Positions 1 through 54,206 of a DNA stretch of 54,206 nucleotides are shown here, one piece after another (position 1 is the stretch's first letter; each line of letters starts with the position of its first letter). Position numbers and translations under genes: made by a program. The stretch spans positions 1 through 54,206 of IMG/VR virus record IMGVR_UViG_3300023174_000215. One strand, 5' to 3'. The notes under the pieces are model-generated. The model was given only the letters and a program-made list of their open reading frames with translations. It was not told where the DNA came from and searched no databases. The stretch comes from a virus.

Positions 1-73
1 TACAGAGACAGCTATATAAGCTTAAAGATAAATATCAACTGTCCAACACAAACTCCCTGCCCGTGTCAAATCC

Positions 74-93
74 TGTGGATAAAGTTATCCACA
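74..93. promoter_or_regulatory. Inverted pair of DnaA boxes, copy 1
   Basis: TGTGGATAA and TTATCCACA, each a perfect match to the 9-bp DnaA-box consensus TTATCCACA, face each other across a 2-nt spacer. The same arrangement occurs again at 361-380. Likely a binding site for host DnaA. Confidence 0.6.
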
Positions 94-96
94 GCC

Positions 97-114
97 CATT
101 TGCGAGCGCAAATG
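97..114. repeat. Perfect 8-bp inverted repeat
   Basis: CATTTGCG, spacer AG, then CGCAAATG, starting 3 nt after the first DnaA-box pair. The 2-nt spacer equals that of the DnaA pairs. It may be an operator or part of an origin. Confidence 0.5.
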
Positions 115-360
115 TCGATAAATCGCTATGTCGGCAAGAGAGTTCGGCTACTGTCACAGCCTGTACTAGCCTGAGTAGAGATACGCCCAGCTTTACAGAG
201 TTGCTTGGTTGGTGGTATGCGATACGAAGAGAGAGCCTGATAGGGCTAGAGAGAGCCTATGAAGAGAGACCTCACCTTTTATCTATCCCTCTCCTCTCTT
301 CCTCTCTCTATTAGTACTAAGAAGGGAGATTGTTTCGCCCGAAAAATTACAGGGGGGGGG

Positions 361-380
361 TGTGGATAACTTTGTCCACA
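361..380. promoter_or_regulatory. Inverted pair of DnaA boxes, copy 2
   Basis: TGTGGATAA (perfect consensus on the minus strand), spacer CT, then TTGTCCACA, the form known as the Streptomyces-type DnaA box. Same geometry as copy 1. It follows a G9 run and lies about 60 bp before the first gene of the plus-strand operon. Confidence 0.6.
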
Positions 381-443
381 GGTATTGAATAGGGGGTAGC
401 GGGGTGGTTACGCTTAGGGAACACCTACTACGAAAGGCACACA

Positions 444-638
444 ATGAAGACTTACCGCATTAGTTACTATGAAGAAGATAGTGGCTATATTTACTTTGAC
501 GCCCCAAATCTATCAGATGCAGAGGGCTTGCTAGAACAGTTGCAGAACGGCGAGATTGACTATGAAGAACTCACCAACGCCTTTAGAAAATCTCGCAACG
601 GACAGAACGAGTTCGACTCATTAGAGGAGGTCAAATAA
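444..638 (+). CDS. Small acidic protein, unknown
   Basis: 64 residues, acidic, rich in Glu, Asp and Tyr; no cysteine motif and no recognised family. The ATG follows an AAAGG ribosome site 6 nt upstream. It is the first gene of the plus-strand operon, just downstream of the origin-like region, so it is probably expressed early. Function unknown. Confidence 0.75.
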   Translation: MKTYRISYYEEDSGYIYFDAPNLSDAEGLLEQLQNGEIDYEELTNAFRKSRNGQNEFDSLEEVK

Positions 639-639
639 A

Positions 640-765
640 ATGAATAGCGTTTGCTGTAACTATCAACAAAGCGAAGCATTTTGCGTGATACACAAGACCA
701 AGCCCTGCATTGGAGTTACTTGTAACTTTTGCGGTGCGACTACATGGACGGAAGAAGGTTACTAA
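640..765 (+). CDS. Tiny cysteine-rich zinc-ribbon-like protein
   Basis: 41 codons, MNSVCCNY at the start and ending in EEGY. It has a CC pair, two more single Cys, one His and a C-x2-C pair (CNFCG), the pattern of a small zinc ribbon. An AGGAGG site lies 9 nt upstream, at the end of the preceding gene, and the stop is 1 nt from the next ATG. Tight packing and the Cys pattern support it as a real gene; function unknown. Confidence 0.65.
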   Translation: MNSVCCNYQQSEAFCVIHKTKPCIGVTCNFCGATTWTEEGY

Positions 766-766
766 G

Positions 767-1168
767 ATGGGTTACTCACATTATTACCAGCAGGGTTCTA
801 TCCCCAGCCAAGCTTTGTTCAATAACTTTACCTCTCATGTTTCAGAGATTATAGAGATGGCTTGGGATATTGAATTAGATGTATCTATCTCCCCCGATTT
901 TTTAGATATTAATGGGGTTGGCGCAGAGTCACATGAGAACTTCATTATCAACAGGCAAGACCTTTCATGGAACTTTTGCAAGACTAACTTCAAGCCATAT
1001 GACGCAGTTGTAACGGCTGTACTCATCTTGGCACGGTACACCTTCCCTGACTTTCACCTATCCTCAGATGGGGATTGGAAAGAGTGGGAAGACGGGCAGG
1101 ATTTATTCTCCCGCGTTATGTTCCTTGAACCCGCAGAGGCAACCGTCTTTGGCATGGCAACAGTATGA
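767..1168 (+). CDS. Phage protein of the MGYSHY type
   Basis: 133 residues beginning MGYSHYY, a start typical of a conserved phage protein of unknown function found in many tailed phages. An upstream in-frame extension is open, but this ATG sits right after the preceding stop and gives the family-like N-terminus, so it is preferred. The body has mixed alpha/beta character, is acidic, and has no membrane segment. Its stop overlaps the next ATG (ATGA). Confidence 0.85.
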   Translation: MGYSHYYQQGSIPSQALFNNFTSHVSEIIEMAWDIELDVSISPDFLDINGVGAESHENFIINRQDLSWNFCKTNFKPYDAVVTAVLILARYTFPDFHLSSDGDWKEWEDGQDLFSRVMFLEPAEATVFGMATV

Positions 1169-1281
1169 CCACCTATGAGTGTGCCTATTGTGGGTGGACA
1201 GATACTTCTGACTTCTTTTGGTATCACGCAGGGCATAACTATTGCTCCCTTCACAAGGAGGGCAAGACACATGAGCAGTAA
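1165..1281 (+). CDS. Tiny zinc-ribbon protein
   Basis: 38 residues starting MTTYECAYCGW. A C-x2-C pair near the N-terminus and H/C residues later (HAGHNYCSLH) fit one zinc site. The ATG overlaps the previous stop as ATGA, and the 3' end overlaps the next gene by 11 nt in another frame. It covers the gap better than a longer alternative frame that would begin at 1175. Confidence 0.65.
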   Translation: MTTYECAYCGWTDTSDFFWYHAGHNYCSLHKEGKTHEQ

Positions 1282-1411
1282 AAAGCTTGAAATCAGATTA
1301 GTTGATATTGAGACTGGACAGGTCATGGCTCAATATGTCGGCACGAACGCGAGTGCTAAACGCATGATTAAAGAGTACGCAATATACGGATACTACTTGG
1401 AGGCACGATGA
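1271..1411 (+). CDS. Small protein, unknown
   Basis: 46 residues beginning MSSKKLEIRLVD; possible short beta-beta-alpha fold, no cysteines. A GGAGG-like ribosome site (AAGGAGGG) lies 8 nt upstream of this ATG, which decides the start over a longer in-frame one at 1175. Stop and next start overlap as ATGA. Function not recognised. Confidence 0.7.
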   Translation: MSSKKLEIRLVDIETGQVMAQYVGTNASAKRMIKEYAIYGYYLEAR

Positions 1412-1695
1412 ACATTAAAGAGTTACATGCAGAGATTACCACCTATACCAAGACTAGTAATAGGGTTGGCTTTGTAGACCTTATTGCTTATGACTACTTA
1501 GTTGAGTTCTTAAATGAACCTGAGAGTTATGGCAAAGTTATTAAGCCCGAAATCTCAATAGATGAGGTGTGGGCTCGGGTCATTGAGACCAGCGCACCTT
1601 TTAGTATGGAGTGGGGCTATGACGCATTAAATGAGTACATACAAGACTGGCTCACCGCACAGAAACTTTGGTCAGAGGAGGGTGAAGATGAATAA
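1408..1695 (+). CDS. Small acidic protein with a YIQDW motif
   Basis: 95 residues, mostly predicted helix, acidic. The segment ending LNEYIQDWL resembles LDYIQDWV in the product of 2855-3064, suggesting the two are distant paralogues. It overlaps both neighbours by a few bases, typical of translational coupling. Function unknown. Confidence 0.75.
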   Translation: MNIKELHAEITTYTKTSNRVGFVDLIAYDYLVEFLNEPESYGKVIKPEISIDEVWARVIETSAPFSMEWGYDALNEYIQDWLTAQKLWSEEGEDE

Positions 1696-1837
1696 GTTAT
1701 ACACCATAGATGAGTTAGTTACTGCTATTTATGAAGACAACCTTAAACACTTTGACGGAAATTGGGAAGCCTCCGAAGATTGTGACTGCCATATTCATAC
1801 CACTATTAAAACTATCATAAAGTATTGGGGCGAATAA
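1688..1837 (+). CDS. Small acidic protein, unknown
   Basis: 49 residues beginning MNKLYTIDEL, with a C-x-C-x-H-x-H cluster (CDCHIH) that could bind a metal. The ATG is preceded by GAGGAGGGTGAAG, a strong ribosome site, which selects it over an in-frame start at 1631. It overlaps the previous gene by 8 nt. Confidence 0.7.
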   Translation: MNKLYTIDELVTAIYEDNLKHFDGNWEASEDCDCHIHTTIKTIIKYWGE

Positions 1838-1838
1838 A

Positions 1839-1958
1839 ATGACACACAAGCATAGTTTTACCTACGGAGATGTTCCCGCGCTTGGAGAGTGTAAATGTGG
1901 GGCGTACAGAGTATGGCATAGACAAACTCAAACCTACCAAGAATATGAGGCAGAATAA
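1839..1958 (+). CDS. Tiny protein with C-x-C motif, unknown
   Basis: 39 residues starting MTHKHSFTYGD. The pattern GECKCGAYRVWH, with His at both ends, resembles small phage proteins that carry one half of a zinc knuckle. It sits exactly between its neighbours, 1 nt from each. Function unknown. Confidence 0.6.
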   Translation: MTHKHSFTYGDVPALGECKCGAYRVWHRQTQTYQEYEAE

Positions 1959-1959
1959 G

Positions 1960-2244
1960 ATGAGTAATGACCCTTGCTTAGATTGTGGTAATCCTACTTT
2001 AGGAGTTATGACTATGGCTGACGGCTCAACCGTAGGCGTAGGCATTAACAGGCTTAGCTGTGATGATGGCTGGCGTTGTGGAGAGTGCGCTGGATATGAG
2101 TGTGATGGGTGTGAAAAGAATATCTACTTAGATGAAGAGATAACGATTGACATGGGTGAGTTTGGAAACAACCGCTATCACTATGAGTGCTTAACACCTG
2201 AACTAAAACTACTAGCGATTAAACAGGGAGAGATTGATGAGTAA
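1960..2244 (+). CDS. Zinc-ribbon protein, unknown
   Basis: 94 residues beginning MSNDPCLDCGNP. Three C-x2-C pairs (CLDCG, CGEC, CDGC) and a late Cys suggest two zinc sites; the C-terminal half is acidic. The start directly follows the previous stop, which rules out the longer frame open from 1870. Part of a series of zinc-ribbon micro-proteins in this operon. Confidence 0.8.
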   Translation: MSNDPCLDCGNPTLGVMTMADGSTVGVGINRLSCDDGWRCGECAGYECDGCEKNIYLDEEITIDMGEFGNNRYHYECLTPELKLLAIKQGEIDE

Positions 2245-2398
2245 GTATTTTTTTACAGCAGATGGAACTTTTGGGTCAGCGTGTGCAGGTGACTTTGAGG
2301 TCATTGACACTACTCATTGGACGGAAGCGGATTGGCAAACTATTGAGGAAGCGGGAGATAACGACCGCTTAGACCTAGCAAGGGAGTTAATTAAATGA
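2237..2398 (+). CDS. Small acidic protein, unknown
   Basis: 53 residues starting MSKYFFTADG and ending ARELIK. Acidic, two Trp, one Cys. It overlaps the previous gene by 8 nt and the next one by 4 nt (ATGA), so the gene order is continuous. A repeat of the theme of short acidic proteins; no family recognised. Confidence 0.7.
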   Translation: MSKYFFTADGTFGSACAGDFEVIDTTHWTEADWQTIEEAGDNDRLDLARELIK

Positions 2399-2649
2399 GT
2401 GAATACATAGCAGTAAAAGGATTGGGCGACACCATTACTTGTGATGAGTGCAACGACATAGCTGAGGATTGGTTCACGGGTGACTCTCGCGCTATATGCC
2501 AAGCTTGTTACAGTCAAATGCCTATGAGTTGGTCAGAGGTTGCAGACCTCACTCATGTTACGCAGGTTGAACGCTTTGGTTGGTGCAGTTGCGAAGATGC
2601 AGAGCCACACGAATACCCATACGCGGATTGTATTAAGGAGAATATGTAA
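2395..2649 (+). CDS. Zinc-ribbon protein, unknown
   Basis: 84 residues. CDECND (positions about 16-21) and CQAC (about 35-38) form a four-Cys zinc ribbon; a second Cys group (CSC and a late Cys) lies near the C-terminus. The ATG overlaps the previous stop. Such proteins often bind nucleic acid or RNA polymerase, but nothing here shows which. Confidence 0.8.
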   Translation: MSEYIAVKGLGDTITCDECNDIAEDWFTGDSRAICQACYSQMPMSWSEVADLTHVTQVERFGWCSCEDAEPHEYPYADCIKENM

Positions 2650-2855
2650 TGGCACAAGGATATAAAGGTAGTTTGTCGTTTAATGAGTTATGCCAGTACA
2701 TATATGAAGGCTTTGGTCAATGGGCTGTGTACAGCTTAGTAGCAGACAGACAAAGAGAAGGTTATCTATCTGATGTTGAGTGGAGAGATTGCTTAGGGTG
2801 CGAAGACCGCACTCCTCATCATGCAAACTCATGTTTAATATGCGGAGGAAACTGA
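2649..2855 (+). CDS. Small protein with C-terminal zinc ribbon
   Basis: 68 residues. An N-terminal helical part is followed by CLGCEDR and CLICGG, two C-x2-C pairs with HH between them. The last base of the preceding stop is the first base of the ATG. The GCGGAGGAAACTG at its 3' end is the ribosome site of the next gene. Confidence 0.75.
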   Translation: MAQGYKGSLSFNELCQYIYEGFGQWAVYSLVADRQREGYLSDVEWRDCLGCEDRTPHHANSCLICGGN

Positions 2856-3064
2856 TGAATAAGCTTCCTACACGAATAAATGTAATGAGAGTTGTTAGTT
2901 ATAGTGTGCCTGACATCATTGAAGATATAAAAGAAAATGAACCTGATGCTGAGATTACTACTGAGTCTATTTTAGATTACATACAGGATTGGGTGGCTGA
3001 TGATTTTGGAGTGGGTTTTACTAAAACGCTTATTTATCAAGATGAAAATGGAGAAGATTTATGA
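2855..3064 (+). CDS. Small acidic protein, paralogue of 1408-1695
   Basis: 69 residues beginning MNKLPTRINV. The stretch SILDYIQDWVADDF resembles the end of the 1408-1695 product. The GGAGG site 6 nt upstream decides this start over a longer frame open from 2780. Stop and start of the neighbours overlap (TGATG). Function unknown. Confidence 0.75.
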   Translation: MNKLPTRINVMRVVSYSVPDIIEDIKENEPDAEITTESILDYIQDWVADDFGVGFTKTLIYQDENGEDL

Positions 3065-3144
3065 GTAAAAAGTTGATATGCCCATGGTGCTTAGACAATA
3101 CTAAGTCTTGTAATGCTTGTGATGATAGTTATGAGGGAGAATAA
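3061..3144 (+). CDS. Micro-protein, zinc ribbon of 27 residues
   Basis: MSKKLICPWC at the start and CNACDD later: two C-x2-C pairs in 27 residues, enough for one zinc. The ATG overlaps the previous stop (ATGA) and the TAA overlaps the next ATG. Very short, but the perfect packing and intact cysteine pairs argue that it is translated. Confidence 0.6.
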   Translation: MSKKLICPWCLDNTKSCNACDDSYEGE

Positions 3145-3341
3145 TGGGTAATTTAGGAGAAGTTTTACAAGAAGAACATGACGGCTGGAAATGTGAGAGT
3201 TGTGGCTCGGATTGGATTAGGTATGAGCACTTAGATTACAAAGACTGTGATGAGTTTAATTGTGAAGACCCATGCTTAGAGCGTTGCTGTAACGAAGAGA
3301 ACTGTGCGGGCGTGGCTATATACAAAGGAGAAGGATTATGA
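3144..3341 (+). CDS. Cysteine-rich protein, unknown
   Basis: 65 residues with nine Cys: CESCGSDW near the N-terminus, then a dense group with CC and several single Cys (positions about 35-54). The first pair looks like a zinc ribbon; the second group could bind another metal. Starts on the last base of the previous stop. Confidence 0.75.
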   Translation: MGNLGEVLQEEHDGWKCESCGSDWIRYEHLDYKDCDEFNCEDPCLERCCNEENCAGVAIYKGEGL

Positions 3342-3457
3342 AGTACACAATAACAGCTGAGGTAGACCAACAATGGTTTGATATCTTGGGTCAGATTACT
3401 AAGCACCAAGACGGTTTTGTATGGATAGAAGTAAAAGAGGGGGAGAGTAATGAATAA
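3338..3457 (+). CDS. Small protein, unknown
   Basis: 39 residues starting MKYTITAEVD, probably a short beta-rich fold. The ATG is preceded by AAAGGAGAAGG, a strong ribosome site; it overlaps the previous gene by 4 nt and the next by 8 nt. No cysteine, no family recognised. Confidence 0.65.
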   Translation: MKYTITAEVDQQWFDILGQITKHQDGFVWIEVKEGESNE

Positions 3458-3656
3458 AGAATTGCATTATGTAGTTAAGTACAACTTAGAGTCTAAAAGT
3501 TGGGAAATTGATTGGGATAGCATGGAGGTTCGTTTTACTGAGGGTAATTATTATGATGGTAATAGTGGCTGGTTTACTCTTCCCCCCGAATTAGAGGACA
3601 CAGTTATCCAAGAGTTAAATCAAAAGCTTGCCAACACAAACGCGGTGAGCGCATGA
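3450..3656 (+). CDS. Small acidic protein, unknown
   Basis: 68 residues, rich in Trp, Tyr, Asn and Glu. A GGGGGAGAG ribosome site precedes the ATG. Continues the chain of overlapping genes (stop/start overlap ATGA with the next gene). Function unknown. Confidence 0.75.
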   Translation: MNKELHYVVKYNLESKSWEIDWDSMEVRFTEGNYYDGNSGWFTLPPELEDTVIQELNQKLANTNAVSA

Positions 3657-3898
3657 CAGTTATTAAGCCTATTGGTGTAACAGCTGTACTCAGATGGTTT
3701 GATATGCCTGAGGACTTAGTGTTTGAGGAGTACATCTCTTTTGGCAAGTACAACCCTGATGAAGAAAAAGATGGGCTTGGAGTGAACGATTTTGAGATAT
3801 TTGCTTATGCAGATAGTATCGAACACTTAGAGCAGATGAAGTACACGAACGATTATGATTGGCGTCTAGTAGAAATAAAAGAGGTTCACTATGAGTAA
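3653..3898 (+). CDS. Small acidic protein, unknown
   Basis: 81 residues, strongly acidic (many Asp/Glu), no cysteine. Probably cytoplasmic. It overlaps the gene before it by 4 nt and the next by 8 nt. No similarity recognised from sequence alone. Confidence 0.75.
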   Translation: MTVIKPIGVTAVLRWFDMPEDLVFEEYISFGKYNPDEEKDGLGVNDFEIFAYADSIEHLEQMKYTNDYDWRLVEIKEVHYE

Positions 3899-4070
3899 AG
3901 CAGAAGACATGGCAGAGAAAGAAAAACGGTTGTTCTTGGCTAGTGTTGAGCAAGTACGAAGCTTGTTAGTAAAGAAGAAAGCAACAGATTTAGAAGATAT
4001 GTTGCTGGGTGGATTTGAGAACGGCATACTATTTGCATCATTACCCGCACACTTAAACGGAAGAGGATAA
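3891..4070 (+). CDS. Small helical protein, unknown
   Basis: 59 residues beginning MSKAEDMAEK, mixed charge, largely predicted helix, no cysteine. It overlaps the gene before by 8 nt and ends 1 nt before the GTG start of the protease gene; its final AGAGGATAA may supply that gene's ribosome site. Confidence 0.7.
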   Translation: MSKAEDMAEKEKRLFLASVEQVRSLLVKKKATDLEDMLLGGFENGILFASLPAHLNGRG

Positions 4071-4071
4071 A

Positions 4072-4968
4072 GTGAAGAGAGTTCTAATTGCATTACTATC
4101 AGTCTTAGTATTGGGCATTACTCCAGTACACGCAGAGACACCACCAACCTTAGTTCTTATTGATAACGGGGTTAATACAAGTCTTTTCCCCAATATCGTC
4201 TATGAAGTCTGTACAGTAGAGGGAGGTGCTGGCGTATGTCCTAATAAGAAGAGTTTTATGGAAGGTACTGGCTCAGCTAACCTACCCGCAACTAAGAACG
4301 CTGCCTTTAGTCATGGTACTCAGATGTTATCTATCATTACTAAGGTCAGTCCAAGCGCAAAAGTTATTCCTATTAGAATTGTGGGCATGACAGATGCGGG
4401 CAACCCGTATATCTATTCTCTTGATGCAGTTAAGTCTGCACTAGACTGGGTAGTGGCTAACCGAGTTAAGTTCAACATCTCAGTAGTCAGCTTATCTCAG
4501 GGAAGAGTCTTTGCTAATTGTAAGATGCCTGACGGCATGGCAACACTTCTTGCAACTCTTAAAGCCAACAATGTACAGGTTGTAGCATCAACGGGTAACG
4601 ATAGCAATAGAACGGCTATGTTCTCCCCTGCATGTTCACCTGATGTTATCTCTGTTGGTGGAACAGATAACCCTGCGGTTAAAGCTGGTGTAGCGTGGGA
4701 TAGTACTGCGACACCTTATATTGCCCGATACAGCAACGGTAATGCTCAGACTACACTTTATGCTAACGCTCGTTGGTTTGTAACTAACCTTGACGGCTCA
4801 ACTAAGTTTATGGTTGGTACTTCTAATGCAACAGCATCAGTAGCAAGTTGGGTGTTCTCAAATAAAAAAGGAGATTGGAACGCTACATATACTAATCTGA
4901 TTACAGCAGCATCAGGCACGGCAAGTAACGCGTGGTTGTCAGGTCGCTATCTCTTTATTGACAACTAA
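4072..4968 (+). CDS. Exported subtilisin-like serine protease
   Basis: 298 residues, S8 (subtilase) family peptidase. Residues 1-21 form a signal peptide (basic start, Leu-rich core, VHA at the cleavage site), so the enzyme should be exported through the Sec pathway. The triad is visible: Asp31 in LVLIDNGV, His81 in FSHGTQM, Ser251 in VGTSNATA; ASTGND carries the oxyanion Asn. There is no clear propeptide between signal and Asp31, which is unusual for secreted subtilases. GTG start just after the previous stop. Possible roles are cutting host surface proteins during lysis or blocking other phages; the sequence does not decide. It is the only clearly exported product of the plus-strand operon. 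Confidence 0.9.
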   Translation: MKRVLIALLSVLVLGITPVHAETPPTLVLIDNGVNTSLFPNIVYEVCTVEGGAGVCPNKKSFMEGTGSANLPATKNAAFSHGTQMLSIITKVSPSAKVIPIRIVGMTDAGNPYIYSLDAVKSALDWVVANRVKFNISVVSLSQGRVFANCKMPDGMATLLATLKANNVQVVASTGNDSNRTAMFSPACSPDVISVGGTDNPAVKAGVAWDSTATPYIARYSNGNAQTTLYANARWFVTNLDGSTKFMVGTSNATASVASWVFSNKKGDWNATYTNLITAASGTASNAWLSGRYLFIDN

Positions 4969-5014
4969 AGATTATCCATTAAACTAAATACACCTATAAA
5001 CAAGGAGCAAGTAG

Positions 5015-5311
5015 ATGGTAAAAAAAGTAAGCAAAGTCTTCAAGGCACACTTAACGAAGGCTGATATTAAAGGAGCAGCGTGGTCTGCGGTCACTCAGAC
5101 TTTCTTTGTAATGGCTGATAATGAATTAGCTTTAGACGAAGAGACCTACTCAGCATGGTCTAATGCCTCGGCTGGTAAGCGTGCTATTAAAGAAGAAGTA
5201 ATCAAATCAACTCCCCGCAAATCTGTGAAGATGGTTGCAGGAGAGAACCTTGATGCAAAAGGCAAGCCACTATCGTTCTACGGTGAGCTTAGTTACAAGG
5301 CAGAAGCATAA
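5015..5311 (+). CDS. Small basic protein, unknown
   Basis: 98 residues, Lys-rich N-terminus and C-terminal third, no cysteine or membrane segment. AAGGAG lies 7 nt upstream of the ATG. A 46-nt gap separates it from the protease. Its stop overlaps the next ATG. Could bind nucleic acid because of its charge; family not recognised. Confidence 0.8.
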   Translation: MVKKVSKVFKAHLTKADIKGAAWSAVTQTFFVMADNELALDEETYSAWSNASAGKRAIKEEVIKSTPRKSVKMVAGENLDAKGKPLSFYGELSYKAEA

Positions 5312-5445
5312 TGGCTGGGTTCACAGGAGATATTATTCCGTCACCTGATTGGAACCCCAACAACGACCCAACTGCTATTCCCTATGAAGATGATGATGAT
5401 GAAGATGAAATCATTGAAGTAGATGACGAAGAGGAGTGGGACTAA
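5311..5445 (+). CDS. Small very acidic protein
   Basis: 44 residues starting MAGFTGDIIPSPDWN and ending in a long Asp/Glu run (about 16 acidic residues in the last 20). The ATG shares its A with the previous stop. Last gene of the plus-strand operon; an acidic tail like this could mimic DNA or pair with the basic protein encoded just upstream. Confidence 0.7.
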   Translation: MAGFTGDIIPSPDWNPNNDPTAIPYEDDDDEDEIIEVDDEEEWD

Positions 5446-5446
5446 G

Positions 5447-5560
5447 TTTAGTTAAGAGGCGTCAAAGCGGGTTTTTTAATCGGGTAATCTCACTTTTCTC
5501 CCGCCAAGTTTGGTCATGATGGAGCCTTTCCCTAGCCAATACTGCGTCTCTTAACTTAAA
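5447..5560 (+). ncRNA. Candidate structured RNA, three-way junction
   Basis: The 3' region after the last plus-strand gene can fold into a closed structure. Positions 5450-5462 pair with 5544-5556 (13 bp, two G-U), with TTT/AAA extending past a bulge. Inside are a GC-rich hairpin (5467-5471 with 5500-5504) and a second one (5510-5514 with 5535-5539, inner GGA/TCC at 5521-5531). It is followed at once by the terminator at 5567. It has no tRNA signature. It may be a processed small RNA, a 3' stabilising element, or chance pairing. Confidence 0.35.
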
Positions 5561-5566
5561 TAAAGA

Positions 5567-5592
5567 AGCCCCTAGCTAATTAGCTAGGGGCT
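5567..5592. terminator. Bidirectional terminator between converging units
   Basis: Perfect 26-bp palindrome: AGCCCCTAGCTAA followed by its reverse complement. A-rich on the left (AAATAAAG) and CTTTTA on the right, so it can end transcription in both directions. It lies between the end of the plus-strand operon and the end of nrdJ on the minus strand. Confidence 0.85.
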
Positions 5593-5605
5593 CTTTTATG
5601 TAGTT

Positions 5606-7639
5606 TTATATGTTGTCTTTAATTAGTTTTACTTCACAGTAATCTGTGGTGCAGTATTGTTCTCCGATTGCATCACTAGCCATACCAGCATAGACACCAG
5701 CAAAGTCGATAGGGAAGAGAGTCATCTTGTACTCTTCATACTCTTCTTGAGTAATCTGAGTGTAGGGCATCTGAGGATAAACATGATTGCCTGACGGAAG
5801 AAACGAAACAGTCTTTAGCTGACCGTCGTACATATGAAGAGCGGTTCCAACATCTTTGCTTTCAGTCTCAGTATTAAATGAGATTGTTACAGAGACAGAG
5901 TTATCTGACCAGTAGCGTTGTGCTGTTGCAGCAAGCGCCATTTTTTCATAGATAGAAACTTCTTTCTCTGAACGAACAGCGTTGGACTCAACAGGAAAGA
6001 ACACTACTAAGGTTGTCTCAGGTGACTCACTCGCTGGTTCTACACGATAGTTAGCCATCTTAAAGAGAGGGAGCATTGGGTCAGAGTTAGCAAAACGAAT
6101 AGCACGAAGGAAGTGCTTACCGCCAACAGGCCAATGAACTCCAGGAGACTCTCCAGCTAAGATAGATACTGTGCCTGAAGGCTTAACAGTAGTCATTTTA
6201 ATAGACTCACGGATACCAAGCCACTCTGAATAAGACTTATCATAAGAGTTGATAGTTGCATATCCCTCGTCCATCCACTTACGAAGAACTGGTAATCCCT
6301 TATTATCTGCAAAGTTTGCAACGCCCGAAATTGATGTACCAATACGGCGGTTGCGTTGCATGATTGCGTTTGTCTCTTCCCAATGGGTAGGCAAGAGAGT
6401 AACAGTCTTAGCATAGAGATAAGCAAACTTGAGAGTGCGCTTGAAGTCATCTAAATTGTCATGACGATTGAGGTAAGTCTCTACCAATGTGCAGCACTCA
6501 AAGCTTTCTAATGATTGCTCAGCACATGGGTTGTATCCTGCAATACGCCAATCCTTGTTGTTCTCAGGGTCAGCAAGGCGACCATACTTCTTAGATACAT
6601 CCATCCAAATAACTCCTGGCTCACCATTACGGGCGATTCCATCCACGATTGCAGATAGGTCATCGCCCACATTTACTGATACAGAGTTGTTACTCATCCA
6701 AGCCCAACCTGGGCTCTTAGCATCATATGAATTACGGGCGGGAAATCTTTCAGGGTTCTTTAGATTAAGGAAGTCTTGGTCATCCAAGCGACCCATTAAG
6801 AGTTCAGCAGAACGACGAACGTTGCCACTAACGACGCACACACCGATAAGATTACCGAGGTCAGCAATATCCACACGACTAAGCTTTTCACCTGCACGTC
6901 CTCCAAAGATTCTATTAACATGACCGTGTAAACGGATTAAAGGTTCTGCTCCTGCTGCTGTACCACCAAATGTTTTGATTGGTTCGCCCGCTGGACGGAT
7001 TCCTTTGTAATCAAATACTGGAGCTTTCGTATCTGGTCTGAGGTAGGAATTGATGAGGGCTGCGGTGCTCTCGACCCAGCCTTCTCGGGTGTCGGGGATG
7101 ACATATGGTTCTCCTTGTAATGGTTCATAAATATTAAAATCTTTATCGGCGCCTTTATCGTCAAAGCCAACTCCCACGCCAAGCATGGAGGCTTCCATTA
7201 AGAAAGCAAAAGGCTTAGCTGGGTCAGTCTTGGTCATAGAACCCGTCGACACAAACGCACAGTTCTGCAAAGCAGCAGAGTTCTTCTGCTCATTTACTAG
7301 GGGCGTTCCCATTACCCATAGACCTCTACCTGGTGGTGTCCACTTTAACTGGAACAAACGGTCAAAAGCTTCTTTAGCTGAGGCTTGAGCCTTGGCATCA
7401 TTCCACGGAAGTCGGTTGGATTTAGCGTGGTCTTTCTGCAACGAGTACATGCCATTGATGACCCGCTCACATACATCGACCCAAGTCTCCTTGGTTCCAT
7501 CTTCTTTAAGTCTTGAATAGGTACGAAGGAAGGTTATCTCCCCCACCGAATTACCTGCCGCATCTTGATATCCCCAAGGAACTTTCTTCTCTCGATATGT
7601 GCTAAGAAAGTCTTCTGCCAAACGAAACGACAAGGCCAT
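5606..7639 (-). CDS. nrdJ: Class II ribonucleotide reductase (B12-dependent)
   Basis: 677 residues, monomeric adenosylcobalamin-dependent ribonucleoside-triphosphate reductase of the Lactobacillus leichmannii type, making dNTPs from NTPs for phage DNA synthesis. Active-site residues line up with that enzyme: Cys127 (NCAF), Cys372 and Glu374 in NPCAEQSLESF, and Cys383 eleven residues on. The C-terminal shuttle pair Cys663-x4-Cys668 (CTTDYC) is intact. SGNVRRSAEL at 271-280 is also typical. Strong ribosome site AGAAGG before the ATG. Needs host cobalamin but no oxygen and no separate small subunit. Last gene of the minus-strand array; ends 13 nt before the shared terminator. Confidence 0.95.
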   Translation of the reverse strand: MALSFRLAEDFLSTYREKKVPWGYQDAAGNSVGEITFLRTYSRLKEDGTKETWVDVCERVINGMYSLQKDHAKSNRLPWNDAKAQASAKEAFDRLFQLKWTPPGRGLWVMGTPLVNEQKNSAALQNCAFVSTGSMTKTDPAKPFAFLMEASMLGVGVGFDDKGADKDFNIYEPLQGEPYVIPDTREGWVESTAALINSYLRPDTKAPVFDYKGIRPAGEPIKTFGGTAAGAEPLIRLHGHVNRIFGGRAGEKLSRVDIADLGNLIGVCVVSGNVRRSAELLMGRLDDQDFLNLKNPERFPARNSYDAKSPGWAWMSNNSVSVNVGDDLSAIVDGIARNGEPGVIWMDVSKKYGRLADPENNKDWRIAGYNPCAEQSLESFECCTLVETYLNRHDNLDDFKRTLKFAYLYAKTVTLLPTHWEETNAIMQRNRRIGTSISGVANFADNKGLPVLRKWMDEGYATINSYDKSYSEWLGIRESIKMTTVKPSGTVSILAGESPGVHWPVGGKHFLRAIRFANSDPMLPLFKMANYRVEPASESPETTLVVFFPVESNAVRSEKEVSIYEKMALAATAQRYWSDNSVSVTISFNTETESKDVGTALHMYDGQLKTVSFLPSGNHVYPQMPYTQITQEEYEEYKMTLFPIDFAGVYAGMASDAIGEQYCTTDYCEVKLIKDNI

Positions 7640-7792
7640 TTTTCCTTCTCTCTATTAAATAATCGTCTCCAAAAATCGGAGAGGTTGATAGTGTAACTGA
7701 CCTGACCCTAATCTACAGGCCCACCACTTTGCAACTCTAGGGAGTACACCTGTTCATGCGATAAATCACACTCTTATCGCATACAAGTTTTG
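7640..7792 (-). promoter_or_regulatory. nrdJ leader with 9-bp inverted repeat
   Basis: A 153-bp gap upstream of nrdJ. It holds a perfect 9-bp inverted repeat, ATGCGATAA (7756-7764) and TTATCGCAT (7774-7782), spacer 9 nt, and a small hairpin TCTCC/GGAGA (about 7669-7685) close to the ribosome site. The repeat could be an operator or a terminator for the gene ending at 7793; there is no clear T-run. No cobalamin-riboswitch B12 box was seen. Confidence 0.4.
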
Positions 7793-9274
7793 TTACTGGT
7801 CTTCTATAGATTGTTGAATAATACGAGTTGTTTGTTCTTCATTTAACCCGTTATCTGGTAGCTCGCGGAGTGCTTGTGCCTTGTCTCCAAAGATAGAACT
7901 AAGTACTCCAGCACCGCCTTGGCGTTCAACTGTCATGCGAATAAACTCTCGTGAATCATCTAATTCTTTAGTAGTTTTAATTAACTTAAACAGTCGGTCA
8001 ATCTCCTGCGAAACATTGGGGTCTGCGTATCCACCGTTCATTTCTTCGGTAAAACGCATGAAAGCAACGCGTTGTCCCTGCATTTCAATGATTGCGTTAA
8101 TCAAACTCTTTAGTTGGTCTTTAGTCTTTACTTCAATAGGAAGCTTGAATGCACATACACTTTGGGGTTTAAATGCAGGGCAGTTAGAAGCTACAAAACA
8201 TGTATCGCATTGACGTAAACTAGTGTCTTGTGACTGCACAACAGATACATCTTTAATGACATCATTACCTGTTTCATCTTGCTCTACAACTGACTTATAG
8301 GTGTATCCAAAGACGGGTAAATTGCCCATTTCTTCTGGATTTCGGGGTTCAAGTTTCCGCATCCCACCCCCCTTGTTATCGTTATGTGCAGGAGTAGTTT
8401 CCCCACTTTGCTCCACTTCACTCCACTCGTTGTTATCGTGTAACAGTGCGTCATCTTCGTTACCGTGCATGTTGTTTAACCTCGCTTCAAGTTGTTCAAA
8501 TGACCATACTGCTAATCGACACACCTCTTGTGGGTCGTCTTCCATAATCAAGTCATAGCTTAGACCAGCTTTATCATAGATAGCGCTGTACCTAACTCGG
8601 GCTTGTTCTTTCATCTTCTTGGGGTATCGAACTAATCTTGTTCCGTCCCAGATAATAGTTTCACCGTGCAACATGGGTGCTATCCACGACAGGCTACTAG
8701 CTGATTCAACCTTGACCTGCCTGAGGTTGTCAGGCTTAGCGGTATTGATAGCGTGGAACCTGGTGCCGTATTTATTAAAATAAGTCTTGGTTACTGAGGA
8801 TAGTTGGGTCTCGTATTCAATATCATCGCCCATAATTCCTATGTCCAGGTAGGACTCAACCATAGCCTTGAGGCCTTCAGGGCCCGTCTGGGACTGCCAG
8901 ATAGGTTGGAACTTACCTGGAGGTACCTCGGCCCAACAAGTACGCCGTTGCTCCTCTACGAAGGCTGGGTCAAGTGTTGGATGGGTTACTTCATTAAAGG
9001 TAGTAAGGCGGTCAATGTTATTAGCAACGAACTCTTCATATCCTGCTGCAAACTCTTCAAATTCATTTGGCCCCAGTTTTTCAACTTTGGGAATACCAGC
9101 ATGGACATAGATGTGGGTGTCTTTGCTGAAGTAGTTTTCTAATAGATAGACCTTAGTCTTAGGCAACCCGCGTTTAACAAGGCGCCAATAGCTCACGCCA
9201 ACGTGGTTGGCTGTGGTTGTCTCAAGGAGGGTGCGGTTAGAAGGAACCTCAGCACCCAGATATATCAGTTTCAA
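7793..9274 (-). CDS. TGT/DpdA-like TIM-barrel protein, putative
   Basis: 493 residues. The first 270 resemble actinophage proteins related to tRNA-guanine transglycosylase/DpdA barrels: a start like KLIYLGAEVPSNRTLL, GTRFHAINTAKPDNL, and a SLSWIAPM segment followed by YPKKMKEQAR. The site usually occupied by Asp in the first barrel motif reads YVHAG here, so activity is uncertain. A linker rich in Asp, Glu and Asn (about 285-320) leads to a second part with a four-Cys cluster C-x2-C-x5-C-x7-C (CDTCFVASNCP onward), which could bind zinc or Fe-S. Overlaps the HAD-like gene by 4 nt. Function unproven; base exchange in tRNA or DNA is one possibility. Confidence 0.5.
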   Translation of the reverse strand: MKLIYLGAEVPSNRTLLETTTANHVGVSYWRLVKRGLPKTKVYLLENYFSKDTHIYVHAGIPKVEKLGPNEFEEFAAGYEEFVANNIDRLTTFNEVTHPTLDPAFVEEQRRTCWAEVPPGKFQPIWQSQTGPEGLKAMVESYLDIGIMGDDIEYETQLSSVTKTYFNKYGTRFHAINTAKPDNLRQVKVESASSLSWIAPMLHGETIIWDGTRLVRYPKKMKEQARVRYSAIYDKAGLSYDLIMEDDPQEVCRLAVWSFEQLEARLNNMHGNEDDALLHDNNEWSEVEQSGETTPAHNDNKGGGMRKLEPRNPEEMGNLPVFGYTYKSVVEQDETGNDVIKDVSVVQSQDTSLRQCDTCFVASNCPAFKPQSVCAFKLPIEVKTKDQLKSLINAIIEMQGQRVAFMRFTEEMNGGYADPNVSQEIDRLFKLIKTTKELDDSREFIRMTVERQGGAGVLSSIFGDKAQALRELPDNGLNEEQTTRIIQQSIEDQ

Positions 9275-9726
9275 ACCCGTGGGTCTTCCTTTAGCATTTC
9301 CATCTGCTTATCCATCTCTTCTTCGATGGCTTTCCAACTACGAACGCCTTGGCGTCCATCTGGACGAAATTCTGGGCGCAAATAATTAGGGTGTAGAAAC
9401 AGTAAGGTGTCTATGCCTTGCTCTAGTAATTCTTTGGCAAGTTCAACATTGGCTGTAACTACTAGTTCTACTTTACCTTGTGAGCGACAGTACTTAACCT
9501 GTTCTAGCTCTGGGTTTTCTAAAATACCTGGTGCGGTGTTATCTACCAAGTCATCATAAGTATTTACTTTGTGCTCTAATAACCAGCGGTGTGTTTTTTC
9601 TTTTTCTTCTGATAGTAAAACTACACGCATATCTTCGCTGAACATGCGGTATAGCGCCATGCCCGCATAGATAGGGGAGTTGGAATTATGGCGTAATACG
9701 CCATCGACAAACATTACAATTGCCAC
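9271..9726 (-). CDS. HAD-like protein lacking the nucleophile, putative
   Basis: 151 residues. The N-terminus MAIVMFVDGVLR looks like HAD motif I (DxDGVL), but the first Asp is replaced by Phe, so a phosphatase reaction is doubtful. VVLLSEE fits motif II and the later ELVVTANVELAKELLEQG to LLFLHPN fits the rest of a Rossmann-type HAD fold. Its stop overlaps the start of the TGT-like gene, so the two are probably co-translated and may work as a pair. Confidence 0.5.
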   Translation of the reverse strand: MAIVMFVDGVLRHNSNSPIYAGMALYRMFSEDMRVVLLSEEKEKTHRWLLEHKVNTYDDLVDNTAPGILENPELEQVKYCRSQGKVELVVTANVELAKELLEQGIDTLLFLHPNYLRPEFRPDGRQGVRSWKAIEEEMDKQMEMLKEDPRV

Positions 9727-9753
9727 AATGTATTTCTCCGTATAGTTAGTTTA

Positions 9754-10662
9754 CTATTTAGATGATATTGCTCTGCGAATCAGAACCCTAGCATCTGGAA
9801 GTTCCATACCGTAGGTCTGGGACTCAAACTCTTGACGTGTCTTTTTAGACAAATCTTTTAACTGTTTTAGTGCTTGTACAACTCCTGATGACTTACCTGC
9901 CTGCCAACGGTAGTTAGAGTAGTCTAAATAACCCTGTCCGCTTTGGCTAAACGCAGCATTTCTTCCATGATGTATATCTTCAAACAAAGCCGCGCCTTGT
10001 TCAATAGATAGTTTAAGTGCAGCTTCAGCGTTGCGTCGTGCAGCATCTGTTGTTGCTGTACCAATCTTAGATAACGCTTCTGAATAACGGGTCAGAATTT
10101 CAACCGCCATATTTTCATCGCGGGTTACTTTGCGTTCCCAATCTCTACCAACTGTTACTGTTAGATTCTGTGGTTCAACAGTCCAATCATCATCAGTTAA
10201 TGAATATGCAGCGTAAGGTTTGATGTTACGGATATCCGTCTGAACATTGACATAGAATGTAAGCTCAAATGCGCCCATGAACTCTTCAGTTTTTGGGTGC
10301 AGGTCTTCACGGAAATTTTCATTAAACATATCCGCAATCTCTTTATCACTAAAGCCCGCATATTTTGTATTCGATTGGCGGAAGCGAATGTAATCAACTC
10401 CTACAAGACAATCTAAATCTGCTGGACTACGATTAGCGGCCCATTGAAACGATACGCCTGAACCCGCTATCCAAGCGTGAACGTAAGCTTCAGGGTTGTA
10501 ATAGTTGTTGCGAAGGTGTTCAAATAAAATACGAAGGATGCCATCACGGACGCTACCAACCATTTGGTTATCACGGAATAGGCGTGGGTCTAACCCAGCT
10601 TGGGGGTTACTAAAGTAGGAGGTTTCTGAAGGCTCTACTGTTACAGCCTCATATAAACTCAT
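9754..10662 (-). CDS. Nucleotidyltransferase-fold protein
   Basis: 302 residues. WIAGSGVSFQW followed by SPADLDCLVGVD (about 64-90) matches the Pol-beta-type nucleotidyltransferase signature: helix turn GS and a D-x-D metal pair. The rest is helical and has no recognised domain; C-terminus basic. Such enzymes add nucleotides to RNA, proteins or small molecules. It lies 28 nt upstream of the HAD-like and TGT-like genes in the same direction, so all three may be expressed together. Confidence 0.7.
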   Translation of the reverse strand: MSLYEAVTVEPSETSYFSNPQAGLDPRLFRDNQMVGSVRDGILRILFEHLRNNYYNPEAYVHAWIAGSGVSFQWAANRSPADLDCLVGVDYIRFRQSNTKYAGFSDKEIADMFNENFREDLHPKTEEFMGAFELTFYVNVQTDIRNIKPYAAYSLTDDDWTVEPQNLTVTVGRDWERKVTRDENMAVEILTRYSEALSKIGTATTDAARRNAEAALKLSIEQGAALFEDIHHGRNAAFSQSGQGYLDYSNYRWQAGKSSGVVQALKQLKDLSKKTRQEFESQTYGMELPDARVLIRRAISSK

Positions 10663-10669
10663 TTAGTTA

Positions 10670-10888
10670 TTATAGTTCTTTTTCTTTCTTTTCCTTGTAC
10701 ATAATGTCAGATTCAAACTCAAATTTGCGATGCTTTTCTGGAGCATCGACAGCAGTTTTTGTCATAAAACCACACGCTTGATGTGCACCAACAAATTGTT
10801 GCGCCCATAAAACAGCCAGCGTTTCGTTTTCCTCAACATCAATTTGAAAAGATGCCATGCACGTGCAAGACATTTCGATGAACGCCAT
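10670..10888 (-). CDS. Small protein with Cys/His pattern, unknown
   Basis: 72 residues with MSCTCMASFQ, a later AHQACGFM and a Lys/Glu-rich tail. The C-x-C, H-x2-C arrangement resembles small phage proteins that bind one zinc. Ends 8 nt upstream of the nucleotidyltransferase start. Function unknown. Confidence 0.7.
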   Translation of the reverse strand: MAFIEMSCTCMASFQIDVEENETLAVLWAQQFVGAHQACGFMTKTAVDAPEKHRKFEFESDIMYKEKKEKEL

Positions 10889-10912
10889 AGGAGGCCACCC
10901 TTCACTGTGTAG

Positions 10913-11197
10913 TTACAGTATACCCCTGTCAGATAGGGCTTGAAGTATTGAACTGGCCGTGGCTTTCTCGTTTGGGGTCGCTGCGGCAATCATTTCGGCA
11001 ACAATAATGTTGCTTAATTCTGAGTTTTTAACCACCTCTAGGATGTCTTGACACCCGTGCTTTACGTCCGCATTTGTCGCTTTACGCCCAATTTTTAAGG
11101 GCGCATCCATACTGGTAGTGGCATAAAACGACCCATCTGGGCGCTTTACGATTAAAAAGGCTGTTTCAACCTCTTCAGGTTCTTTAGCCTTAGCCAT
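10913..11197 (-). CDS. Conserved-looking phage protein, unknown
   Basis: 94 residues, N-terminus Lys/Glu-rich, then beta strands (ETAFLIVKRPDGSFYATT) and helices with one Cys. No enzyme motif seen. It starts on the base where the upstream gene's stop ends, indicating coupling with that Cys-rich protein. Confidence 0.75.
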   Translation of the reverse strand: MAKAKEPEEVETAFLIVKRPDGSFYATTSMDAPLKIGRKATNADVKHGCQDILEVVKNSELSNIIVAEMIAAATPNEKATASSILQALSDRGIL

Positions 11198-11763
11198 TAG
11201 CTATACAGACCCTGTTGCTTAAAGGCTTTCTCTTGGACTACGGACTTAACTGGGCAGTAATCACAAAGGTAGACCTTTGGTCCGCTACTTTCCTTTTCTA
11301 ACCCTGCATCTAAACGCTCTTTGGCTGTATCAGCTTTAAGAAGCTTTTTATCACTTTTGTAATCGCCACAATCTTTAGTTTGCTTGTGTGCAATCCAACA
11401 AGTCATTGCATCTGCTGTAAAATTCTCTTTAGTTGCATAGAAATTGGTACCAAAAATATCTAAACCCTGGGCACCTTCTTGAATCTGCTTCATAATGCCT
11501 TCTTTTACCTTTGGAATAATCCAAAAACGAACAGGCAAATAATAGATAACGCGGTCATCGCGGTTGGTGCACCCTTTATCAATGTGCTGGTCTACAAAGA
11601 AACGTAGGGCCTCATCAAATTCAACGGTGTTCTCTCCGCCTTCTGGGCCAGAGTAACCAGGGATTTCATCAATAGTCTTGCACTTAAGGCACTTCATCAA
11701 GCGCATCATTGGTTCATTAGGGTCGACTTTTGCGCTCTTTAAAGTGGAAAGGTCAAGTGTCAT
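11197..11763 (-). CDS. Cysteine-containing phage protein, unknown
   Basis: 188 residues. C-x2-C near position 25 (CLKCKT), single Cys in the middle, C in KDCGDY and a C-terminal CDYCPVKS pair: a likely zinc site formed by the two ends. Central part alternates helix and strand. Preceded by a good ribosome site (AAGGAGCAACT). No function recognised. Confidence 0.75.
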   Translation of the reverse strand: MTLDLSTLKSAKVDPNEPMMRLMKCLKCKTIDEIPGYSGPEGGENTVEFDEALRFFVDQHIDKGCTNRDDRVIYYLPVRFWIIPKVKEGIMKQIQEGAQGLDIFGTNFYATKENFTADAMTCWIAHKQTKDCGDYKSDKKLLKADTAKERLDAGLEKESSGPKVYLCDYCPVKSVVQEKAFKQQGLYS

Positions 11764-11803
11764 AGTTGCTCCTTGTAGTAGACCGAGTTAATCTTATCAC
11801 AGA

Positions 11804-12244
11804 TTATTTGGCTGGTTTTTCCCCGCGCTTTTTTAATGCTGCTGCAATCTTTGCTTGGCGTGCAGCGGCATCAGCTTTTGCAGCCTCTTTGTCTACACGA
11901 GGCTTACTATAGATAGACCCTGCATCTTTAGGTGTTTCCATAGATGGAGCATCAGTCTTAATAATTGGCTTTGGCTTTGGTAATTTAATTCTATCTTTTG
12001 CGGGAACTACATACCCTGCGTTTTCTTCGTTGGTCATATGGCGACCTGAAAGTTTAGGTTCTACTTCCATGCCTGGTGCAACTGGCATAGTAATCTTGTC
12101 TGGACGTGCATCAATATGGGCATTGACGGGAGCACCACGATGTAGGTGTTGTCTGTTTAATAACCCTTTATGAACAGGATTAGATGGGTCATAGTTACTT
12201 ACACGAAGTGAACTAGGACCACGGTCTTCTGGCAAATCAGACAC
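11804..12244 (-). CDS. Low-complexity hydrophilic protein
   Basis: 146 residues rich in Pro, Lys, Asp and Ala, with a helical Lys/Ala C-terminus (AAKADAAARQAKIAAALKK). Probably mostly disordered. GTG start sharing one base with the preceding stop TAG. First of a run of about a dozen small hydrophilic proteins that may be minor virion or DNA-associated components; this is inference from composition only. Confidence 0.7.
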   Translation of the reverse strand: MSDLPEDRGPSSLRVSNYDPSNPVHKGLLNRQHLHRGAPVNAHIDARPDKITMPVAPGMEVEPKLSGRHMTNEENAGYVVPAKDRIKLPKPKPIIKTDAPSMETPKDAGSIYSKPRVDKEAAKADAAARQAKIAAALKKRGEKPAK

Positions 12245-12375
12245 TACTTATCCTTTTTCTTTTCTTCTTTAGAAAAGTGCTGTGACATTTCATCCATAGA
12301 TTCTGGGGTTAAATAATCCCAACCTTCAGGACGGTCATCAGATGGCTCTGGAAACTGTGGTGTTGTTGGCTTCAT
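12244..12375 (-). CDS. Small hydrophilic protein, unknown
   Basis: 43 residues starting MKPTTPQFPEPSDD and ending in a Lys-rich tail. Too short for most ORF searches but precisely packed: it overlaps the start of the following gene by 1 nt and its ATG overlaps the previous stop. Probably disordered. Confidence 0.6.
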   Translation of the reverse strand: MKPTTPQFPEPSDDRPEGWDYLTPESMDEMSQHFSKEEKKKDK

Positions 12376-12533
12376 TAGAGTCGCTTATTTGCTTCGTCAT
12401 ACTCAGCTTCGTGAGTATCAGGCTGTGGGTTTGCTAATTCATATCCAAATTTACGGCCGAAATAATCATTGCGGTCTTCTTCGTGATTTGATACACGACC
12501 AGAATCGTTTGCTCTATCTTTTGGAGTAGGCAT
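12375..12533 (-). CDS. Small hydrophilic protein, unknown
   Basis: 52 residues starting MPTPKDRANDSGR, rich in Asn, Asp, Glu and Arg. Its PTPKDRAND resembles the VPDRANDTKR of the next upstream gene, hinting at a shared short segment. Stop overlaps the next ATG by one base. Function unknown. Confidence 0.65.
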   Translation of the reverse strand: MPTPKDRANDSGRVSNHEEDRNDYFGRKFGYELANPQPDTHEAEYDEANKRL

Positions 12534-12536
12534 TAT

Positions 12537-12749
12537 TTAAAACCCCAAATCTGAAGCACAAGACTCACACACACGGCCTTGACCTGCGTAATCTTGTGCA
12601 CCTTTGTTACCGCAATTGTCACATTTCCATTTTGGATTGTCATTTCCTGTGACAGTTTCGTTTTCCCAAGTTTTCATGGCTGTTTTAGACAAAGAAGTAT
12701 GGGGAGCACGTTTTGTATCGTTAGCACGGTCTGGAACTAAATTAGCCAT
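12537..12749 (-). CDS. Small zinc-ribbon protein
   Basis: 70 residues: hydrophilic N-terminus (ANLVPDRANDTKR) and a C-terminal ribbon CDNCGNKG with CESCAS 16 residues later, a classic four-Cys zinc site. Ends 3 nt before the next start. May be a DNA- or protein-binding accessory factor. Confidence 0.75.
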   Translation of the reverse strand: MANLVPDRANDTKRAPHTSLSKTAMKTWENETVTGNDNPKWKCDNCGNKGAQDYAGQGRVCESCASDLGF

Positions 12750-12751
12750 AA

Positions 12752-12958
12752 TTAACCTACGGGATTTACTTTAGATGGCTCTTCTGAGTTGATGAAACCA
12801 TAGTTCATATATGGATGTAGTCCAGCGCGATTCTTTACAACATCTTGGTCACCCATACCTGGGATTACTGTTGTATTTGGACGGCGCTTGCGATATTTGC
12901 CATCTGTTGCGCCTTCTAAAAGCGATGCGTTCTGTGAACGTGATGCGTTTACTGTCAT
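12752..12958 (-). CDS. Small basic hydrophilic protein
   Basis: 68 residues beginning MTVNASRSQNASLL, rich in Asn, Arg and Gly. AAAGGAACCCAC gives the ribosome site for this ATG; a longer in-frame start at 13069 would run into the upstream gene and is rejected. Likely disordered; function unknown. Confidence 0.7.
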   Translation of the reverse strand: MTVNASRSQNASLLEGATDGKYRKRRPNTTVIPGMGDQDVVKNRAGLHPYMNYGFINSEEPSKVNPVG

Positions 12959-12968
12959 GTGGGTTCCT

Positions 12969-13166
12969 TTACCAAGTTCCTGTGTTAAATGTTGCTTGTG
13001 ATTCGGCTGCTTTTTGTCCAGCAGTAGGACTCCAATCAACATTACGTCCAGGAGCAAAGGCTCCTGCATCGTGTCCTGCTTGAATCTGTGACCACTTGTT
13101 GTTCTCTACTGCTTTGGCGGCACCTTTGGCAACACGTCGGTCATTAAATGATTTAAGTAGATGCAT
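12969..13166 (-). CDS. Small basic protein, unknown
   Basis: 65 residues; an N-terminal helix MHLLKSFNDRRVAKGAAKAV (basic, amphipathic) and a hydrophilic rest with two Trp. Preceded by AAGGACAAATA, a ribosome site. Could bind nucleic acid or a virion partner; not recognised. Confidence 0.65.
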   Translation of the reverse strand: MHLLKSFNDRRVAKGAAKAVENNKWSQIQAGHDAGAFAPGRNVDWSPTAGQKAAESQATFNTGTW

Positions 13167-13175
13167 TATTTGTCC

Positions 13176-13361
13176 TTACCAAACACTTGAATCGTTTTTA
13201 CGAACAGGTTGTTCGCTTGAAAGATTGTTTGCGCTAAAAGAGGTTTTTCCTTTGTTAAACGCAGCAGTACGAGCTTCTCGTGCGTTGTTGTTTTGGCTTT
13301 TAGTAACGGCATTGTTAGTAAGCCGAGATAAACCAGCATCTAATTTTTTAAAAACGCCCAT
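13176..13361 (-). CDS. Small basic protein, unknown
   Basis: 61 residues starting MGVFKKLDAGLSRL, with a basic amphipathic N-terminal helix and an Asn/Ser/Arg-rich tail. Its start overlaps the stop of the preceding gene, which decides against the longer frame open to 13463. Shape and composition like the product of 12969-13166. Confidence 0.65.
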   Translation of the reverse strand: MGVFKKLDAGLSRLTNNAVTKSQNNNAREARTAAFNKGKTSFSANNLSSEQPVRKNDSSVW

Positions 13362-13588
13362 TATGCCATCCGTCCTTTGAGTAGCTTTGCTGACTTCCTG
13401 CGTAAACAGGTTGAGCAGAGTTCTGCGTGTAATGATTGTACTGGATTTAGTAGTGTTCCACACTCAATACATGGCTTAGAACCGTTGTATTGGGTCTTTA
13501 ATTCGCGCTGAGTAGATAGGCGGACGTCTTCTGCCCCTGCCATACCTTCTCCAGTTGAGTCGGTAAATAGCCCTGGGTCATTCTTCAT
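13361..13588 (-). CDS. Small zinc-ribbon protein
   Basis: 75 residues starting MKNDPGLFTDS. CIECGT and CSTCLRRK, 15 residues apart, form a four-Cys zinc ribbon followed by a basic tail. It overlaps the preceding gene by 11 nt. An upstream TTG start at 13615 is possible but less likely. Confidence 0.7.
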   Translation of the reverse strand: MKNDPGLFTDSTGEGMAGAEDVRLSTQRELKTQYNGSKPCIECGTLLNPVQSLHAELCSTCLRRKSAKLLKGRMA

Positions 13589-13712
13589 TTTTTGACGCCT
13601 TTTCTTTTGCTTCAACAGCCTCTGTCATAGGAACCCATTTTTTAGGGTCTTTTATATCAGGAAACCGATTAACAATAATATCGTTATGAAAATCTTTTTT
13701 ATTACGTCCCAT
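13578..13712 (-). CDS. Small hydrophilic protein, unknown
   Basis: 44 residues starting MGRNKKDFHNDI and containing VNRFPDIKDPKKW, ending in a Lys/Glu helix. Start overlaps the stop of the upstream gene by 1 nt; the 3' end overlaps the zinc-ribbon gene. No function recognised. Confidence 0.6.
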   Translation of the reverse strand: MGRNKKDFHNDIIVNRFPDIKDPKKWVPMTEAVEAKEKASKNEE

Positions 13713-14020
13713 TATCGCCCCTCAAATAACTTTCCCTCAGAGCTAGCTTTAATAAAAGCTGCTGCTCTTGACTCTGCTTTACCCATATTTTGTTTAAACT
13801 TACTAAGTTTTCCTTTAATTGGAAAAGTACGAATTTCTCCTGTGCTGTCAGCTTGGCCTTCAACTACTGCTTTAGGAACAGTAGTACCTTTATCAGTATA
13901 GTGCTCAGTTGATACAACAGTTTGTCCGTTACCAGATGGCTTAAGTTTTCCGCCAATTTTTTCTGCTTTTTTTACCGCTTTACGTGCTCCAGCAGAAAGC
14001 GTTGTTGATTTTTTTGACAT
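13712..14020 (-). CDS. Lysine-rich basic protein
   Basis: 102 residues; Lys-rich start (MSKKSTTLSAGARKAVKKAE) and a second basic helix near the end (LSKFKQNMGKAESRAAAF). Net charge is clearly positive and no cysteine is present. Composition is similar to DNA-packing or internal virion proteins, but there is no direct evidence. Confidence 0.7.
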   Translation of the reverse strand: MSKKSTTLSAGARKAVKKAEKIGGKLKPSGNGQTVVSTEHYTDKGTTVPKAVVEGQADSTGEIRTFPIKGKLSKFKQNMGKAESRAAAFIKASSEGKLFEGR

Positions 14021-14376
14021 TAGACGGCTCCTCCTAAGGCGTTACGACTTGAACTCTGCGGTGTGTTAGGGCTTTGGCTAAAGTCAGACTCTACACGCTG
14101 TTGTGAGCGTCCTGGTAGCTCAATTATGTCTTCAATACTTATTTCAGTATCGGTGTAACCATACTTCTCTGGAAATAGTTTAATCTGAGGCATAGGTGGG
14201 CGTACATATTGTTGGATTTCTTCGCCCGACATTGAGTTAACGGCCAATGATTGGCTGAGTAGACGTTCTTGATTAGATTGAAATGGCCCAATGTATGCCT
14301 GTGGTGGGTAAGCAGCCTCTGGAGGTGCTTGCCATGGTTTGCGGGAGTAAACACCGTCTGCGCTTCTACCTGGCAT
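14020..14376 (-). CDS. Pro/Gln/Ser-rich protein, unknown
   Basis: 118 residues, rich in Pro, Gln and Ser with a more ordered middle (IKLFPEKYGYTDTEISIEDI). Begins MPGRSADGVYSRKP. It directly abuts the next upstream gene (1-nt spacing) that also begins MPG. Likely an unstructured structural accessory protein. Confidence 0.7.
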   Translation of the reverse strand: MPGRSADGVYSRKPWQAPPEAAYPPQAYIGPFQSNQERLLSQSLAVNSMSGEEIQQYVRPPMPQIKLFPEKYGYTDTEISIEDIIELPGRSQQRVESDFSQSPNTPQSSSRNALGGAV

Positions 14377-14916
14377 TTATTTCCAATTCGGTGATAGTGA
14401 ACTAAGTCGCTTAGCTCGGTTGAGGTTAACGCCCATAGGTGAGTCACTCTTTGCAGCAGGACCTGCTTTACCGTCGTTAGGTAAGTGTGGAGCTGGTGCT
14501 AGATGTTGTGCATCTGCATTTCTCTTTGATAGGTATACATTACCTTCTTGAACAGATTTCATTTGGCGCCGAATTCCACGAGCATTATCTAATCCTTCTG
14601 GATAGTAATAACTTGATTGGTCAATGCGCTCGCCTTTGTGAACACCGCGTTGGTAACCGCGTTGTCCAATACGAATTTTAAGTGAATCTAAAACATTTTC
14701 TGATGTAGAACCTGGACGACCACGGTCATCACGACGAGTTCTAATTGTTCCGAGATAGCCATCTGGATACTCTGCGGAAGGTTGGCGTCCAACACCAAGA
14801 CGAAGGAAATCTAATTCGCTTCGTGCAACAGGAACACCGCCACCACCATAATTGGTATTGGTTCCATACATCCCAGCAGCGCCGAGATTTTGAATGTTTT
14901 GATGTGGTCCTGGCAT
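14377..14916 (-). CDS. Gly/Arg-rich protein, unknown
   Basis: 179 residues, rich in Gly, Arg, Asn and Tyr; a basic middle with TIRTRRDDRGRPGSTS. No domain recognised and few hydrophobic stretches. It is the first gene of the small hydrophilic cluster, 14 nt after the metallophosphoesterase stop, and is the largest of the group. Confidence 0.7.
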   Translation of the reverse strand: MPGPHQNIQNLGAAGMYGTNTNYGGGGVPVARSELDFLRLGVGRQPSAEYPDGYLGTIRTRRDDRGRPGSTSENVLDSLKIRIGQRGYQRGVHKGERIDQSSYYYPEGLDNARGIRRQMKSVQEGNVYLSKRNADAQHLAPAPHLPNDGKAGPAAKSDSPMGVNLNRAKRLSSLSPNWK

Positions 14917-14930
14917 GACTACATTATAGG

Positions 14931-16112
14931 CTAGCGAAACCCACCTAGTACTACTAACTCACGACGGGCATCAAATCCTTCACCAACTACTAAAGATGTG
15001 ATTCCTGGATGAGATTCAAGGCCTGATTTATCTCTAAACCAAGCTGACCCGTTATCCATTGCAGGGTTCTGGATGAACAATCGCATACCAACGCTTTGAA
15101 CATCGTAATGGTGCAAGTGTCCAACATTGAGTATGTCAGCGTTTGCTACTGAACAACGACCCATTACCTGACCTGACCACCACTTCACCATATCTCGTGC
15201 TTGGTGTCCGTGTGCCATTCCGTACAGAGTTCCACTCAAGTTAACGGCAAGGGTGCTGTCATCTTTGGCTGGATATCTAAACTCAACTCTGTCTTTAAGG
15301 AACTCATTTTCTAAACACGCATCTTCTACAGCGCGAACAATCTCAATCTGCCAGGAATCTTCTGGGCGAGATACCAAGAAACGCTGGACTTCATCGTGGT
15401 TACCTGGAACCACGGGAACAATAATCTTTGATGCAAACGGTGCCATAGCTTTAATTTGATTCATAAGGATACGGCGTCCTACTTGTACTTGTTGGGCTAC
15501 GCCAATATCGTGACGCCCCATAACTTTACCTTTTTGGCTTGTCATACCTTCAATGCAATCACCCAATTGGGGTAGTGCAATCTGCCCAATTTTATATTTA
15601 CTTTGTAAAAACTTATGGTGCTCTACTGCTTCTGCAAAGGAACGCAGCACTCTATCTACAATAGCTGGCGTGTCATCTTTACCGTACTGGGTATCTCCAA
15701 GGCTGTATACAGCTGTTAAGTCTCCCTCAAAATCTATTGAACTTTCTGGGCGCCAATTCATCATTGATTCAATAAGTTTTTCCGCATCAAAATCATTTTC
15801 TATTGAAGACTTAACGGGAACAACGTTAATTTTAAATGATTCTAGCCATTCTCCGTCATATCGTTGCCAACGTGAGCGCCTATGTGATGTAACTGCCCAC
15901 TCATTAGGGTCTAAATTTGCTTCTCTAATAATCTCTTCTGCACCTGGAGTGTTGCCATCAGGTCGTGGTGTTGAAACAATAAATCCGCCATCATTACCAA
16001 TTTCAGAACGTGGTCTCCACGCATCTGGAATGTCTTTCATAATATTGTCGGAACCTTCTTGGCCCGCTTTTGTAAAATCATTAAATTCATCTTTTATGGA
16101 CATGAGCACCAT
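14931..16112 (-). CDS. Calcineurin-like metallophosphoesterase
   Basis: 393 residues. The catalytic motifs are all present in order: SLGDTQYGKDD (motif I, with D-x-Q in place of D-x-H), QLGDCIEGM (GD), VPGNHDEVQRF (GNHD), YGMAHGHQARD (GH) and VGHLHHYDVQ (GHxH), which bind two metal ions. About 110 residues precede motif I and have no recognised domain. Such phage enzymes may be nucleases (Mre11/SbcD-like) or phosphodiesterases; the substrate cannot be told. Start uncertain between ATG at 16112 and 16103. Confidence 0.85.
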   Translation of the reverse strand: MVLMSIKDEFNDFTKAGQEGSDNIMKDIPDAWRPRSEIGNDGGFIVSTPRPDGNTPGAEEIIREANLDPNEWAVTSHRRSRWQRYDGEWLESFKINVVPVKSSIENDFDAEKLIESMMNWRPESSIDFEGDLTAVYSLGDTQYGKDDTPAIVDRVLRSFAEAVEHHKFLQSKYKIGQIALPQLGDCIEGMTSQKGKVMGRHDIGVAQQVQVGRRILMNQIKAMAPFASKIIVPVVPGNHDEVQRFLVSRPEDSWQIEIVRAVEDACLENEFLKDRVEFRYPAKDDSTLAVNLSGTLYGMAHGHQARDMVKWWSGQVMGRCSVANADILNVGHLHHYDVQSVGMRLFIQNPAMDNGSAWFRDKSGLESHPGITSLVVGEGFDARRELVVLGGFR

Positions 16113-16312
16113 CGTTTTCTGTGGCTTTTAAATGCGGTAAGTCCGCAATTTAGGTCTTCAAATTTTTTGTTAAAAAATCTGTGTAAACTAGCAGTTGATG
16201 CATTACTGTTTAAAAGCTCAATGATTTCACTCTTTGATGGTTCTTCTTGTTCTGATACCCATAATCCCAAAAGACAATAGTTTTTTTGATTGGAATACAT
16301 GAGGTTCTTCAC
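16094..16312 (-). CDS. Small protein, possibly DNA-binding
   Basis: 72 residues if started at the GTG at 16312 (68 from the ATG at 16300). It has a helical segment (SKSEIIELLNSNASTASLHRFF) and a Cys-containing basic end. It overlaps the phosphoesterase start by 19 nt and is the first gene after the terminator at 16362. A weak promoter-like pair, TTGCGT and TTAAAT 17 nt apart, lies just upstream. Moderate support only. Confidence 0.5.
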   Translation of the reverse strand: MKNLMYSNQKNYCLLGLWVSEQEEPSKSEIIELLNSNASTASLHRFFNKKFEDLNCGLTAFKSHRKRWCSCP

Positions 16313-16361
16313 ACAGGTATTTAACCATAGTTACACAAATCACGCAATAAAGACACAACGC

Positions 16362-16388
16362 AAAAAGCCCCCCAATTTCTTGGAGGGC
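16362..16388 (-). terminator. Rho-independent terminator, minus strand
   Basis: On the minus strand GCCCTCCAA, loop GAAA, TTGGGGGGC (one G-U pair), followed by T5. It ends transcripts from 16403 and beyond and separates the SpoVS region from the phosphoesterase unit. Built like the terminator at 48170-48195. Confidence 0.9.
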
Positions 16389-16402
16389 CGTTGCTTATTT
16401 AA

Positions 16403-16738
16403 TTATTCTGCCATACCATCATTAAAGTTTGGACGTGAGCGGTTAACGGCTGCTTTAATAATGCGACCATTTCCCTGTGTTGCTGCTGCTTCTGGTGCGG
16501 TTGACTTTTGGAAGCCAACTCGAATACCGTAGCGAGCACCTGCACGTTCAACCATTACTTTGGTACGTGACGGCTTAGCTTGCTTGTATGGGTCTGTGCC
16601 ACCCTTAGCATTGCCAGTCTTTTTCATAAGCTTGCCTTTTTCAGGCATAGCAATGCGTGGTTTTGAACCTGCAGCGTTTGATGGCTCGGCTGATGTCGGA
16701 GCAATCGGTGCTGGGTTCTTCTTTGAATCTGATTTCAT
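16403..16738 (-). CDS. Basic Pro/Ala-rich protein, unknown
   Basis: 111 residues; disordered Ser/Pro/Ala N-terminus, then a basic middle (MPEKGKLMKKTGNAKGG) and a part that looks folded (VMVERAGARYGIRVGFQKS). Strong ribosome site AAAGGAAACC. Last gene before the terminator at 16362. Not recognised; composition resembles the small basic proteins at 12-14 kb. Confidence 0.7.
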   Translation of the reverse strand: MKSDSKKNPAPIAPTSAEPSNAAGSKPRIAMPEKGKLMKKTGNAKGGTDPYKQAKPSRTKVMVERAGARYGIRVGFQKSTAPEAAATQGNGRIIKAAVNRSRPNFNDGMAE

Positions 16739-16797
16739 TTGGTTTCCTTTGCAAAGGGGTTTATTAAAGATAAGGCATTTTGGCGCGAAATAACTGC

Positions 16798-17082
16798 TTA
16801 ACCTGTCACGGTTACAACAAATACAATGGCTGAAATGTCACCATCGTGGCTTTTGATACTTGCAAAGCCTGGGATACAACTTAAATCTAAACCTCTAGGG
16901 GCGCAATAACCACGGGCAATTGCGATTGCTTTGACGGCTTGATTAACGGCTCCAGCACCTACGGCACGGATTTTGCAACCACGAGTCTCATAAATACTAT
17001 GGGCGATTGCTGATGCTACGGCTTGTGGATTTGACCCTGCTGAAACACGCAGGATATTTTCTTCTGATACTGCTTCTGACAT
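16798..17082 (-). CDS. spoVS: SpoVS-like protein
   Basis: 94 residues, full-length match to the stage V sporulation protein S family (usually about 86 residues). The hallmark AGAVNQAVKAIAIARG lies at about 43-58, followed by GLDLSCIPGFASI and a C-terminal strand. The family has an Alba-like fold and is thought to bind nucleic acid; in Bacillus it affects septation and spore coat assembly, and homologues occur in non-sporing bacteria. Ribosome site GAGG 8 nt upstream. A 44-nt stem-loop (17097-17140) lies in the leader. In a phage it could alter host division or gene expression; that is inference. Confidence 0.9.
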   Translation of the reverse strand: MSEAVSEENILRVSAGSNPQAVASAIAHSIYETRGCKIRAVGAGAVNQAVKAIAIARGYCAPRGLDLSCIPGFASIKSHDGDISAIVFVVTVTG

Positions 17083-17096
17083 TGTTATACCTCATT

Positions 17097-17140
17097 ATGC
17101 TCGGATTAGTGTTACCCCCAAATTATGGGTACACGAGCAT
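17097..17140 (-). promoter_or_regulatory. Stem-loop in the SpoVS gene leader
   Basis: Outer arms ATGCTCG (17097-17103) and CGAGCAT (17134-17140), and an inner stem GTG-T-TACCC with GGGTACAC (one bulge), loop about 9 nt. It ends about 7 nt before the ribosome site. No T-run follows, so an attenuator or RNA control element is more likely than a plain terminator. Confidence 0.4.
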
Positions 17141-17146
17141 GTAATA

Positions 17147-17524
17147 TCAGGCTAAACTCTTATCAAAAATCATATGGCAAGAAGTGCACCTAGCCTCATA
17201 ATGCTCTAAATGTACGCAATAAGGGTTTAAATTAGGCCTATCTTTCCTAGCAACTCCATACAATACATTTGAACAACTGTTATTCCAAGTCCAATCATTT
17301 GCAGGAGTTCCACAATCAATGCATTGGTGTTTAGAGGCGCTTCCTTTATTTACTTTTAAACGACCGTGCATTCCCCAATAAGAAACTACATCTTTACGTG
17401 GCCTGCCACCTTTGGTATAACTACGGTTTTCTTTGGGTTGGCTTATCCACCAAGCTTGATAATGGGTGTTACACAAGTTTTTAGCTTTTCCTGGCCTACT
17501 ACAGGCTTCTATAATGCAGTTCAT
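17147..17524 (-). CDS. HNH-like zinc protein, putative nuclease
   Basis: 125 residues starting MNCIIEACSRPGKAKN. N-terminal C-x4-C plus C-x2-H (LCNTHYQAWW) resembles a zinc element common in actinophage HNH proteins; later HQCIDCG, NPYCVHLEHY and RCTSCHMIFD give two C-x2-C pairs and several His, as in HNH nucleases where EHY-like segments carry the catalytic His. The start overlaps the previous stop by 4 nt, which rejects the longer frame to 17572. Could be a homing-type or packaging-associated nuclease. Confidence 0.6.
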   Translation of the reverse strand: MNCIIEACSRPGKAKNLCNTHYQAWWISQPKENRSYTKGGRPRKDVVSYWGMHGRLKVNKGSASKHQCIDCGTPANDWTWNNSCSNVLYGVARKDRPNLNPYCVHLEHYEARCTSCHMIFDKSLA

Positions 17525-17718
17525 ACGTCTAATGGGGTGGGGGCTGTGGCAAGGCTGCCACATAGGGCGCATTCCATATCTAACATATATAAGGATATCT
17601 GCCCTTCTTCAAACTGAGCTTTTACATTCCACAAAGTGGACCCGCAAGCGCAGACGTGAAGTGGCCTATCCTTATCCCTGAGGTCTAGCACCGAAATCTG
17701 CAAGTACGTGATAGGCAA
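17521..17718 (-). CDS. Small zinc-ribbon protein
   Basis: 65 residues from TTG at 17718; a later GTG at 17691 is also possible, since the first choice overlaps the upstream gene by 47 nt. VCACGSTLW and CALCGSLA form a C-x-C and C-x2-C zinc ribbon about 29 residues apart. Stop overlaps the next start (ATGA). Function unknown. Confidence 0.65.
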   Translation of the reverse strand: MPITYLQISVLDLRDKDRPLHVCACGSTLWNVKAQFEEGQISLYMLDMECALCGSLATAPTPLDV

Positions 17719-17923
17719 CCTCTATATAAATAGCTGCATTAGATATTAAATCTTCTGGGTGATGTAGTGATTTTTTATCTATTACGCCCCAATTTTTACT
17801 AAGGTACTCTTTAAGACCTGGGGTTAGCTTAGTAACAAATTCCTCAGTAGTCATATAGCCCTCTTTACGGAGTTCTTTATTTGTTGGCATAGGACGTTTA
17901 GGTGAGTTCGATTTTTTGCTCAT
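17672..17923 (-). CDS. Small protein, unknown
   Basis: 83 residues: basic disordered N-terminus (SKKSNSPKRPMPTNKEL) and a helical rest. AAAGGACAAA precedes the ATG. It overlaps the upstream gene by 26 nt. No family recognised. Confidence 0.7.
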   Translation of the reverse strand: MSKKSNSPKRPMPTNKELRKEGYMTTEEFVTKLTPGLKEYLSKNWGVIDKKSLHHPEDLISNAAIYIEVAYHVLADFGARPQG

Positions 17924-18122
17924 TTTGTCCTTTCATAATTTTAGGGGCAACAAAAAACAGTACTTCGCGGAAATAACAAACGTTACAACCACAATAAGGC
18001 TCACCCGATAACGTCTCTATCTCTTCATTCTCATCAACACTATCTTGACAAACCATTAAGTACTCTTCAAGACCTTCTTGTAGTTTTTCTGCCCACTTCT
18101 CATCTTTAACAATAAAACTCAT
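17898..18122 (-). CDS. Small acidic protein with C-x-C-x2-C
   Basis: 74 residues starting MSFIVKDEKW. Acidic middle, then YCGCNVCYF, a metal-binding-type cysteine group. GGGGAG lies 5 nt upstream and the ATG overlaps the previous stop (ATGA), which sets the start over one at 18134. Confidence 0.7.
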   Translation of the reverse strand: MSFIVKDEKWAEKLQEGLEEYLMVCQDSVDENEEIETLSGEPYCGCNVCYFREVLFFVAPKIMKGQNEQKIELT

Positions 18123-18286
18123 TTTGCTCCCCATCCTCCGCCTTTAAAATGAACTGCTGGCGGTGTCCATACTTTAGTTAGAAAGTTTCCGCATTTATCG
18201 CATGTAGGACGGTGCACATCGTCAAACCCAATATGCATCTCTACTGTTGTGTCACATGGTATACAAGTAAAATCATACTTTGGCAT
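18119..18286 (-). CDS. FmdB-type zinc-ribbon protein
   Basis: 55 residues starting MPKYDFTCIPCDT. Layout matches the FmdB-like zinc-ribbon family: Y-x-F-x-C-x2-C near the start, then RPTCDKCG about 19 residues later, and a Gly-rich C-terminus. Such proteins are small regulators or ribbons of unclear role. Start and stop each overlap a neighbour by 1-4 nt. Confidence 0.75.
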   Translation of the reverse strand: MPKYDFTCIPCDTTVEMHIGFDDVHRPTCDKCGNFLTKVWTPPAVHFKGGGWGAK

Positions 18287-18633
18287 TAATTTTTATCTCC
18301 GTACCCTGCTTCTCGTAGTAAATGTACGAAGTCTTCAAGTCTGAGTAGTGTAACCCATTCTCCGATACCCGCTTCACCTTGACCGTTAAGGCGTAAGACC
18401 GCAACTGGTAAATCTTTTCCATTGTGTCTCTCCTTTAGCTGTTTGATAGCTGCACTTGGATTAAAGCCTGTACGGGATTTTACTTCCCAATCTATACCTA
18501 CCGTGCCTGTGACATCACTACCGCTACGACCTGCCCCCGCGCTTTCTGCAAAGGGAAAGCCGTGCTCAGCTAAGTACATAGCTAGTACCTTCTGGCTTCG
18601 ATAGCCTCTATGTTTGCGTGATTGGCTTGGCAT
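18286..18633 (-). CDS. PD-(D/E)XK nuclease, Holliday-junction-type
   Basis: 115 residues. Basic N-terminus (RKHRGYRSQK), then AGAGRSGSDVTG and IDWEVKSR: the Asp and E-x-K of a PD-(D/E)XK nuclease, in the spacing of Hjc-like resolvases and VRR-type nucleases. It starts on the stop of the following upstream gene. Likely acts on branched DNA intermediates near the end of phage replication. A second nuclease of this type is encoded at 20281-20625. Confidence 0.75.
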   Translation of the reverse strand: MPSQSRKHRGYRSQKVLAMYLAEHGFPFAESAGAGRSGSDVTGTVGIDWEVKSRTGFNPSAAIKQLKERHNGKDLPVAVLRLNGQGEAGIGEWVTLLRLEDFVHLLREAGYGDKN

Positions 18634-19130
18634 TATGCGCTGAACTTATTGGTTCTCATACGGTCACTAGATGTACGGCGAGTGAGCTCACGGCTGGCTA
18701 GGTTGTAGTAACGCTCTAAGTTATCTTGCGTGGTCTCTAACAGTTTACGGTAGGCGTAAGCGTAGTTCTTTACTTTTAATTTACCTTGTATGTCTTCTTG
18801 TACTAAAACAGAGGCCTTTAGTAAGCCCGCTTTTTCAGTAGTTTTACCTGTTGATAGTTTTAATAGAGCCTGTGCTTCACAGAAATCGTAATCGTTTTCT
18901 GCTTCAAGCTCTGCAATCTGGGCGCATGAAACCTGTGTGCGAACCATGTTGTAGTTCTCCATATATTTAGAGGCTAAAACCATAAGGTCTTGGTCATCTA
19001 CTAACGTGACATCATCTGGGAAGTTAGGTATGGACATATCTAATGTCTGACGCATAGGTAACCCTTGGCGCTCTAAAATATCAATAATGTCTTCGGTGAT
19101 ACCTGTGGTTACCAACTTAATCATTGTCAT
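18633..19130 (-). CDS. Helical phage protein, unknown
   Basis: 165 residues, almost wholly predicted helix. The segment PNFPDDVTLVDDQDLMVLAS and the charged helices after it look like conserved actinophage proteins encoded beside recombination genes. It overlaps the Cas4-like gene by 14 nt. Role unknown; a DNA-binding or recombination accessory role would fit the context. Confidence 0.75.
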   Translation of the reverse strand: MTMIKLVTTGITEDIIDILERQGLPMRQTLDMSIPNFPDDVTLVDDQDLMVLASKYMENYNMVRTQVSCAQIAELEAENDYDFCEAQALLKLSTGKTTEKAGLLKASVLVQEDIQGKLKVKNYAYAYRKLLETTQDNLERYYNLASRELTRRTSSDRMRTNKFSA

Positions 19131-19998
19131 ACCCCTTGCACTGGTAGCAACCCTCGTTAGGGCTTATATTACAAGTAGGTGGCATACCTTTGTCAACTGC
19201 CTCTACAATTGATGCAGCAGCCTCTAATAACGGGGCTATACCAAAGTCACTCTTGGCAACTACAAACTCTTTTACTTCTTGCGTAGACTTATTCTCATAC
19301 AGGAACAACGCTTCTTGTGGTTGGTGTTTAAGTCCTATTAACTCAGCTAACTTCATGTACATTTGAGCCTGCATTATGTGGCTCATAAATGGGGCGCTCA
19401 TTGCCTTCCACATCTTGTCAATCTCGCCGTTGTGCTCATAGGTCATCTCTGGAGCTTCAAATCTAAATGTTCCTGCGCCTAATGATTTAATCTCTAACAT
19501 CAATGGCTCACCAAAACCAAGAAGGATTCCATCTGCATGGCCCGAAATTCTTAATGGCTCGTAATGGAGTGAAACTTCTTTGTAACTAAACTTAGTACAG
19601 TCGCATACAGGGCATTTAATATCTGCCATTCCCCACTCTTTTAGCCCGCATCTATTGCACTCATAGATGCCGTACAAGGTACCCATCTCTTGAAAAATGG
19701 ATTGCCAACCTGCATGAATATCGTGACCTGTCTGGAACACACGCTTTTGTTTTAGGGATACCCGATACTTGCTAGGTGGTGGTGGAAAACCTAATAACTG
19801 AAAATAAGATGAACGGTGGCACCAATCTGCTTTAACCATTGCTGATGGATGCAATACATCTGAGCGTCTATCACTTGGCGCTTCTTTTGCAATGTAGTGG
19901 CGCTCTACGGAAGCAAGTACTCTGCTGTCTTTTTTACCCGCATCTACAAACTTCTTTAATGCTCCTGTGGCTTTAAACCCGCTTGCCTTTGACGCCAT
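19117..19998 (-). CDS. Cas4/RecB-like nuclease with Fe-S and zinc sites
   Basis: 293 residues. PD-(D/E)XK core: GHADGIL (Asp156), MLEIKS (Glu169, Lys171) and QAQMYMKL (Q-x3-Y). Four Cys that bracket the core (Cys60, Cys276, Cys284, Cys287) match the Fe-S arrangement of Cas4 and AddB. A separate ribbon, CNRCG (114, 117) and CPVC (129, 132), is inserted before the core. Probably a 5'-3' or structure-specific DNA exonuclease in phage recombination, working with the RecA-like protein. Not CRISPR-linked: no cas1/cas2 or array nearby. Confidence 0.85.
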   Translation of the reverse strand: MASKASGFKATGALKKFVDAGKKDSRVLASVERHYIAKEAPSDRRSDVLHPSAMVKADWCHRSSYFQLLGFPPPPSKYRVSLKQKRVFQTGHDIHAGWQSIFQEMGTLYGIYECNRCGLKEWGMADIKCPVCDCTKFSYKEVSLHYEPLRISGHADGILLGFGEPLMLEIKSLGAGTFRFEAPEMTYEHNGEIDKMWKAMSAPFMSHIMQAQMYMKLAELIGLKHQPQEALFLYENKSTQEVKEFVVAKSDFGIAPLLEAAASIVEAVDKGMPPTCNISPNEGCYQCKGYDND

Positions 19999-20308
19999 TT
20001 TTAATTACCCATTCTTCCAATGTAAGCCCTACCTTAGCAGCTTTTCTCTTCAATGCATTTCGTTCACGATGTGAAAGTCCGCCCCAAATACCGTGTTGTT
20101 CATCCATCTTCTCTGAGTAGAGTAGACATTGAATTCTTACGGGACACTCTGGTGCGCCATCTCGTCCAAAACAGACGGCTTTAGATTTATCAGCAATGTT
20201 TTTATATTTTTCTTTGTCTCGTGGTGGGTACCAAATTTCAGTATCCATACCCCGACATTTAGCGGAGTAACGCCAGTCTTCTACGTTACCTGAACCTTCG
20301 TATGACAA
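19973..20308 (-). CDS. whiB: WhiB-family transcription regulator
   Basis: About 111 residues. Four Cys with spacing C-x27-C-x8-C-x5-C, the GIWGG turn (HGIWGGLSHRER) and a basic C-terminal helix define a WhiB protein, a Fe-S protein that binds the primary sigma factor and is found in Actinobacteria and their phages. Usual WhiB spacing is C-x2-C for the middle pair; here six extra residues (FGRDGAPE between the Cys) are present. Start: TTG at 20308 has GGAG 5 nt upstream; GTG at 20314 is the alternative. Likely redirects host transcription. Confidence 0.9.
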   Translation of the reverse strand: MSYEGSGNVEDWRYSAKCRGMDTEIWYPPRDKEKYKNIADKSKAVCFGRDGAPECPVRIQCLLYSEKMDEQHGIWGGLSHRERNALKRKAAKVGLTLEEWVIKNGVKGKRV

Positions 20309-20625
20309 GTGCACTCCATGAGGGTTTGGCGCATTTCTAGAAAATCATCCTCAAGTAAAAGCACATAATTATTCTCGTTAAGACTTACGCCTAATACAGG
20401 CATTCGACTATCAAGAATTGCTTCATTGACAATTTTTTCCAAAACTGCAGCTTTAACAGTAAAGGAGGTTTTGCCCGTCCACTTATGTTCTATTAAAAGT
20501 TCATCAGTCCGAACATCGCCTTTACGATTCCAAAAAGCTCCACTGGCTGCTGTTCGCTTGCCATCAAACTTTTTTGCTAATCGTGCCTCATGCTTCTTAG
20601 ACTGTCTTTGTCCCTCACTCCTCAT
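20281..20625 (-). CDS. PD-(D/E)XK resolvase-like protein
   Basis: 114 residues. KKHEARLAKKF, then GKRTAASGAFWNRKGDVRTD and LIEHKWT: Asp and E-x-K of a resolvase-type PD-(D/E)XK nuclease, common in actinophages. It overlaps the recA-like gene by 11 nt, so recombinase and junction nuclease are probably made together. C-terminal CTCH may add a metal site. Confidence 0.75.
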   Translation of the reverse strand: MRSEGQRQSKKHEARLAKKFDGKRTAASGAFWNRKGDVRTDELLIEHKWTGKTSFTVKAAVLEKIVNEAILDSRMPVLGVSLNENNYVLLLEDDFLEMRQTLMECTCHTKVQVT

Positions 20626-21688
20626 CGGAGTCTTCGGCTATGAACTTAGACCCAGCTTTAATGGAGTCCAGCACATCCCGTTCAAGGGCTTCTTTCAGGT
20701 CTAACTCTTCCCGTATTGAGCTAAGCATAGCATCTGCACCCTGCCATTGCCGATTCTCGCCCTTAAACTCGTAACGGTAATATGCACCTGCTCGGGTAAT
20801 AACTTTGTTAATAATACCCATAGCAACAACTTCCTTGGCAAAATCATAATTGCCACGGTCTACAGAACCACCATTGGCAAAATAGAAATCCATAAACGCG
20901 GTTTGAGATGGTGGGGCAGACTTGTTCTTCATAGTACGAATTTTGATTGTCTGTCCTACACGGGTCTTTTCTTGGCCCGTACCTTCTTCAATCCAATCAT
21001 CGCGCTTTACCTCTACTCGTGTAAAGAAAGCGTAGTTCTTGCCCTTGCCCCCAGGAGTAGTACGAGGGTCACCATACATAACGCCAACCTTGTCGCGCCA
21101 TTGGTTAATTAAAATACCAATAAATGGGCGCTCCTCAACTACAAGACTTCGCTTGGATGCCTTGCCTACCTTGCGGAAAAACTTATTAGTTAAGAGTGCT
21201 CCTCGTCCAACGGTGAATTCATCCATATCCTTTTCGTCTTCAGCACTAGGAATAAGGGCAGGAAGGCTATCAATAATGACGCAATCCACAGCTTTACTTT
21301 CAACCAACTCAATAACTGCTTCATATGCTTCCTCCATAATATTTGTAGAAATTACATACACACGAGATAAATCAACCCCGCACATTTCAGCATAAGAAGG
21401 AACCCATTCTTCTGCTGCTACCCACACAGTTGTAAACTCTGGGTCACGGTCTTGATTAGCTGCAACTGTCTTTAACGCTACAGCAGTTTTACCATTTGAT
21501 TCTTCACCAATTAGTTCGTGCCATTGATTAACGGGCCATCCACCACCTAATGCAACATCAAATGAAAGTGAGCCTGTTGTAAAACGACCAATTGTGTTCT
21601 GAATGTTCTCGCCCAAAATGATGGTATCGGCACCCATCTTTTTGTTAATCTTATTAATTACTTTTAATAGTTCTGCGTTAACTGCCAT
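20615..21688 (-). CDS. recA: RecA-like recombinase
   Basis: 357 residues. Walker A GEESNGKT at 61-68, Walker B DCVIID ending at Asp140, and an L2-type segment GDPRTTPGGKGKNYAF (about 211-226) identify a RecA/UvsX-type strand-exchange protein. The FTTGSLSFDVALGGG segment before Walker A is typical of RecA. C-terminus acidic (EDSDEE), as in RecA. Drives recombination and recombination-dependent replication with the resolvase and Cas4-like nuclease encoded next to it. Confidence 0.95.
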   Translation of the reverse strand: MAVNAELLKVINKINKKMGADTIILGENIQNTIGRFTTGSLSFDVALGGGWPVNQWHELIGEESNGKTAVALKTVAANQDRDPEFTTVWVAAEEWVPSYAEMCGVDLSRVYVISTNIMEEAYEAVIELVESKAVDCVIIDSLPALIPSAEDEKDMDEFTVGRGALLTNKFFRKVGKASKRSLVVEERPFIGILINQWRDKVGVMYGDPRTTPGGKGKNYAFFTRVEVKRDDWIEEGTGQEKTRVGQTIKIRTMKNKSAPPSQTAFMDFYFANGGSVDRGNYDFAKEVVAMGIINKVITRAGAYYRYEFKGENRQWQGADAMLSSIREELDLKEALERDVLDSIKAGSKFIAEDSDEE

Positions 21689-22056
21689 TAAATATGTCCA
21701 ATGATTGTCTGTGGGTTGAATCCGCCTGACTCTACTTGACGTGCAGGCTGAGCTGGACCAGCGGCCTGTGGCCCACTAGTAACTCCTTTGCCCATACCAG
21801 AACCTGATTGCTGAATTGGATAACCACAGTCATAGCAACGAGCACGTGATGCGTGGTCTGCTGAACCATAGTTCCCACTACCGCAACCAGGACAACGTGC
21901 AGCGTTAGTTGCTGATTGTGGCAATCGTTGTTGGTTTACTTCAGGTGGGTAGTACGGAGGTTGCGGAGTTGTTGGAGGAAGCTGCTGTTGATATGTCTGC
22001 GGAACAGACACTGAAGGATTTGCGCCAATTTTTTGTGCCCACCAGTTATTGCTCAT
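21688..22056 (-). CDS. Pro/Gln-rich zinc-ribbon protein
   Basis: 122 residues starting MSNNWWAQKIG. Disordered Pro/Gln-rich part (residues about 15-50), then CPGCGSGNYG and CYDCGYPI, a four-Cys zinc ribbon, and a Gly/Pro/Gln tail. AAGGAG lies 7 nt upstream of this ATG; an ATG 3 nt earlier is possible. Overlaps its neighbours; the position between recombinase and polymerase hints at a replication accessory. Confidence 0.75.
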   Translation of the reverse strand: MSNNWWAQKIGANPSVSVPQTYQQQLPPTTPQPPYYPPEVNQQRLPQSATNAARCPGCGSGNYGSADHASRARCYDCGYPIQQSGSGMGKGVTSGPQAAGPAQPARQVESGGFNPQTIIGHI

Positions 22057-22522
22057 CATCGTACTCCTTAAAGAAAGACCCAACGTTAACTGCGTTGGGG
22101 TAGATAATACCTAATTCTATTGCAGAAGAGAAGGCAGATATAAGTGCTGAAAAACCTACTGCATGGTACAAATCACGCATGAGCCTAACATCATTTTCCA
22201 TCTCTTGGTCAATTTCTTTTTCTTTGCCTAGCTCATAAAGTTGCGATGTAGTAATAATCTTAGCGTTGAGCTCGCTAATAATGTCTAAATAAGGAATCAA
22301 AGTGTCAAGGCTAGCAAGACGAAGTTCGCTGTCTTCCTCTTCTTTTTCGTGTCCTTCATCGCTGACTGGATTTAATCCAAGGGCTACAGCAATATCATTT
22401 GTATCTGGAATACTCATGTCGTAGAGATACCAACGTGTTAATGTACTAAATGGAATTTCATTTTTAATAATGTCATACTCTTCACCGCTACCGCGATTAA
22501 AGAACCTTTTCATCCAACTCAT
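22046..22522 (-). CDS. Phage replication-region protein, unknown
   Basis: 158 residues, acidic middle (EGHEKEEEDSE), mostly helical, hydrophobic C-terminal helix (GFSALISAFSSAIELGII) not clearly a membrane span. Overlaps the polymerase stop by 4 nt. Conserved-looking but not recognised; may be a polymerase partner. Confidence 0.75.
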   Translation of the reverse strand: MSWMKRFFNRGSGEEYDIIKNEIPFSTLTRWYLYDMSIPDTNDIAVALGLNPVSDEGHEKEEEDSELRLASLDTLIPYLDIISELNAKIITTSQLYELGKEKEIDQEMENDVRLMRDLYHAVGFSALISAFSSAIELGIIYPNAVNVGSFFKEYDDEQ

Positions 22523-24492
22523 TTAGCCTCGCCCCACTTCTGTACAATTTTAACGTCAGCAATAAGGGGGACATTTAGAAGGTCAATACCTTCCATAGCC
22601 GCTCTGATGGCTTCTGCAGTCTCTTCTGCAATACTGTCTGGTGCCACTGTCACAATTTCATCGTGAATAGTAAGGATTAGTCTAGCCTCATTTGGAATCA
22701 TCTTATATGCGCGAATCATGGCAAGTTTAATAATGTCGGCTGCAGAACCCTGAATACGAGTATTGAACGCTTGACGCTCAGCGGATGACTTAAATCCAAA
22801 GTCTCTTGAGTTAATATCGGGCAGGTATCTTCTTCGCCCCAAAATTGTAGAGACATAGCCTTTAACTCTTGTTCCTCCTACAACACGCAAACGATACTTG
22901 TTGACTGAATTAAACTTAGCTGAGAAGTCATTAAGTAGTTTTTTAGCCTCAGTAACGCTACATCCAATCTGACTTGCAATTTTGTCAGGGCCTACGCCGT
23001 AAGCCATAGCCAATACAAGTACCTTGCCAGCCTTGCGGTCTACTCCCATAGTGTTACCCACGGTTGTATAAATATCTCCACCCTTTAAATAGTTGTCCAT
23101 CATAATTGGGTCTTGTGACATAGATGCAATCACTCTAGGTTCAATCTGAGAATAGTCAGCCACTACTAGTTTGTATCCTGGTGGTGCATAAAACAAGTTA
23201 CGAATTGCCTTACCGTGGGCGGTGTGTGGTGCTGGAACATTTTGTAAGTTGGGGTTACGGCTAGAAAAACGACCAGTCTCTGCTCCGTGCTGTACAAAGT
23301 CACAATGAATCTTGCCGTTAATCAAAAGAGTTTCTTTATGCTCAATTTTAGATTTACCGTTGCTGGTGCGGGTCACATCTCCACCCAAATAGGGCACTAC
23401 ATAAGTAGTCAACAACTTATTTAAATCTGAATACTCCAACAGTGCTTTAACTAAAGGGTTGGCCTCTCGATACATCTCTAGCGCATCTGCTGCAACTGAG
23501 TAATCGGTTGACTCTAGCGGAATCTTTTCTTCGTGTTTCTTTTTACCGCCCGTAGTTAGAAGCTTTGGCTTTATGCCTTGGCCCCCGTCCTCCTTCTTCC
23601 CGTAGAGAACTTCTTGCTTATCAGCGTTTGAATTGATGTTAAACACCCGACCAGCAATTCTATAAATCTCCGAACGTGCTTTTTCAATATCTTCTTCTAA
23701 CTGAGTATGCAGGGCTATTAGTTGTTCAGTATCAATCGGTGCACCCGATAATTTCATAGCGCATAAAACTTCAAGGACACCCATCTCAAGGTTCATTACC
23801 TTAGTAAGTTGTCCCTCTTCAAGTTTTGGTAGCAAAGCTTTATAAAGCATAAATGTGTACTTAGCGTCTAAATATGCATATTTAGCAACAGTATCAAAGG
23901 AATACTTCTCAACTTCTTTACCTACGCCTTTAACCATATGGTAGTTAAACTCTCGCGCCAAACAATCATCTAAACCGCATTTATTCTTGTTCTTGTTGTC
24001 ATAGAGGAAAGAGGCAATCATCGTGTCAAAGTAAGGCCCAACAGGGACTTTACCGCCATAGTATTTAGCTACTGAAGTTAAATCAAAAACAAGGTTGTGA
24101 CCAATCAGTAGTCGGTCTTTACCAAACATTAAAGGTTCAAGAGCGGCAAATACTTCTGCAGGAAATAACTGTGGTGGGGGTGGACCAAAACTAACTGTTG
24201 CTTTTTTCTTATCTCGTGAGTAATCAGCTTCTCGTGCAGGTAATCCCGCAGCAACTCTTTTTTCGCCTTGACCTGTTAAAGGAAAAACTTCAGATTCAAA
24301 CTCTCCGTTTGGGTGGCCTAAAGGAATAACATCTCCACGACCATATGTAGATAAAGAAATCCACAGCACTTCATTAACGACTGTTACGCCTCGTTGTGGC
24401 CCTACTGTTTCTACATCGTAGGCAAAAGTATCTTGCTTAAGATAGTAAGTAACCATCTCATCAAGTTGTTCTTTTGTTGTAATGATATTCAT
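22519..24492 (-). CDS. polA: Family A DNA polymerase with 3'-5' exonuclease
   Basis: 657 residues. Proofreading exonuclease: AYDVETV (Asp26, Glu28), GHNLVFDL (about 131-138) and AYLDAKYT (Asp209). Polymerase motif A VADYSQIEPR (Asp446), motif B KAGKVLVLAMAYG (about 487-499) and motif C TIHDEIV (His610, Asp611, Glu612). No 5'-3' exonuclease domain, so it is like the short phage PolA enzymes that copy phage DNA. Motif B lacks the bulky Phe found in host PolI at one position (RKAGKVLVLAMAYG reads Leu there), a substitution known in many viral PolA types. A strong hairpin lies just upstream. Confidence 0.95.
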   Translation of the reverse strand: MNIITTKEQLDEMVTYYLKQDTFAYDVETVGPQRGVTVVNEVLWISLSTYGRGDVIPLGHPNGEFESEVFPLTGQGEKRVAAGLPAREADYSRDKKKATVSFGPPPPQLFPAEVFAALEPLMFGKDRLLIGHNLVFDLTSVAKYYGGKVPVGPYFDTMIASFLYDNKNKNKCGLDDCLAREFNYHMVKGVGKEVEKYSFDTVAKYAYLDAKYTFMLYKALLPKLEEGQLTKVMNLEMGVLEVLCAMKLSGAPIDTEQLIALHTQLEEDIEKARSEIYRIAGRVFNINSNADKQEVLYGKKEDGGQGIKPKLLTTGGKKKHEEKIPLESTDYSVAADALEMYREANPLVKALLEYSDLNKLLTTYVVPYLGGDVTRTSNGKSKIEHKETLLINGKIHCDFVQHGAETGRFSSRNPNLQNVPAPHTAHGKAIRNLFYAPPGYKLVVADYSQIEPRVIASMSQDPIMMDNYLKGGDIYTTVGNTMGVDRKAGKVLVLAMAYGVGPDKIASQIGCSVTEAKKLLNDFSAKFNSVNKYRLRVVGGTRVKGYVSTILGRRRYLPDINSRDFGFKSSAERQAFNTRIQGSAADIIKLAMIRAYKMIPNEARLILTIHDEIVTVAPDSIAEETAEAIRAAMEGIDLLNVPLIADVKIVQKWGEAK

Positions 24493-24500
24493 GGGTCCCC

Positions 24501-24546
24501 TAAAAGCAGAAGGGCTAAGCCAGGGGATGGGCGGCCTAGCCCTTCT
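24501..24546 (-). terminator. Strong hairpin between SSB and polymerase genes
   Basis: On the minus strand AGAAGGGCTAGGCC pairs with GGCTTAGCCCTTCT (14 bp, one G-U), loop 11 nt, then GCTTTTAGG. A terminator with a short T-run, so part of the transcripts probably read through. It would give more SSB than polymerase from one transcript. Confidence 0.75.
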
Positions 24547-24557
24547 ACATCTGTTAG

Positions 24558-25226
24558 TTAAGCTAGGTCGTTAGCAATTTCAGTTAGTTCAGCAACTGAG
24601 TTTTCATAGATTGCTGAACGTGGATACGCTTCTAGCGTTGCTAGGACGGATTCAACCTTTGCTTCGTCAATTGACCAATCTTCATTGAGGTCACGACCCT
24701 TGACAGAATTTAGAGAATAAACAGTTTGCTGCATCTTACCTGTGCGAGAAATCGCCCAATAGTTCTTTGTTAGAGGACCCTGTGGTGAGAAGTGTGCAGC
24801 GTGTAGTGTCTTATAAAGACGTGGTGTTGCAGTAAGAATCATGCGTGTTGCAGAATCTGCAGTAAGCACAGCCACAGTAAATGCGTGCTTGCTTTCTGGC
24901 TTGTGATTCAACTTAAGGCACAATGGGCAACCATTTCCCAAGCAAACGTATGAACGCTTGCCCTCAGTTTTTTGCTGTAGGAAGTGTTGCTTGTAGATTG
25001 CAAACGGACCGTCTTGGTCTAAGAACTTAATTACTTGAAATTCCTCATTCAACTTTAAATCAGTTGGGAATTCCTTTGACTTCATAGTCATTTCATCGCC
25101 TGCGCCCCAGCCTGCTTGGACTGCAGTTGATGTTGATGCTTCTGGACGAGCATCTACGTCATTTGTATTTTCAATTGAGAATTCATCCGTTACTGGAACA
25201 AATTCATCTGTACTTTGAACTGCCAT
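24558..25226 (-). CDS. Single-stranded DNA-binding protein, gp32-like
   Basis: 222 residues. Acidic disordered N-terminus, then a core with YVCLGNGCPLCLKLNHK, a Cys/His group like the zinc element of phage single-strand binding proteins of the gp32 type; Trp and aromatic residues later in the OB-like part. Sits between an HTH protein and the polymerase, as SSB genes often do. Assignment is by motif and position, not by full similarity. Confidence 0.65.
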   Translation of the reverse strand: MAVQSTDEFVPVTDEFSIENTNDVDARPEASTSTAVQAGWGAGDEMTMKSKEFPTDLKLNEEFQVIKFLDQDGPFAIYKQHFLQQKTEGKRSYVCLGNGCPLCLKLNHKPESKHAFTVAVLTADSATRMILTATPRLYKTLHAAHFSPQGPLTKNYWAISRTGKMQQTVYSLNSVKGRDLNEDWSIDEAKVESVLATLEAYPRSAIYENSVAELTEIANDLA

Positions 25227-25712
25227 TTATTTATCTCCTTGAGTTTCTTGGTTTTTAGTTTCTTGTGCAAGGATGTTAGTCCATGCCTCAGCTAGCTCTT
25301 TTACAAGCTTCTGGTGTAGAGACCATTCTATACGCTTGACATGTAAAAGTCCAGCTTTGTTAAATAGTTCTACAGCCGTTTCAATCATGGCTCGGCTATA
25401 AAGGCGTCTGCCCTTATGGTCTTCCCCATTTTTGTTTTGTGTAGTTGGTAAGCGGTAAGGGCAAGAGGGCAAGTAACCCTCTTCATTCCATTTTCTGATG
25501 GTGATAAATGGGCGCCCTAGCGCCTTAGCGAGTGCACCTACCGTAAACATCTCAACCTCCATGCCGTTAGGCAGGGTCTTGAGGTACGGACGGGAATCCC
25601 ATAGTTCTTTTGTTTGAACTTCGGGAACCGTGGTCTCACGTCGCTTTCTTTTACTGCCTGGATAAAAAACATCCAAGTCGGCAAAAGAAGATTCAATGAA
25701 GTCGTCTGACAT
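25227..25712 (-). CDS. MerR-like HTH DNA-binding protein
   Basis: 161 residues. The segment FTVGALAKALGRPFITIRKW (about 57-76) followed by NEEGYLPSCPYRLP and GRRLYSRAMIETA is a MerR-type winged helix-turn-helix, a form common in actinophages. Acidic N-terminus; C-terminal helices. Could regulate early genes or mark the origin. It ends 1 nt before the SSB gene. Confidence 0.75.
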   Translation of the reverse strand: MSDDFIESSFADLDVFYPGSKRKRRETTVPEVQTKELWDSRPYLKTLPNGMEVEMFTVGALAKALGRPFITIRKWNEEGYLPSCPYRLPTTQNKNGEDHKGRRLYSRAMIETAVELFNKAGLLHVKRIEWSLHQKLVKELAEAWTNILAQETKNQETQGDK

Positions 25713-25714
25713 TT

Positions 25715-26113
25715 TTATCCTTTAATAATAAATGCGTATGAAATTTTTGGTGGCAACATCTCATCAATGTCGCTTTCTGTGAGAAGCCCTTTGTAAACGG
25801 CAGCCATAACAGCGTCTTGGTCAATCTGGCGGACCTTAGGTGCACACTCATCAAGCAAATCTTTTTCAGTAAGAATTTGCATAGCAACTTCTGTATTTAA
25901 TGGGTTAGATACTTTTCTTTGCTTTATAAGTTTAGCGTCACCAAATTCAAAAACAATATGGCCTTTGCTATCTACTTCACCATAAGACTCTGTGGCATCA
26001 TTTAAACGCTTTTTTAATTCAGCTTGTCTTTCAGAAAGCATATCTATCTGTTCTTTAAGAGATAGATATTGTTGAAGCGTTTGTTCAACATCTTTAATGT
26101 CTGGATTAGACAT
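25715..26113 (-). CDS. Coiled-coil phage protein, unknown
   Basis: 132 residues starting MSNPDIKDVEQTL. N-terminal coiled coil (heptads of Leu/Ile through about 45), then a strand-helix region. AGGGGG lies 5-6 nt upstream of this ATG; GTG at 26119 is the alternative. Resembles the layout of phage Gp157-like proteins with a coiled coil, but this is not secure. Confidence 0.65.
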   Translation of the reverse strand: MSNPDIKDVEQTLQQYLSLKEQIDMLSERQAELKKRLNDATESYGEVDSKGHIVFEFGDAKLIKQRKVSNPLNTEVAMQILTEKDLLDECAPKVRQIDQDAVMAAVYKGLLTESDIDEMLPPKISYAFIIKG

Positions 26114-26152
26114 AGGCACCCCCTAGTGTTGAGGGCAACGATATTGTGCTAT

Positions 26153-26299
26153 TTAATCCTTGTCAAGATAGGTTTGCAGGGCGCCAATAATCACACTAGT
26201 AACGGTGACTTCTTCTTCTGCAGCCTTTTTCTGGACAGCTTTCCACAGGTCATCTGGCACACGGATAGTGCGTGTGGGGGTTTTAGGTGCGTTAGGCAT
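26153..26299 (-). CDS. Ribbon-helix-helix DNA-binding protein
   Basis: 48 residues starting MPNAPKTPTRTIRVPDDLWK. The strand TRTIRVP, helix DDLWKAVQKKAAEE and second helix TSVIIGALQTYL fit the Arc/MetJ-type ribbon-helix-helix fold. Such small repressors bind operators as dimers. It lies between the SNF2-type helicase and the coiled-coil protein; a likely self-regulator or early-gene switch of this module. Confidence 0.7.
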   Translation of the reverse strand: MPNAPKTPTRTIRVPDDLWKAVQKKAAEEEVTVTSVIIGALQTYLDKD

Positions 26300-26316
26300 T
26301 ACACAATTTTAGCAGG

Positions 26317-27906
26317 TTACACCGTTGAAAGAGATAAGAAAGCTCTCAAACTACCTACATTTAAAGGAACTCCACCTTTATCGTCAATGCCTTCTCCGTC
26401 AATAATAGCGTTTGCAATTGAAGATTTCTGTTGTAGAGCATCGTATTGGCGCTCTTCAATAGAACCACCAATCAAAATATCTTGAATAACTATTGTCTGC
26501 CATGTTGACGAAGCTCGTTTAATTCTTCCGTTTCTTTGAATGGCAGCGCCAGAACTCCACGGAAGGTCATAATTAATAAGAAGGTTAGCGGCAGGTAAAT
26601 CAACTCCATACCCACCAGCGTCAGAGCTAATAAGAACGCGAATGTTAGGCTCTGTATTGAAGGCAATTTTGTTCTCCTCTTTAGTCTTAGCATCTAATTG
26701 ACCTGAGTAAAGTCGACATTGTTCTGGCCCCAAATTTTGAGCAATCATATCTAGCATGTCTACAAAAGTAGCAAAGATAACTACTTTGTTTTCTGGGCTT
26801 TGGTCTAAGAAGTCATTGACATACTCTAGAAGGGTATCCAACTTAACTGAGTTAACTACGCCATCTAAATGTCCCGCAGCTACAAGTTCTGCAGCGTAAG
26901 CGGAGCCTTGTCCATTTTGGTCATTAAACTTCTTAGCGCTGGTTCGTATTAAATTTGGGTGGGAACATAATTGTTTAAGCGCACCAATCTTGGACATAAT
27001 CTTGCCACGCATTTCATCTTCTTTACCGCCACGAGAGTTGTCGTAACCGTAATGAGCCAAGATATTAAAAGAGGTGCCAAACATGCTTTGTGCTTCATCT
27101 AAGTCATGGAGTAAATCGCCTTGAATGCGGTCGTACAACTTTGCAGACTTGCGGTCAAAGGTAATGAGGATGGGGTCTTTATGAATTGAGTCTGGCAAAA
27201 ACGGAGCAACGTCTGCATCTTTTTGGGCTTTACGAACTGACGCCTCTTTCATCTTCTCGTGTAGTACTGGAAGATTACGGTATCTATCTACCCCACCCCA
27301 AGAATTGCGAACAATAAAAGCTGAATCAAAGATGTCAAAGCGCCCTAATACCTCTGAGTCAACAAACTGCATGATGCTATAGAGCTCTTCTGGTTTTCCA
27401 TTTTCAATAGGAGTTCCAGTAAGCGCAAATTTATATGGGGAGTTAGTTAATTTTTTTGTGTACTTTGACCGTTTAGATTTGAAGGATTTAATGGCGGTTG
27501 CTTCGTCAATGACGACAAATCCTCTGGGAAGCTTCTTGACGGAATCCCAGTCGTTAACAACTTGCTCGTAGTTAAGGATGATGTAATCAACCTTTGTAGT
27601 GCGCCAGTTGTATGCGTCTTCGTATTGAAGTGCCCGTTTCTTCGGCGTTCCATCAATAACCAAAGCTTTAGAAGTGCCACTTGTAAATTTCTCAATCTGA
27701 TTAGCCCACTGGTATTTAAGTGAGGATAAACAGATTACCAAACCTGGCTCAGTAATTTTGCCCGAATCCATGAGACGTTCTACAGCGGCAATAGTGAGGA
27801 CTGTCTTGCCTAGACCAAGGTCATAGGCCACCAACATCTTCTGCCTTTCACACATGCGGTTAACAGCCTCAGGCTGGTAAGGCAGTAGCGTTCCCGTAAA
27901 AGTCAT
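26317..27906 (-). CDS. SNF2-type superfamily 2 helicase
   Basis: 529 residues. Q-like YQPEAV at 10-15, Walker A DLGLGKT (29-35), motif II VVIDEAT (131-137, DEAT for DEAH), ALTGTPIENG (motif III), and C-terminal VVIFATF, LYSGQLDAKTKE, SSDAGGYGVDLP and QRNGRIKR (motifs IV-VI). An ATP-driven DNA translocase used in replication, repair or recombination. Ends before the RHH gene; start ATG 4 nt after the dNMP kinase stop. Confidence 0.9.
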   Translation of the reverse strand: MTFTGTLLPYQPEAVNRMCERQKMLVAYDLGLGKTVLTIAAVERLMDSGKITEPGLVICLSSLKYQWANQIEKFTSGTSKALVIDGTPKKRALQYEDAYNWRTTKVDYIILNYEQVVNDWDSVKKLPRGFVVIDEATAIKSFKSKRSKYTKKLTNSPYKFALTGTPIENGKPEELYSIMQFVDSEVLGRFDIFDSAFIVRNSWGGVDRYRNLPVLHEKMKEASVRKAQKDADVAPFLPDSIHKDPILITFDRKSAKLYDRIQGDLLHDLDEAQSMFGTSFNILAHYGYDNSRGGKEDEMRGKIMSKIGALKQLCSHPNLIRTSAKKFNDQNGQGSAYAAELVAAGHLDGVVNSVKLDTLLEYVNDFLDQSPENKVVIFATFVDMLDMIAQNLGPEQCRLYSGQLDAKTKEENKIAFNTEPNIRVLISSDAGGYGVDLPAANLLINYDLPWSSGAAIQRNGRIKRASSTWQTIVIQDILIGGSIEERQYDALQQKSSIANAIIDGEGIDDKGGVPLNVGSLRAFLSLSTV

Positions 27907-27910
27907 AGTC

Positions 27911-28456
27911 CTACCCTAACAGAACCTTAATCTTCTCCATTAGTTCTGGCATATCACTATTGTTTTCAATAACCGCATCAAAATGCCAATTATCTAAATC
28001 GTGCTCCGATATGTGGTCATTTACGGCTTCAACATTAGGACGGTTAATCCGCCAAATTTGACCGCCTTTACTTTTAATAGCTTTTGCTTCGTTGATAAAC
28101 CTAACGTCTGTTATAACAACGTTTTTATCATATCCCCACCAAGCGTTTCCAAATTGGTTTGTTACTTGGTTTACCCAAAATGCATCTCCAAAAAGTTTTC
28201 TTGCGCCTACTCCAAGGTCTTGAAGAAGACGGCGAACTTCTGGAAATTCGGTCTTTGCTACTTCCCAAGTTTTAGAATCAACAATGTCTTGTAGTCTAAA
28301 ATCCATATAATTGTGCATAACAAGTGGGTCCATCTCATAAAGAAGTTCACGAATTTTGTCAGCAAATGCAGCTTGTTCATAACCGTGAAGCCCCATAAGC
28401 ATTCCTGCAACAGTGTCTTTTCCACTGCGTGCGTATCCTGATAAACCAATAATCAT
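27911..28456 (-). CDS. Deoxynucleoside monophosphate kinase
   Basis: 181 residues. P-loop GYARSGKDT at 6-14, AAFADKIRELL as in T4 gp1-type dNMP kinases, and a later VVITDVRFINEAKAIK segment (lid and Asp region). Converts dNMPs to dNDPs and supplies the polymerase together with the class II reductase. Overlaps the primase gene by 4 nt. Confidence 0.85.
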   Translation of the reverse strand: MIIGLSGYARSGKDTVAGMLMGLHGYEQAAFADKIRELLYEMDPLVMHNYMDFRLQDIVDSKTWEVAKTEFPEVRRLLQDLGVGARKLFGDAFWVNQVTNQFGNAWWGYDKNVVITDVRFINEAKAIKSKGGQIWRINRPNVEAVNDHISEHDLDNWHFDAVIENNSDMPELMEKIKVLLG

Positions 28457-29382
28457 AGGAAAGCCTTTCGTCCGTGTATTGAGTGCTTTGCGTTGTCTAA
28501 GCCGTACATTATCTCAGCCTTGCTCATTCCGCCAACATCTTTCATCTCTGTATTAGAATAGTTAAAGAACCAACATTCCATGCCCATAGCCTTAGCGTAA
28601 TCAAGTAAAGCTTGGGAAGAGACACGACCAGCCTCGTCATTGTCCATAGCAAATACAATCCGCTCAGCAGAACGTATTAGTTTTAATTGAGAGTTAGATA
28701 CCGCAGAACCGTAGGTACTGATTCCACCAAATACTCCAACGGATGCAAGTCTTGCTACATCTAATGGTGATTCAACAACAATCATTTCCCCGCCATTAAA
28801 TTGCTGATAGCCAAAGAGTGTAGAACTTTTGTTAACACCTGTTGGATAGTTGCGGAAATAGCGCCCTCTATAACCCTTTTCTTGCCACCCTAATAACTTG
28901 TTGGTGTACGGGTCTCTAATAACCGTAATCCAATTTTCTTTGCGGTTATCCCACAAAATTTCATAGTAGTTAGCGGCCACTTCTGTAATGCCACGAGACT
29001 TCAATGCATCGGATGGTGGGCTATCAAATGCACTTAACATTGACTCTGTAACAGGATTACTTTCTACCTCTAATGGTGCGGGAGTCATCATGCGTTCAAA
29101 AGCTTTAGATAAATTAATATCGCTTGTATTAATCCAAGCTTTGGCTTCTTCAAACCCAATGCCTTGGCAGTACTCAATCAAAGAGGCAAGGCTCCCACGG
29201 AACTTACAGGAGAAACAGTTGTGTGCCCCTGTCTCTGCATTAATAGACCACGAAGGGTTGTTGTCTATCTTTCCTGTACGACTAAAGTGAGCGGGGCAGT
29301 GGCCCTTAACTTCTGAGCCAGTAACGCTAATTACTTCTATACCTAATCGGTCTAGTACGTCTTCCATCTCTTCATTAGTCAT
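28453..29382 (-). CDS. dnaG: DNA primase, DnaG type
   Basis: 309 residues. Zinc finger Cys29, His32, Cys56, Cys59 (GHCPAHF, HNCFSC) of the CHC2 type; TOPRIM motifs MIVVESPLDVARL and VFAMDNDEAGR. Shorter than host DnaG: there is no C-terminal helicase-interaction domain. Makes RNA primers with the DnaB-like helicase encoded just upstream; the two genes abut at 29382. Confidence 0.9.
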   Translation of the reverse strand: MTNEEMEDVLDRLGIEVISVTGSEVKGHCPAHFSRTGKIDNNPSWSINAETGAHNCFSCKFRGSLASLIEYCQGIGFEEAKAWINTSDINLSKAFERMMTPAPLEVESNPVTESMLSAFDSPPSDALKSRGITEVAANYYEILWDNRKENWITVIRDPYTNKLLGWQEKGYRGRYFRNYPTGVNKSSTLFGYQQFNGGEMIVVESPLDVARLASVGVFGGISTYGSAVSNSQLKLIRSAERIVFAMDNDEAGRVSSQALLDYAKAMGMECWFFNYSNTEMKDVGGMSKAEIMYGLDNAKHSIHGRKAFL

Positions 29383-30608
29383 CAGTAGTCCGTCGCTTCA
29401 ATCTCTCGAAATTGTCCTGTGTTCCAATCCCACAATAAGGATACTTCTGCGGGGCCAGAGTTACGACTAGCAATAATCTTTAATAATCGTGTGTCATCTA
29501 CATTCTCGTCTTCTCGTTGAAGCCCGAAAATAACATCTGCGTCTTGATGGAAGGAGGATGAATAACCAATTGCATCAGCGGTTACTTGTCCATTACGCAT
29601 CTTGTTATTAAGCACCTGAGTAGAGATAACAATTGGTTTGTTAACCCGTTGAGCTAAGCGTTTAAGTGAACGAGTAATGTTAGTAAGAGCCTGCGGGGTA
29701 TTGGCCTCACCAGTCTGCTCATCAATCATTAGATAAGTACCGTCAATAAAAACAATGTCAGGTTGCAAAGTTTGAATCTTGCTAGCAATACCTGAAACGG
29801 TAGAACCCTGTGCGGAGTCAATTAACCAAAAATTCTCACGCATTCTTTCAATACCTTGGAGGATGCGCTTGTACCGTGCTTCTTCTTCTGCCGTTAAAGA
29901 GCCAGTTTGCAAACGAGTATGGGAAACACGAGAGCGCATTGCGTCATATCTAGAAAGCTGTTCTACGTTGCTCATTTCAAAAGACTGAAACATAGGAACC
30001 TTGCCTGACATATGCACGTTCTGTGCAATCTGTAATGCAAGTGTTGACTTACCAGTTTTTGGTGGAGCCACAATAACAATTAACTGACCGTTTTGTAATC
30101 CACCAGTTGCGGTATCCATTGTTGGAAAACCTGTAGGAACTCCTAAAAGTCCTGGGTTATCTTTGCGCCATAAGTAATCGTCCCAACGTTTTAATGGGTC
30201 TTCTTTAACGTTAACATCAGATGTCTGTGACAAGCCATCTTCATCAAGTTTAACGATGCCACGTTGAAGAGAAAGCAACGCGGACTCGTGGTCCTTGTGT
30301 TTTTCAATGAACTCAATTGCATCACCAATCATAGAAACTGTAGAAGCTTTTCTACGACTAGAAACTAATGAATCCAAAATGTATTCGACGCTATCGGTTA
30401 CTTCCATAACCTTGTAGGAAGGGAAGTTATCTTGTATTACTTCAACGCTTGGGCACTCCCCGTACTTAGTAAAGTGGGTGCGAAGAAGGTTCCAAACTTT
30501 ACGGTCTTCATTATCTAAAAACCAAGAGTCATTTACTTTGCGAGTAAACAAAGGAGTTAAGTCGCGGTCACTAATAACTTTGCTAAGTAGCTGCGTCTCT
30601 TTGTTCAT
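29382..30608 (-). CDS. dnaB: Replicative helicase, DnaB-like
   Basis: 408 residues. An N-terminal helical domain (1-110, with DRKVWNLLRTHF) and a RecA-fold ATPase: Walker A APPKTGKST (181-189), Walker B DIVFIDG, PIVISTQ and the arginine-containing C-terminal motif (DADVIFGLQRE). Hexameric 5'-3' helicase of the replisome. The set with primase, loader and initiator lies within 4.5 kb. Confidence 0.9.
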   Translation of the reverse strand: MNKETQLLSKVISDRDLTPLFTRKVNDSWFLDNEDRKVWNLLRTHFTKYGECPSVEVIQDNFPSYKVMEVTDSVEYILDSLVSSRRKASTVSMIGDAIEFIEKHKDHESALLSLQRGIVKLDEDGLSQTSDVNVKEDPLKRWDDYLWRKDNPGLLGVPTGFPTMDTATGGLQNGQLIVIVAPPKTGKSTLALQIAQNVHMSGKVPMFQSFEMSNVEQLSRYDAMRSRVSHTRLQTGSLTAEEEARYKRILQGIERMRENFWLIDSAQGSTVSGIASKIQTLQPDIVFIDGTYLMIDEQTGEANTPQALTNITRSLKRLAQRVNKPIVISTQVLNNKMRNGQVTADAIGYSSSFHQDADVIFGLQREDENVDDTRLLKIIASRNSGPAEVSLLWDWNTGQFREIEATDY

Positions 30609-31012
30609 AGCTGTTTGAAGTCCAATCCCCAGTGACCGTATCTCATAAGGCGAGTGGGCAAATCTAGCACCCCAATTACTTCTGGTCTATAGGGAAGTTC
30701 ATTAATCAAATGGTCTATAGATTCATAAACTGTAAAGTAGCGAAAAGGATTGGTACCCATATGGTCTAACTTATCCACAACTAAACTGAGCTCTTCTTCG
30801 TTTAATGTAAAGGAGGCTAGCTCCATTGTGTAACCAATGTTTTGGGCAAAGACGTATAAACGGCTTAGTAGTGTTCTATTAAAAGTAGCTTTCTTATCTT
30901 TTACTGGAATAACTTTTAATCTTTTTTTAACCGTTACTTCATACTCAATGAAAGTATCAGAGATAACAATAACTCTTTTTGGTAGTTCGTTACTTATATC
31001 CCCTTTACGCAT
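30605..31012 (-). CDS. Phage protein, unknown
   Basis: 135 residues, alpha/beta. VIVISDTFIEY and LPYRPEVIGVLDLP resemble strands of a HAD-like or Rossmann fold, but no catalytic residue is clear. Overlaps the helicase start by 4 nt. Function unknown. Confidence 0.7.
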   Translation of the reverse strand: MRKGDISNELPKRVIVISDTFIEYEVTVKKRLKVIPVKDKKATFNRTLLSRLYVFAQNIGYTMELASFTLNEEELSLVVDKLDHMGTNPFRYFTVYESIDHLINELPYRPEVIGVLDLPTRLMRYGHWGLDFKQL

Positions 31013-31016
31013 TTTT

Positions 31017-31328
31017 TTACACGACCTCTATTTTCCCAAACTTTAGTACGAACTCTCTAAACTCTTTGTTAGAGGTTTGCGCTTTCTCTGCATCTTCTGA
31101 AGTTGCTCTGTAAGTAATCTCCAAAGGATAAGTGCCGTTATTGCTTTCAATTCTTGCGTAAACAAACTTAACGTGTTTGCAAGTCATTCTGCCCCTAAAC
31201 CCTGGGCAAGTGCAAACCAGCTTGTTGTTTGAGTCTTGACTTACTTCATAAACGCTAGGACCAGGGACGTTTCCCTGTGTAAGAAACACTTGTATAAGTT
31301 TCAAATCCTCGTTCACGTTTGCCTCCAT
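31017..31328 (-). CDS. SWIM zinc finger protein
   Basis: 103 residues. Cys39, Cys41, Cys50 and His52 (CTCPGFRG, TCKHV) match the SWIM motif C-x-C-xn-C-x-H. SWIM proteins such as the Shu2/SWS1 family bind DNA or help RecA/Rad51 filaments. The placement between helicase loader and DnaB-like helicase suggests a role at the fork or at loading. The rest of the protein has no known domain. Confidence 0.8.
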   Translation of the reverse strand: MEANVNEDLKLIQVFLTQGNVPGPSVYEVSQDSNNKLVCTCPGFRGRMTCKHVKFVYARIESNNGTYPLEITYRATSEDAEKAQTSNKEFREFVLKFGKIEVV

Positions 31329-32011
31329 CAGCGTAGGTCTCGTTCGCCGTCAATTGGAAGATACACGAACGCTTCTTTGGCAAAACTACCAGTTGCATCC
31401 CCGTATGTCGCGGTCCAGTTGTCACGAGATATATTAGTTGTAACAATAGTAGGCAAGCCGTTGTTAAACCGTGTTCTCAACACATGGTGCAACATGTTTT
31501 TCTGCCAACCAGAAAGACTGGAGTGTTCTTTACCCACATCATCAATGATTAACACACGGATGTTGTAGGCATCATCACGGCAATCACCCAACATGCCTGA
31601 GTATAAAATTTCTTCGGATTCAGTTGGGTTATCCATTAACTTGCCCTTGAGGTCTAATACATCGTTAAAAGTTGCAAAATAACAAGGGCGGATAAGAACT
31701 TTGCCCTCTGACGGGGCAAAAGCTTCTAGAGGAAAGTGCAACAGCATCTCTTGAATTGCCGCTAAGGCAAGAGTGGTTTTACCCCTACCTGGCTGTCCAT
31801 ACAAAAGGATTCCTCGGCCACAGGCGGGACTTCCAGCCTTGAGGATAATCTTTCCCTCCAGGGCTCCCACAATCCAGCGTCTAATGCCCGCCAGTGCCTC
31901 CTGAGGGGCATCGTTACAGTCTTCCAACGTCCAACCAAGACGGGCTTTTGGTATAGAAGCGGTTTGAACCCAAGCACGGCGCCTGACTTTTAATTCTGCT
32001 AACTGAAACAT
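31328..32011 (-). CDS. DnaC/IstB-like AAA+ helicase loader
   Basis: 227 residues from ATG at 32011 (an in-frame start at 32026 is possible; GGAAGGGG lies 5 nt before the chosen one). Walker A LLYGQPGRGKTT, Walker B VLIIDDVGKEH and TIVTTN (sensor) show a DnaC-type AAA+ ATPase. Loads the DnaB-like helicase. The start overlaps the stop of the initiator-like gene by one base. Confidence 0.85.
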   Translation of the reverse strand: MFQLAELKVRRRAWVQTASIPKARLGWTLEDCNDAPQEALAGIRRWIVGALEGKIILKAGSPACGRGILLYGQPGRGKTTLALAAIQEMLLHFPLEAFAPSEGKVLIRPCYFATFNDVLDLKGKLMDNPTESEEILYSGMLGDCRDDAYNIRVLIIDDVGKEHSSLSGWQKNMLHHVLRTRFNNGLPTIVTTNISRDNWTATYGDATGSFAKEAFVYLPIDGERDLR

Positions 32012-32853
32012 TAAAGCCCCTTCCAAGAATCTTCGGCTTGAACCTTAGCTGTGGCTAAGTCATCTGGGGTATTGATACGGACTCTTGCCTGGGCCGCTAA
32101 CTCTGAATAACGGCTAATAAAAATTTTCCACAAGGCATCAGCATCTTCGTACTTGCTAAAGTCCATTGAGTCAAAAAACAGGTTCATCATCTCTAACTCA
32201 ACCTGACCATCGGTATCAAACTTTTTGCGGTTCTGACCTAAAGCCTGAGTAAAGCGAGTACGGGTAACCTGCCAAGGTTTGATGTGCCAAATTTTGTGAA
32301 CGCGGTTTGAAAACTCAAACGCAACATCTGTACAAGACCAGTCTTTTGGTTGGCGGTTTTTGCGTTCAGTAAAACGCTTTTTCTGGTCAGCCTCTTTGAG
32401 GCTTTGATACTCAGCCTTCTTGTCGGCTTGGGCTTTTGCTCGCTCGTTACGGACTTCATCATCTTCGCTTGAGGTCTTATCAAAAAATTCATAACCCATT
32501 TTTAATCCCCCCTCACGAACTTCGTTTGTGGATTCGTAAAATATTATAGCTGAATTAGCATATTGGGTTATATGGCTATTCTGCTCAATGGGCTGTATCA
32601 GAGGACGGCTTTTCCGTCCCCAGGAGCTAATCTTCTTAAACCCTGTTTCAGTTACATATGAGACCGTTGTTATCCGATTTCCTACCCGTTCTTTACGGGT
32701 GACGATATATCCAGCATCGCGTAGTTCTTTTAATGCTGACCTCATTGCATCTCTGCCTTCGGAGAATCTCCGAGATAATTCTTTGGCGCTAACTGTGGCA
32801 TCGCTGTCCGCCAGATAGGCCAATGCACCCCAAGCTCTAAGGGATAACGTCAC
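32011..32853 (-). CDS. Winged-helix replication initiator-like protein
   Basis: 280 residues. N-terminal winged helix-turn-helix (LRAWGALAYLADSDATVSA, then ELSRRFSEGRDAMRSALKEL and a YIVTRKERVGNR wing), a charged linker of about 100 residues rich in Lys, Glu and Asp, and a helical C-terminal domain. This layout is like phage replisome organisers. GTG start overlapping the previous stop (GTGA). Probably recognises an origin and recruits the loader. Confidence 0.75.
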   Translation of the reverse strand: MTLSLRAWGALAYLADSDATVSAKELSRRFSEGRDAMRSALKELRDAGYIVTRKERVGNRITTVSYVTETGFKKISSWGRKSRPLIQPIEQNSHITQYANSAIIFYESTNEVREGGLKMGYEFFDKTSSEDDEVRNERAKAQADKKAEYQSLKEADQKKRFTERKNRQPKDWSCTDVAFEFSNRVHKIWHIKPWQVTRTRFTQALGQNRKKFDTDGQVELEMMNLFFDSMDFSKYEDADALWKIFISRYSELAAQARVRINTPDDLATAKVQAEDSWKGL

Positions 32854-33515
32854 TTCTTACCTTTTGGCTTAACATCAAAGTCTTCTGCTAGTTGTTCTAT
32901 AACAGTAGCAGCAATCATCCGCGCCAAGCTATACATAGCGTCCATGATGGTTTCCTCAAAGTCTTCTTCTTCGTCCTCCTCTGCTTCATCCTCCTCTTCG
33001 TCCACATCTGGAACGTAGTCAGGGATAAATGGGATTGAGTCTGAAGTCGTTGCTTCAATTTCTGGCATAACAACCTTGACACTCTTTGTTGTAGGAGCGC
33101 CTAGTTTTAGTAATCCGTCAGTTAAATCAAAGCAAGGGATATTGTCTTCTGTGCAAAACTCAAGAAGTTCTAGAGTTTTTTCATCATCATCATTCCATAG
33201 AAGGAATGCGGCATTTGTCTTGCCCTCAATTAATTCAAGGGCGTGAACAACTGGGTTTTCAACCCGATTAAATTGTGCGGTATTAGTAATTGCATTTGTT
33301 TCTGAATCAGGTGTACAAAACACCGTAATGTTCTTTGCTTTATCTTTTGCAAACTGGGCTGCGTAAACTTGGCCCTGGCTAGGTCTTCCTTCAAAAGCTA
33401 AGACAAGTGTTCCAGCAGCTCCATTTGCATAGTAGTGGTCATCCATAAGAGCTTCTACATTTGCTCTACTGGTTTCACCGCTACCCGCGACCAAAACGTA
33501 ATATGGGTCGGACAT
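32850..33515 (-). CDS. Phage protein with Rossmann-like start, acidic linker
   Basis: 221 residues. YYVLVAGSGETSR at 5-17 looks like the first strand and Gly loop of a Rossmann or SLOG-type nucleotide-binding fold, with later LLWNDDDE and CFDLTDG strands. A stretch of nearly pure Glu/Asp (about 168-185) precedes a C-terminal helix. Its GGAGG ribosome site can be hidden in a hairpin (33520-33537). First gene of the replication module; function unknown. Confidence 0.7.
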   Translation of the reverse strand: MSDPYYVLVAGSGETSRANVEALMDDHYYANGAAGTLVLAFEGRPSQGQVYAAQFAKDKAKNITVFCTPDSETNAITNTAQFNRVENPVVHALELIEGKTNAAFLLWNDDDEKTLELLEFCTEDNIPCFDLTDGLLKLGAPTTKSVKVVMPEIEATTSDSIPFIPDYVPDVDEEEDEAEEDEEEDFEETIMDAMYSLARMIAATVIEQLAEDFDVKPKGKK

Positions 33516-33519
33516 AGTT

Positions 33520-33537
33520 CCTCCTTGTTAGTGGAGG
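33520..33537 (-). promoter_or_regulatory. Hairpin hiding a ribosome site
   Basis: On the minus strand CCTCC, loop ACTAACAA, GGAGG; the GGAGG is the Shine-Dalgarno element of the gene at 32850-33515. The 5-bp GC stem could reduce translation until opened by a ribosome finishing the gene upstream or by a regulator. Confidence 0.4.
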
Positions 33538-33553
33538 CTTAGCATACACAGAT

Positions 33554-33817
33554 TTAGCGTTCTGGCCCAACTGCCCGAACTACGGCGGGTTGGTAGGTAT
33601 TTAAACGTTCTGCAACTACTACTAGGGTTGTTCCTATGAAAGCTCCTGATAAAGAATAAAGAATAAAATTGCCCACGCCCGAAATATTTGCTAGGTAAGT
33701 GCCCAAAATAGATGAGAGCAGAGCCACTGTTAGTTTAAGTAGGGGCATAGACAAGAACGTATTAATAAGGGCTATAAAAAATGCGGCGCTAAAAGATATA
33801 AGGACTAAGGTCAGCAT
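33554..33817 (-). CDS. Small membrane protein, candidate holin
   Basis: 87 residues with three hydrophobic spans (about 3-22, 26-45 and 48-70) and a short charged C-terminus ending GPER. Size and topology fit a class I holin or similar. It follows the tail gene cluster. The only other lysis-type domain in the window is the NlpC/P60 domain of the tape measure; a separate endolysin was not found. Holin function is inference. Confidence 0.55.
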   Translation of the reverse strand: MLTLVLISFSAAFFIALINTFLSMPLLKLTVALLSSILGTYLANISGVGNFILYSLSGAFIGTTLVVVAERLNTYQPAVVRAVGPER

Positions 33818-33832
33818 TGACCTATCGTACTA

Positions 33833-35845
33833 CTAATCAGGTTGAGCAAACAACAGCTCAAATGTGCTGCCGTAAGTAGTCCATTCAGGAAGGGTAGCAA
33901 TTAATCGGCTTTGAACGGCAAAACGGTTGCGGTAATAATGGCTTCTACCAGCATTAGCAGCATCGCCTTCCCAAAAAAGGTCAGTAAGACTTGCTACTCC
34001 ATGGCTACCATCAAAGAAAGAGTTTACAAAAGAAGATTTTTCAAATAAAGCTGAATCTAAAGTTATTTTATTTCCTATTCCAACCGCCGTCCAATTAACT
34101 CCTACTACAGCAGAAACAGCACCAGCAGGGGCGGCTGCCGTTACAAAAGGACGAACAAATAAATTTGTAACTCCTGTTTGCGCTCCATTAACTGTGCTTA
34201 TCAATACATTGCTGCTGTTATACCATTTAATAAATGGGGTTAACGGACGGGTAACACCTGTTTGAGAAGTTGCAACATAAATGCTAAATGTGTAGTCATT
34301 TCCTGCAAGAACAGCAACTGGGTCTGAAGATATTCTTACATTTCCCGTTGCTAAAGATGTTGATTCTGCTGCCCCGTTACTAAGTGTTGTTACAGAGCTG
34401 TTTTGTGGAAGACCTGCTACATCTGTAATAATACTAAGAGTAGCATTTAGGGGCGTCCAATACGTTGTGCTGCCTTCAAAGTTAGGGTTTAATAACTCAT
34501 TAACTCTTGTAGCTTTCAAATTAATAATTATCTGTCGTGCATCTTGAAAATAAGTTGCAGAACTTCCTAATTCAAATTGAATTGCATCAAAATAATGAAT
34601 TTCACTAGAGGAAGCACTAGTAATTTTAAAATGTGGAACAGCATAATACGCTGTGGCAGGCGCAGTAGCTGTTTTAACTGAGCGTTTCCATTCGGTTGTA
34701 CTATTAGTTACACCAGTTCCAAACGTAGAAGTAGATATTAAGGTTCCAGTTCTTGTGTACCAAGCAATTGCAGCACTTACACTTCTTGTTGCAGAGTTTG
34801 CTCTAGAATACCCAGTAAGAGTATAAGAAGAACCTGCCGTTACTGGAATGCCGTATTGGCGTGCAGTTGTTCCGTCTAAAGCTATCTCTACCGTTGCGCT
34901 AGCTGTAGCAGTTACTCTAAGAATGCCTTTTTGTAAATTTGGAAAGTTTGTTTGTGATAATACTTCACTGTATCCAGGAACCGCACTATCTTGGTTAACA
35001 GATAGTTTAAGTAAGGTAGCATTAGAAACAGATGCCCAAGAACCTATTGTTTCTTCAAAAGAAGAGTCATTTTTATCAAGCATAAGGTTTTTACCTTGAG
35101 TTACAGTATTGTCATACCCAGCGTATGCTTTAACATACTCTTCAATACCAAGTTTGCTTCCTTTGTTCTTATACAAAGTCATAATGTTTCTAAGAAGGAT
35201 GCGTGATTGACGCATTCCCAATTCAGGTTCGTAATTAACTCCAAATTGTTTCATAAATACTGGAATAAGGGACCCGTTTAAATTTGAAACATCATAAAGG
35301 TTTAAGACGTTTTCTGCTTGTGTTTTATACAGGTCGTGGTTTAAAGCAAAAAGATTTAAAAAACGCTTAAGTACATCATTGTCTTGTTCAACTGATGTGT
35401 CGTAAGGAACTTGTGAAGTAAGAATAATTGGAAGGTAGTTATACATATTAGTTGCAGTATTAAAATCTTTAACCGATATTCCAATAGCAAGTCCAGCAAC
35501 CTGCCAGGTAGAGTATGTAGTTTCTCTAACAAAAAGGCTATAGTAATAAGCAACACTTTCTTTTAGACCAATGTTGCTTGGGGTCTGTCCTTCATCAAAA
35601 TAAGAGGTTCTTGATGTTGCACTAGCGTCTTCAAATAAAATGTCTCCATCATCTGCGGCTATTGGAAACCCAATTGGATTGCGAACAAGGCGCAAGTAGT
35701 CCCAAGTTCCTGTAGGAGTTGTCCAACTAAGTAATATTTTAGAATAACCGTAGGGTGTAGCAATAAAAGGGGAGGCGTTAAACTCTACAAGTGTAGTTGC
35801 CCCATAATACGAGGCACCATAGTAATCAATGCCATACTTTGACAA
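33833..35845 (-). CDS. gpI-like tail protein with carbohydrate-binding modules
   Basis: 670 residues. N-terminal beta part, then a helical region (about 130-250, with DVLKRFLNLFALNHDLYKTQ and GSLIPVFMKQFGVNYE) that resembles P2 gpI-type baseplate/tail proteins. Residues about 265-435 and 455-600 are two beta-sandwich repeats of the carbohydrate-binding-module type (SGWSX-like starts such as DKNDSSFEETIGSW and LLNPNFEGSTTYWTP). The modules may bind host surface sugars. Starts right after the upstream gene's stop; last of the tail block. Confidence 0.8.
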   Translation of the reverse strand: MSKYGIDYYGASYYGATTLVEFNASPFIATPYGYSKILLSWTTPTGTWDYLRLVRNPIGFPIAADDGDILFEDASATSRTSYFDEGQTPSNIGLKESVAYYYSLFVRETTYSTWQVAGLAIGISVKDFNTATNMYNYLPIILTSQVPYDTSVEQDNDVLKRFLNLFALNHDLYKTQAENVLNLYDVSNLNGSLIPVFMKQFGVNYEPELGMRQSRILLRNIMTLYKNKGSKLGIEEYVKAYAGYDNTVTQGKNLMLDKNDSSFEETIGSWASVSNATLLKLSVNQDSAVPGYSEVLSQTNFPNLQKGILRVTATASATVEIALDGTTARQYGIPVTAGSSYTLTGYSRANSATRSVSAAIAWYTRTGTLISTSTFGTGVTNSTTEWKRSVKTATAPATAYYAVPHFKITSASSSEIHYFDAIQFELGSSATYFQDARQIIINLKATRVNELLNPNFEGSTTYWTPLNATLSIITDVAGLPQNSSVTTLSNGAAESTSLATGNVRISSDPVAVLAGNDYTFSIYVATSQTGVTRPLTPFIKWYNSSNVLISTVNGAQTGVTNLFVRPFVTAAAPAGAVSAVVGVNWTAVGIGNKITLDSALFEKSSFVNSFFDGSHGVASLTDLFWEGDAANAGRSHYYRNRFAVQSRLIATLPEWTTYGSTFELLFAQPD

Positions 35846-36322
35846 TTACATACCGCCCATAAGAAACGTAGCGGTGAAATCTGTACCAGAACCTACCTGT
35901 CCCCCAGCAGCATAAAGGATTCCGTCAGGGCCAACTCTAGTTACTACAGTTCCAGAAGAGTCTTTCCACTGCATAAGGTCTGCACTCTGACTTGTAGCTG
36001 CTCTAATTGCTAACCCAACTACTGCAGCAGAGCTAATAATGATGTCGCTTCCGCCCACTTTTTTAACATATTGAGTATGGGTATCTGCAACAATACCCTT
36101 TTCAATGTTAGCAAGGCGTGCCTTAATAGTTACATAGTCAGTTGCTGTATTAGCCCAGTCTGTAGCAACAGCAGCAGTAGCAACTGTAGGTGCGGTACCT
36201 AGTACAGACTCAATAGCAACAACTTCTTCTTGCAAAGAGTTAGGGTGCGATGCTTGAATAATATCAACTACGTTTACCTTAGTGGTAAACGAGCGAACTG
36301 ACGTTGGGTATGAGGCTGCCAT
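35846..36322 (-). CDS. Short tail fibre or baseplate protein
   Basis: 158 residues. The start SFTTKVNVVDIIQASHPNSL and EEVVAIESVLG are typical of N-terminal parts of phage tail fibres; a later VTRVGPDGILYAAGG resembles the repeats that precede fibre tips. Encoded between baseplate J and gpI-like proteins, so probably part of the tail tip. Confidence 0.7.
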   Translation of the reverse strand: MAASYPTSVRSFTTKVNVVDIIQASHPNSLQEEVVAIESVLGTAPTVATAAVATDWANTATDYVTIKARLANIEKGIVADTHTQYVKKVGGSDIIISSAAVVGLAIRAATSQSADLMQWKDSSGTVVTRVGPDGILYAAGGQVGSGTDFTATFLMGGM

Positions 36323-36330
36323 ATCTGTCC

Positions 36331-38022
36331 TTAGATTGTAATTCCGCCAACTGGATTAACCGTAATGGTTCCAGCTTTAGGGATTTCGTTGGTTGCACAT
36401 GCAATTGTATTAACGCCGATTACTTTTAATGCAGCGCCAGTTGTTGTAGAACTTCCTCCACAATTAGCGGAAAGGGTAATTGTTCCCGCCCCTGTATTTA
36501 TAGCCGAAATAGTTGTCCCAGTAGGGATTGTTACTGTTCCCCCAGTTACCGCAATTTTTTGTCCTACTTCAAGGTAGGTAAAATCAGATACGTTGCTAAT
36601 AGTGGCACTTGATGCCGCAATATTTCCAGTAAAAGTAGCGTCAGCACGAGATAGTAAAGTTACATCTGCGTAAGAAACACCTCCAACATTTAATATTGAC
36701 GATAATACATATTGAAGTACGTATTCTTCCGCAAAAATTACGTTTGAAAAGTCAAGTGATTCAATAAGAGCTGCATATACCGCATCAGAAACTGTTTGTT
36801 GACGATACTGGGGAAGAACATTCACAGTTAAAGTAATGTTAATTGGTACATACTTTGGAGGAAGTACGGTAATAGTGGTAGTGGCTGGTGCTTTATCTGT
36901 TAAAAACGTTAATAAAGTATCCGCCGTGTTATCAAAAATAGTGTTAGGGTCACCATTAATATCAACTCCTGGAGTTCCTAAACTGACGTCTCCGTAAGGT
37001 GCCATATAAATAGTTATATTGTTAAAAGAAGTTGCATCAGCAACAGCTTTTCCTACAGAACTTACTTGAATAGCTAACGCTGCGTAGTCTTGCAGAGAAA
37101 CGGCTCTATTTAATGCAGTTAAAGAATAAGGAGCATTAAAACGAATTGTGTCAGTTGACTCTGGGTCAGAGCCACCAGTTGCTGCTTCTTGGTTGTTAAC
37201 TGTTAAACCAGAAACTACATTTGTTAACAAATAAGTAAGGGTGCTAGGTCCAACGTTACCTGATGTTCCCCCACCAATACGGTAAGTTACATAGATAGAG
37301 CCTTGGGGTGGTATGCGACCACTGATATTATCGCCAAAGTTAATGTAAGAAACATTATTAGCATCAGTGTTCACTGTATAAATAGGGTCGTTATAGTTAG
37401 CGTCAATTAAGTAATCTACTTTAGTGTAGGCAACGTCATTTGCATACACTTCTGTACTTCCGCTAATTAAAGGTGTTCGGGCTAGACTAAATTTTTGGTA
37501 AGAAGTTCCATTTGAATCGCCAATGTATTCTTCAACAATAGTAAAACCTTGAGTTGCGGTTACGTTTGCAGAACCTCGAGTTGCTCCTACTGCAACAGGA
37601 ACTGTTATTTGAGCATTTGTTTCAAAAATAATTTGAGTTGTTACACCGTTAACTGTTGTTGTAGTTGCAACTTGAGTACCCGCTGGTACTGTAATGGTAG
37701 AGGCAGTTGAGTTTTGAAAAGTCAAAGTTACTGTTGCGGGAGTTCCAGTACTTGGGGTGTAGCCCAAAAGGCTGGCAATAGAAAGCACAGAAGCACGTTG
37801 AGTAGCGGTAGTTATAAAGCTCTCATTGGCAGAACGGTCAATGTAATAATTGAGCATATCTCCCATGTAAGCAAACAACTCAATAAGAGTGATTCCAAAA
37901 TCAGAGGCATCGGTGGTTGTCCACTCAGGCAAAAAGGTAGGGATAAGCGCAATCATGTCATCGCGGATAGCCGCGTAATCACGAGAGGTGTAATCTACTT
38001 GCGGGATGTAGTTAGATGCCAT
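36331..38022 (-). CDS. Baseplate J-like wedge protein
   Basis: 563 residues. The start YIPQVDYTSRDYAAIRDDMI and DFGITLIELFAYMGDMLNYY match the baseplate J family (P2 gpJ, T4 gp6-like); VTVPAGTQVATTT and the later TLTVNVLPQYRQQTV follow. A C-terminal Ig-like or beta part (about 470-563) is added. Forms the wedge around the hub with the gp25-like protein encoded next to it. Confidence 0.9.
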   Translation of the reverse strand: MASNYIPQVDYTSRDYAAIRDDMIALIPTFLPEWTTTDASDFGITLIELFAYMGDMLNYYIDRSANESFITTATQRASVLSIASLLGYTPSTGTPATVTLTFQNSTASTITVPAGTQVATTTTVNGVTTQIIFETNAQITVPVAVGATRGSANVTATQGFTIVEEYIGDSNGTSYQKFSLARTPLISGSTEVYANDVAYTKVDYLIDANYNDPIYTVNTDANNVSYINFGDNISGRIPPQGSIYVTYRIGGGTSGNVGPSTLTYLLTNVVSGLTVNNQEAATGGSDPESTDTIRFNAPYSLTALNRAVSLQDYAALAIQVSSVGKAVADATSFNNITIYMAPYGDVSLGTPGVDINGDPNTIFDNTADTLLTFLTDKAPATTTITVLPPKYVPINITLTVNVLPQYRQQTVSDAVYAALIESLDFSNVIFAEEYVLQYVLSSILNVGGVSYADVTLLSRADATFTGNIAASSATISNVSDFTYLEVGQKIAVTGGTVTIPTGTTISAINTGAGTITLSANCGGSSTTTGAALKVIGVNTIACATNEIPKAGTITVNPVGGITI

Positions 38023-38417
38023 TAGTACTCCTGAATAACATCGCCAGAACGGCTTAGAGTGGCTGTTCTGACTGTCACTTCGTCTTTATCGCCATTTGGC
38101 AATGCATAATAAATTGTAACGTCTAAGATGCCCAATTCATAGTCCATAACTGTCTCAACATTGCTTAAAACTAGTTTTGGCAAGAAAGAAGAGAACACAG
38201 AACGGACCGTTCCTCTTACAATATCCCCTGCGGTATTGGCATTTTCAAAAAATGAGTCCCGTACCGTACCCCCGTAATTTAAACGGAATACGCGTTCTCC
38301 TACGTGGGTCATTACCGCTGTAATAACGCGGCTTTGCCAAATTTTTCTTTGGTCGTTAGATGAGTAGATAGAACCCGATTCATCTATAGAAAAAGGTAGG
38401 ACAATTGCTCTTTCCAT
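38022..38417 (-). CDS. gp25-like baseplate wedge protein
   Basis: 131 residues, gpW/gp25 family: RKIWQSRVITAVMTHVGERV, RLNYGGTVRDSFFENA and a C-terminal VTIYYALPNGDKDEV strand pair. gp25 and the J-like protein form the conserved wedge core of contractile injection systems. Stop and start overlap the neighbours by 1 nt. Confidence 0.9.
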   Translation of the reverse strand: MERAIVLPFSIDESGSIYSSNDQRKIWQSRVITAVMTHVGERVFRLNYGGTVRDSFFENANTAGDIVRGTVRSVFSSFLPKLVLSNVETVMDYELGILDVTIYYALPNGDKDEVTVRTATLSRSGDVIQEY

Positions 38418-38923
38418 TATGCTGCTCCTGTCTTCTTAGTGTAAATACCCATCCATATTGGAAAGTTAGGGTCTCCGCCTTCAAACATTACCCAAACTCC
38501 TTGATTAACTTCTGGAACTTCTCGGTGCGGGGTGTGCTCAGTCCCATTAGTTTCTAATGGGTCTGTACTGTTTTCATGGGCGTGTGTTAATGTGCCCGAA
38601 TTTCCTGAATGAGCTGCGTGAGTGGCTGTAGTACTAAATGTATGGGTGTGGGTTCCGCTTGGGTACGAAGGCCCTGTACCAGTTGTTCCACTAATAGTAT
38701 GAGTAGCGTGAGTGTTTAATAATGCTGCTACTTGTGAAGCTAAATGAGGTAAATGGTCGGGGTGTTGAGCGTTTCCTGTAATAGGTAAACAAGGGTATGC
38801 CCAGTTAGTTACATTAGTATGTAAGACTTGAGGGACCTTAAGGCGAACTCTATTTAAGTTTTCTGGGTCGTCATTATCTACACAAACACCACGGTAAATT
38901 CCAAAAAAAGTATTACCTAACAT
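38417..38923 (-). CDS. OB-fold hub/spike protein with His-rich insert
   Basis: 168 residues. Residues 8-50 (YRGVCVDNDDPENLNRVRLK, NWAYPCLPI) and 143-162 (VWVMFEGGDPNFPIWMG) make a gp5/VgrG-type OB domain. Between them is an insert of about 80 residues rich in Thr and His (THTHTF, ATHAAH, LTHAH); 14 of 168 residues are His. It has no lysozyme domain. The insert may bind metal and form the spike tip or a connector. Overlaps the gpD-like hub gene by 11 nt. Confidence 0.8.
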   Translation of the reverse strand: MLGNTFFGIYRGVCVDNDDPENLNRVRLKVPQVLHTNVTNWAYPCLPITGNAQHPDHLPHLASQVAALLNTHATHTISGTTGTGPSYPSGTHTHTFSTTATHAAHSGNSGTLTHAHENSTDPLETNGTEHTPHREVPEVNQGVWVMFEGGDPNFPIWMGIYTKKTGAA

Positions 38924-40232
38924 TCTTTGCCCCCATTTTACTTAACACTGCTGGAGGCATTTTCTTTTCTGGAATTGCCGCTTGTTTTAAGTTTCCTAGG
39001 GTACCAGACCATTTATAAGAAGGAGCAGCCGTTGTTGTTGTTTTAGATTGGTTTTTTACTTGTGAAGCGTGAGAGGATGCCCCTTTTTTAACAGATTTAC
39101 CTATTTTAACTAAAGATGTTTTTGGGGCAATATTAATTTGCCGCACCCCTGGTTTAATAACTCGTTTAACGTTTTCATCGGGTGACGAAATAGTTTTATT
39201 ATCGGTCCATTGAGCAGACAAACCAAGAGAGTCTGTTCCTACATTTAGGGTTGTTGTATATGAATGTTCACTAATAGAATGTTCTACTGAAAGTACAGTC
39301 CAAAAACCAGAATATGTTTTTCCTACTCCGTCTAAAAATACAGGAGAATCAGGTAAAACACTTGGGTTTCCTTGAACAACTACTTCCCCACGGTATGCGT
39401 ATCTATTGCGCTCATCAGCGGCATCAGATTCATATTTAGCAATTTGAAAAGACGGAGCCACAACAGAGGTGCTATAGGTATCAAATACTGGTTTGTTTGC
39501 TTTTGCCCTTGTAGTTGGAACTTCAACTTGATTAGTATTAACATGGTCAACACCAGAAGACCTGTCAACGCCACTAACCGCTGTGGTTGATTTTTGAGCA
39601 TCCAAATACGGAATAGACTCTCCAATTAAAGGGTTAAAAGAAAAAATGTCTGTAGATTTGCTTTCTAACCCAGTTAATGCAAAATACTGGGCTTGCTCTC
39701 GTAAATCAGTAAAATCTTGGGTTAAAGGTTGAAAAATTAAAGTTGTGTTATCTGCTTTAAAAGAATATCCGCATTGTTTTGCTAACTTTACAAGAAGCTC
39801 CCAATCAGTCATGTCAGCTTGAGAAATTTGGTCAAATATACGAGGGTAAGGAGTAGCTATATATGACATTCCATTTTTGTTAGCAATATCTGCAACAACT
39901 GCGTCCGCAGTTGTGTCAACCCATACTTTTTGTGACTGTTGTTTTAGCATGTATGAAGCGCCAATAACAGTTATTTCTACATAACTTTTATTTGGGGCAA
40001 GGTCAGGTGTTATATGGTGAACATATCCATTGATAGTTTTAGAGTTTTTAGCGCCAGTAAGAGTGACAGTTACTGGTGTTCCAGCGGCTATTGAGTCGTA
40101 TTGGGTGTCCCAATCTAAAAAGTAAATAGTTGCTAGCTCGTGTTCGTAACGGGCATGGCTATGCGTAAATTCATATGCGCGAAAAGGAGACGCATCTAAA
40201 GTAGGAAAATTAACGTCTAAATAACTAAACAC
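38913..40232 (-). CDS. gpD-like baseplate hub protein
   Basis: 439 residues. ATIYFLDWDTQYDSIAAGTP, ITVIGASYMLKQ and ISQADMTDWELLVKLAKQ are typical of the late control gene D / gp27 family, which forms the trimeric hub joining tube and spike. C-terminal 90 residues are Lys/Ser-rich and probably flexible. Encoded between the LysM-type tail protein and the spike, as in other contractile tails. Confidence 0.9.
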   Translation of the reverse strand: MFSYLDVNFPTLDASPFRAYEFTHSHARYEHELATIYFLDWDTQYDSIAAGTPVTVTLTGAKNSKTINGYVHHITPDLAPNKSYVEITVIGASYMLKQQSQKVWVDTTADAVVADIANKNGMSYIATPYPRIFDQISQADMTDWELLVKLAKQCGYSFKADNTTLIFQPLTQDFTDLREQAQYFALTGLESKSTDIFSFNPLIGESIPYLDAQKSTTAVSGVDRSSGVDHVNTNQVEVPTTRAKANKPVFDTYSTSVVAPSFQIAKYESDAADERNRYAYRGEVVVQGNPSVLPDSPVFLDGVGKTYSGFWTVLSVEHSISEHSYTTTLNVGTDSLGLSAQWTDNKTISSPDENVKRVIKPGVRQINIAPKTSLVKIGKSVKKGASSHASQVKNQSKTTTTAAPSYKWSGTLGNLKQAAIPEKKMPPAVLSKMGAKNVR

Positions 40233-40503
40233 GAGGAATCCTTATTACCGTTCCTGGAACTATATTAGAAAAGTCATCAATTTCTGGATTGTATTCAGGA
40301 ATTACCCACCAGTAATCTGGGCGTTTATAATAACGTTGAGATAGTTGGTCTAAGCGCTCACCCTGCGAGTAAATGTGCTCTTCCCATGTAACAGTGCCTG
40401 GTTCATCAAATTCATAAAACACAATTGGGTATCCGTCGCCCTCATATGCAAAAGCAAGATAATCAATAAGTTGATTGTAATATCGTGAATTTTGATAAAT
40501 CAT
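40225..40503 (-). CDS. Tail protein X/gp53-like
   Basis: 92 residues. EHIYSQGERLDQLSQRYYKR and WWVIPEYNPEIDD with GTVIRIPRV form a LysM-like module found in baseplate assembly proteins (tail protein X, T4 gp53). It starts where the tape-side protein gene ends (overlap 4 nt) and precedes the hub gene. Confidence 0.85.
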   Translation of the reverse strand: MIYQNSRYYNQLIDYLAFAYEGDGYPIVFYEFDEPGTVTWEEHIYSQGERLDQLSQRYYKRPDYWWVIPEYNPEIDDFSNIVPGTVIRIPRV

Positions 40504-41741
40504 CTATTAGCTCCAGGTGCACTTGAACGAGGAACACTATTGCCAATTGATTTGTTAGTGCTGTAACTTGTAAGGGCACGCAAATCTATAGAGATGTTTA
40601 CATCTGTTCTAATTGGAACCATATCTTTAGTAAATGAAATGTGGTTTAAAGATAAACTTCCAATGACGCCCAAAAACTTTTGAGGCCCTAAATCAACTCT
40701 AACAATGGTAGGGCGCAAGTATCCAATATTAGAAGTCTCTACACCAAAGCTGCTAAATCCACCACCGTTAATTGTTCGATATAAAAACTCAAGGTCTGAC
40801 ATAGTTCCATAAGTAAGCAGGTTTCTAATTTTACTTTCAATATTTTGACTAAAATCAAAGTCGCTTAAACGAGGCTTACCTTTTTGATAAAACTTAATAA
40901 ACTCTGTAACATCCTTTTGAGCGCTTACACTATTAGGTGTGGTAATTGCTTTGTATTTTAAATCGGCAGCTTTAAAGCAAGCAAAGTCATTAGTTCTATC
41001 TAATCTAATTGTAAAATCAAGGTGAGAGTTAGCTGCAAAAAATCCTGTTAAGTTTGCTAAAGCGTCTGTATCACTTGGTGTTACGTTCATATTCACAGAG
41101 GTAGTTTGATTAAAACTATCTGGGTTCCACATAAATTGAAATCCGTAATAACTATCTGAAAGGTTATTTTGAACGTAATTACCGCCTGCGTCTTTTGTAA
41201 GGCTTGGGCCAGTAAATCCTTGTGAATAAAATATTCGACCACGGCGAGTGGAGTGCACATCATTAGCAAATGGTTTTACAACATCTGGTTGTAGTTGGTC
41301 TGGCCCAAAAGGAAGGCTCCATTCATGGGGAGGTAAGTTCCATTTATACGCAGCTGTGTATTCTTCAATAGCAGGCTGTGGGGCACTGACAGGGGCAGAC
41401 GTCAGTTTTGAAGAAGCGTTCATTGAAGGATGCCCCGTAGGTTTGGCAGCTACCACAGGGCGCAAAGGAACACCAGGATTTGATTGTGAGCTTAGGTATT
41501 TCATTGTTGCCGCATCTGCTTTAAGAAGAGCTTGATGTGTTGCAACTGCAGTAGTTCTAGCAGTATTTCCAAATTGTCCTAAAGCATACGGAACTGAGTT
41601 AACAATGCTAATACCAAAGTTTGCAACATGTCGCAATATGTTTGCTCCACGGGTACCATTGGTAGATAAGTGTGAAATTCCATCTACAAGTCCTTGATAT
41701 GTTCTATCAGAAGGCTTGCTAGTAGTTGGCTTTGTTGCCAT
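40500..41741 (-). CDS. Tail hub/tube-initiator-like protein
   Basis: 413 residues. Disordered first 130 residues; then YYGFQFMWNPDSFNQTT, VTPSDTDALANLTGF and a C-terminal FLGVIGSLSLNHISFTKDM, a layout like tube-initiator proteins of contractile injection systems (the FQFNP-type family). Lies between tape measure and gp53-like gene. Confidence 0.75.
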   Translation of the reverse strand: MATKPTTSKPSDRTYQGLVDGISHLSTNGTRGANILRHVANFGISIVNSVPYALGQFGNTARTTAVATHQALLKADAATMKYLSSQSNPGVPLRPVVAAKPTGHPSMNASSKLTSAPVSAPQPAIEEYTAAYKWNLPPHEWSLPFGPDQLQPDVVKPFANDVHSTRRGRIFYSQGFTGPSLTKDAGGNYVQNNLSDSYYGFQFMWNPDSFNQTTSVNMNVTPSDTDALANLTGFFAANSHLDFTIRLDRTNDFACFKAADLKYKAITTPNSVSAQKDVTEFIKFYQKGKPRLSDFDFSQNIESKIRNLLTYGTMSDLEFLYRTINGGGFSSFGVETSNIGYLRPTIVRVDLGPQKFLGVIGSLSLNHISFTKDMVPIRTDVNISIDLRALTSYSTNKSIGNSVPRSSAPGANR

Positions 41742-43954
41742 TATTTACCTACAACTTTCGCATTGATACCTAGGGATTTAAGTTCATCTCTGACCGCTTT
41801 ACCAACTTCTTTTGCTGTAAGTTGTGAGCCCTTAGTGTCAACTTGAATCGTTACTCCGCCATAGTTAATAACGCTTGCAATTCCTGAAGAGGATGCTGCT
41901 GTCTCTAGTTTACCAGTGGCAGTGTTGATATACATATAATTTTGGCCCATGCCATTTGATGAGTTAGAGATTCCAGTAGAGTCTCCAAATCCAAGACCAG
42001 AACCAGATACGGAACCGCCGCTCATAGCAGACTCTGGTGAGTATCCAATAAGGTCACTATTAGCAAATCCAGTGGTTGTGCCGCTTGCAGTGTTGCCGCT
42101 TAAATTATTTATAAATCCTGAAACATCAAATCCTGATTTAGAACCAGCAGAGTCAAGAAGGTTTGTAAGAGCAGTAGTGCCTGTAGCTCCATCTAGTACA
42201 CGAGAACACGTATCAACGCCTTCTAAATTAACAGCTACTTTTTCAACTTCCCCACCTGTACGTGGAGCTTGAACCATCATTCCACCACCCGCATAAATCG
42301 CTACGTGGTGAGCAGGCTTGCCCCAAAATAATAAATCTCCAGGTTGTGCATCTCGTGGATTAATTTGTTTTCCGCACTGCTGTTGTTGGCTAGAAATTCG
42401 TGGAAGAGCAACACCTAATTTAGACATTACAAAACGGACAAGGGAAGAACAATCAAATCCTACGGTTCTGGCGCCACGTCCAATACCTGTTGTAGGACCT
42501 TGGTTACTTCCTCCGCCCCAAGAATAGGGAACGCCTTGTTGAGTTAAAGCTACGGAAACCGCAAGACTTCCTGGAGCAAGGCCTGTTTGCATTGCAGTAT
42601 CAGGACGTAAAGAGTTTGTGTTGGAGTCATTAGATGCTTCACCAGGGCCAGTAGGCCCACTGCTATTAGAAATTTTACTTATAAGTCCAGGCAGTAAAAG
42701 ACCAGCAGTAGTTGCAGCAATTAAACCAGGAACACCGCCAAATTTTCCAACATTAGCTCCAGCAAGTGCGGAGCTAGCTCTTCCAGCAATACCTTTAACT
42801 AATGCGCTTCCGCCTAAAAATGCAAGAATAGAAGCACCAATACCTAGTGCGCCTTGTCCGCCTTTATTGTTAATTAAAGTTTCACCCTTAGCAAGTTGTT
42901 TTAATGCGTATGCAGCTTGTGCTGAGCTATCTACAATTCCAGCTAATTTGTCATTTATTTTAACAAGTGTGTTGGCAGCTTCAGTAAATCCTTCAGCCAT
43001 TGGCTTAGCAGCAGCGGAAGTCAAACCAAATTCAGAAGCGTTCATTGCGCTATTTGCGTTAAGAGCTCCAGTTAACTGGCCTGTTTTAGTTAAACTTGCT
43101 TTACTTAAGTCTCCTCCTTGAGCATATTGAAGCGCTGCTGATTGAAGAGAATTTCTTAAAGTTGAATCCCCTCCCGATACCGCATCCAGCATATTGGAAA
43201 GACCATTACCAGATTGCATACTTATAGCAATATCGGTAGGTGTTAGTTTTTTACCCGCTTGAGTTTGGGCAAATTTATAAATATCTTTAAAAATTTCTGT
43301 AGGGTTACGCATAGCGCCATTAGCATCACGTGCGTTTACGCCTATCATACGAAGGGTATTAACAGAAGAGCCTTTATTAAGCGCGGAGGCTGCTTGCATT
43401 GCACTAGTCATACTTCCAGTTAAATTAGACAACTGGGAAACTCCAGGCATAATTTGTGAACTGTAGTTTGGAAGTCCTGGAAGGATTCCGTTTGCAGTTC
43501 CCGTAGCAACTGCTTGTAGGGCATCAAAAGGACTGTTAGTGGTTCCAGCCATCATTGCGCTACGAAGTTGGGAAGTTACATTCCCTTGCATTCCAGAAAA
43601 ACGGGCTTGAGAAGTTAATAATTGATTACTTACTGCATCTTGAACTGAAGGCATCATTGTTGCCGCAGAAGATGCAACACCTAAAGCAAGGTTTCCAACC
43701 CGAGAAATTAAATTAGAGCTGCCGTTAGAAAGGCCTGCAACTCCTGTAGCTGAGCTAGTAAAGCTTGGAGTAGTAGTAAGGGAGTTTCCTGAGCCACCGC
43801 CAGCATTACCAAAAAGAGAACCATAAGCTTTGGAGGTTTTTTCGGCTTCACCACGTACATTTTTTGCAAAACCAAATAGCTTTTCCATAAGACTAATGTC
43901 TTTTTGGAGGTTGCCTGATAGCGATGCGTTACCTGGTGTTGACGGAGTATCCAC
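41741..43954 (-). CDS. Tape measure protein with NlpC/P60 hydrolase domain
   Basis: 737 residues. Long helical, Ala/Gly/Ser-rich first 430 residues with a hydrophobic stretch (about 368-425) typical of tape measures. Residues about 465-590 are an NlpC/P60 peptidase: VPYSWGGGSNQ, GFDCSSLVRF (Cys502), PAHHVAIYAGG (His550), MVQAPRTGG (third position Gln562). This domain cuts stem-peptide links of peptidoglycan and probably helps the tail pass the cell wall. GTG start 4 nt after the frameshift ORF stop. The TMP length sets tail length. Confidence 0.9.
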   Translation of the reverse strand: MDTPSTPGNASLSGNLQKDISLMEKLFGFAKNVRGEAEKTSKAYGSLFGNAGGGSGNSLTTTPSFTSSATGVAGLSNGSSNLISRVGNLALGVASSAATMMPSVQDAVSNQLLTSQARFSGMQGNVTSQLRSAMMAGTTNSPFDALQAVATGTANGILPGLPNYSSQIMPGVSQLSNLTGSMTSAMQAASALNKGSSVNTLRMIGVNARDANGAMRNPTEIFKDIYKFAQTQAGKKLTPTDIAISMQSGNGLSNMLDAVSGGDSTLRNSLQSAALQYAQGGDLSKASLTKTGQLTGALNANSAMNASEFGLTSAAAKPMAEGFTEAANTLVKINDKLAGIVDSSAQAAYALKQLAKGETLINNKGGQGALGIGASILAFLGGSALVKGIAGRASSALAGANVGKFGGVPGLIAATTAGLLLPGLISKISNSSGPTGPGEASNDSNTNSLRPDTAMQTGLAPGSLAVSVALTQQGVPYSWGGGSNQGPTTGIGRGARTVGFDCSSLVRFVMSKLGVALPRISSQQQQCGKQINPRDAQPGDLLFWGKPAHHVAIYAGGGMMVQAPRTGGEVEKVAVNLEGVDTCSRVLDGATGTTALTNLLDSAGSKSGFDVSGFINNLSGNTASGTTTGFANSDLIGYSPESAMSGGSVSGSGLGFGDSTGISNSSNGMGQNYMYINTATGKLETAASSSGIASVINYGGVTIQVDTKGSQLTAKEVGKAVRDELKSLGINAKVVGK

Positions 43955-43957
43955 TTA

Positions 43958-44128
43958 TTATCCTCTCTGGTATCTCAAAGCTCTTTCAAGCCAGTTTTTT
44001 CGTTCTCTAAAAGACAGAGAGCGGATATCGCCCAGCGTCCATCCAGAAAATGCCCGAGTTAGTGCTTCGTATTGGTCCAATAAGTTTTCGTATTCTTTCT
44101 CGCTATAGGCGAAACAAAGCAGTAAGAC
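43958..44128 (-). CDS. Frameshifted tail chaperone extension
   Basis: Open frame of 56 codons, +1 relative to the gene at 44103-44897 and overlapping its end. It has no ATG, GTG or TTG before codon 19 and encodes a protein-like segment with SGWTLGDIRSLSFRERKNW, as seen in C-terminal parts of tail assembly chaperones. Position before the tape measure is the standard place for a programmed frameshift. A TTT-C site (44114-44111), where tRNA-Phe can slip by +1, lies just before the stop. Product would be about 312 residues. Internal start at TTG near 44077 is the alternative. Confidence 0.6.
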   Translation of the reverse strand, partial: VLLLCFAYSEKEYENLLDQYEALTRAFSGWTLGDIRSLSFRERKNWLERALRYQRG

Positions 44129-44897
44129 TCAATGGTGTATCCATAGGATTACCACATGCCTCACAATTCTTTGTCACCTCCCCAAGGCGTGGGCCTGGAT
44201 TGCGGATAATAATCTCTTCTACGAGACGTTCACGCTCTGCCATGCCTAGCTTGAGAACTGATTGTGCGCCAGAAGATGTTTTACCATCTATAGCTAATAC
44301 ACACCCAGATAACAAGATTGTATTTAATTCAGCGTTAGTCTTATCGGAATTCTCCATAAGTCTGCGCTGTACTTCTCCATCGGGAAGGGTAAGAATTACT
44401 TCGCCCGATTTTACTTTGACTGTCCACCGTCTATCTTTAAGCGGGTCTTCCAACTCTTTAATTGGAATATCTGCGTCAAGGTCAATGTCGACAATCTGGT
44501 CTGCTCCACAGTCTTGGCATACCGCTCTGTATTCAACTGAACTTCCAAAAGTTACTTTTCTAATCCCCAAGAGAATTGCATCTCTATCTGAGGCTAGTAA
44601 CTCATCAAGTCCATCTTTGTCTACAGTTTCTCCGCCAATACTGACTAGACCTTTTTGAAGAATTGTTTGGAGGGCTTTACCTAAAAAACCAGCCTTTGCA
44701 ATTGCTTCTTCATCTGCTCCGTTTAGTTCTCGCACCTCTGCGTACTTAGCAAGGATGCCCTCCTTGGAGACAAAGCCTCCAGGGAGAGACACCTCAGTAC
44801 TAGATGGTGCTGCAGTTTCTACAACTACGGGCTCTTCTGCAAGAACCGCAGAGATTGCTGCGTTTACTACTTTTGGGTCACTACTTAATCCAGCCAC
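44103..44897 (-). CDS. Tail assembly chaperone-like protein
   Basis: 264 residues, acidic N-terminus, then mixed helix; CQDCGADQIVDID and NCEACGNPMD are two C-x2-C pairs that may form a zinc site across the protein. It lies between tube and tape measure genes, the place of tail chaperones. GTG start with AAGGAG 9 nt upstream. Its 3' end holds the probable frameshift to the ORF at 43958-44128. Confidence 0.65.
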   Translation of the reverse strand: MAGLSSDPKVVNAAISAVLAEEPVVVETAAPSSTEVSLPGGFVSKEGILAKYAEVRELNGADEEAIAKAGFLGKALQTILQKGLVSIGGETVDKDGLDELLASDRDAILLGIRKVTFGSSVEYRAVCQDCGADQIVDIDLDADIPIKELEDPLKDRRWTVKVKSGEVILTLPDGEVQRRLMENSDKTNAELNTILLSGCVLAIDGKTSSGAQSVLKLGMAERERLVEEIIIRNPGPRLGEVTKNCEACGNPMDTPLSLTALFRL

Positions 44898-44924
44898 GAT
44901 TTATGCTCCTTTGTATTAAAACGA

Positions 44925-45503
44925 TTATTTTACAACAGTTGTTGCATCTCCAACAAAACCAGCTGATAGGCCTTCGTGAACGAGAGTCATCTGCTCAAAC
45001 AGGATGTTCTGGTCGCCAGCATTCAAATCTGAATACTGAAGAGTTGTAATCCATGCGTTGTGAATCTTGAAGTGCATCTTTGCGTATAGAGCTAGGTCAT
45101 CCTTATCTTGGATGTTAGCTGGGTGGTCTAGAACATAAATGTCTACATCACAACGGAAGTCATTAGTGCCAAGTGCAATTCCTTCACCAGATGCTGCTGC
45201 AAAAAGACGGCGCATCCACTTAAGGCCTTTACCGTTTCCAGTAAGGGTTCCGCGTTGGAATGTGACAGGTGAGAAGGTAGTCATTCCAGGAATCTGATGA
45301 ATCGTGGTGTTGTATCCGCCTTCACGGTATGGAATAGACTGAGTATTGATAGCAAGACCAGTAACGCTGGTAAAGCCACCTTCTACTCGAGTGAGGTCAG
45401 CAATATCTGCTCCGCCTCCTGCTGTACTGAATTCTACGTAATATTTAAAGTTACGTAACGGGTCTGTCGCAATGGTTGAGAAGCGACTGATATTTGTTGC
45501 CAT
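44925..45503 (-). CDS. Tail tube protein
   Basis: 192 residues, T4 gp19-type tube: PLRNFKYYVEF start, GGFTSVTGLAINTQSIPYRE, PGMTTFSPVTFQRGTLTG and a DVDIYVLDH strand with a C-terminal HNAWITTLQYSDLNAG are all typical of contractile-tail tube proteins. Follows the sheath gene by 12 nt. Confidence 0.95.
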   Translation of the reverse strand: MATNISRFSTIATDPLRNFKYYVEFSTAGGGADIADLTRVEGGFTSVTGLAINTQSIPYREGGYNTTIHQIPGMTTFSPVTFQRGTLTGNGKGLKWMRRLFAAASGEGIALGTNDFRCDVDIYVLDHPANIQDKDDLALYAKMHFKIHNAWITTLQYSDLNAGDQNILFEQMTLVHEGLSAGFVGDATTVVK

Positions 45504-45515
45504 ATTTGGGGCTCC

Positions 45516-47006
45516 TTACGCCACTGTGACGGTTGCGCCGCCATCGAATTGACCGATGTTAATTACTACAAACTCAGCTGGGCGTTGCAAGGCAACTCCT
45601 ACCTGAATATTTACTTGGCCTGCTTCTACAGTTGCCAATGTGTTGTTAGTGCTATCGCAGAGAACAAAGAACGCTTGCTCTGTTGAAGCTCCACGCAGTC
45701 CTCCTTGTGACCAGAAGTTGGTCAAGAAACCATTAAGGATTGCGCTAACACGACGGTATAGAACTGTATCGTTTGGCTCAAAGATTGCAAACTGTGATAG
45801 TTCAACAAGTGCTTTTTCCAAATAGATAAGTGAACGACGTACTGGGACGTACATATCTGCATATCCGCCCTTAAGTGTACGAGCACCCATAATTACAATT
45901 CCAGAACCTGGAATGAAACGGATTGCGTTCACTGGTGCTGCTGCTGAGTTAAGCGTATCAAGATTTGCGTTTGTTAATGAAGGAACAGAAACTGCTCCAG
46001 CTATACGAACGTTAAGTCCTGCTGGAGCTTTAAACACTCCACGAGACTTATCTGTTGCAGCGTACTTTCCAACAACTGCTCCACCTGGGTTTGCTGCAGC
46101 GATAACAGTTCCTGGTGTTGTGTTAGTTGGGTCATTGATTGTAATTCTTGGGTAATACACAGCTGCGTATGAGCTCTGTGTATATGTTGCAGCAAGTGTT
46201 AGCTGATTAGCAACTGTGTCGTTAATTGGGTCTACAACTACAAATGCATCCTGACGAGCTGCTGCGTATGCAATTATTGGGTTAACGCCTACTGCAGTAG
46301 TAACTCCTGGAGCATTAATAATTAATGTGTTAAGAACTGAATCAAAACCAGTAATTGCAGCTGCAATTTGAGCTTCTGTAGGGGTGCTTCCCAAAGCGCC
46401 ACCAGCTAATGCTTGAGTTGTTACCGCTGAAACATACTTGCTTGCTCCAGTAGATGCTGAAGATAAGTCTGCTACTACTACGTATTGAGACTGAGAATTA
46501 ATAACAGAAATTGCATAACGAGCATCTGTTGAATCCATTGTTAAATTAGGGAATGACTCAACTTTATATGCAGCAGTTGTTCCGCCGTAATAAATAGTAA
46601 GGTCAAAATAAGCAGCCGCACCAGGGGAGGCAGTTGTAGTAACAGCAATGCTGTTTCCCCAAGCTCCTGGGTTTACAGCAGAAATGCTAAGCGTGTCAGA
46701 ATCTCCAGCATCTTTAAGTGTACGAGTTGCAGTAGCTGGTGAACCAGCTGTTACACGTTGAATGTAAGCAGCGTTTCCGCCATTAGAAAAGAATAGGAAT
46801 ACTGCGAGAGCAAGAGTGTTATTTGAACTCCAACCGCCGTAGTAGTTAAGATACTCGCTCCATGATGTAACGAGTTTTGGTGTCAGTGGTCCACGGGCGT
46901 TAGCGCCAATGAATGCTGCCACAGAGTCAGAGTTTGCTCCGACAACAGGTGCTACGGGATTCAGGGTTTCCTGAACGTAGACGCCTGGGCGTAAATATGC
47001 AGCCAT
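45516..47006 (-). CDS. Tail sheath protein
   Basis: 496 residues. AAYLRPGVYVQET start, a middle of beta domains, and a C-terminal domain with GARTLKGGYADMYVPVRRSL, EKALVELSQFAIFEPND and a final QVGVALQRPAEFVVINI: the conserved core of phage tail sheaths that contract on injection. Directly upstream of the tube gene. Confidence 0.95.
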   Translation of the reverse strand: MAAYLRPGVYVQETLNPVAPVVGANSDSVAAFIGANARGPLTPKLVTSWSEYLNYYGGWSSNNTLALAVFLFFSNGGNAAYIQRVTAGSPATATRTLKDAGDSDTLSISAVNPGAWGNSIAVTTTASPGAAAYFDLTIYYGGTTAAYKVESFPNLTMDSTDARYAISVINSQSQYVVVADLSSASTGASKYVSAVTTQALAGGALGSTPTEAQIAAAITGFDSVLNTLIINAPGVTTAVGVNPIIAYAAARQDAFVVVDPINDTVANQLTLAATYTQSSYAAVYYPRITINDPTNTTPGTVIAAANPGGAVVGKYAATDKSRGVFKAPAGLNVRIAGAVSVPSLTNANLDTLNSAAAPVNAIRFIPGSGIVIMGARTLKGGYADMYVPVRRSLIYLEKALVELSQFAIFEPNDTVLYRRVSAILNGFLTNFWSQGGLRGASTEQAFFVLCDSTNNTLATVEAGQVNIQVGVALQRPAEFVVINIGQFDGGATVTVA

Positions 47007-47008
47007 CT

Positions 47009-47644
47009 TTAGTCTCCTTGAGTTAGGTGTTTAACGGGTCTGAGGCCATCTGGTATGTCATATGTAATACGATTAATTTGAACAGTTTGTACGTTGGATA
47101 GGGCGTTTTGAGCATTCAACGGTGTCATCTCGCTGACAACTCTTACTGTGAAAGCGTTTCTAAATAAACGTCTTCCTTCCTCAATCATGTCTCTTTTTAC
47201 GAAACCATCGAGAAACATATGCCGCTTAGCGGTCTCTGTATTAAGCTCATTAGGAACATCTAAGTTTCCATACTGGCTTTGAAATTTTTGTTGCAAAAGT
47301 TGGGTAATGATTGCACGGTCATGGCGTGGATGACGGCTGTATGAAGTTACTTGGTACACAAGGTCATATGGTAGCGGAGTTGAGTAGCGGTATGTAATTC
47401 CCGCTACTGCCGCTACAGTGCCTCTGTTATCAGTATCGTAAAAGATTCCATTTGATTGGCGTTCTTTTGCGGCCCGAACATCAATAAGTTCAATAGTCAT
47501 ATAAGGGTATGTTTGAGCACGAAGTTCTACATCTGGATACCCAAACCATACCTGTACAGGACGGTTAGCATTTTTTTCATCAGAGACTGTAACGCCCGAT
47601 AAAAAAGTCTTAAGAGCAGCGTCTTCTGCAAGAATAAAACTCAT
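47009..47644 (-). CDS. Tail terminator/completion protein
   Basis: 211 residues; alpha/beta protein with RPVQVWFGYPDVELRAQTYP, a region like tail completion proteins, and ITYRYSTPLPYDLVYQVT. Sits directly before the sheath gene, the usual position for a tail terminator/neck protein. Assignment by context and fold-like features. Confidence 0.65.
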   Translation of the reverse strand: MSFILAEDAALKTFLSGVTVSDEKNANRPVQVWFGYPDVELRAQTYPYMTIELIDVRAAKERQSNGIFYDTDNRGTVAAVAGITYRYSTPLPYDLVYQVTSYSRHPRHDRAIITQLLQQKFQSQYGNLDVPNELNTETAKRHMFLDGFVKRDMIEEGRRLFRNAFTVRVVSEMTPLNAQNALSNVQTVQINRITYDIPDGLRPVKHLTQGD

Positions 47645-47982
47645 GCGTAAGCCCCCAATTCATACAGGGTCTCTGATAATTGTTGAGAGATGATGTCGCC
47701 AATTTGTTCTTCATAGCGAAGAAGGAATGGGCGAATGACTGCGTTAGGGGCGCTGTTGTCCCCATACTCTAGGTTTTCTACTTTGGTTTTAATTGCCTCT
47801 GGGTAGTCAACTCGTAGAGTCATATCTTCAACTTTGACCTCTAGTTGAAAAACAATGTCAGAGGGCCAGTTAGCTGTAGTAGCCATATCTTTAAGAATGG
47901 GAGTTAGGCGAGCAGATACTTTACGTGCTGCTCTCTCTTTTGCTTTAGTTAGGTCGTCCACTATCGACGCCACAATTTCCAT
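47641..47982 (-). CDS. Tail or neck protein, unknown
   Basis: 113 residues, long charged helix at the N-terminus (VDDLTKAKERAARKVSARL), then strands and a C-terminal helix. Located among neck and tail genes; might be a head-tail joining component. Stop overlaps the next start. Confidence 0.65.
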   Translation of the reverse strand: MEIVASIVDDLTKAKERAARKVSARLTPILKDMATTANWPSDIVFQLEVKVEDMTLRVDYPEAIKTKVENLEYGDNSAPNAVIRPFLLRYEEQIGDIISQQLSETLYELGAYA

Positions 47983-48089
47983 AGCGCTACTGCGAGAATA
48001 CCCTTTGCCACATTATGATTATCGGGCGCAGAAGAAAATACGCCTTTAACGAATTCAGCCTTATTAGGCTTATCGACTTTATCTGTCAT
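47961..48089 (-). CDS. Small protein with hydrophobic helix
   Basis: 42 residues starting MTDKVDKPNKAEF and ending GILAVALWKLWRR. One hydrophobic helix at the C-terminus with basic end could sit at a membrane. It overlaps the following gene by 22 nt and is the first after the terminator at 48170. Function unknown. Confidence 0.55.
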   Translation of the reverse strand: MTDKVDKPNKAEFVKGVFSSAPDNHNVAKGILAVALWKLWRR

Positions 48090-48169
48090 GGCAGGCTCCA
48101 ATGGAGTTAAGCAAGGGTATAACGCAAGGGTCGTGCTGTGAATCCCGCATGGATTCCCCTAAAGTATAA

Positions 48170-48195
48170 AGGGCCCCCTATTTCTAGGAGGCCCT
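48170..48195 (-). terminator. Rho-independent terminator, minus strand
   Basis: On the minus strand AGGGCCTCCTA, loop GAAA, TAGGGGGCCCT (11 bp, one G-U), followed by TTATACTTT. Ends the mini-protein/fibre transcripts and insulates the tail cluster. Same loop as the terminator at 16362-16388. Confidence 0.9.
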
Positions 48196-48210
48196 AACTA
48201 CTTATTACTT

Positions 48211-48417
48211 TTACTTCTTTTTAATCTTCTTTGCTAGTGCCTTATCCATCTTCATATCTGCTTTAGCTGATGGCTTCTTCTTATCCATCTTGGCATCTTC
48301 TTTCTTAAACTTGCCCTTTTCAGCAGGGGACATTCCCTTCATGACTTTGGCATCTTGTTTCTTGTCTGCTTTCTTGCAAGTACCTTTACAACTTGGCTTT
48401 CCACATAATTTACACAT
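48211..48417 (-). CDS. Cys/Lys-rich mini-protein
   Basis: 68 residues: MCKLCGKPSCKGTCKK at the start, then a Lys/Met/Ala-rich tail (about 40 per cent Lys). The N-terminal Cys group fits one or two metal ions and the tail would bind nucleic acid. First of three similar genes in a row; possibly a metallothionein-like or DNA-packing protein. Confidence 0.75.
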   Translation of the reverse strand: MCKLCGKPSCKGTCKKADKKQDAKVMKGMSPAEKGKFKKEDAKMDKKKPSAKADMKMDKALAKKIKKK

Positions 48418-48560
48418 TACATACCCTTCTTTCTATTCATAGAAGCTTTATTACCTTTTGCAGGTGCAGCCTTCTTGGCAGCAAACTTCTTGTTCGCCGC
48501 TTGTAGGGTCTTCATCCCGTGCTTGTCCTTTGGTTTCATACAACCGCAAGTCGCGCACAT
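48417..48560 (-). CDS. Cys/Lys-rich mini-protein
   Basis: 47 residues starting MCATCGCMKPKDKHG, followed by a Lys/Ala-rich helix. Overlaps the start of the next gene by 1 nt. Same plan as the genes on both sides: N-terminal Cys cluster and basic tail. Confidence 0.7.
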   Translation of the reverse strand: MCATCGCMKPKDKHGMKTLQAANKKFAAKKAAPAKGNKASMNRKKGM

Positions 48561-48727
48561 TACTTCTTTTTCTTTCGTAGGGCAGCTAGGTCAGAAGCAT
48601 CAATCTTCTTTGGGTCTCCAGCTTTTCCAGCAATTTTCTTCTGCTTTGGTGATAGTTTCTTAGCAGTCTTCTTGCAAGCGCCGTTACAACCTGGCTTTGA
48701 ACAACCGCATCCGCATCCTTTGCACAT
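48560..48727 (-). CDS. Cys/Lys-rich mini-protein
   Basis: 55 residues with MCKGCGCGCSKPGCNGACKK at the start (7 Cys in 18 residues) and a Lys-rich tail. The most Cys-dense of the three; metal binding is likely. Stop shares one base with the next ATG. Confidence 0.75.
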   Translation of the reverse strand: MCKGCGCGCSKPGCNGACKKTAKKLSPKQKKIAGKAGDPKKIDASDLAALRKKKK

Positions 48728-48897
48728 TATTTTTTCTTCTTTCTTGAGGCCGCTGCGTTATCTACAAGATTAGGGTAAGGGCGACCAGCAGCCTTAGCCT
48801 TTGCTTTAGCAGATGCTTTCTGCTTCTTGCTAAGTTTACTCGTAGTTTCTGGATTTGGGTCCTTTTTATCCCAGAAAGCTTTTTTCTTTATAACCAT
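48727..48897 (-). CDS. Lysine-rich mini-protein
   Basis: 56 residues: MVIKKKAFWDKKDP, an Ala/Lys helix and a basic end RKKKK. No Cys, but composition and packing match the neighbours. Probably binds nucleic acid. Confidence 0.7.
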   Translation of the reverse strand: MVIKKKAFWDKKDPNPETTSKLSKKQKASAKAKAKAAGRPYPNLVDNAAASRKKKK

Positions 48898-49025
48898 TAT
48901 TTTTTATCTTCCTTCTTAACTTTTTTAGGAAGCTTACCCTCAGGGGTGTGCTTTTCCCATTGCTGGGCCATTTCTGGATGCTTAGCGTACATCCATTTGC
49001 GCTGTTGCTGGGATTTAAAAGGCAT
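48897..49025 (-). CDS. Small phage protein of the MPFKSQxQRKWMYA type
   Basis: 42 residues starting MPFKSQQQRKWMYAKHP, then a Trp-containing helix and a Lys tail. This is a well-known short phage protein (MPFxSxAQRRYMyA...HP..A..W) of unknown function, often encoded near structural genes. Recognised from its pattern. Confidence 0.75.
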   Translation of the reverse strand: MPFKSQQQRKWMYAKHPEMAQQWEKHTPEGKLPKKVKKEDKK

Positions 49026-49534
49026 TAATTTGCAAAGCCCAAAAATTGGCCATCATTGACAGACTCTTCAGCAGATAGCTGGATACAGTCAATAACAACA
49101 AGAGTAAAGCGCTCAGCAATAATGCCGCGCTGTTGAACATAAAAGGGGCGGTAAAGCTGATTCTTCCAAACGATACGACCACGGTTTTCTAAATCAAGGT
49201 TAGTAACAACCGTAGGGTCAATGTTATCAATATCGCGGGCGTTGACGGTTAAGTGCAAAGTATCAGTGTTATAGAAACCGCGCTCAGACTGGTCTACCTT
49301 GCCTTGTGAAATTACGGCCCGAATAATTGGAAGTTCATAAGGACCCTTCCATACACGACCAACATCAATATGACCAGTGTCATAGATAGGGTCTTTAGTA
49401 GAAAGTAATGGGTTAAAGATGTACCATTGAGCAGAGGTACCTACTGGGTTTTTTAAATCCCAGTCGTATCCGTCTTGGACTAAATCAGTCTCAAAATCGG
49501 CATCAAATTTTCCGCCTGGGTCGTAAGCTCGCAT
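49025..49534 (-). CDS. Neck/head-completion-type protein
   Basis: 169 residues, beta-rich: LSTKDPIYDTGHIDVGRVWK and LYRPFYVQQRGIIAERFTLV with QRGI near the end. Position in the neck region and fold-like features suggest a head-tail joining protein; no exact family recognised. Confidence 0.6.
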   Translation of the reverse strand: MRAYDPGGKFDADFETDLVQDGYDWDLKNPVGTSAQWYIFNPLLSTKDPIYDTGHIDVGRVWKGPYELPIIRAVISQGKVDQSERGFYNTDTLHLTVNARDIDNIDPTVVTNLDLENRGRIVWKNQLYRPFYVQQRGIIAERFTLVVIDCIQLSAEESVNDGQFLGFAN

Positions 49535-49587
49535 GGTAAAGAGTATCCCCTATCTATACTAGAAATAAAGGATTTACTTAAAGCGCC

Positions 49588-50286
49588 TTATTTGTACTCT
49601 TTCTTAACCCACCAGAACTTCTTATAGCGGTCAAAAAACACAGTTGTAAATTTACGCATGTCTGAATTGAACTTAGTTCTTTCTTTTTCTCCCCCTAAAG
49701 AAGATGTCCACGATTCGCGCTTAAAAGGGATTATCTGTAAGAAAGGAGTCCCAGCAGGAATCATTCCCTCAAATTTAGGGTCACGTAGTTTAAGGAACAT
49801 ATTAAAGGGTAGAGAAAAATCATCAGAGTCAACAATTCCAGAGGCGCAAGAAATTGGCGCTTGCTCATGGTGTTGAGGTTCCATCACCATAATCGACCAA
49901 CCTTTAGGGGTTGTTATTGACCATGGGATTACGATACGAACCGCATAACTAATCTCTCTAGAATAAGGGTGGTTTTGAAACTGGTCCATATGTTGAAATG
50001 CAATTGCTTCATTATTGCCCCATTGAAAATACGGGCCCTCTGGAGTTTGTCTTACATAGATATCGTAAGGAGTTTCCATAATGTAACCAGCAGTCATCAT
50101 GTCCCACAAAGGCATACAACGTTTAATAGTTGCCATAGGAGTGCCGTCTAAAGTTGGTGCCTTTTTACCATCTGGTGACATATAAGATTTAGCGTCTTTA
50201 TACCATTGTGGTATGTACTCAGAAGCAGGTTTTGGTTTTTCTAATACTCCATCTGGGTTGTGCGTATCTGTAAAAATAATCTCCAT
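49588..50286 (-). CDS. Conserved phage protein, unknown
   Basis: 232 residues. EYIPQWYKDAK, TIKRCMPLWDMMTAGYIME and FLQIIPFKRESW match a family of phage/cyanophage proteins of unknown function, known from aquatic phages. No catalytic motif seen. Stands alone between neck and fibre genes with its own spacing (about 50 bp on each side). Confidence 0.75.
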   Translation of the reverse strand: MEIIFTDTHNPDGVLEKPKPASEYIPQWYKDAKSYMSPDGKKAPTLDGTPMATIKRCMPLWDMMTAGYIMETPYDIYVRQTPEGPYFQWGNNEAIAFQHMDQFQNHPYSREISYAVRIVIPWSITTPKGWSIMVMEPQHHEQAPISCASGIVDSDDFSLPFNMFLKLRDPKFEGMIPAGTPFLQIIPFKRESWTSSLGGEKERTKFNSDMRKFTTVFFDRYKKFWWVKKEYK

Positions 50287-50338
50287 GTAGTGCTCCTTGT
50301 GTAGGCTTTAACTCTATCATGCCCTTATAGGAAGGTTG

Positions 50339-50650
50339 TCAAACTGGAGGTGCTGGCACTACTTCCCATTGGCAAGTATCTTCATTCAAAACCCAATTGC
50401 CTTCTTCAGGTTTTGGCGCAATAAATGCATCTCTTGTAGAATCATAAGTGTCCCCTTTTCCTGCGTAATTTTTACGTAAAGGTACTCCACCTAATGCGTG
50501 AACCCCTGCATTTGTATTATAACTAGTCTTAATCCAAGTGCCACCAAGGTTATCTATTAACCATTGGTAGCCTTCATCAGGTTCGTTATTGTCACCAACA
50601 AGCACCCTAACAACTTTTTTATTTTCATCAATTTCTGCCCAATGGCTCAT
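50339..50650 (-). CDS. Fibre-associated short protein, copy B
   Basis: 103 residues starting MSHWAEIDENKKVVRV; KNYAGKGDTYDSTRDAFIAP and a final W-x-V-x-P. A small phage protein commonly encoded after tail fibres. Near copy of the product of 52386-52670. The ATG overlaps the stop of fibre B by 4 nt, so the two are coupled; may be a fibre chaperone or tip partner. Confidence 0.8.
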   Translation of the reverse strand: MSHWAEIDENKKVVRVLVGDNNEPDEGYQWLIDNLGGTWIKTSYNTNAGVHALGGVPLRKNYAGKGDTYDSTRDAFIAPKPEEGNWVLNEDTCQWEVVPAPPV

Positions 50651-52347
50651 GTTAAGTACCTCACAATTACAATACCTGAACCGCCAGTGCCACCTTCTCC
50701 TTGACGTTGAATACCCGTGTTCCAAAAAGCTCCCGCAGCACCGCCACCACTTCCAGTATTTGCTGTTGCATTACCGCCAGTACCAGGGTTTGAACACGAA
50801 CAAGCGGCACCAAAACCACCAGAGCCGCCACCGCCCGTACCACCTACACCACCGCATTGACCTCTACCACCAGCACCACCGCCACCGCCAGCATATTTAC
50901 CACCTACGCCAGTTCCAGTTGCAGATGCCCATGTTGAATAGGCACTATGACCAACACCACCATCACCACCTCTTCGCGGCAGTGATACGGGGTAACCATT
51001 ACTAAGTGCACCTCCACCGCCACCCCTAGCACAATAAGCGGTTCCGCTACATGAACCAGGTCCGTAGCCGTTGGCTGAATAACCACTACATGTTGGTGAT
51101 GATGCTGTGGTTGAACCAAAACTTGTTGCGCTTCCTACTCTGCCACCAGGAAAACTTACATTTGAAACCGCACCGCCAGCGCCAATTGTAACTGTTTGAT
51201 TAGAAGAAACTGTAGTTGTAATAAGGACTGTTTGTCCTGAACCTGCTCCTGGATAAGGACCTTGGTTACCAGCACAGGGGCCAAATCTACTTCTGCCTCC
51301 ACCCATACCGCCACCAATAATAAGTACATCACATGATTTAGAACCAGCGGTAACAGTAAAAGTTCCATTAGCAGTAAAGGTGTGGTAGGTATAACTTCCA
51401 GAGGTTGCAGTTGTTCCACCACTTACAGTAAATGGCGCAAATGGAGTTACTGAGTTAGATGCGCTGGATGCTGCAGAAGTTCCGTTAGCGTTTGTGGCAG
51501 TTACGGTAAATGTGTAAGCCGTTCCGTTAGACAAACCTGAAACTGTAATAGGAGAAGCGCCTGTACCAGTAAATCCACCAGGAGAAGAAGTTGCTGTATA
51601 TGCAGATACTGTTGCACCACCAGTGGCATTTGCTGTGTATGTAACCGTTGCACTTGCATTACCAACAGTAGCAGTTCCAATAGTTGGAGCCTGTGGAACA
51701 GAAGAAGGAGTTACAGAGTTAGAGGCAGAAGATGCTGCAGATGTTCCATTAGCATTTGTTGCTGTAACAGTATATGTACGAGCAGTTCCAGAACCTACAG
51801 TTTCAGAAACAACAATAGGACTGGAAGCACCTGTTCCAGTTAATCCTGAAGAAGAGGTAACTGTATAGCCCGTAATAGCAGAGCCACCAGTAGCGGGTGC
51901 AGTAAAAGTAACTGAAGTATTGGCAGAGCCAGAGTAGGCCTGACCAGTGGACATGGTTGCTGTACCAATAGTTGGGGCGTTTGGAACTGTTGTAGCAGTA
52001 ATAGAGTTTGAGGCGCCAGATTGAATACCAGCTACGCTAGTAGAGGTAACACCAGTGGCTTGAAAAGTATAGGCAGTAGCAGATTGTAGACCAGTAACTG
52101 TTAAAGGAGATGTTCCAGAGGCGGTAAAAGAACCTGGGCTTGAAATAACGTTATATGTAGAAGGAGTACCACCAGTTGCAGCTGCTGTAACTGTAACTGT
52201 TGCTGAACCATTGTTGTAGGCACGTGAGGTACCCACATTTGCCGCTGTTACTGATGGTGCATCTGGAAAGTCCATAATCTCAGTTAAAGCTGCGAGACCG
52301 TCGGGTGTTCCTTCGATGCGCTCATCTTGTGCTCTGCGGATAGACAT
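50647..52347 (-). CDS. Tail fibre/adhesin B, FN3 repeats and Gly-rich tip
   Basis: 566 residues. Start of about 35 residues, then three fibronectin-type-III-like repeats (about 35-120, 121-215, 216-300; each ending in SNSxT-type segments), a linker strand, and a Gly-rich part (about 345-566) with GGGxGG clusters and a final SGIVIVRYLT. The Gly-rich part is like polyglycine-II adhesin tips of phage fibres (the S16 gp38 type). It also has about 10 Cys, unusual for a fibre tip. Second of two similar fibre genes. Confidence 0.85.
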   Translation of the reverse strand: MSIRRAQDERIEGTPDGLAALTEIMDFPDAPSVTAANVGTSRAYNNGSATVTVTAAATGGTPSTYNVISSPGSFTASGTSPLTVTGLQSATAYTFQATGVTSTSVAGIQSGASNSITATTVPNAPTIGTATMSTGQAYSGSANTSVTFTAPATGGSAITGYTVTSSSGLTGTGASSPIVVSETVGSGTARTYTVTATNANGTSAASSASNSVTPSSVPQAPTIGTATVGNASATVTYTANATGGATVSAYTATSSPGGFTGTGASPITVSGLSNGTAYTFTVTATNANGTSAASSASNSVTPFAPFTVSGGTTATSGSYTYHTFTANGTFTVTAGSKSCDVLIIGGGMGGGRSRFGPCAGNQGPYPGAGSGQTVLITTTVSSNQTVTIGAGGAVSNVSFPGGRVGSATSFGSTTASSPTCSGYSANGYGPGSCSGTAYCARGGGGGALSNGYPVSLPRRGGDGGVGHSAYSTWASATGTGVGGKYAGGGGGAGGRGQCGGVGGTGGGGSGGFGAACSCSNPGTGGNATANTGSGGGAAGAFWNTGIQRQGEGGTGGSGIVIVRYLT

Positions 52348-52385
52348 AGTGCCTAGTATCTCCTATCATTACTGGAAAAAAAGTA
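52348..52385 (-). repeat. Duplicated fibre leader, copy B
   Basis: On the minus strand it reads TTTTTCCAG ... ATAGGAGA ... TAGGCA before the ATG of fibre B. Almost the same segment precedes fibre A (54122-54158). ATAGGAGA is the ribosome site. Shows that the gene cassette was duplicated together with its leader. Confidence 0.65.
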
Positions 52386-52670
52386 TTAAGGGGCGACTTC
52401 TACCCAGCGGCAAGTTGTTTCGTCTAACTCCCAATCGCCTTCTGTTGGCTTAGGAGGAATAAATGCATCACGAGTTGAATCATAGGTAAAGCCAATACCT
52501 GCATAGTTCTTACGGATGTTGCCGTGATAAGAAGTACGCTTACATACTTGACCACGGAAATTTCCATACCAAGTTTCAGTATCTAAACCTTCAATTAATT
52601 CGGTCTCATCAATGCCTGTAATAACCTCGGTTACTACATTACTCTCATCTAAGAACGCATAGTGTGCCAT
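52386..52670 (-). CDS. Fibre-associated short protein, copy A
   Basis: 94 residues from MAHYAFLDESN (the ATG overlaps the stop of fibre A; a start at 52679 would overlap further). RKNYAGIGFTYDSTRDAFIP and a final WVEVAP align with copy B. Same order as in the other cassette: fibre, then this protein. Confidence 0.8.
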   Translation of the reverse strand: MAHYAFLDESNVVTEVITGIDETELIEGLDTETWYGNFRGQVCKRTSYHGNIRKNYAGIGFTYDSTRDAFIPPKPTEGDWELDETTCRWVEVAP

Positions 52671-54121
52671 TATGCCCAACTCACATTTCCTGTGCCAGCA
52701 GTAATAGTTGCTCGCTTATAACCACCTGAAGCCGCACTTTCACTGCCTGTTAAACCTGCTCCAATAGTGATTGTTTTAGTATCTGGATATCTAAGGATAA
52801 CAACTCCAGAACCACCTGCTCCACCGTCATAGGTGTTTCCAGAAGAATTGTTACGGGTACCACCACCACCACCGCCACCTTTGTTTGGTGTTCCACTATC
52901 TGATGTTTGATTTTGTACAGAAGCACCGCCACCGCCTCCGCCACCACCACCTGGAGATTGATTACCAACATTTCCTACACCGCCTCCGCCACCGCCTGCA
53001 TAAGCAATAGAAGAACCAGTAATTTCAATAGAAACACCTGAACCGCCAGCGCCACCACTGCTTGCGCCGCCAGCGCCACCAACCGCTCCTGCCCCACCAC
53101 CACCACCTGATGCTCCATACCCGCTACCGCTACCCGCACCACCAGCAAATCCTTGATTAGTAGTACCAGTGCCGCCAGCATAACCGCCATTACCTCCGCC
53201 ACCGCCTGAACCACCACTAACACCAGCAGCGGTGCTTCTTGAAGCACCACCACCAGTAGATGTAATTGTACTAAATACAGAGGGATTACCATTTGTAGCG
53301 GTTGTTCCTGAAATTCCAGCACTTCCACCGCTACCAACAGTAACAGTGTAGTTAGTAGAAGGGCTAAGAGTTAATGCTGTTTCTAATGTTCCGCCACCTC
53401 CTGTTGCGGTAACTGTTGAGCGAAGTCCACCTGCGCCACCACCGCCACCAGGGCCATAAGCGCCGCCACCGCCGCCTGCAACAACAAGGTAGTCAACAGC
53501 AAATGTAAATGTAGAAGTTACTGAGTTACTTGCTGCACTTGATGCAGAGTTACCATTAGCATTAGTTGCTACAACTGTATATGTGTAAGAACCACCAACA
53601 GTCTCAGTAATAGTAATAGGTGAAGATGCGCCAGTTGCAGTAACGGCTGAAGATGATGTCACTGTGTAGCCAGTAATTGCTGAACCACCAGTAGCAGCAG
53701 ATGCAGTAAATGGTACTGAGACAACACCAGATGTACCACCAGTAGCAGTACCAATAGTAGGAGCCTGTGGAACAGTGGTCGCTGTAATGCTAGAAGATGC
53801 GCTTGAAGCAGGACCAGTAGCAGTTGTATTAGTAGCAGTAACTGCAAATGTATAAGATGTGGCGCTTTGTAGACCTGTAACAGTCAATGGAGAACCAGCA
53901 CCAGAAGAGGTAAATGAGCCAGGAGTAGAGGTAGCTGTATAAGAGGCAGGAGTACCACCAGTTGCCGCTGCTGTGAAAGCAACAGTTGCAGAGCCATTAT
54001 TATAGGCTCTAGATGTGCCTACATTTGTAGCAGCGCCAATAGTGGGTGCATCAGGTACATCAGGGATAGCCACACCGCTCTTGGTGATGCCTGATGTATT
54101 AGCACGCTTGATATTAGCCAT
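52670..54121 (-). CDS. Tail fibre/adhesin A, FN3 repeats and Gly-rich tip
   Basis: 483 residues. Two FN3-like repeats (about 25-115 and 116-205; the first is nearly the same as in fibre B, VGTSRAYNNGSATV), a strand VDYLVVAGGGGG and a Gly-rich tip (about 210-440), with many GGGGG runs, then about 45 residues at the end. No Cys, unlike fibre B. Probably an alternative receptor-binding tip. Confidence 0.85.
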   Translation of the reverse strand: MANIKRANTSGITKSGVAIPDVPDAPTIGAATNVGTSRAYNNGSATVAFTAAATGGTPASYTATSTPGSFTSSGAGSPLTVTGLQSATSYTFAVTATNTTATGPASSASSSITATTVPQAPTIGTATGGTSGVVSVPFTASAATGGSAITGYTVTSSSAVTATGASSPITITETVGGSYTYTVVATNANGNSASSAASNSVTSTFTFAVDYLVVAGGGGGAYGPGGGGGAGGLRSTVTATGGGGTLETALTLSPSTNYTVTVGSGGSAGISGTTATNGNPSVFSTITSTGGGASRSTAAGVSGGSGGGGGNGGYAGGTGTTNQGFAGGAGSGSGYGASGGGGGAGAVGGAGGASSGGAGGSGVSIEITGSSIAYAGGGGGGVGNVGNQSPGGGGGGGGGASVQNQTSDSGTPNKGGGGGGGTRNNSSGNTYDGGAGGSGVVILRYPDTKTITIGAGLTGSESAASGGYKRATITAGTGNVSWA

Positions 54122-54158
54122 GTTGCCTATTGTCTCCTATGGTTGCTGGAAAAATTGG
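54122..54158 (-). repeat. Duplicated fibre leader, copy A
   Basis: Near copy of the leader at 52348-52385: AATTTTTCCAG, then CATAGGAGACAATAGGCAAC before the ATG of fibre A. Confidence 0.65.
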
Positions 54159-54206
54159 TTAAGCGGGAATTTCTATTGTAGGAAACTTAATAAACCCATC
54201 TTCTAG
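54159..54206 (-). CDS. 3' end of a gene cut by the window edge
   Basis: Last 15 codons plus stop TAA, giving EDGFIKFPTIEIPA at the C-terminus. Upstream part lies outside the window. It precedes fibre A by about 37 bp, so it may be a structural protein; nothing more can be said. Confidence 0.55.
   Translation of the reverse strand, partial: LEDGFIKFPTIEIPA

Follow-up and report, generated by a model that had tools for sequence, protein, structure and literature searches.

The window analysed here is a 54,206-base fragment from IMG/VR with a GC content of 42.7%; related records reach about 98 kb. It encodes a tail sheath, a tail tube, a baseplate, a phage-type RNR and a family A DNA polymerase, and derives from a contractile-tailed phage. 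Among isolates with a named host, the BRock group of Streptomyces phages stands nearest to it, both by polymerase (39% identity) and by SpoVS (about 50%). Since the phage also encodes a WhiB-like protein, and the literature regards WhiB as confined to Actinobacteria (PMC6802176, PMC10202952), the host is likely to be actinobacterial. Host contamination of the contig is ruled out, since 80 viral contigs, and isolate phages too, share the identical gene order.

The spoVS locus and its gene map

The gene under study runs on the minus strand from 17082 to 16798, with an ATG start and the stop codon included, and encodes a protein of 94 amino acids. A sequence-only reading of this DNA had placed the frame at exactly these coordinates and had left the strand unstated; the plus strand across the same interval is full of stops. 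The product matches the Pfam family PF04232 (SpoVS) at profile positions 1–82 of 83 with 99.6 bits (E 8.3e-29), well above the curated cut-off of 24 bits, as well as PHROG 35646 'sporulation protein' (E 1.2e-26) and the Thermus SpoVS structures PDB 2EH1 and 2EK0 (E 1e-15); a chance match is ruled out by the Pfam and PDB scores. The protein contains AGAVNQAVKAIAIARG, in agreement with the earlier description of a full-length SpoVS with its hallmark, and the columns of the core G-A-x-A-V-N-Q-x-x-K-A are invariant or nearly so in phage and cellular rows alike. The features around the gene are collected in Table 1.

Table 1 Features of the spoVS region in the window
Feature	Position	Strand	Basis or remark
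Queuine tRNA-ribosyltransferase-like gene	7793..9274	-	PHROG 887; annotated downstream in BRock as well
Mre11/SbcD-type exonuclease	14931..16112	-	PHROG 284; after the cassette
Intrinsic terminator	16366..16389	-	10-bp stem, GAAA loop, T tail; sequence, conserved in relatives
111-aa basic, low-complexity protein	16403..16738	-	Second cassette gene
spoVS, 94 aa	16798..17082	-	Full-length PF04232, Alba-like fold; Pfam, PHROG, PDB, AF2 model
GAGG, probable ribosome-binding site	17090..17093	-	Read directly from the sequence
Sigma-70-like promoter element, CTGATA-17-CATAAT	17122..17150	-	40 bp upstream of the spoVS ATG; conserved in relatives
HNH-type gene	17147..17572	-	PHROG-type search; comparison with locus L002
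65-aa Cys-rich protein	17521..17718	-	Conserved position
165-aa protein	18633..19130	-	Follows the exonuclease
Cas4-like/phage exonuclease	19117..19998	-	PHROG 2506; conserved order
WhiB-like protein	19973..20314	-	PF02467, 57 bits; Cys spacing C-x8-C-x5-C
Holliday junction resolvase	20281..20625	-	PHROG 2002
RecA/UvsX-like recombinase	20615..21688	-	Pfam/PHROG-type family matches
Family A DNA polymerase	22519..24492	-	
SNF2/DEAD-type helicase	26317..27906	-	Conserved in the same module

For comparison with relatives, a first set of 80 loci was picked by SpoVS similarity. Because this choice biases any estimate of SpoVS conservation, loci were instead collected via the neighbouring recA, without regard to SpoVS. 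A search from the SpoVS side of Streptomyces phage BRock yielded another set of 80 loci, which includes BRock itself and high-GC relatives.

In a promoter scan of the single window, sites such as the sigma-70-like element upstream of spoVS were no commoner than chance, but the element is credible because it is conserved across relatives. Of 45 non-redundant window-type loci, 36 have the motif CATA[AC]T in the expected interval upstream of spoVS, a count that relatedness inflates, against about 1.3 expected and a maximum of 5 in mononucleotide shuffles; the motif lies mostly 42–51 nt from the ATG, and in many cases a -35-like hexamer accompanies it at 17 nt. Downstream of spoVS follows the gene for the 111-aa protein, which found no Pfam or PHROG family match. 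This gene occupies the same place in 72 of the 80 loci of the SpoVS-similarity set and is present in all 30 recA-anchored loci that are long enough to tell. Nearly all window-type relatives listed have a stem-loop with a T-rich tail about 390–430 nt past the stop codon of spoVS; the stem sequence differs from one to another. The conserved promoter-like element and terminator make spoVS and the 111-aa gene look like a two-gene cassette, with what may be its own transcription start and stop.

The HNH-type gene is a lineage-specific insertion just upstream of spoVS, between it and its usual neighbour. About 350 bp (17164–17511) have no counterpart in a related locus (L002) whose SpoVS protein is identical, and no homologue of the gene was found in either locus set tested. 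The usual upstream neighbour in window-type phages is the gene for the 65-aa protein, which has two CxC/CxxC-type pairs; it occurs in 77 of the 80 SpoVS-similarity loci and in 33 of 33 recA-anchored loci, and most of the more distant loci yielded no homologue. The 165-aa protein is a weak homologue of LuckySocke gp160, annotated as SSB by its depositors. The queuine tRNA-ribosyltransferase-like gene suggests modification of DNA or tRNA with deazaguanines.

Conservation and age of the phage gene

SpoVS is encoded in all 32 recA-anchored loci that extend for 6 kb or more downstream of recA; among the loci collected in this way WhiB was found in 70/70, the resolvase in 74/74 and the exonuclease in 59/59. 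Comparison of paired medians over the 47 loci that hold all five proteins makes SpoVS the most conserved of them, with a median identity of 82%, followed by RecA (77%), WhiB (76%), the Holliday junction resolvase (74%) and the exonuclease (57%). The order recA, resolvase, whiB, cas4-like exonuclease, spoVS extends at 30–50% identity to the Streptomyces phages BRock and LuckySocke, and the same order of recA (where detected), resolvase, WhiB, exonuclease and SpoVS is seen in those contigs of the BRock-side set that are long enough. The annotations of BRock and LuckySocke comprise a polymerase, a RecA-like recombinase (a name annotated in LuckySocke only), a Holliday junction resolvase, WhiB, a Cas4-type exonuclease, a RuvC-like resolvase and SpoVS, and genes beyond SpoVS are also common to the window and the BRock group (30–47% identity). 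The SpoVS of these two phages (gp51 in BRock, annotated as a sporulation protein; PHROG 35646) shares about 50% identity, the clade and the gene order with that of the window. Unlike in the window, it follows the RuvC-like resolvase, and both phages lack a close homologue of the 111-aa gene.

The presence of WhiB in the same segment, emphasized in the sequence-only reading, proved to be a general property: WhiB lies 3 kb upstream of spoVS, and the pairing is conserved across the lineage. The WhiB match is well above the PF02467 cut-off of 23.6 bits. The canonical spacing of WhiB cluster cysteines is C-x2-C-x5-C; in 202 of 212 loci the second and third Cys of the phage protein are separated by eight residues instead of the usual two (C-x8-C-x5-C). 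About half of twenty related records have WhiB matches at two places, the second far from spoVS.

In a tree of 56 SpoVS proteins (94 columns, bootstrap not settled, actinobacterial chromosomes represented by Collinsella alone), the 28 phage proteins of the lineage form one side of a 100/100 branch with a stem of 1.2 changes per site. This clade stands apart from the sampled cellular SpoVS and from five other phage SpoVS (of Lysinibacillus, Stenotrophomonas and Bacillus phages and two gut phages), which scatter among the cellular ones in a way that is consistent with separate acquisitions. The dN/dS of spoVS has a median of 0.10 between the window and 38 relatives with usable dS, and is 0.02 in close pairs; the gene is under strong purifying selection. 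The old clade and the low dN/dS contradict a recent, non-functional capture, the case that the sequence-only reading had set against its own proposal, and a decaying gene is likewise ruled out. A recently host-acquired auxiliary gene was also considered and rejected, as presence is not patchy in the recA-anchored loci and the clade is separate, in a tree where Collinsella stands for the Actinobacteria.

The proposal that the phage SpoVS is host-derived found no support. Among the best 80 matches listed, the nearest cellular SpoVS, at 50–58% identity, belong to Bacillota, Thermotogota, Atribacterota, Synergistota, Dictyoglomota and similar groups. No actinobacterial SpoVS was among these 80 best of a scan of cellular genome contigs; Corynebacterium glutamicum, used as a control, gave no SpoVS match, and Collinsella carries a SpoVS. 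An old actinobacterial origin of the phage gene is possible, because actinobacterial chromosomes were hardly sampled. In the sampled loci spoVS belongs to the old core gene set of one probable actinophage lineage, unlike auxiliary genes that are captured now and then, and it is more central to the phage than the sequence-only reading supposed.

Predicted fold and possible function

SpoVS has been assigned to the Alba superfamily (PMC11621453). The AlphaFold2 model of the phage protein (pLDDT 90.9, pTM 0.80) resembles the solved Thermus and Bacillus SpoVS structures with TM scores of 0.86–0.87 (0.86 to 2EK0), and after these come Alba proteins (TM 0.63 for 1H0X), which bears out the Alba-like fold proposed from the sequence. 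The likeness to the Alba chromatin/RNA-binding proteins is one of fold: the structural alignment with 1H0X has only 18% identity, and a sequence-level match to Alba was not found at E values up to 10. With the SpoVS family (PF04232; B. subtilis SpoVS; Thermus 2EH1/2EK0) the phage protein has the full-length match, the fold and the core motif in common. It differs from cellular SpoVS in its gene neighbourhood and in residues fixed in the phage clade: Y31 and, at the end of strand 2, R39 (R/K and Q, respectively, in cellular SpoVS), an invariant R63 that closes helix 2, and a DG-x-I-S-A turn in the strand 3–4 beta-hairpin (EERTA in cellular SpoVS). These positions would fall roughly on the elements with which Alba touches nucleic acid.

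By analogy with Alba, the likeliest reading, to which we give a probability of about 0.48, is that the phage SpoVS binds nucleic acids as an accessory protein in the replication/recombination of phage DNA. Its promoter-like element would drive expression of spoVS and of the gene for the small basic protein as one unit, which the terminator ends. Like other Alba-fold proteins, SpoVS would be small, would probably form dimers and would bind nucleic acid, coating or organising phage DNA during replication or recombination, or else phage transcripts. It would share this work with RecA/UvsX, the resolvase and the Cas4-like nuclease, in many cases also with the Mre11-type nuclease, and would not act as a sporulation factor. 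In favour of such a role, the neighbours of cellular spoVS (rnc, smc, rny/ymdB) are nucleic-acid genes also. Against it, the net charge of the phage protein is only about +1, genetic work in Bacillus links SpoVS with septation and with the expression of developmental genes (PMC8510167), and the SpoVS literature found contains no report of nucleic-acid binding by any SpoVS. Furthermore, a position in the recombination region and a promoter-like element of its own do not prove a role in recombination.

The Bacillus work gives weight to a different view, in line with the sequence-only reading, namely that SpoVS acts with WhiB during infection to block or redirect host septation or development, or to rewire host transcription. 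In spoVS mutants polar septation and sigE/spoIIE expression are altered, although the effect is possibly indirect (PMC8510167), and the WhiB of phage TM4 is reported, in passages of two papers that cite the work (PMC6172770, PMC10202952), to inhibit septation and to exclude superinfection. The conserved co-occurrence of SpoVS and WhiB would fit as well. However, recombination genes lie between these two genes, several larger related records have a second WhiB elsewhere, the nearest-match search and the tree gave no recent host origin, and the company that spoVS keeps is one of recombination, not division. Steering of the host in this way therefore seems unlikely to us.

The cellular neighbourhoods can also be taken to point to RNA, with an Alba-fold SpoVS that would bind RNA and protect or channel phage transcripts. 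Of the 80 nearest cellular relatives, 52 adjoin rnc and/or smc and four are beside rny/ymdB, rny is near spoVS in Collinsella and Bacillus, and structures of Alba and Rpp20/25 with RNA are among the fold matches. Yet smc is nearly as frequent as rnc beside cellular spoVS, and next to the phage gene no ribonuclease was found, its neighbours being DNA-recombination genes, so that regulation at the RNA level is improbable in our judgement. Another partner could be a calcineurin-like phosphoesterase (YmdB/YunD in cells, the Mre11-like protein in phages), which SpoVS would target or regulate. PDB entry 9A7H is titled as a model of YunD with SpoVS (integrative, crosslinking mass spectrometry), Bacillus spoVS follows a TIGR00282 metallophosphoesterase gene, and a Mre11-type gene comes after the phage cassette in 20 of 26 recA-anchored loci. 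This partnership is nevertheless very unlikely for the phage protein: no Mre11 homologue was detected in the Streptomyces-phage stretches examined, the terminator separates the cassette from the Mre11-type gene, and the rny/ymdB context is confined to the four cellular relatives mentioned above. In cells, entry 9A7H is a possible clue to SpoVS function.

Meaning for phage and cellular SpoVS

The occurrence of spoVS on a phage is in itself no discovery, since it is common and already on record in PHROGs and GenBank and in several papers on viromes. SpoVS relatives are encoded by at least 588 viral stretches of IMG/VR and by 14 phage records, some annotated as such. Passages of a study of permafrost soil (PMC6172770), where whiB is found too, and of one on a marine oxygen minimum zone (PMC8940887) discuss viral spoVS as an auxiliary gene and read it as regulation of host sporulation, whereas here it is a core gene of probable actinophages. 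A viral spoVS should thus not be taken as proof that viruses manipulate sporulation. The gene is also found on plasmids: a mobilizable plasmid of Priestia megaterium (L327) carries spoVS beside an HU-family DNA-binding gene, and 9 of 17 plasmid matches are to Priestia plasmids.

That SpoVS has become, in the actinophage lineage, a chromatin or recombination factor dedicated to the phage and expressed autonomously along with a small basic protein as its partner, is a tentative and rather doubtful proposition. The SpoVS literature found is concerned with mutant phenotypes and fold and not with a molecular activity. With a phage lineage that always keeps SpoVS and has isolates on laboratory Streptomyces hosts (LuckySocke and Alone3 have S. 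lividans JI 1326 as host), the protein could be studied in a clean genetic system where sporulation does not intrude. If the proposition is true, SpoVS gains a molecular function, nucleic-acid organisation, that is unrelated to sporulation and that would explain the spread of SpoVS in non-sporulating bacteria.
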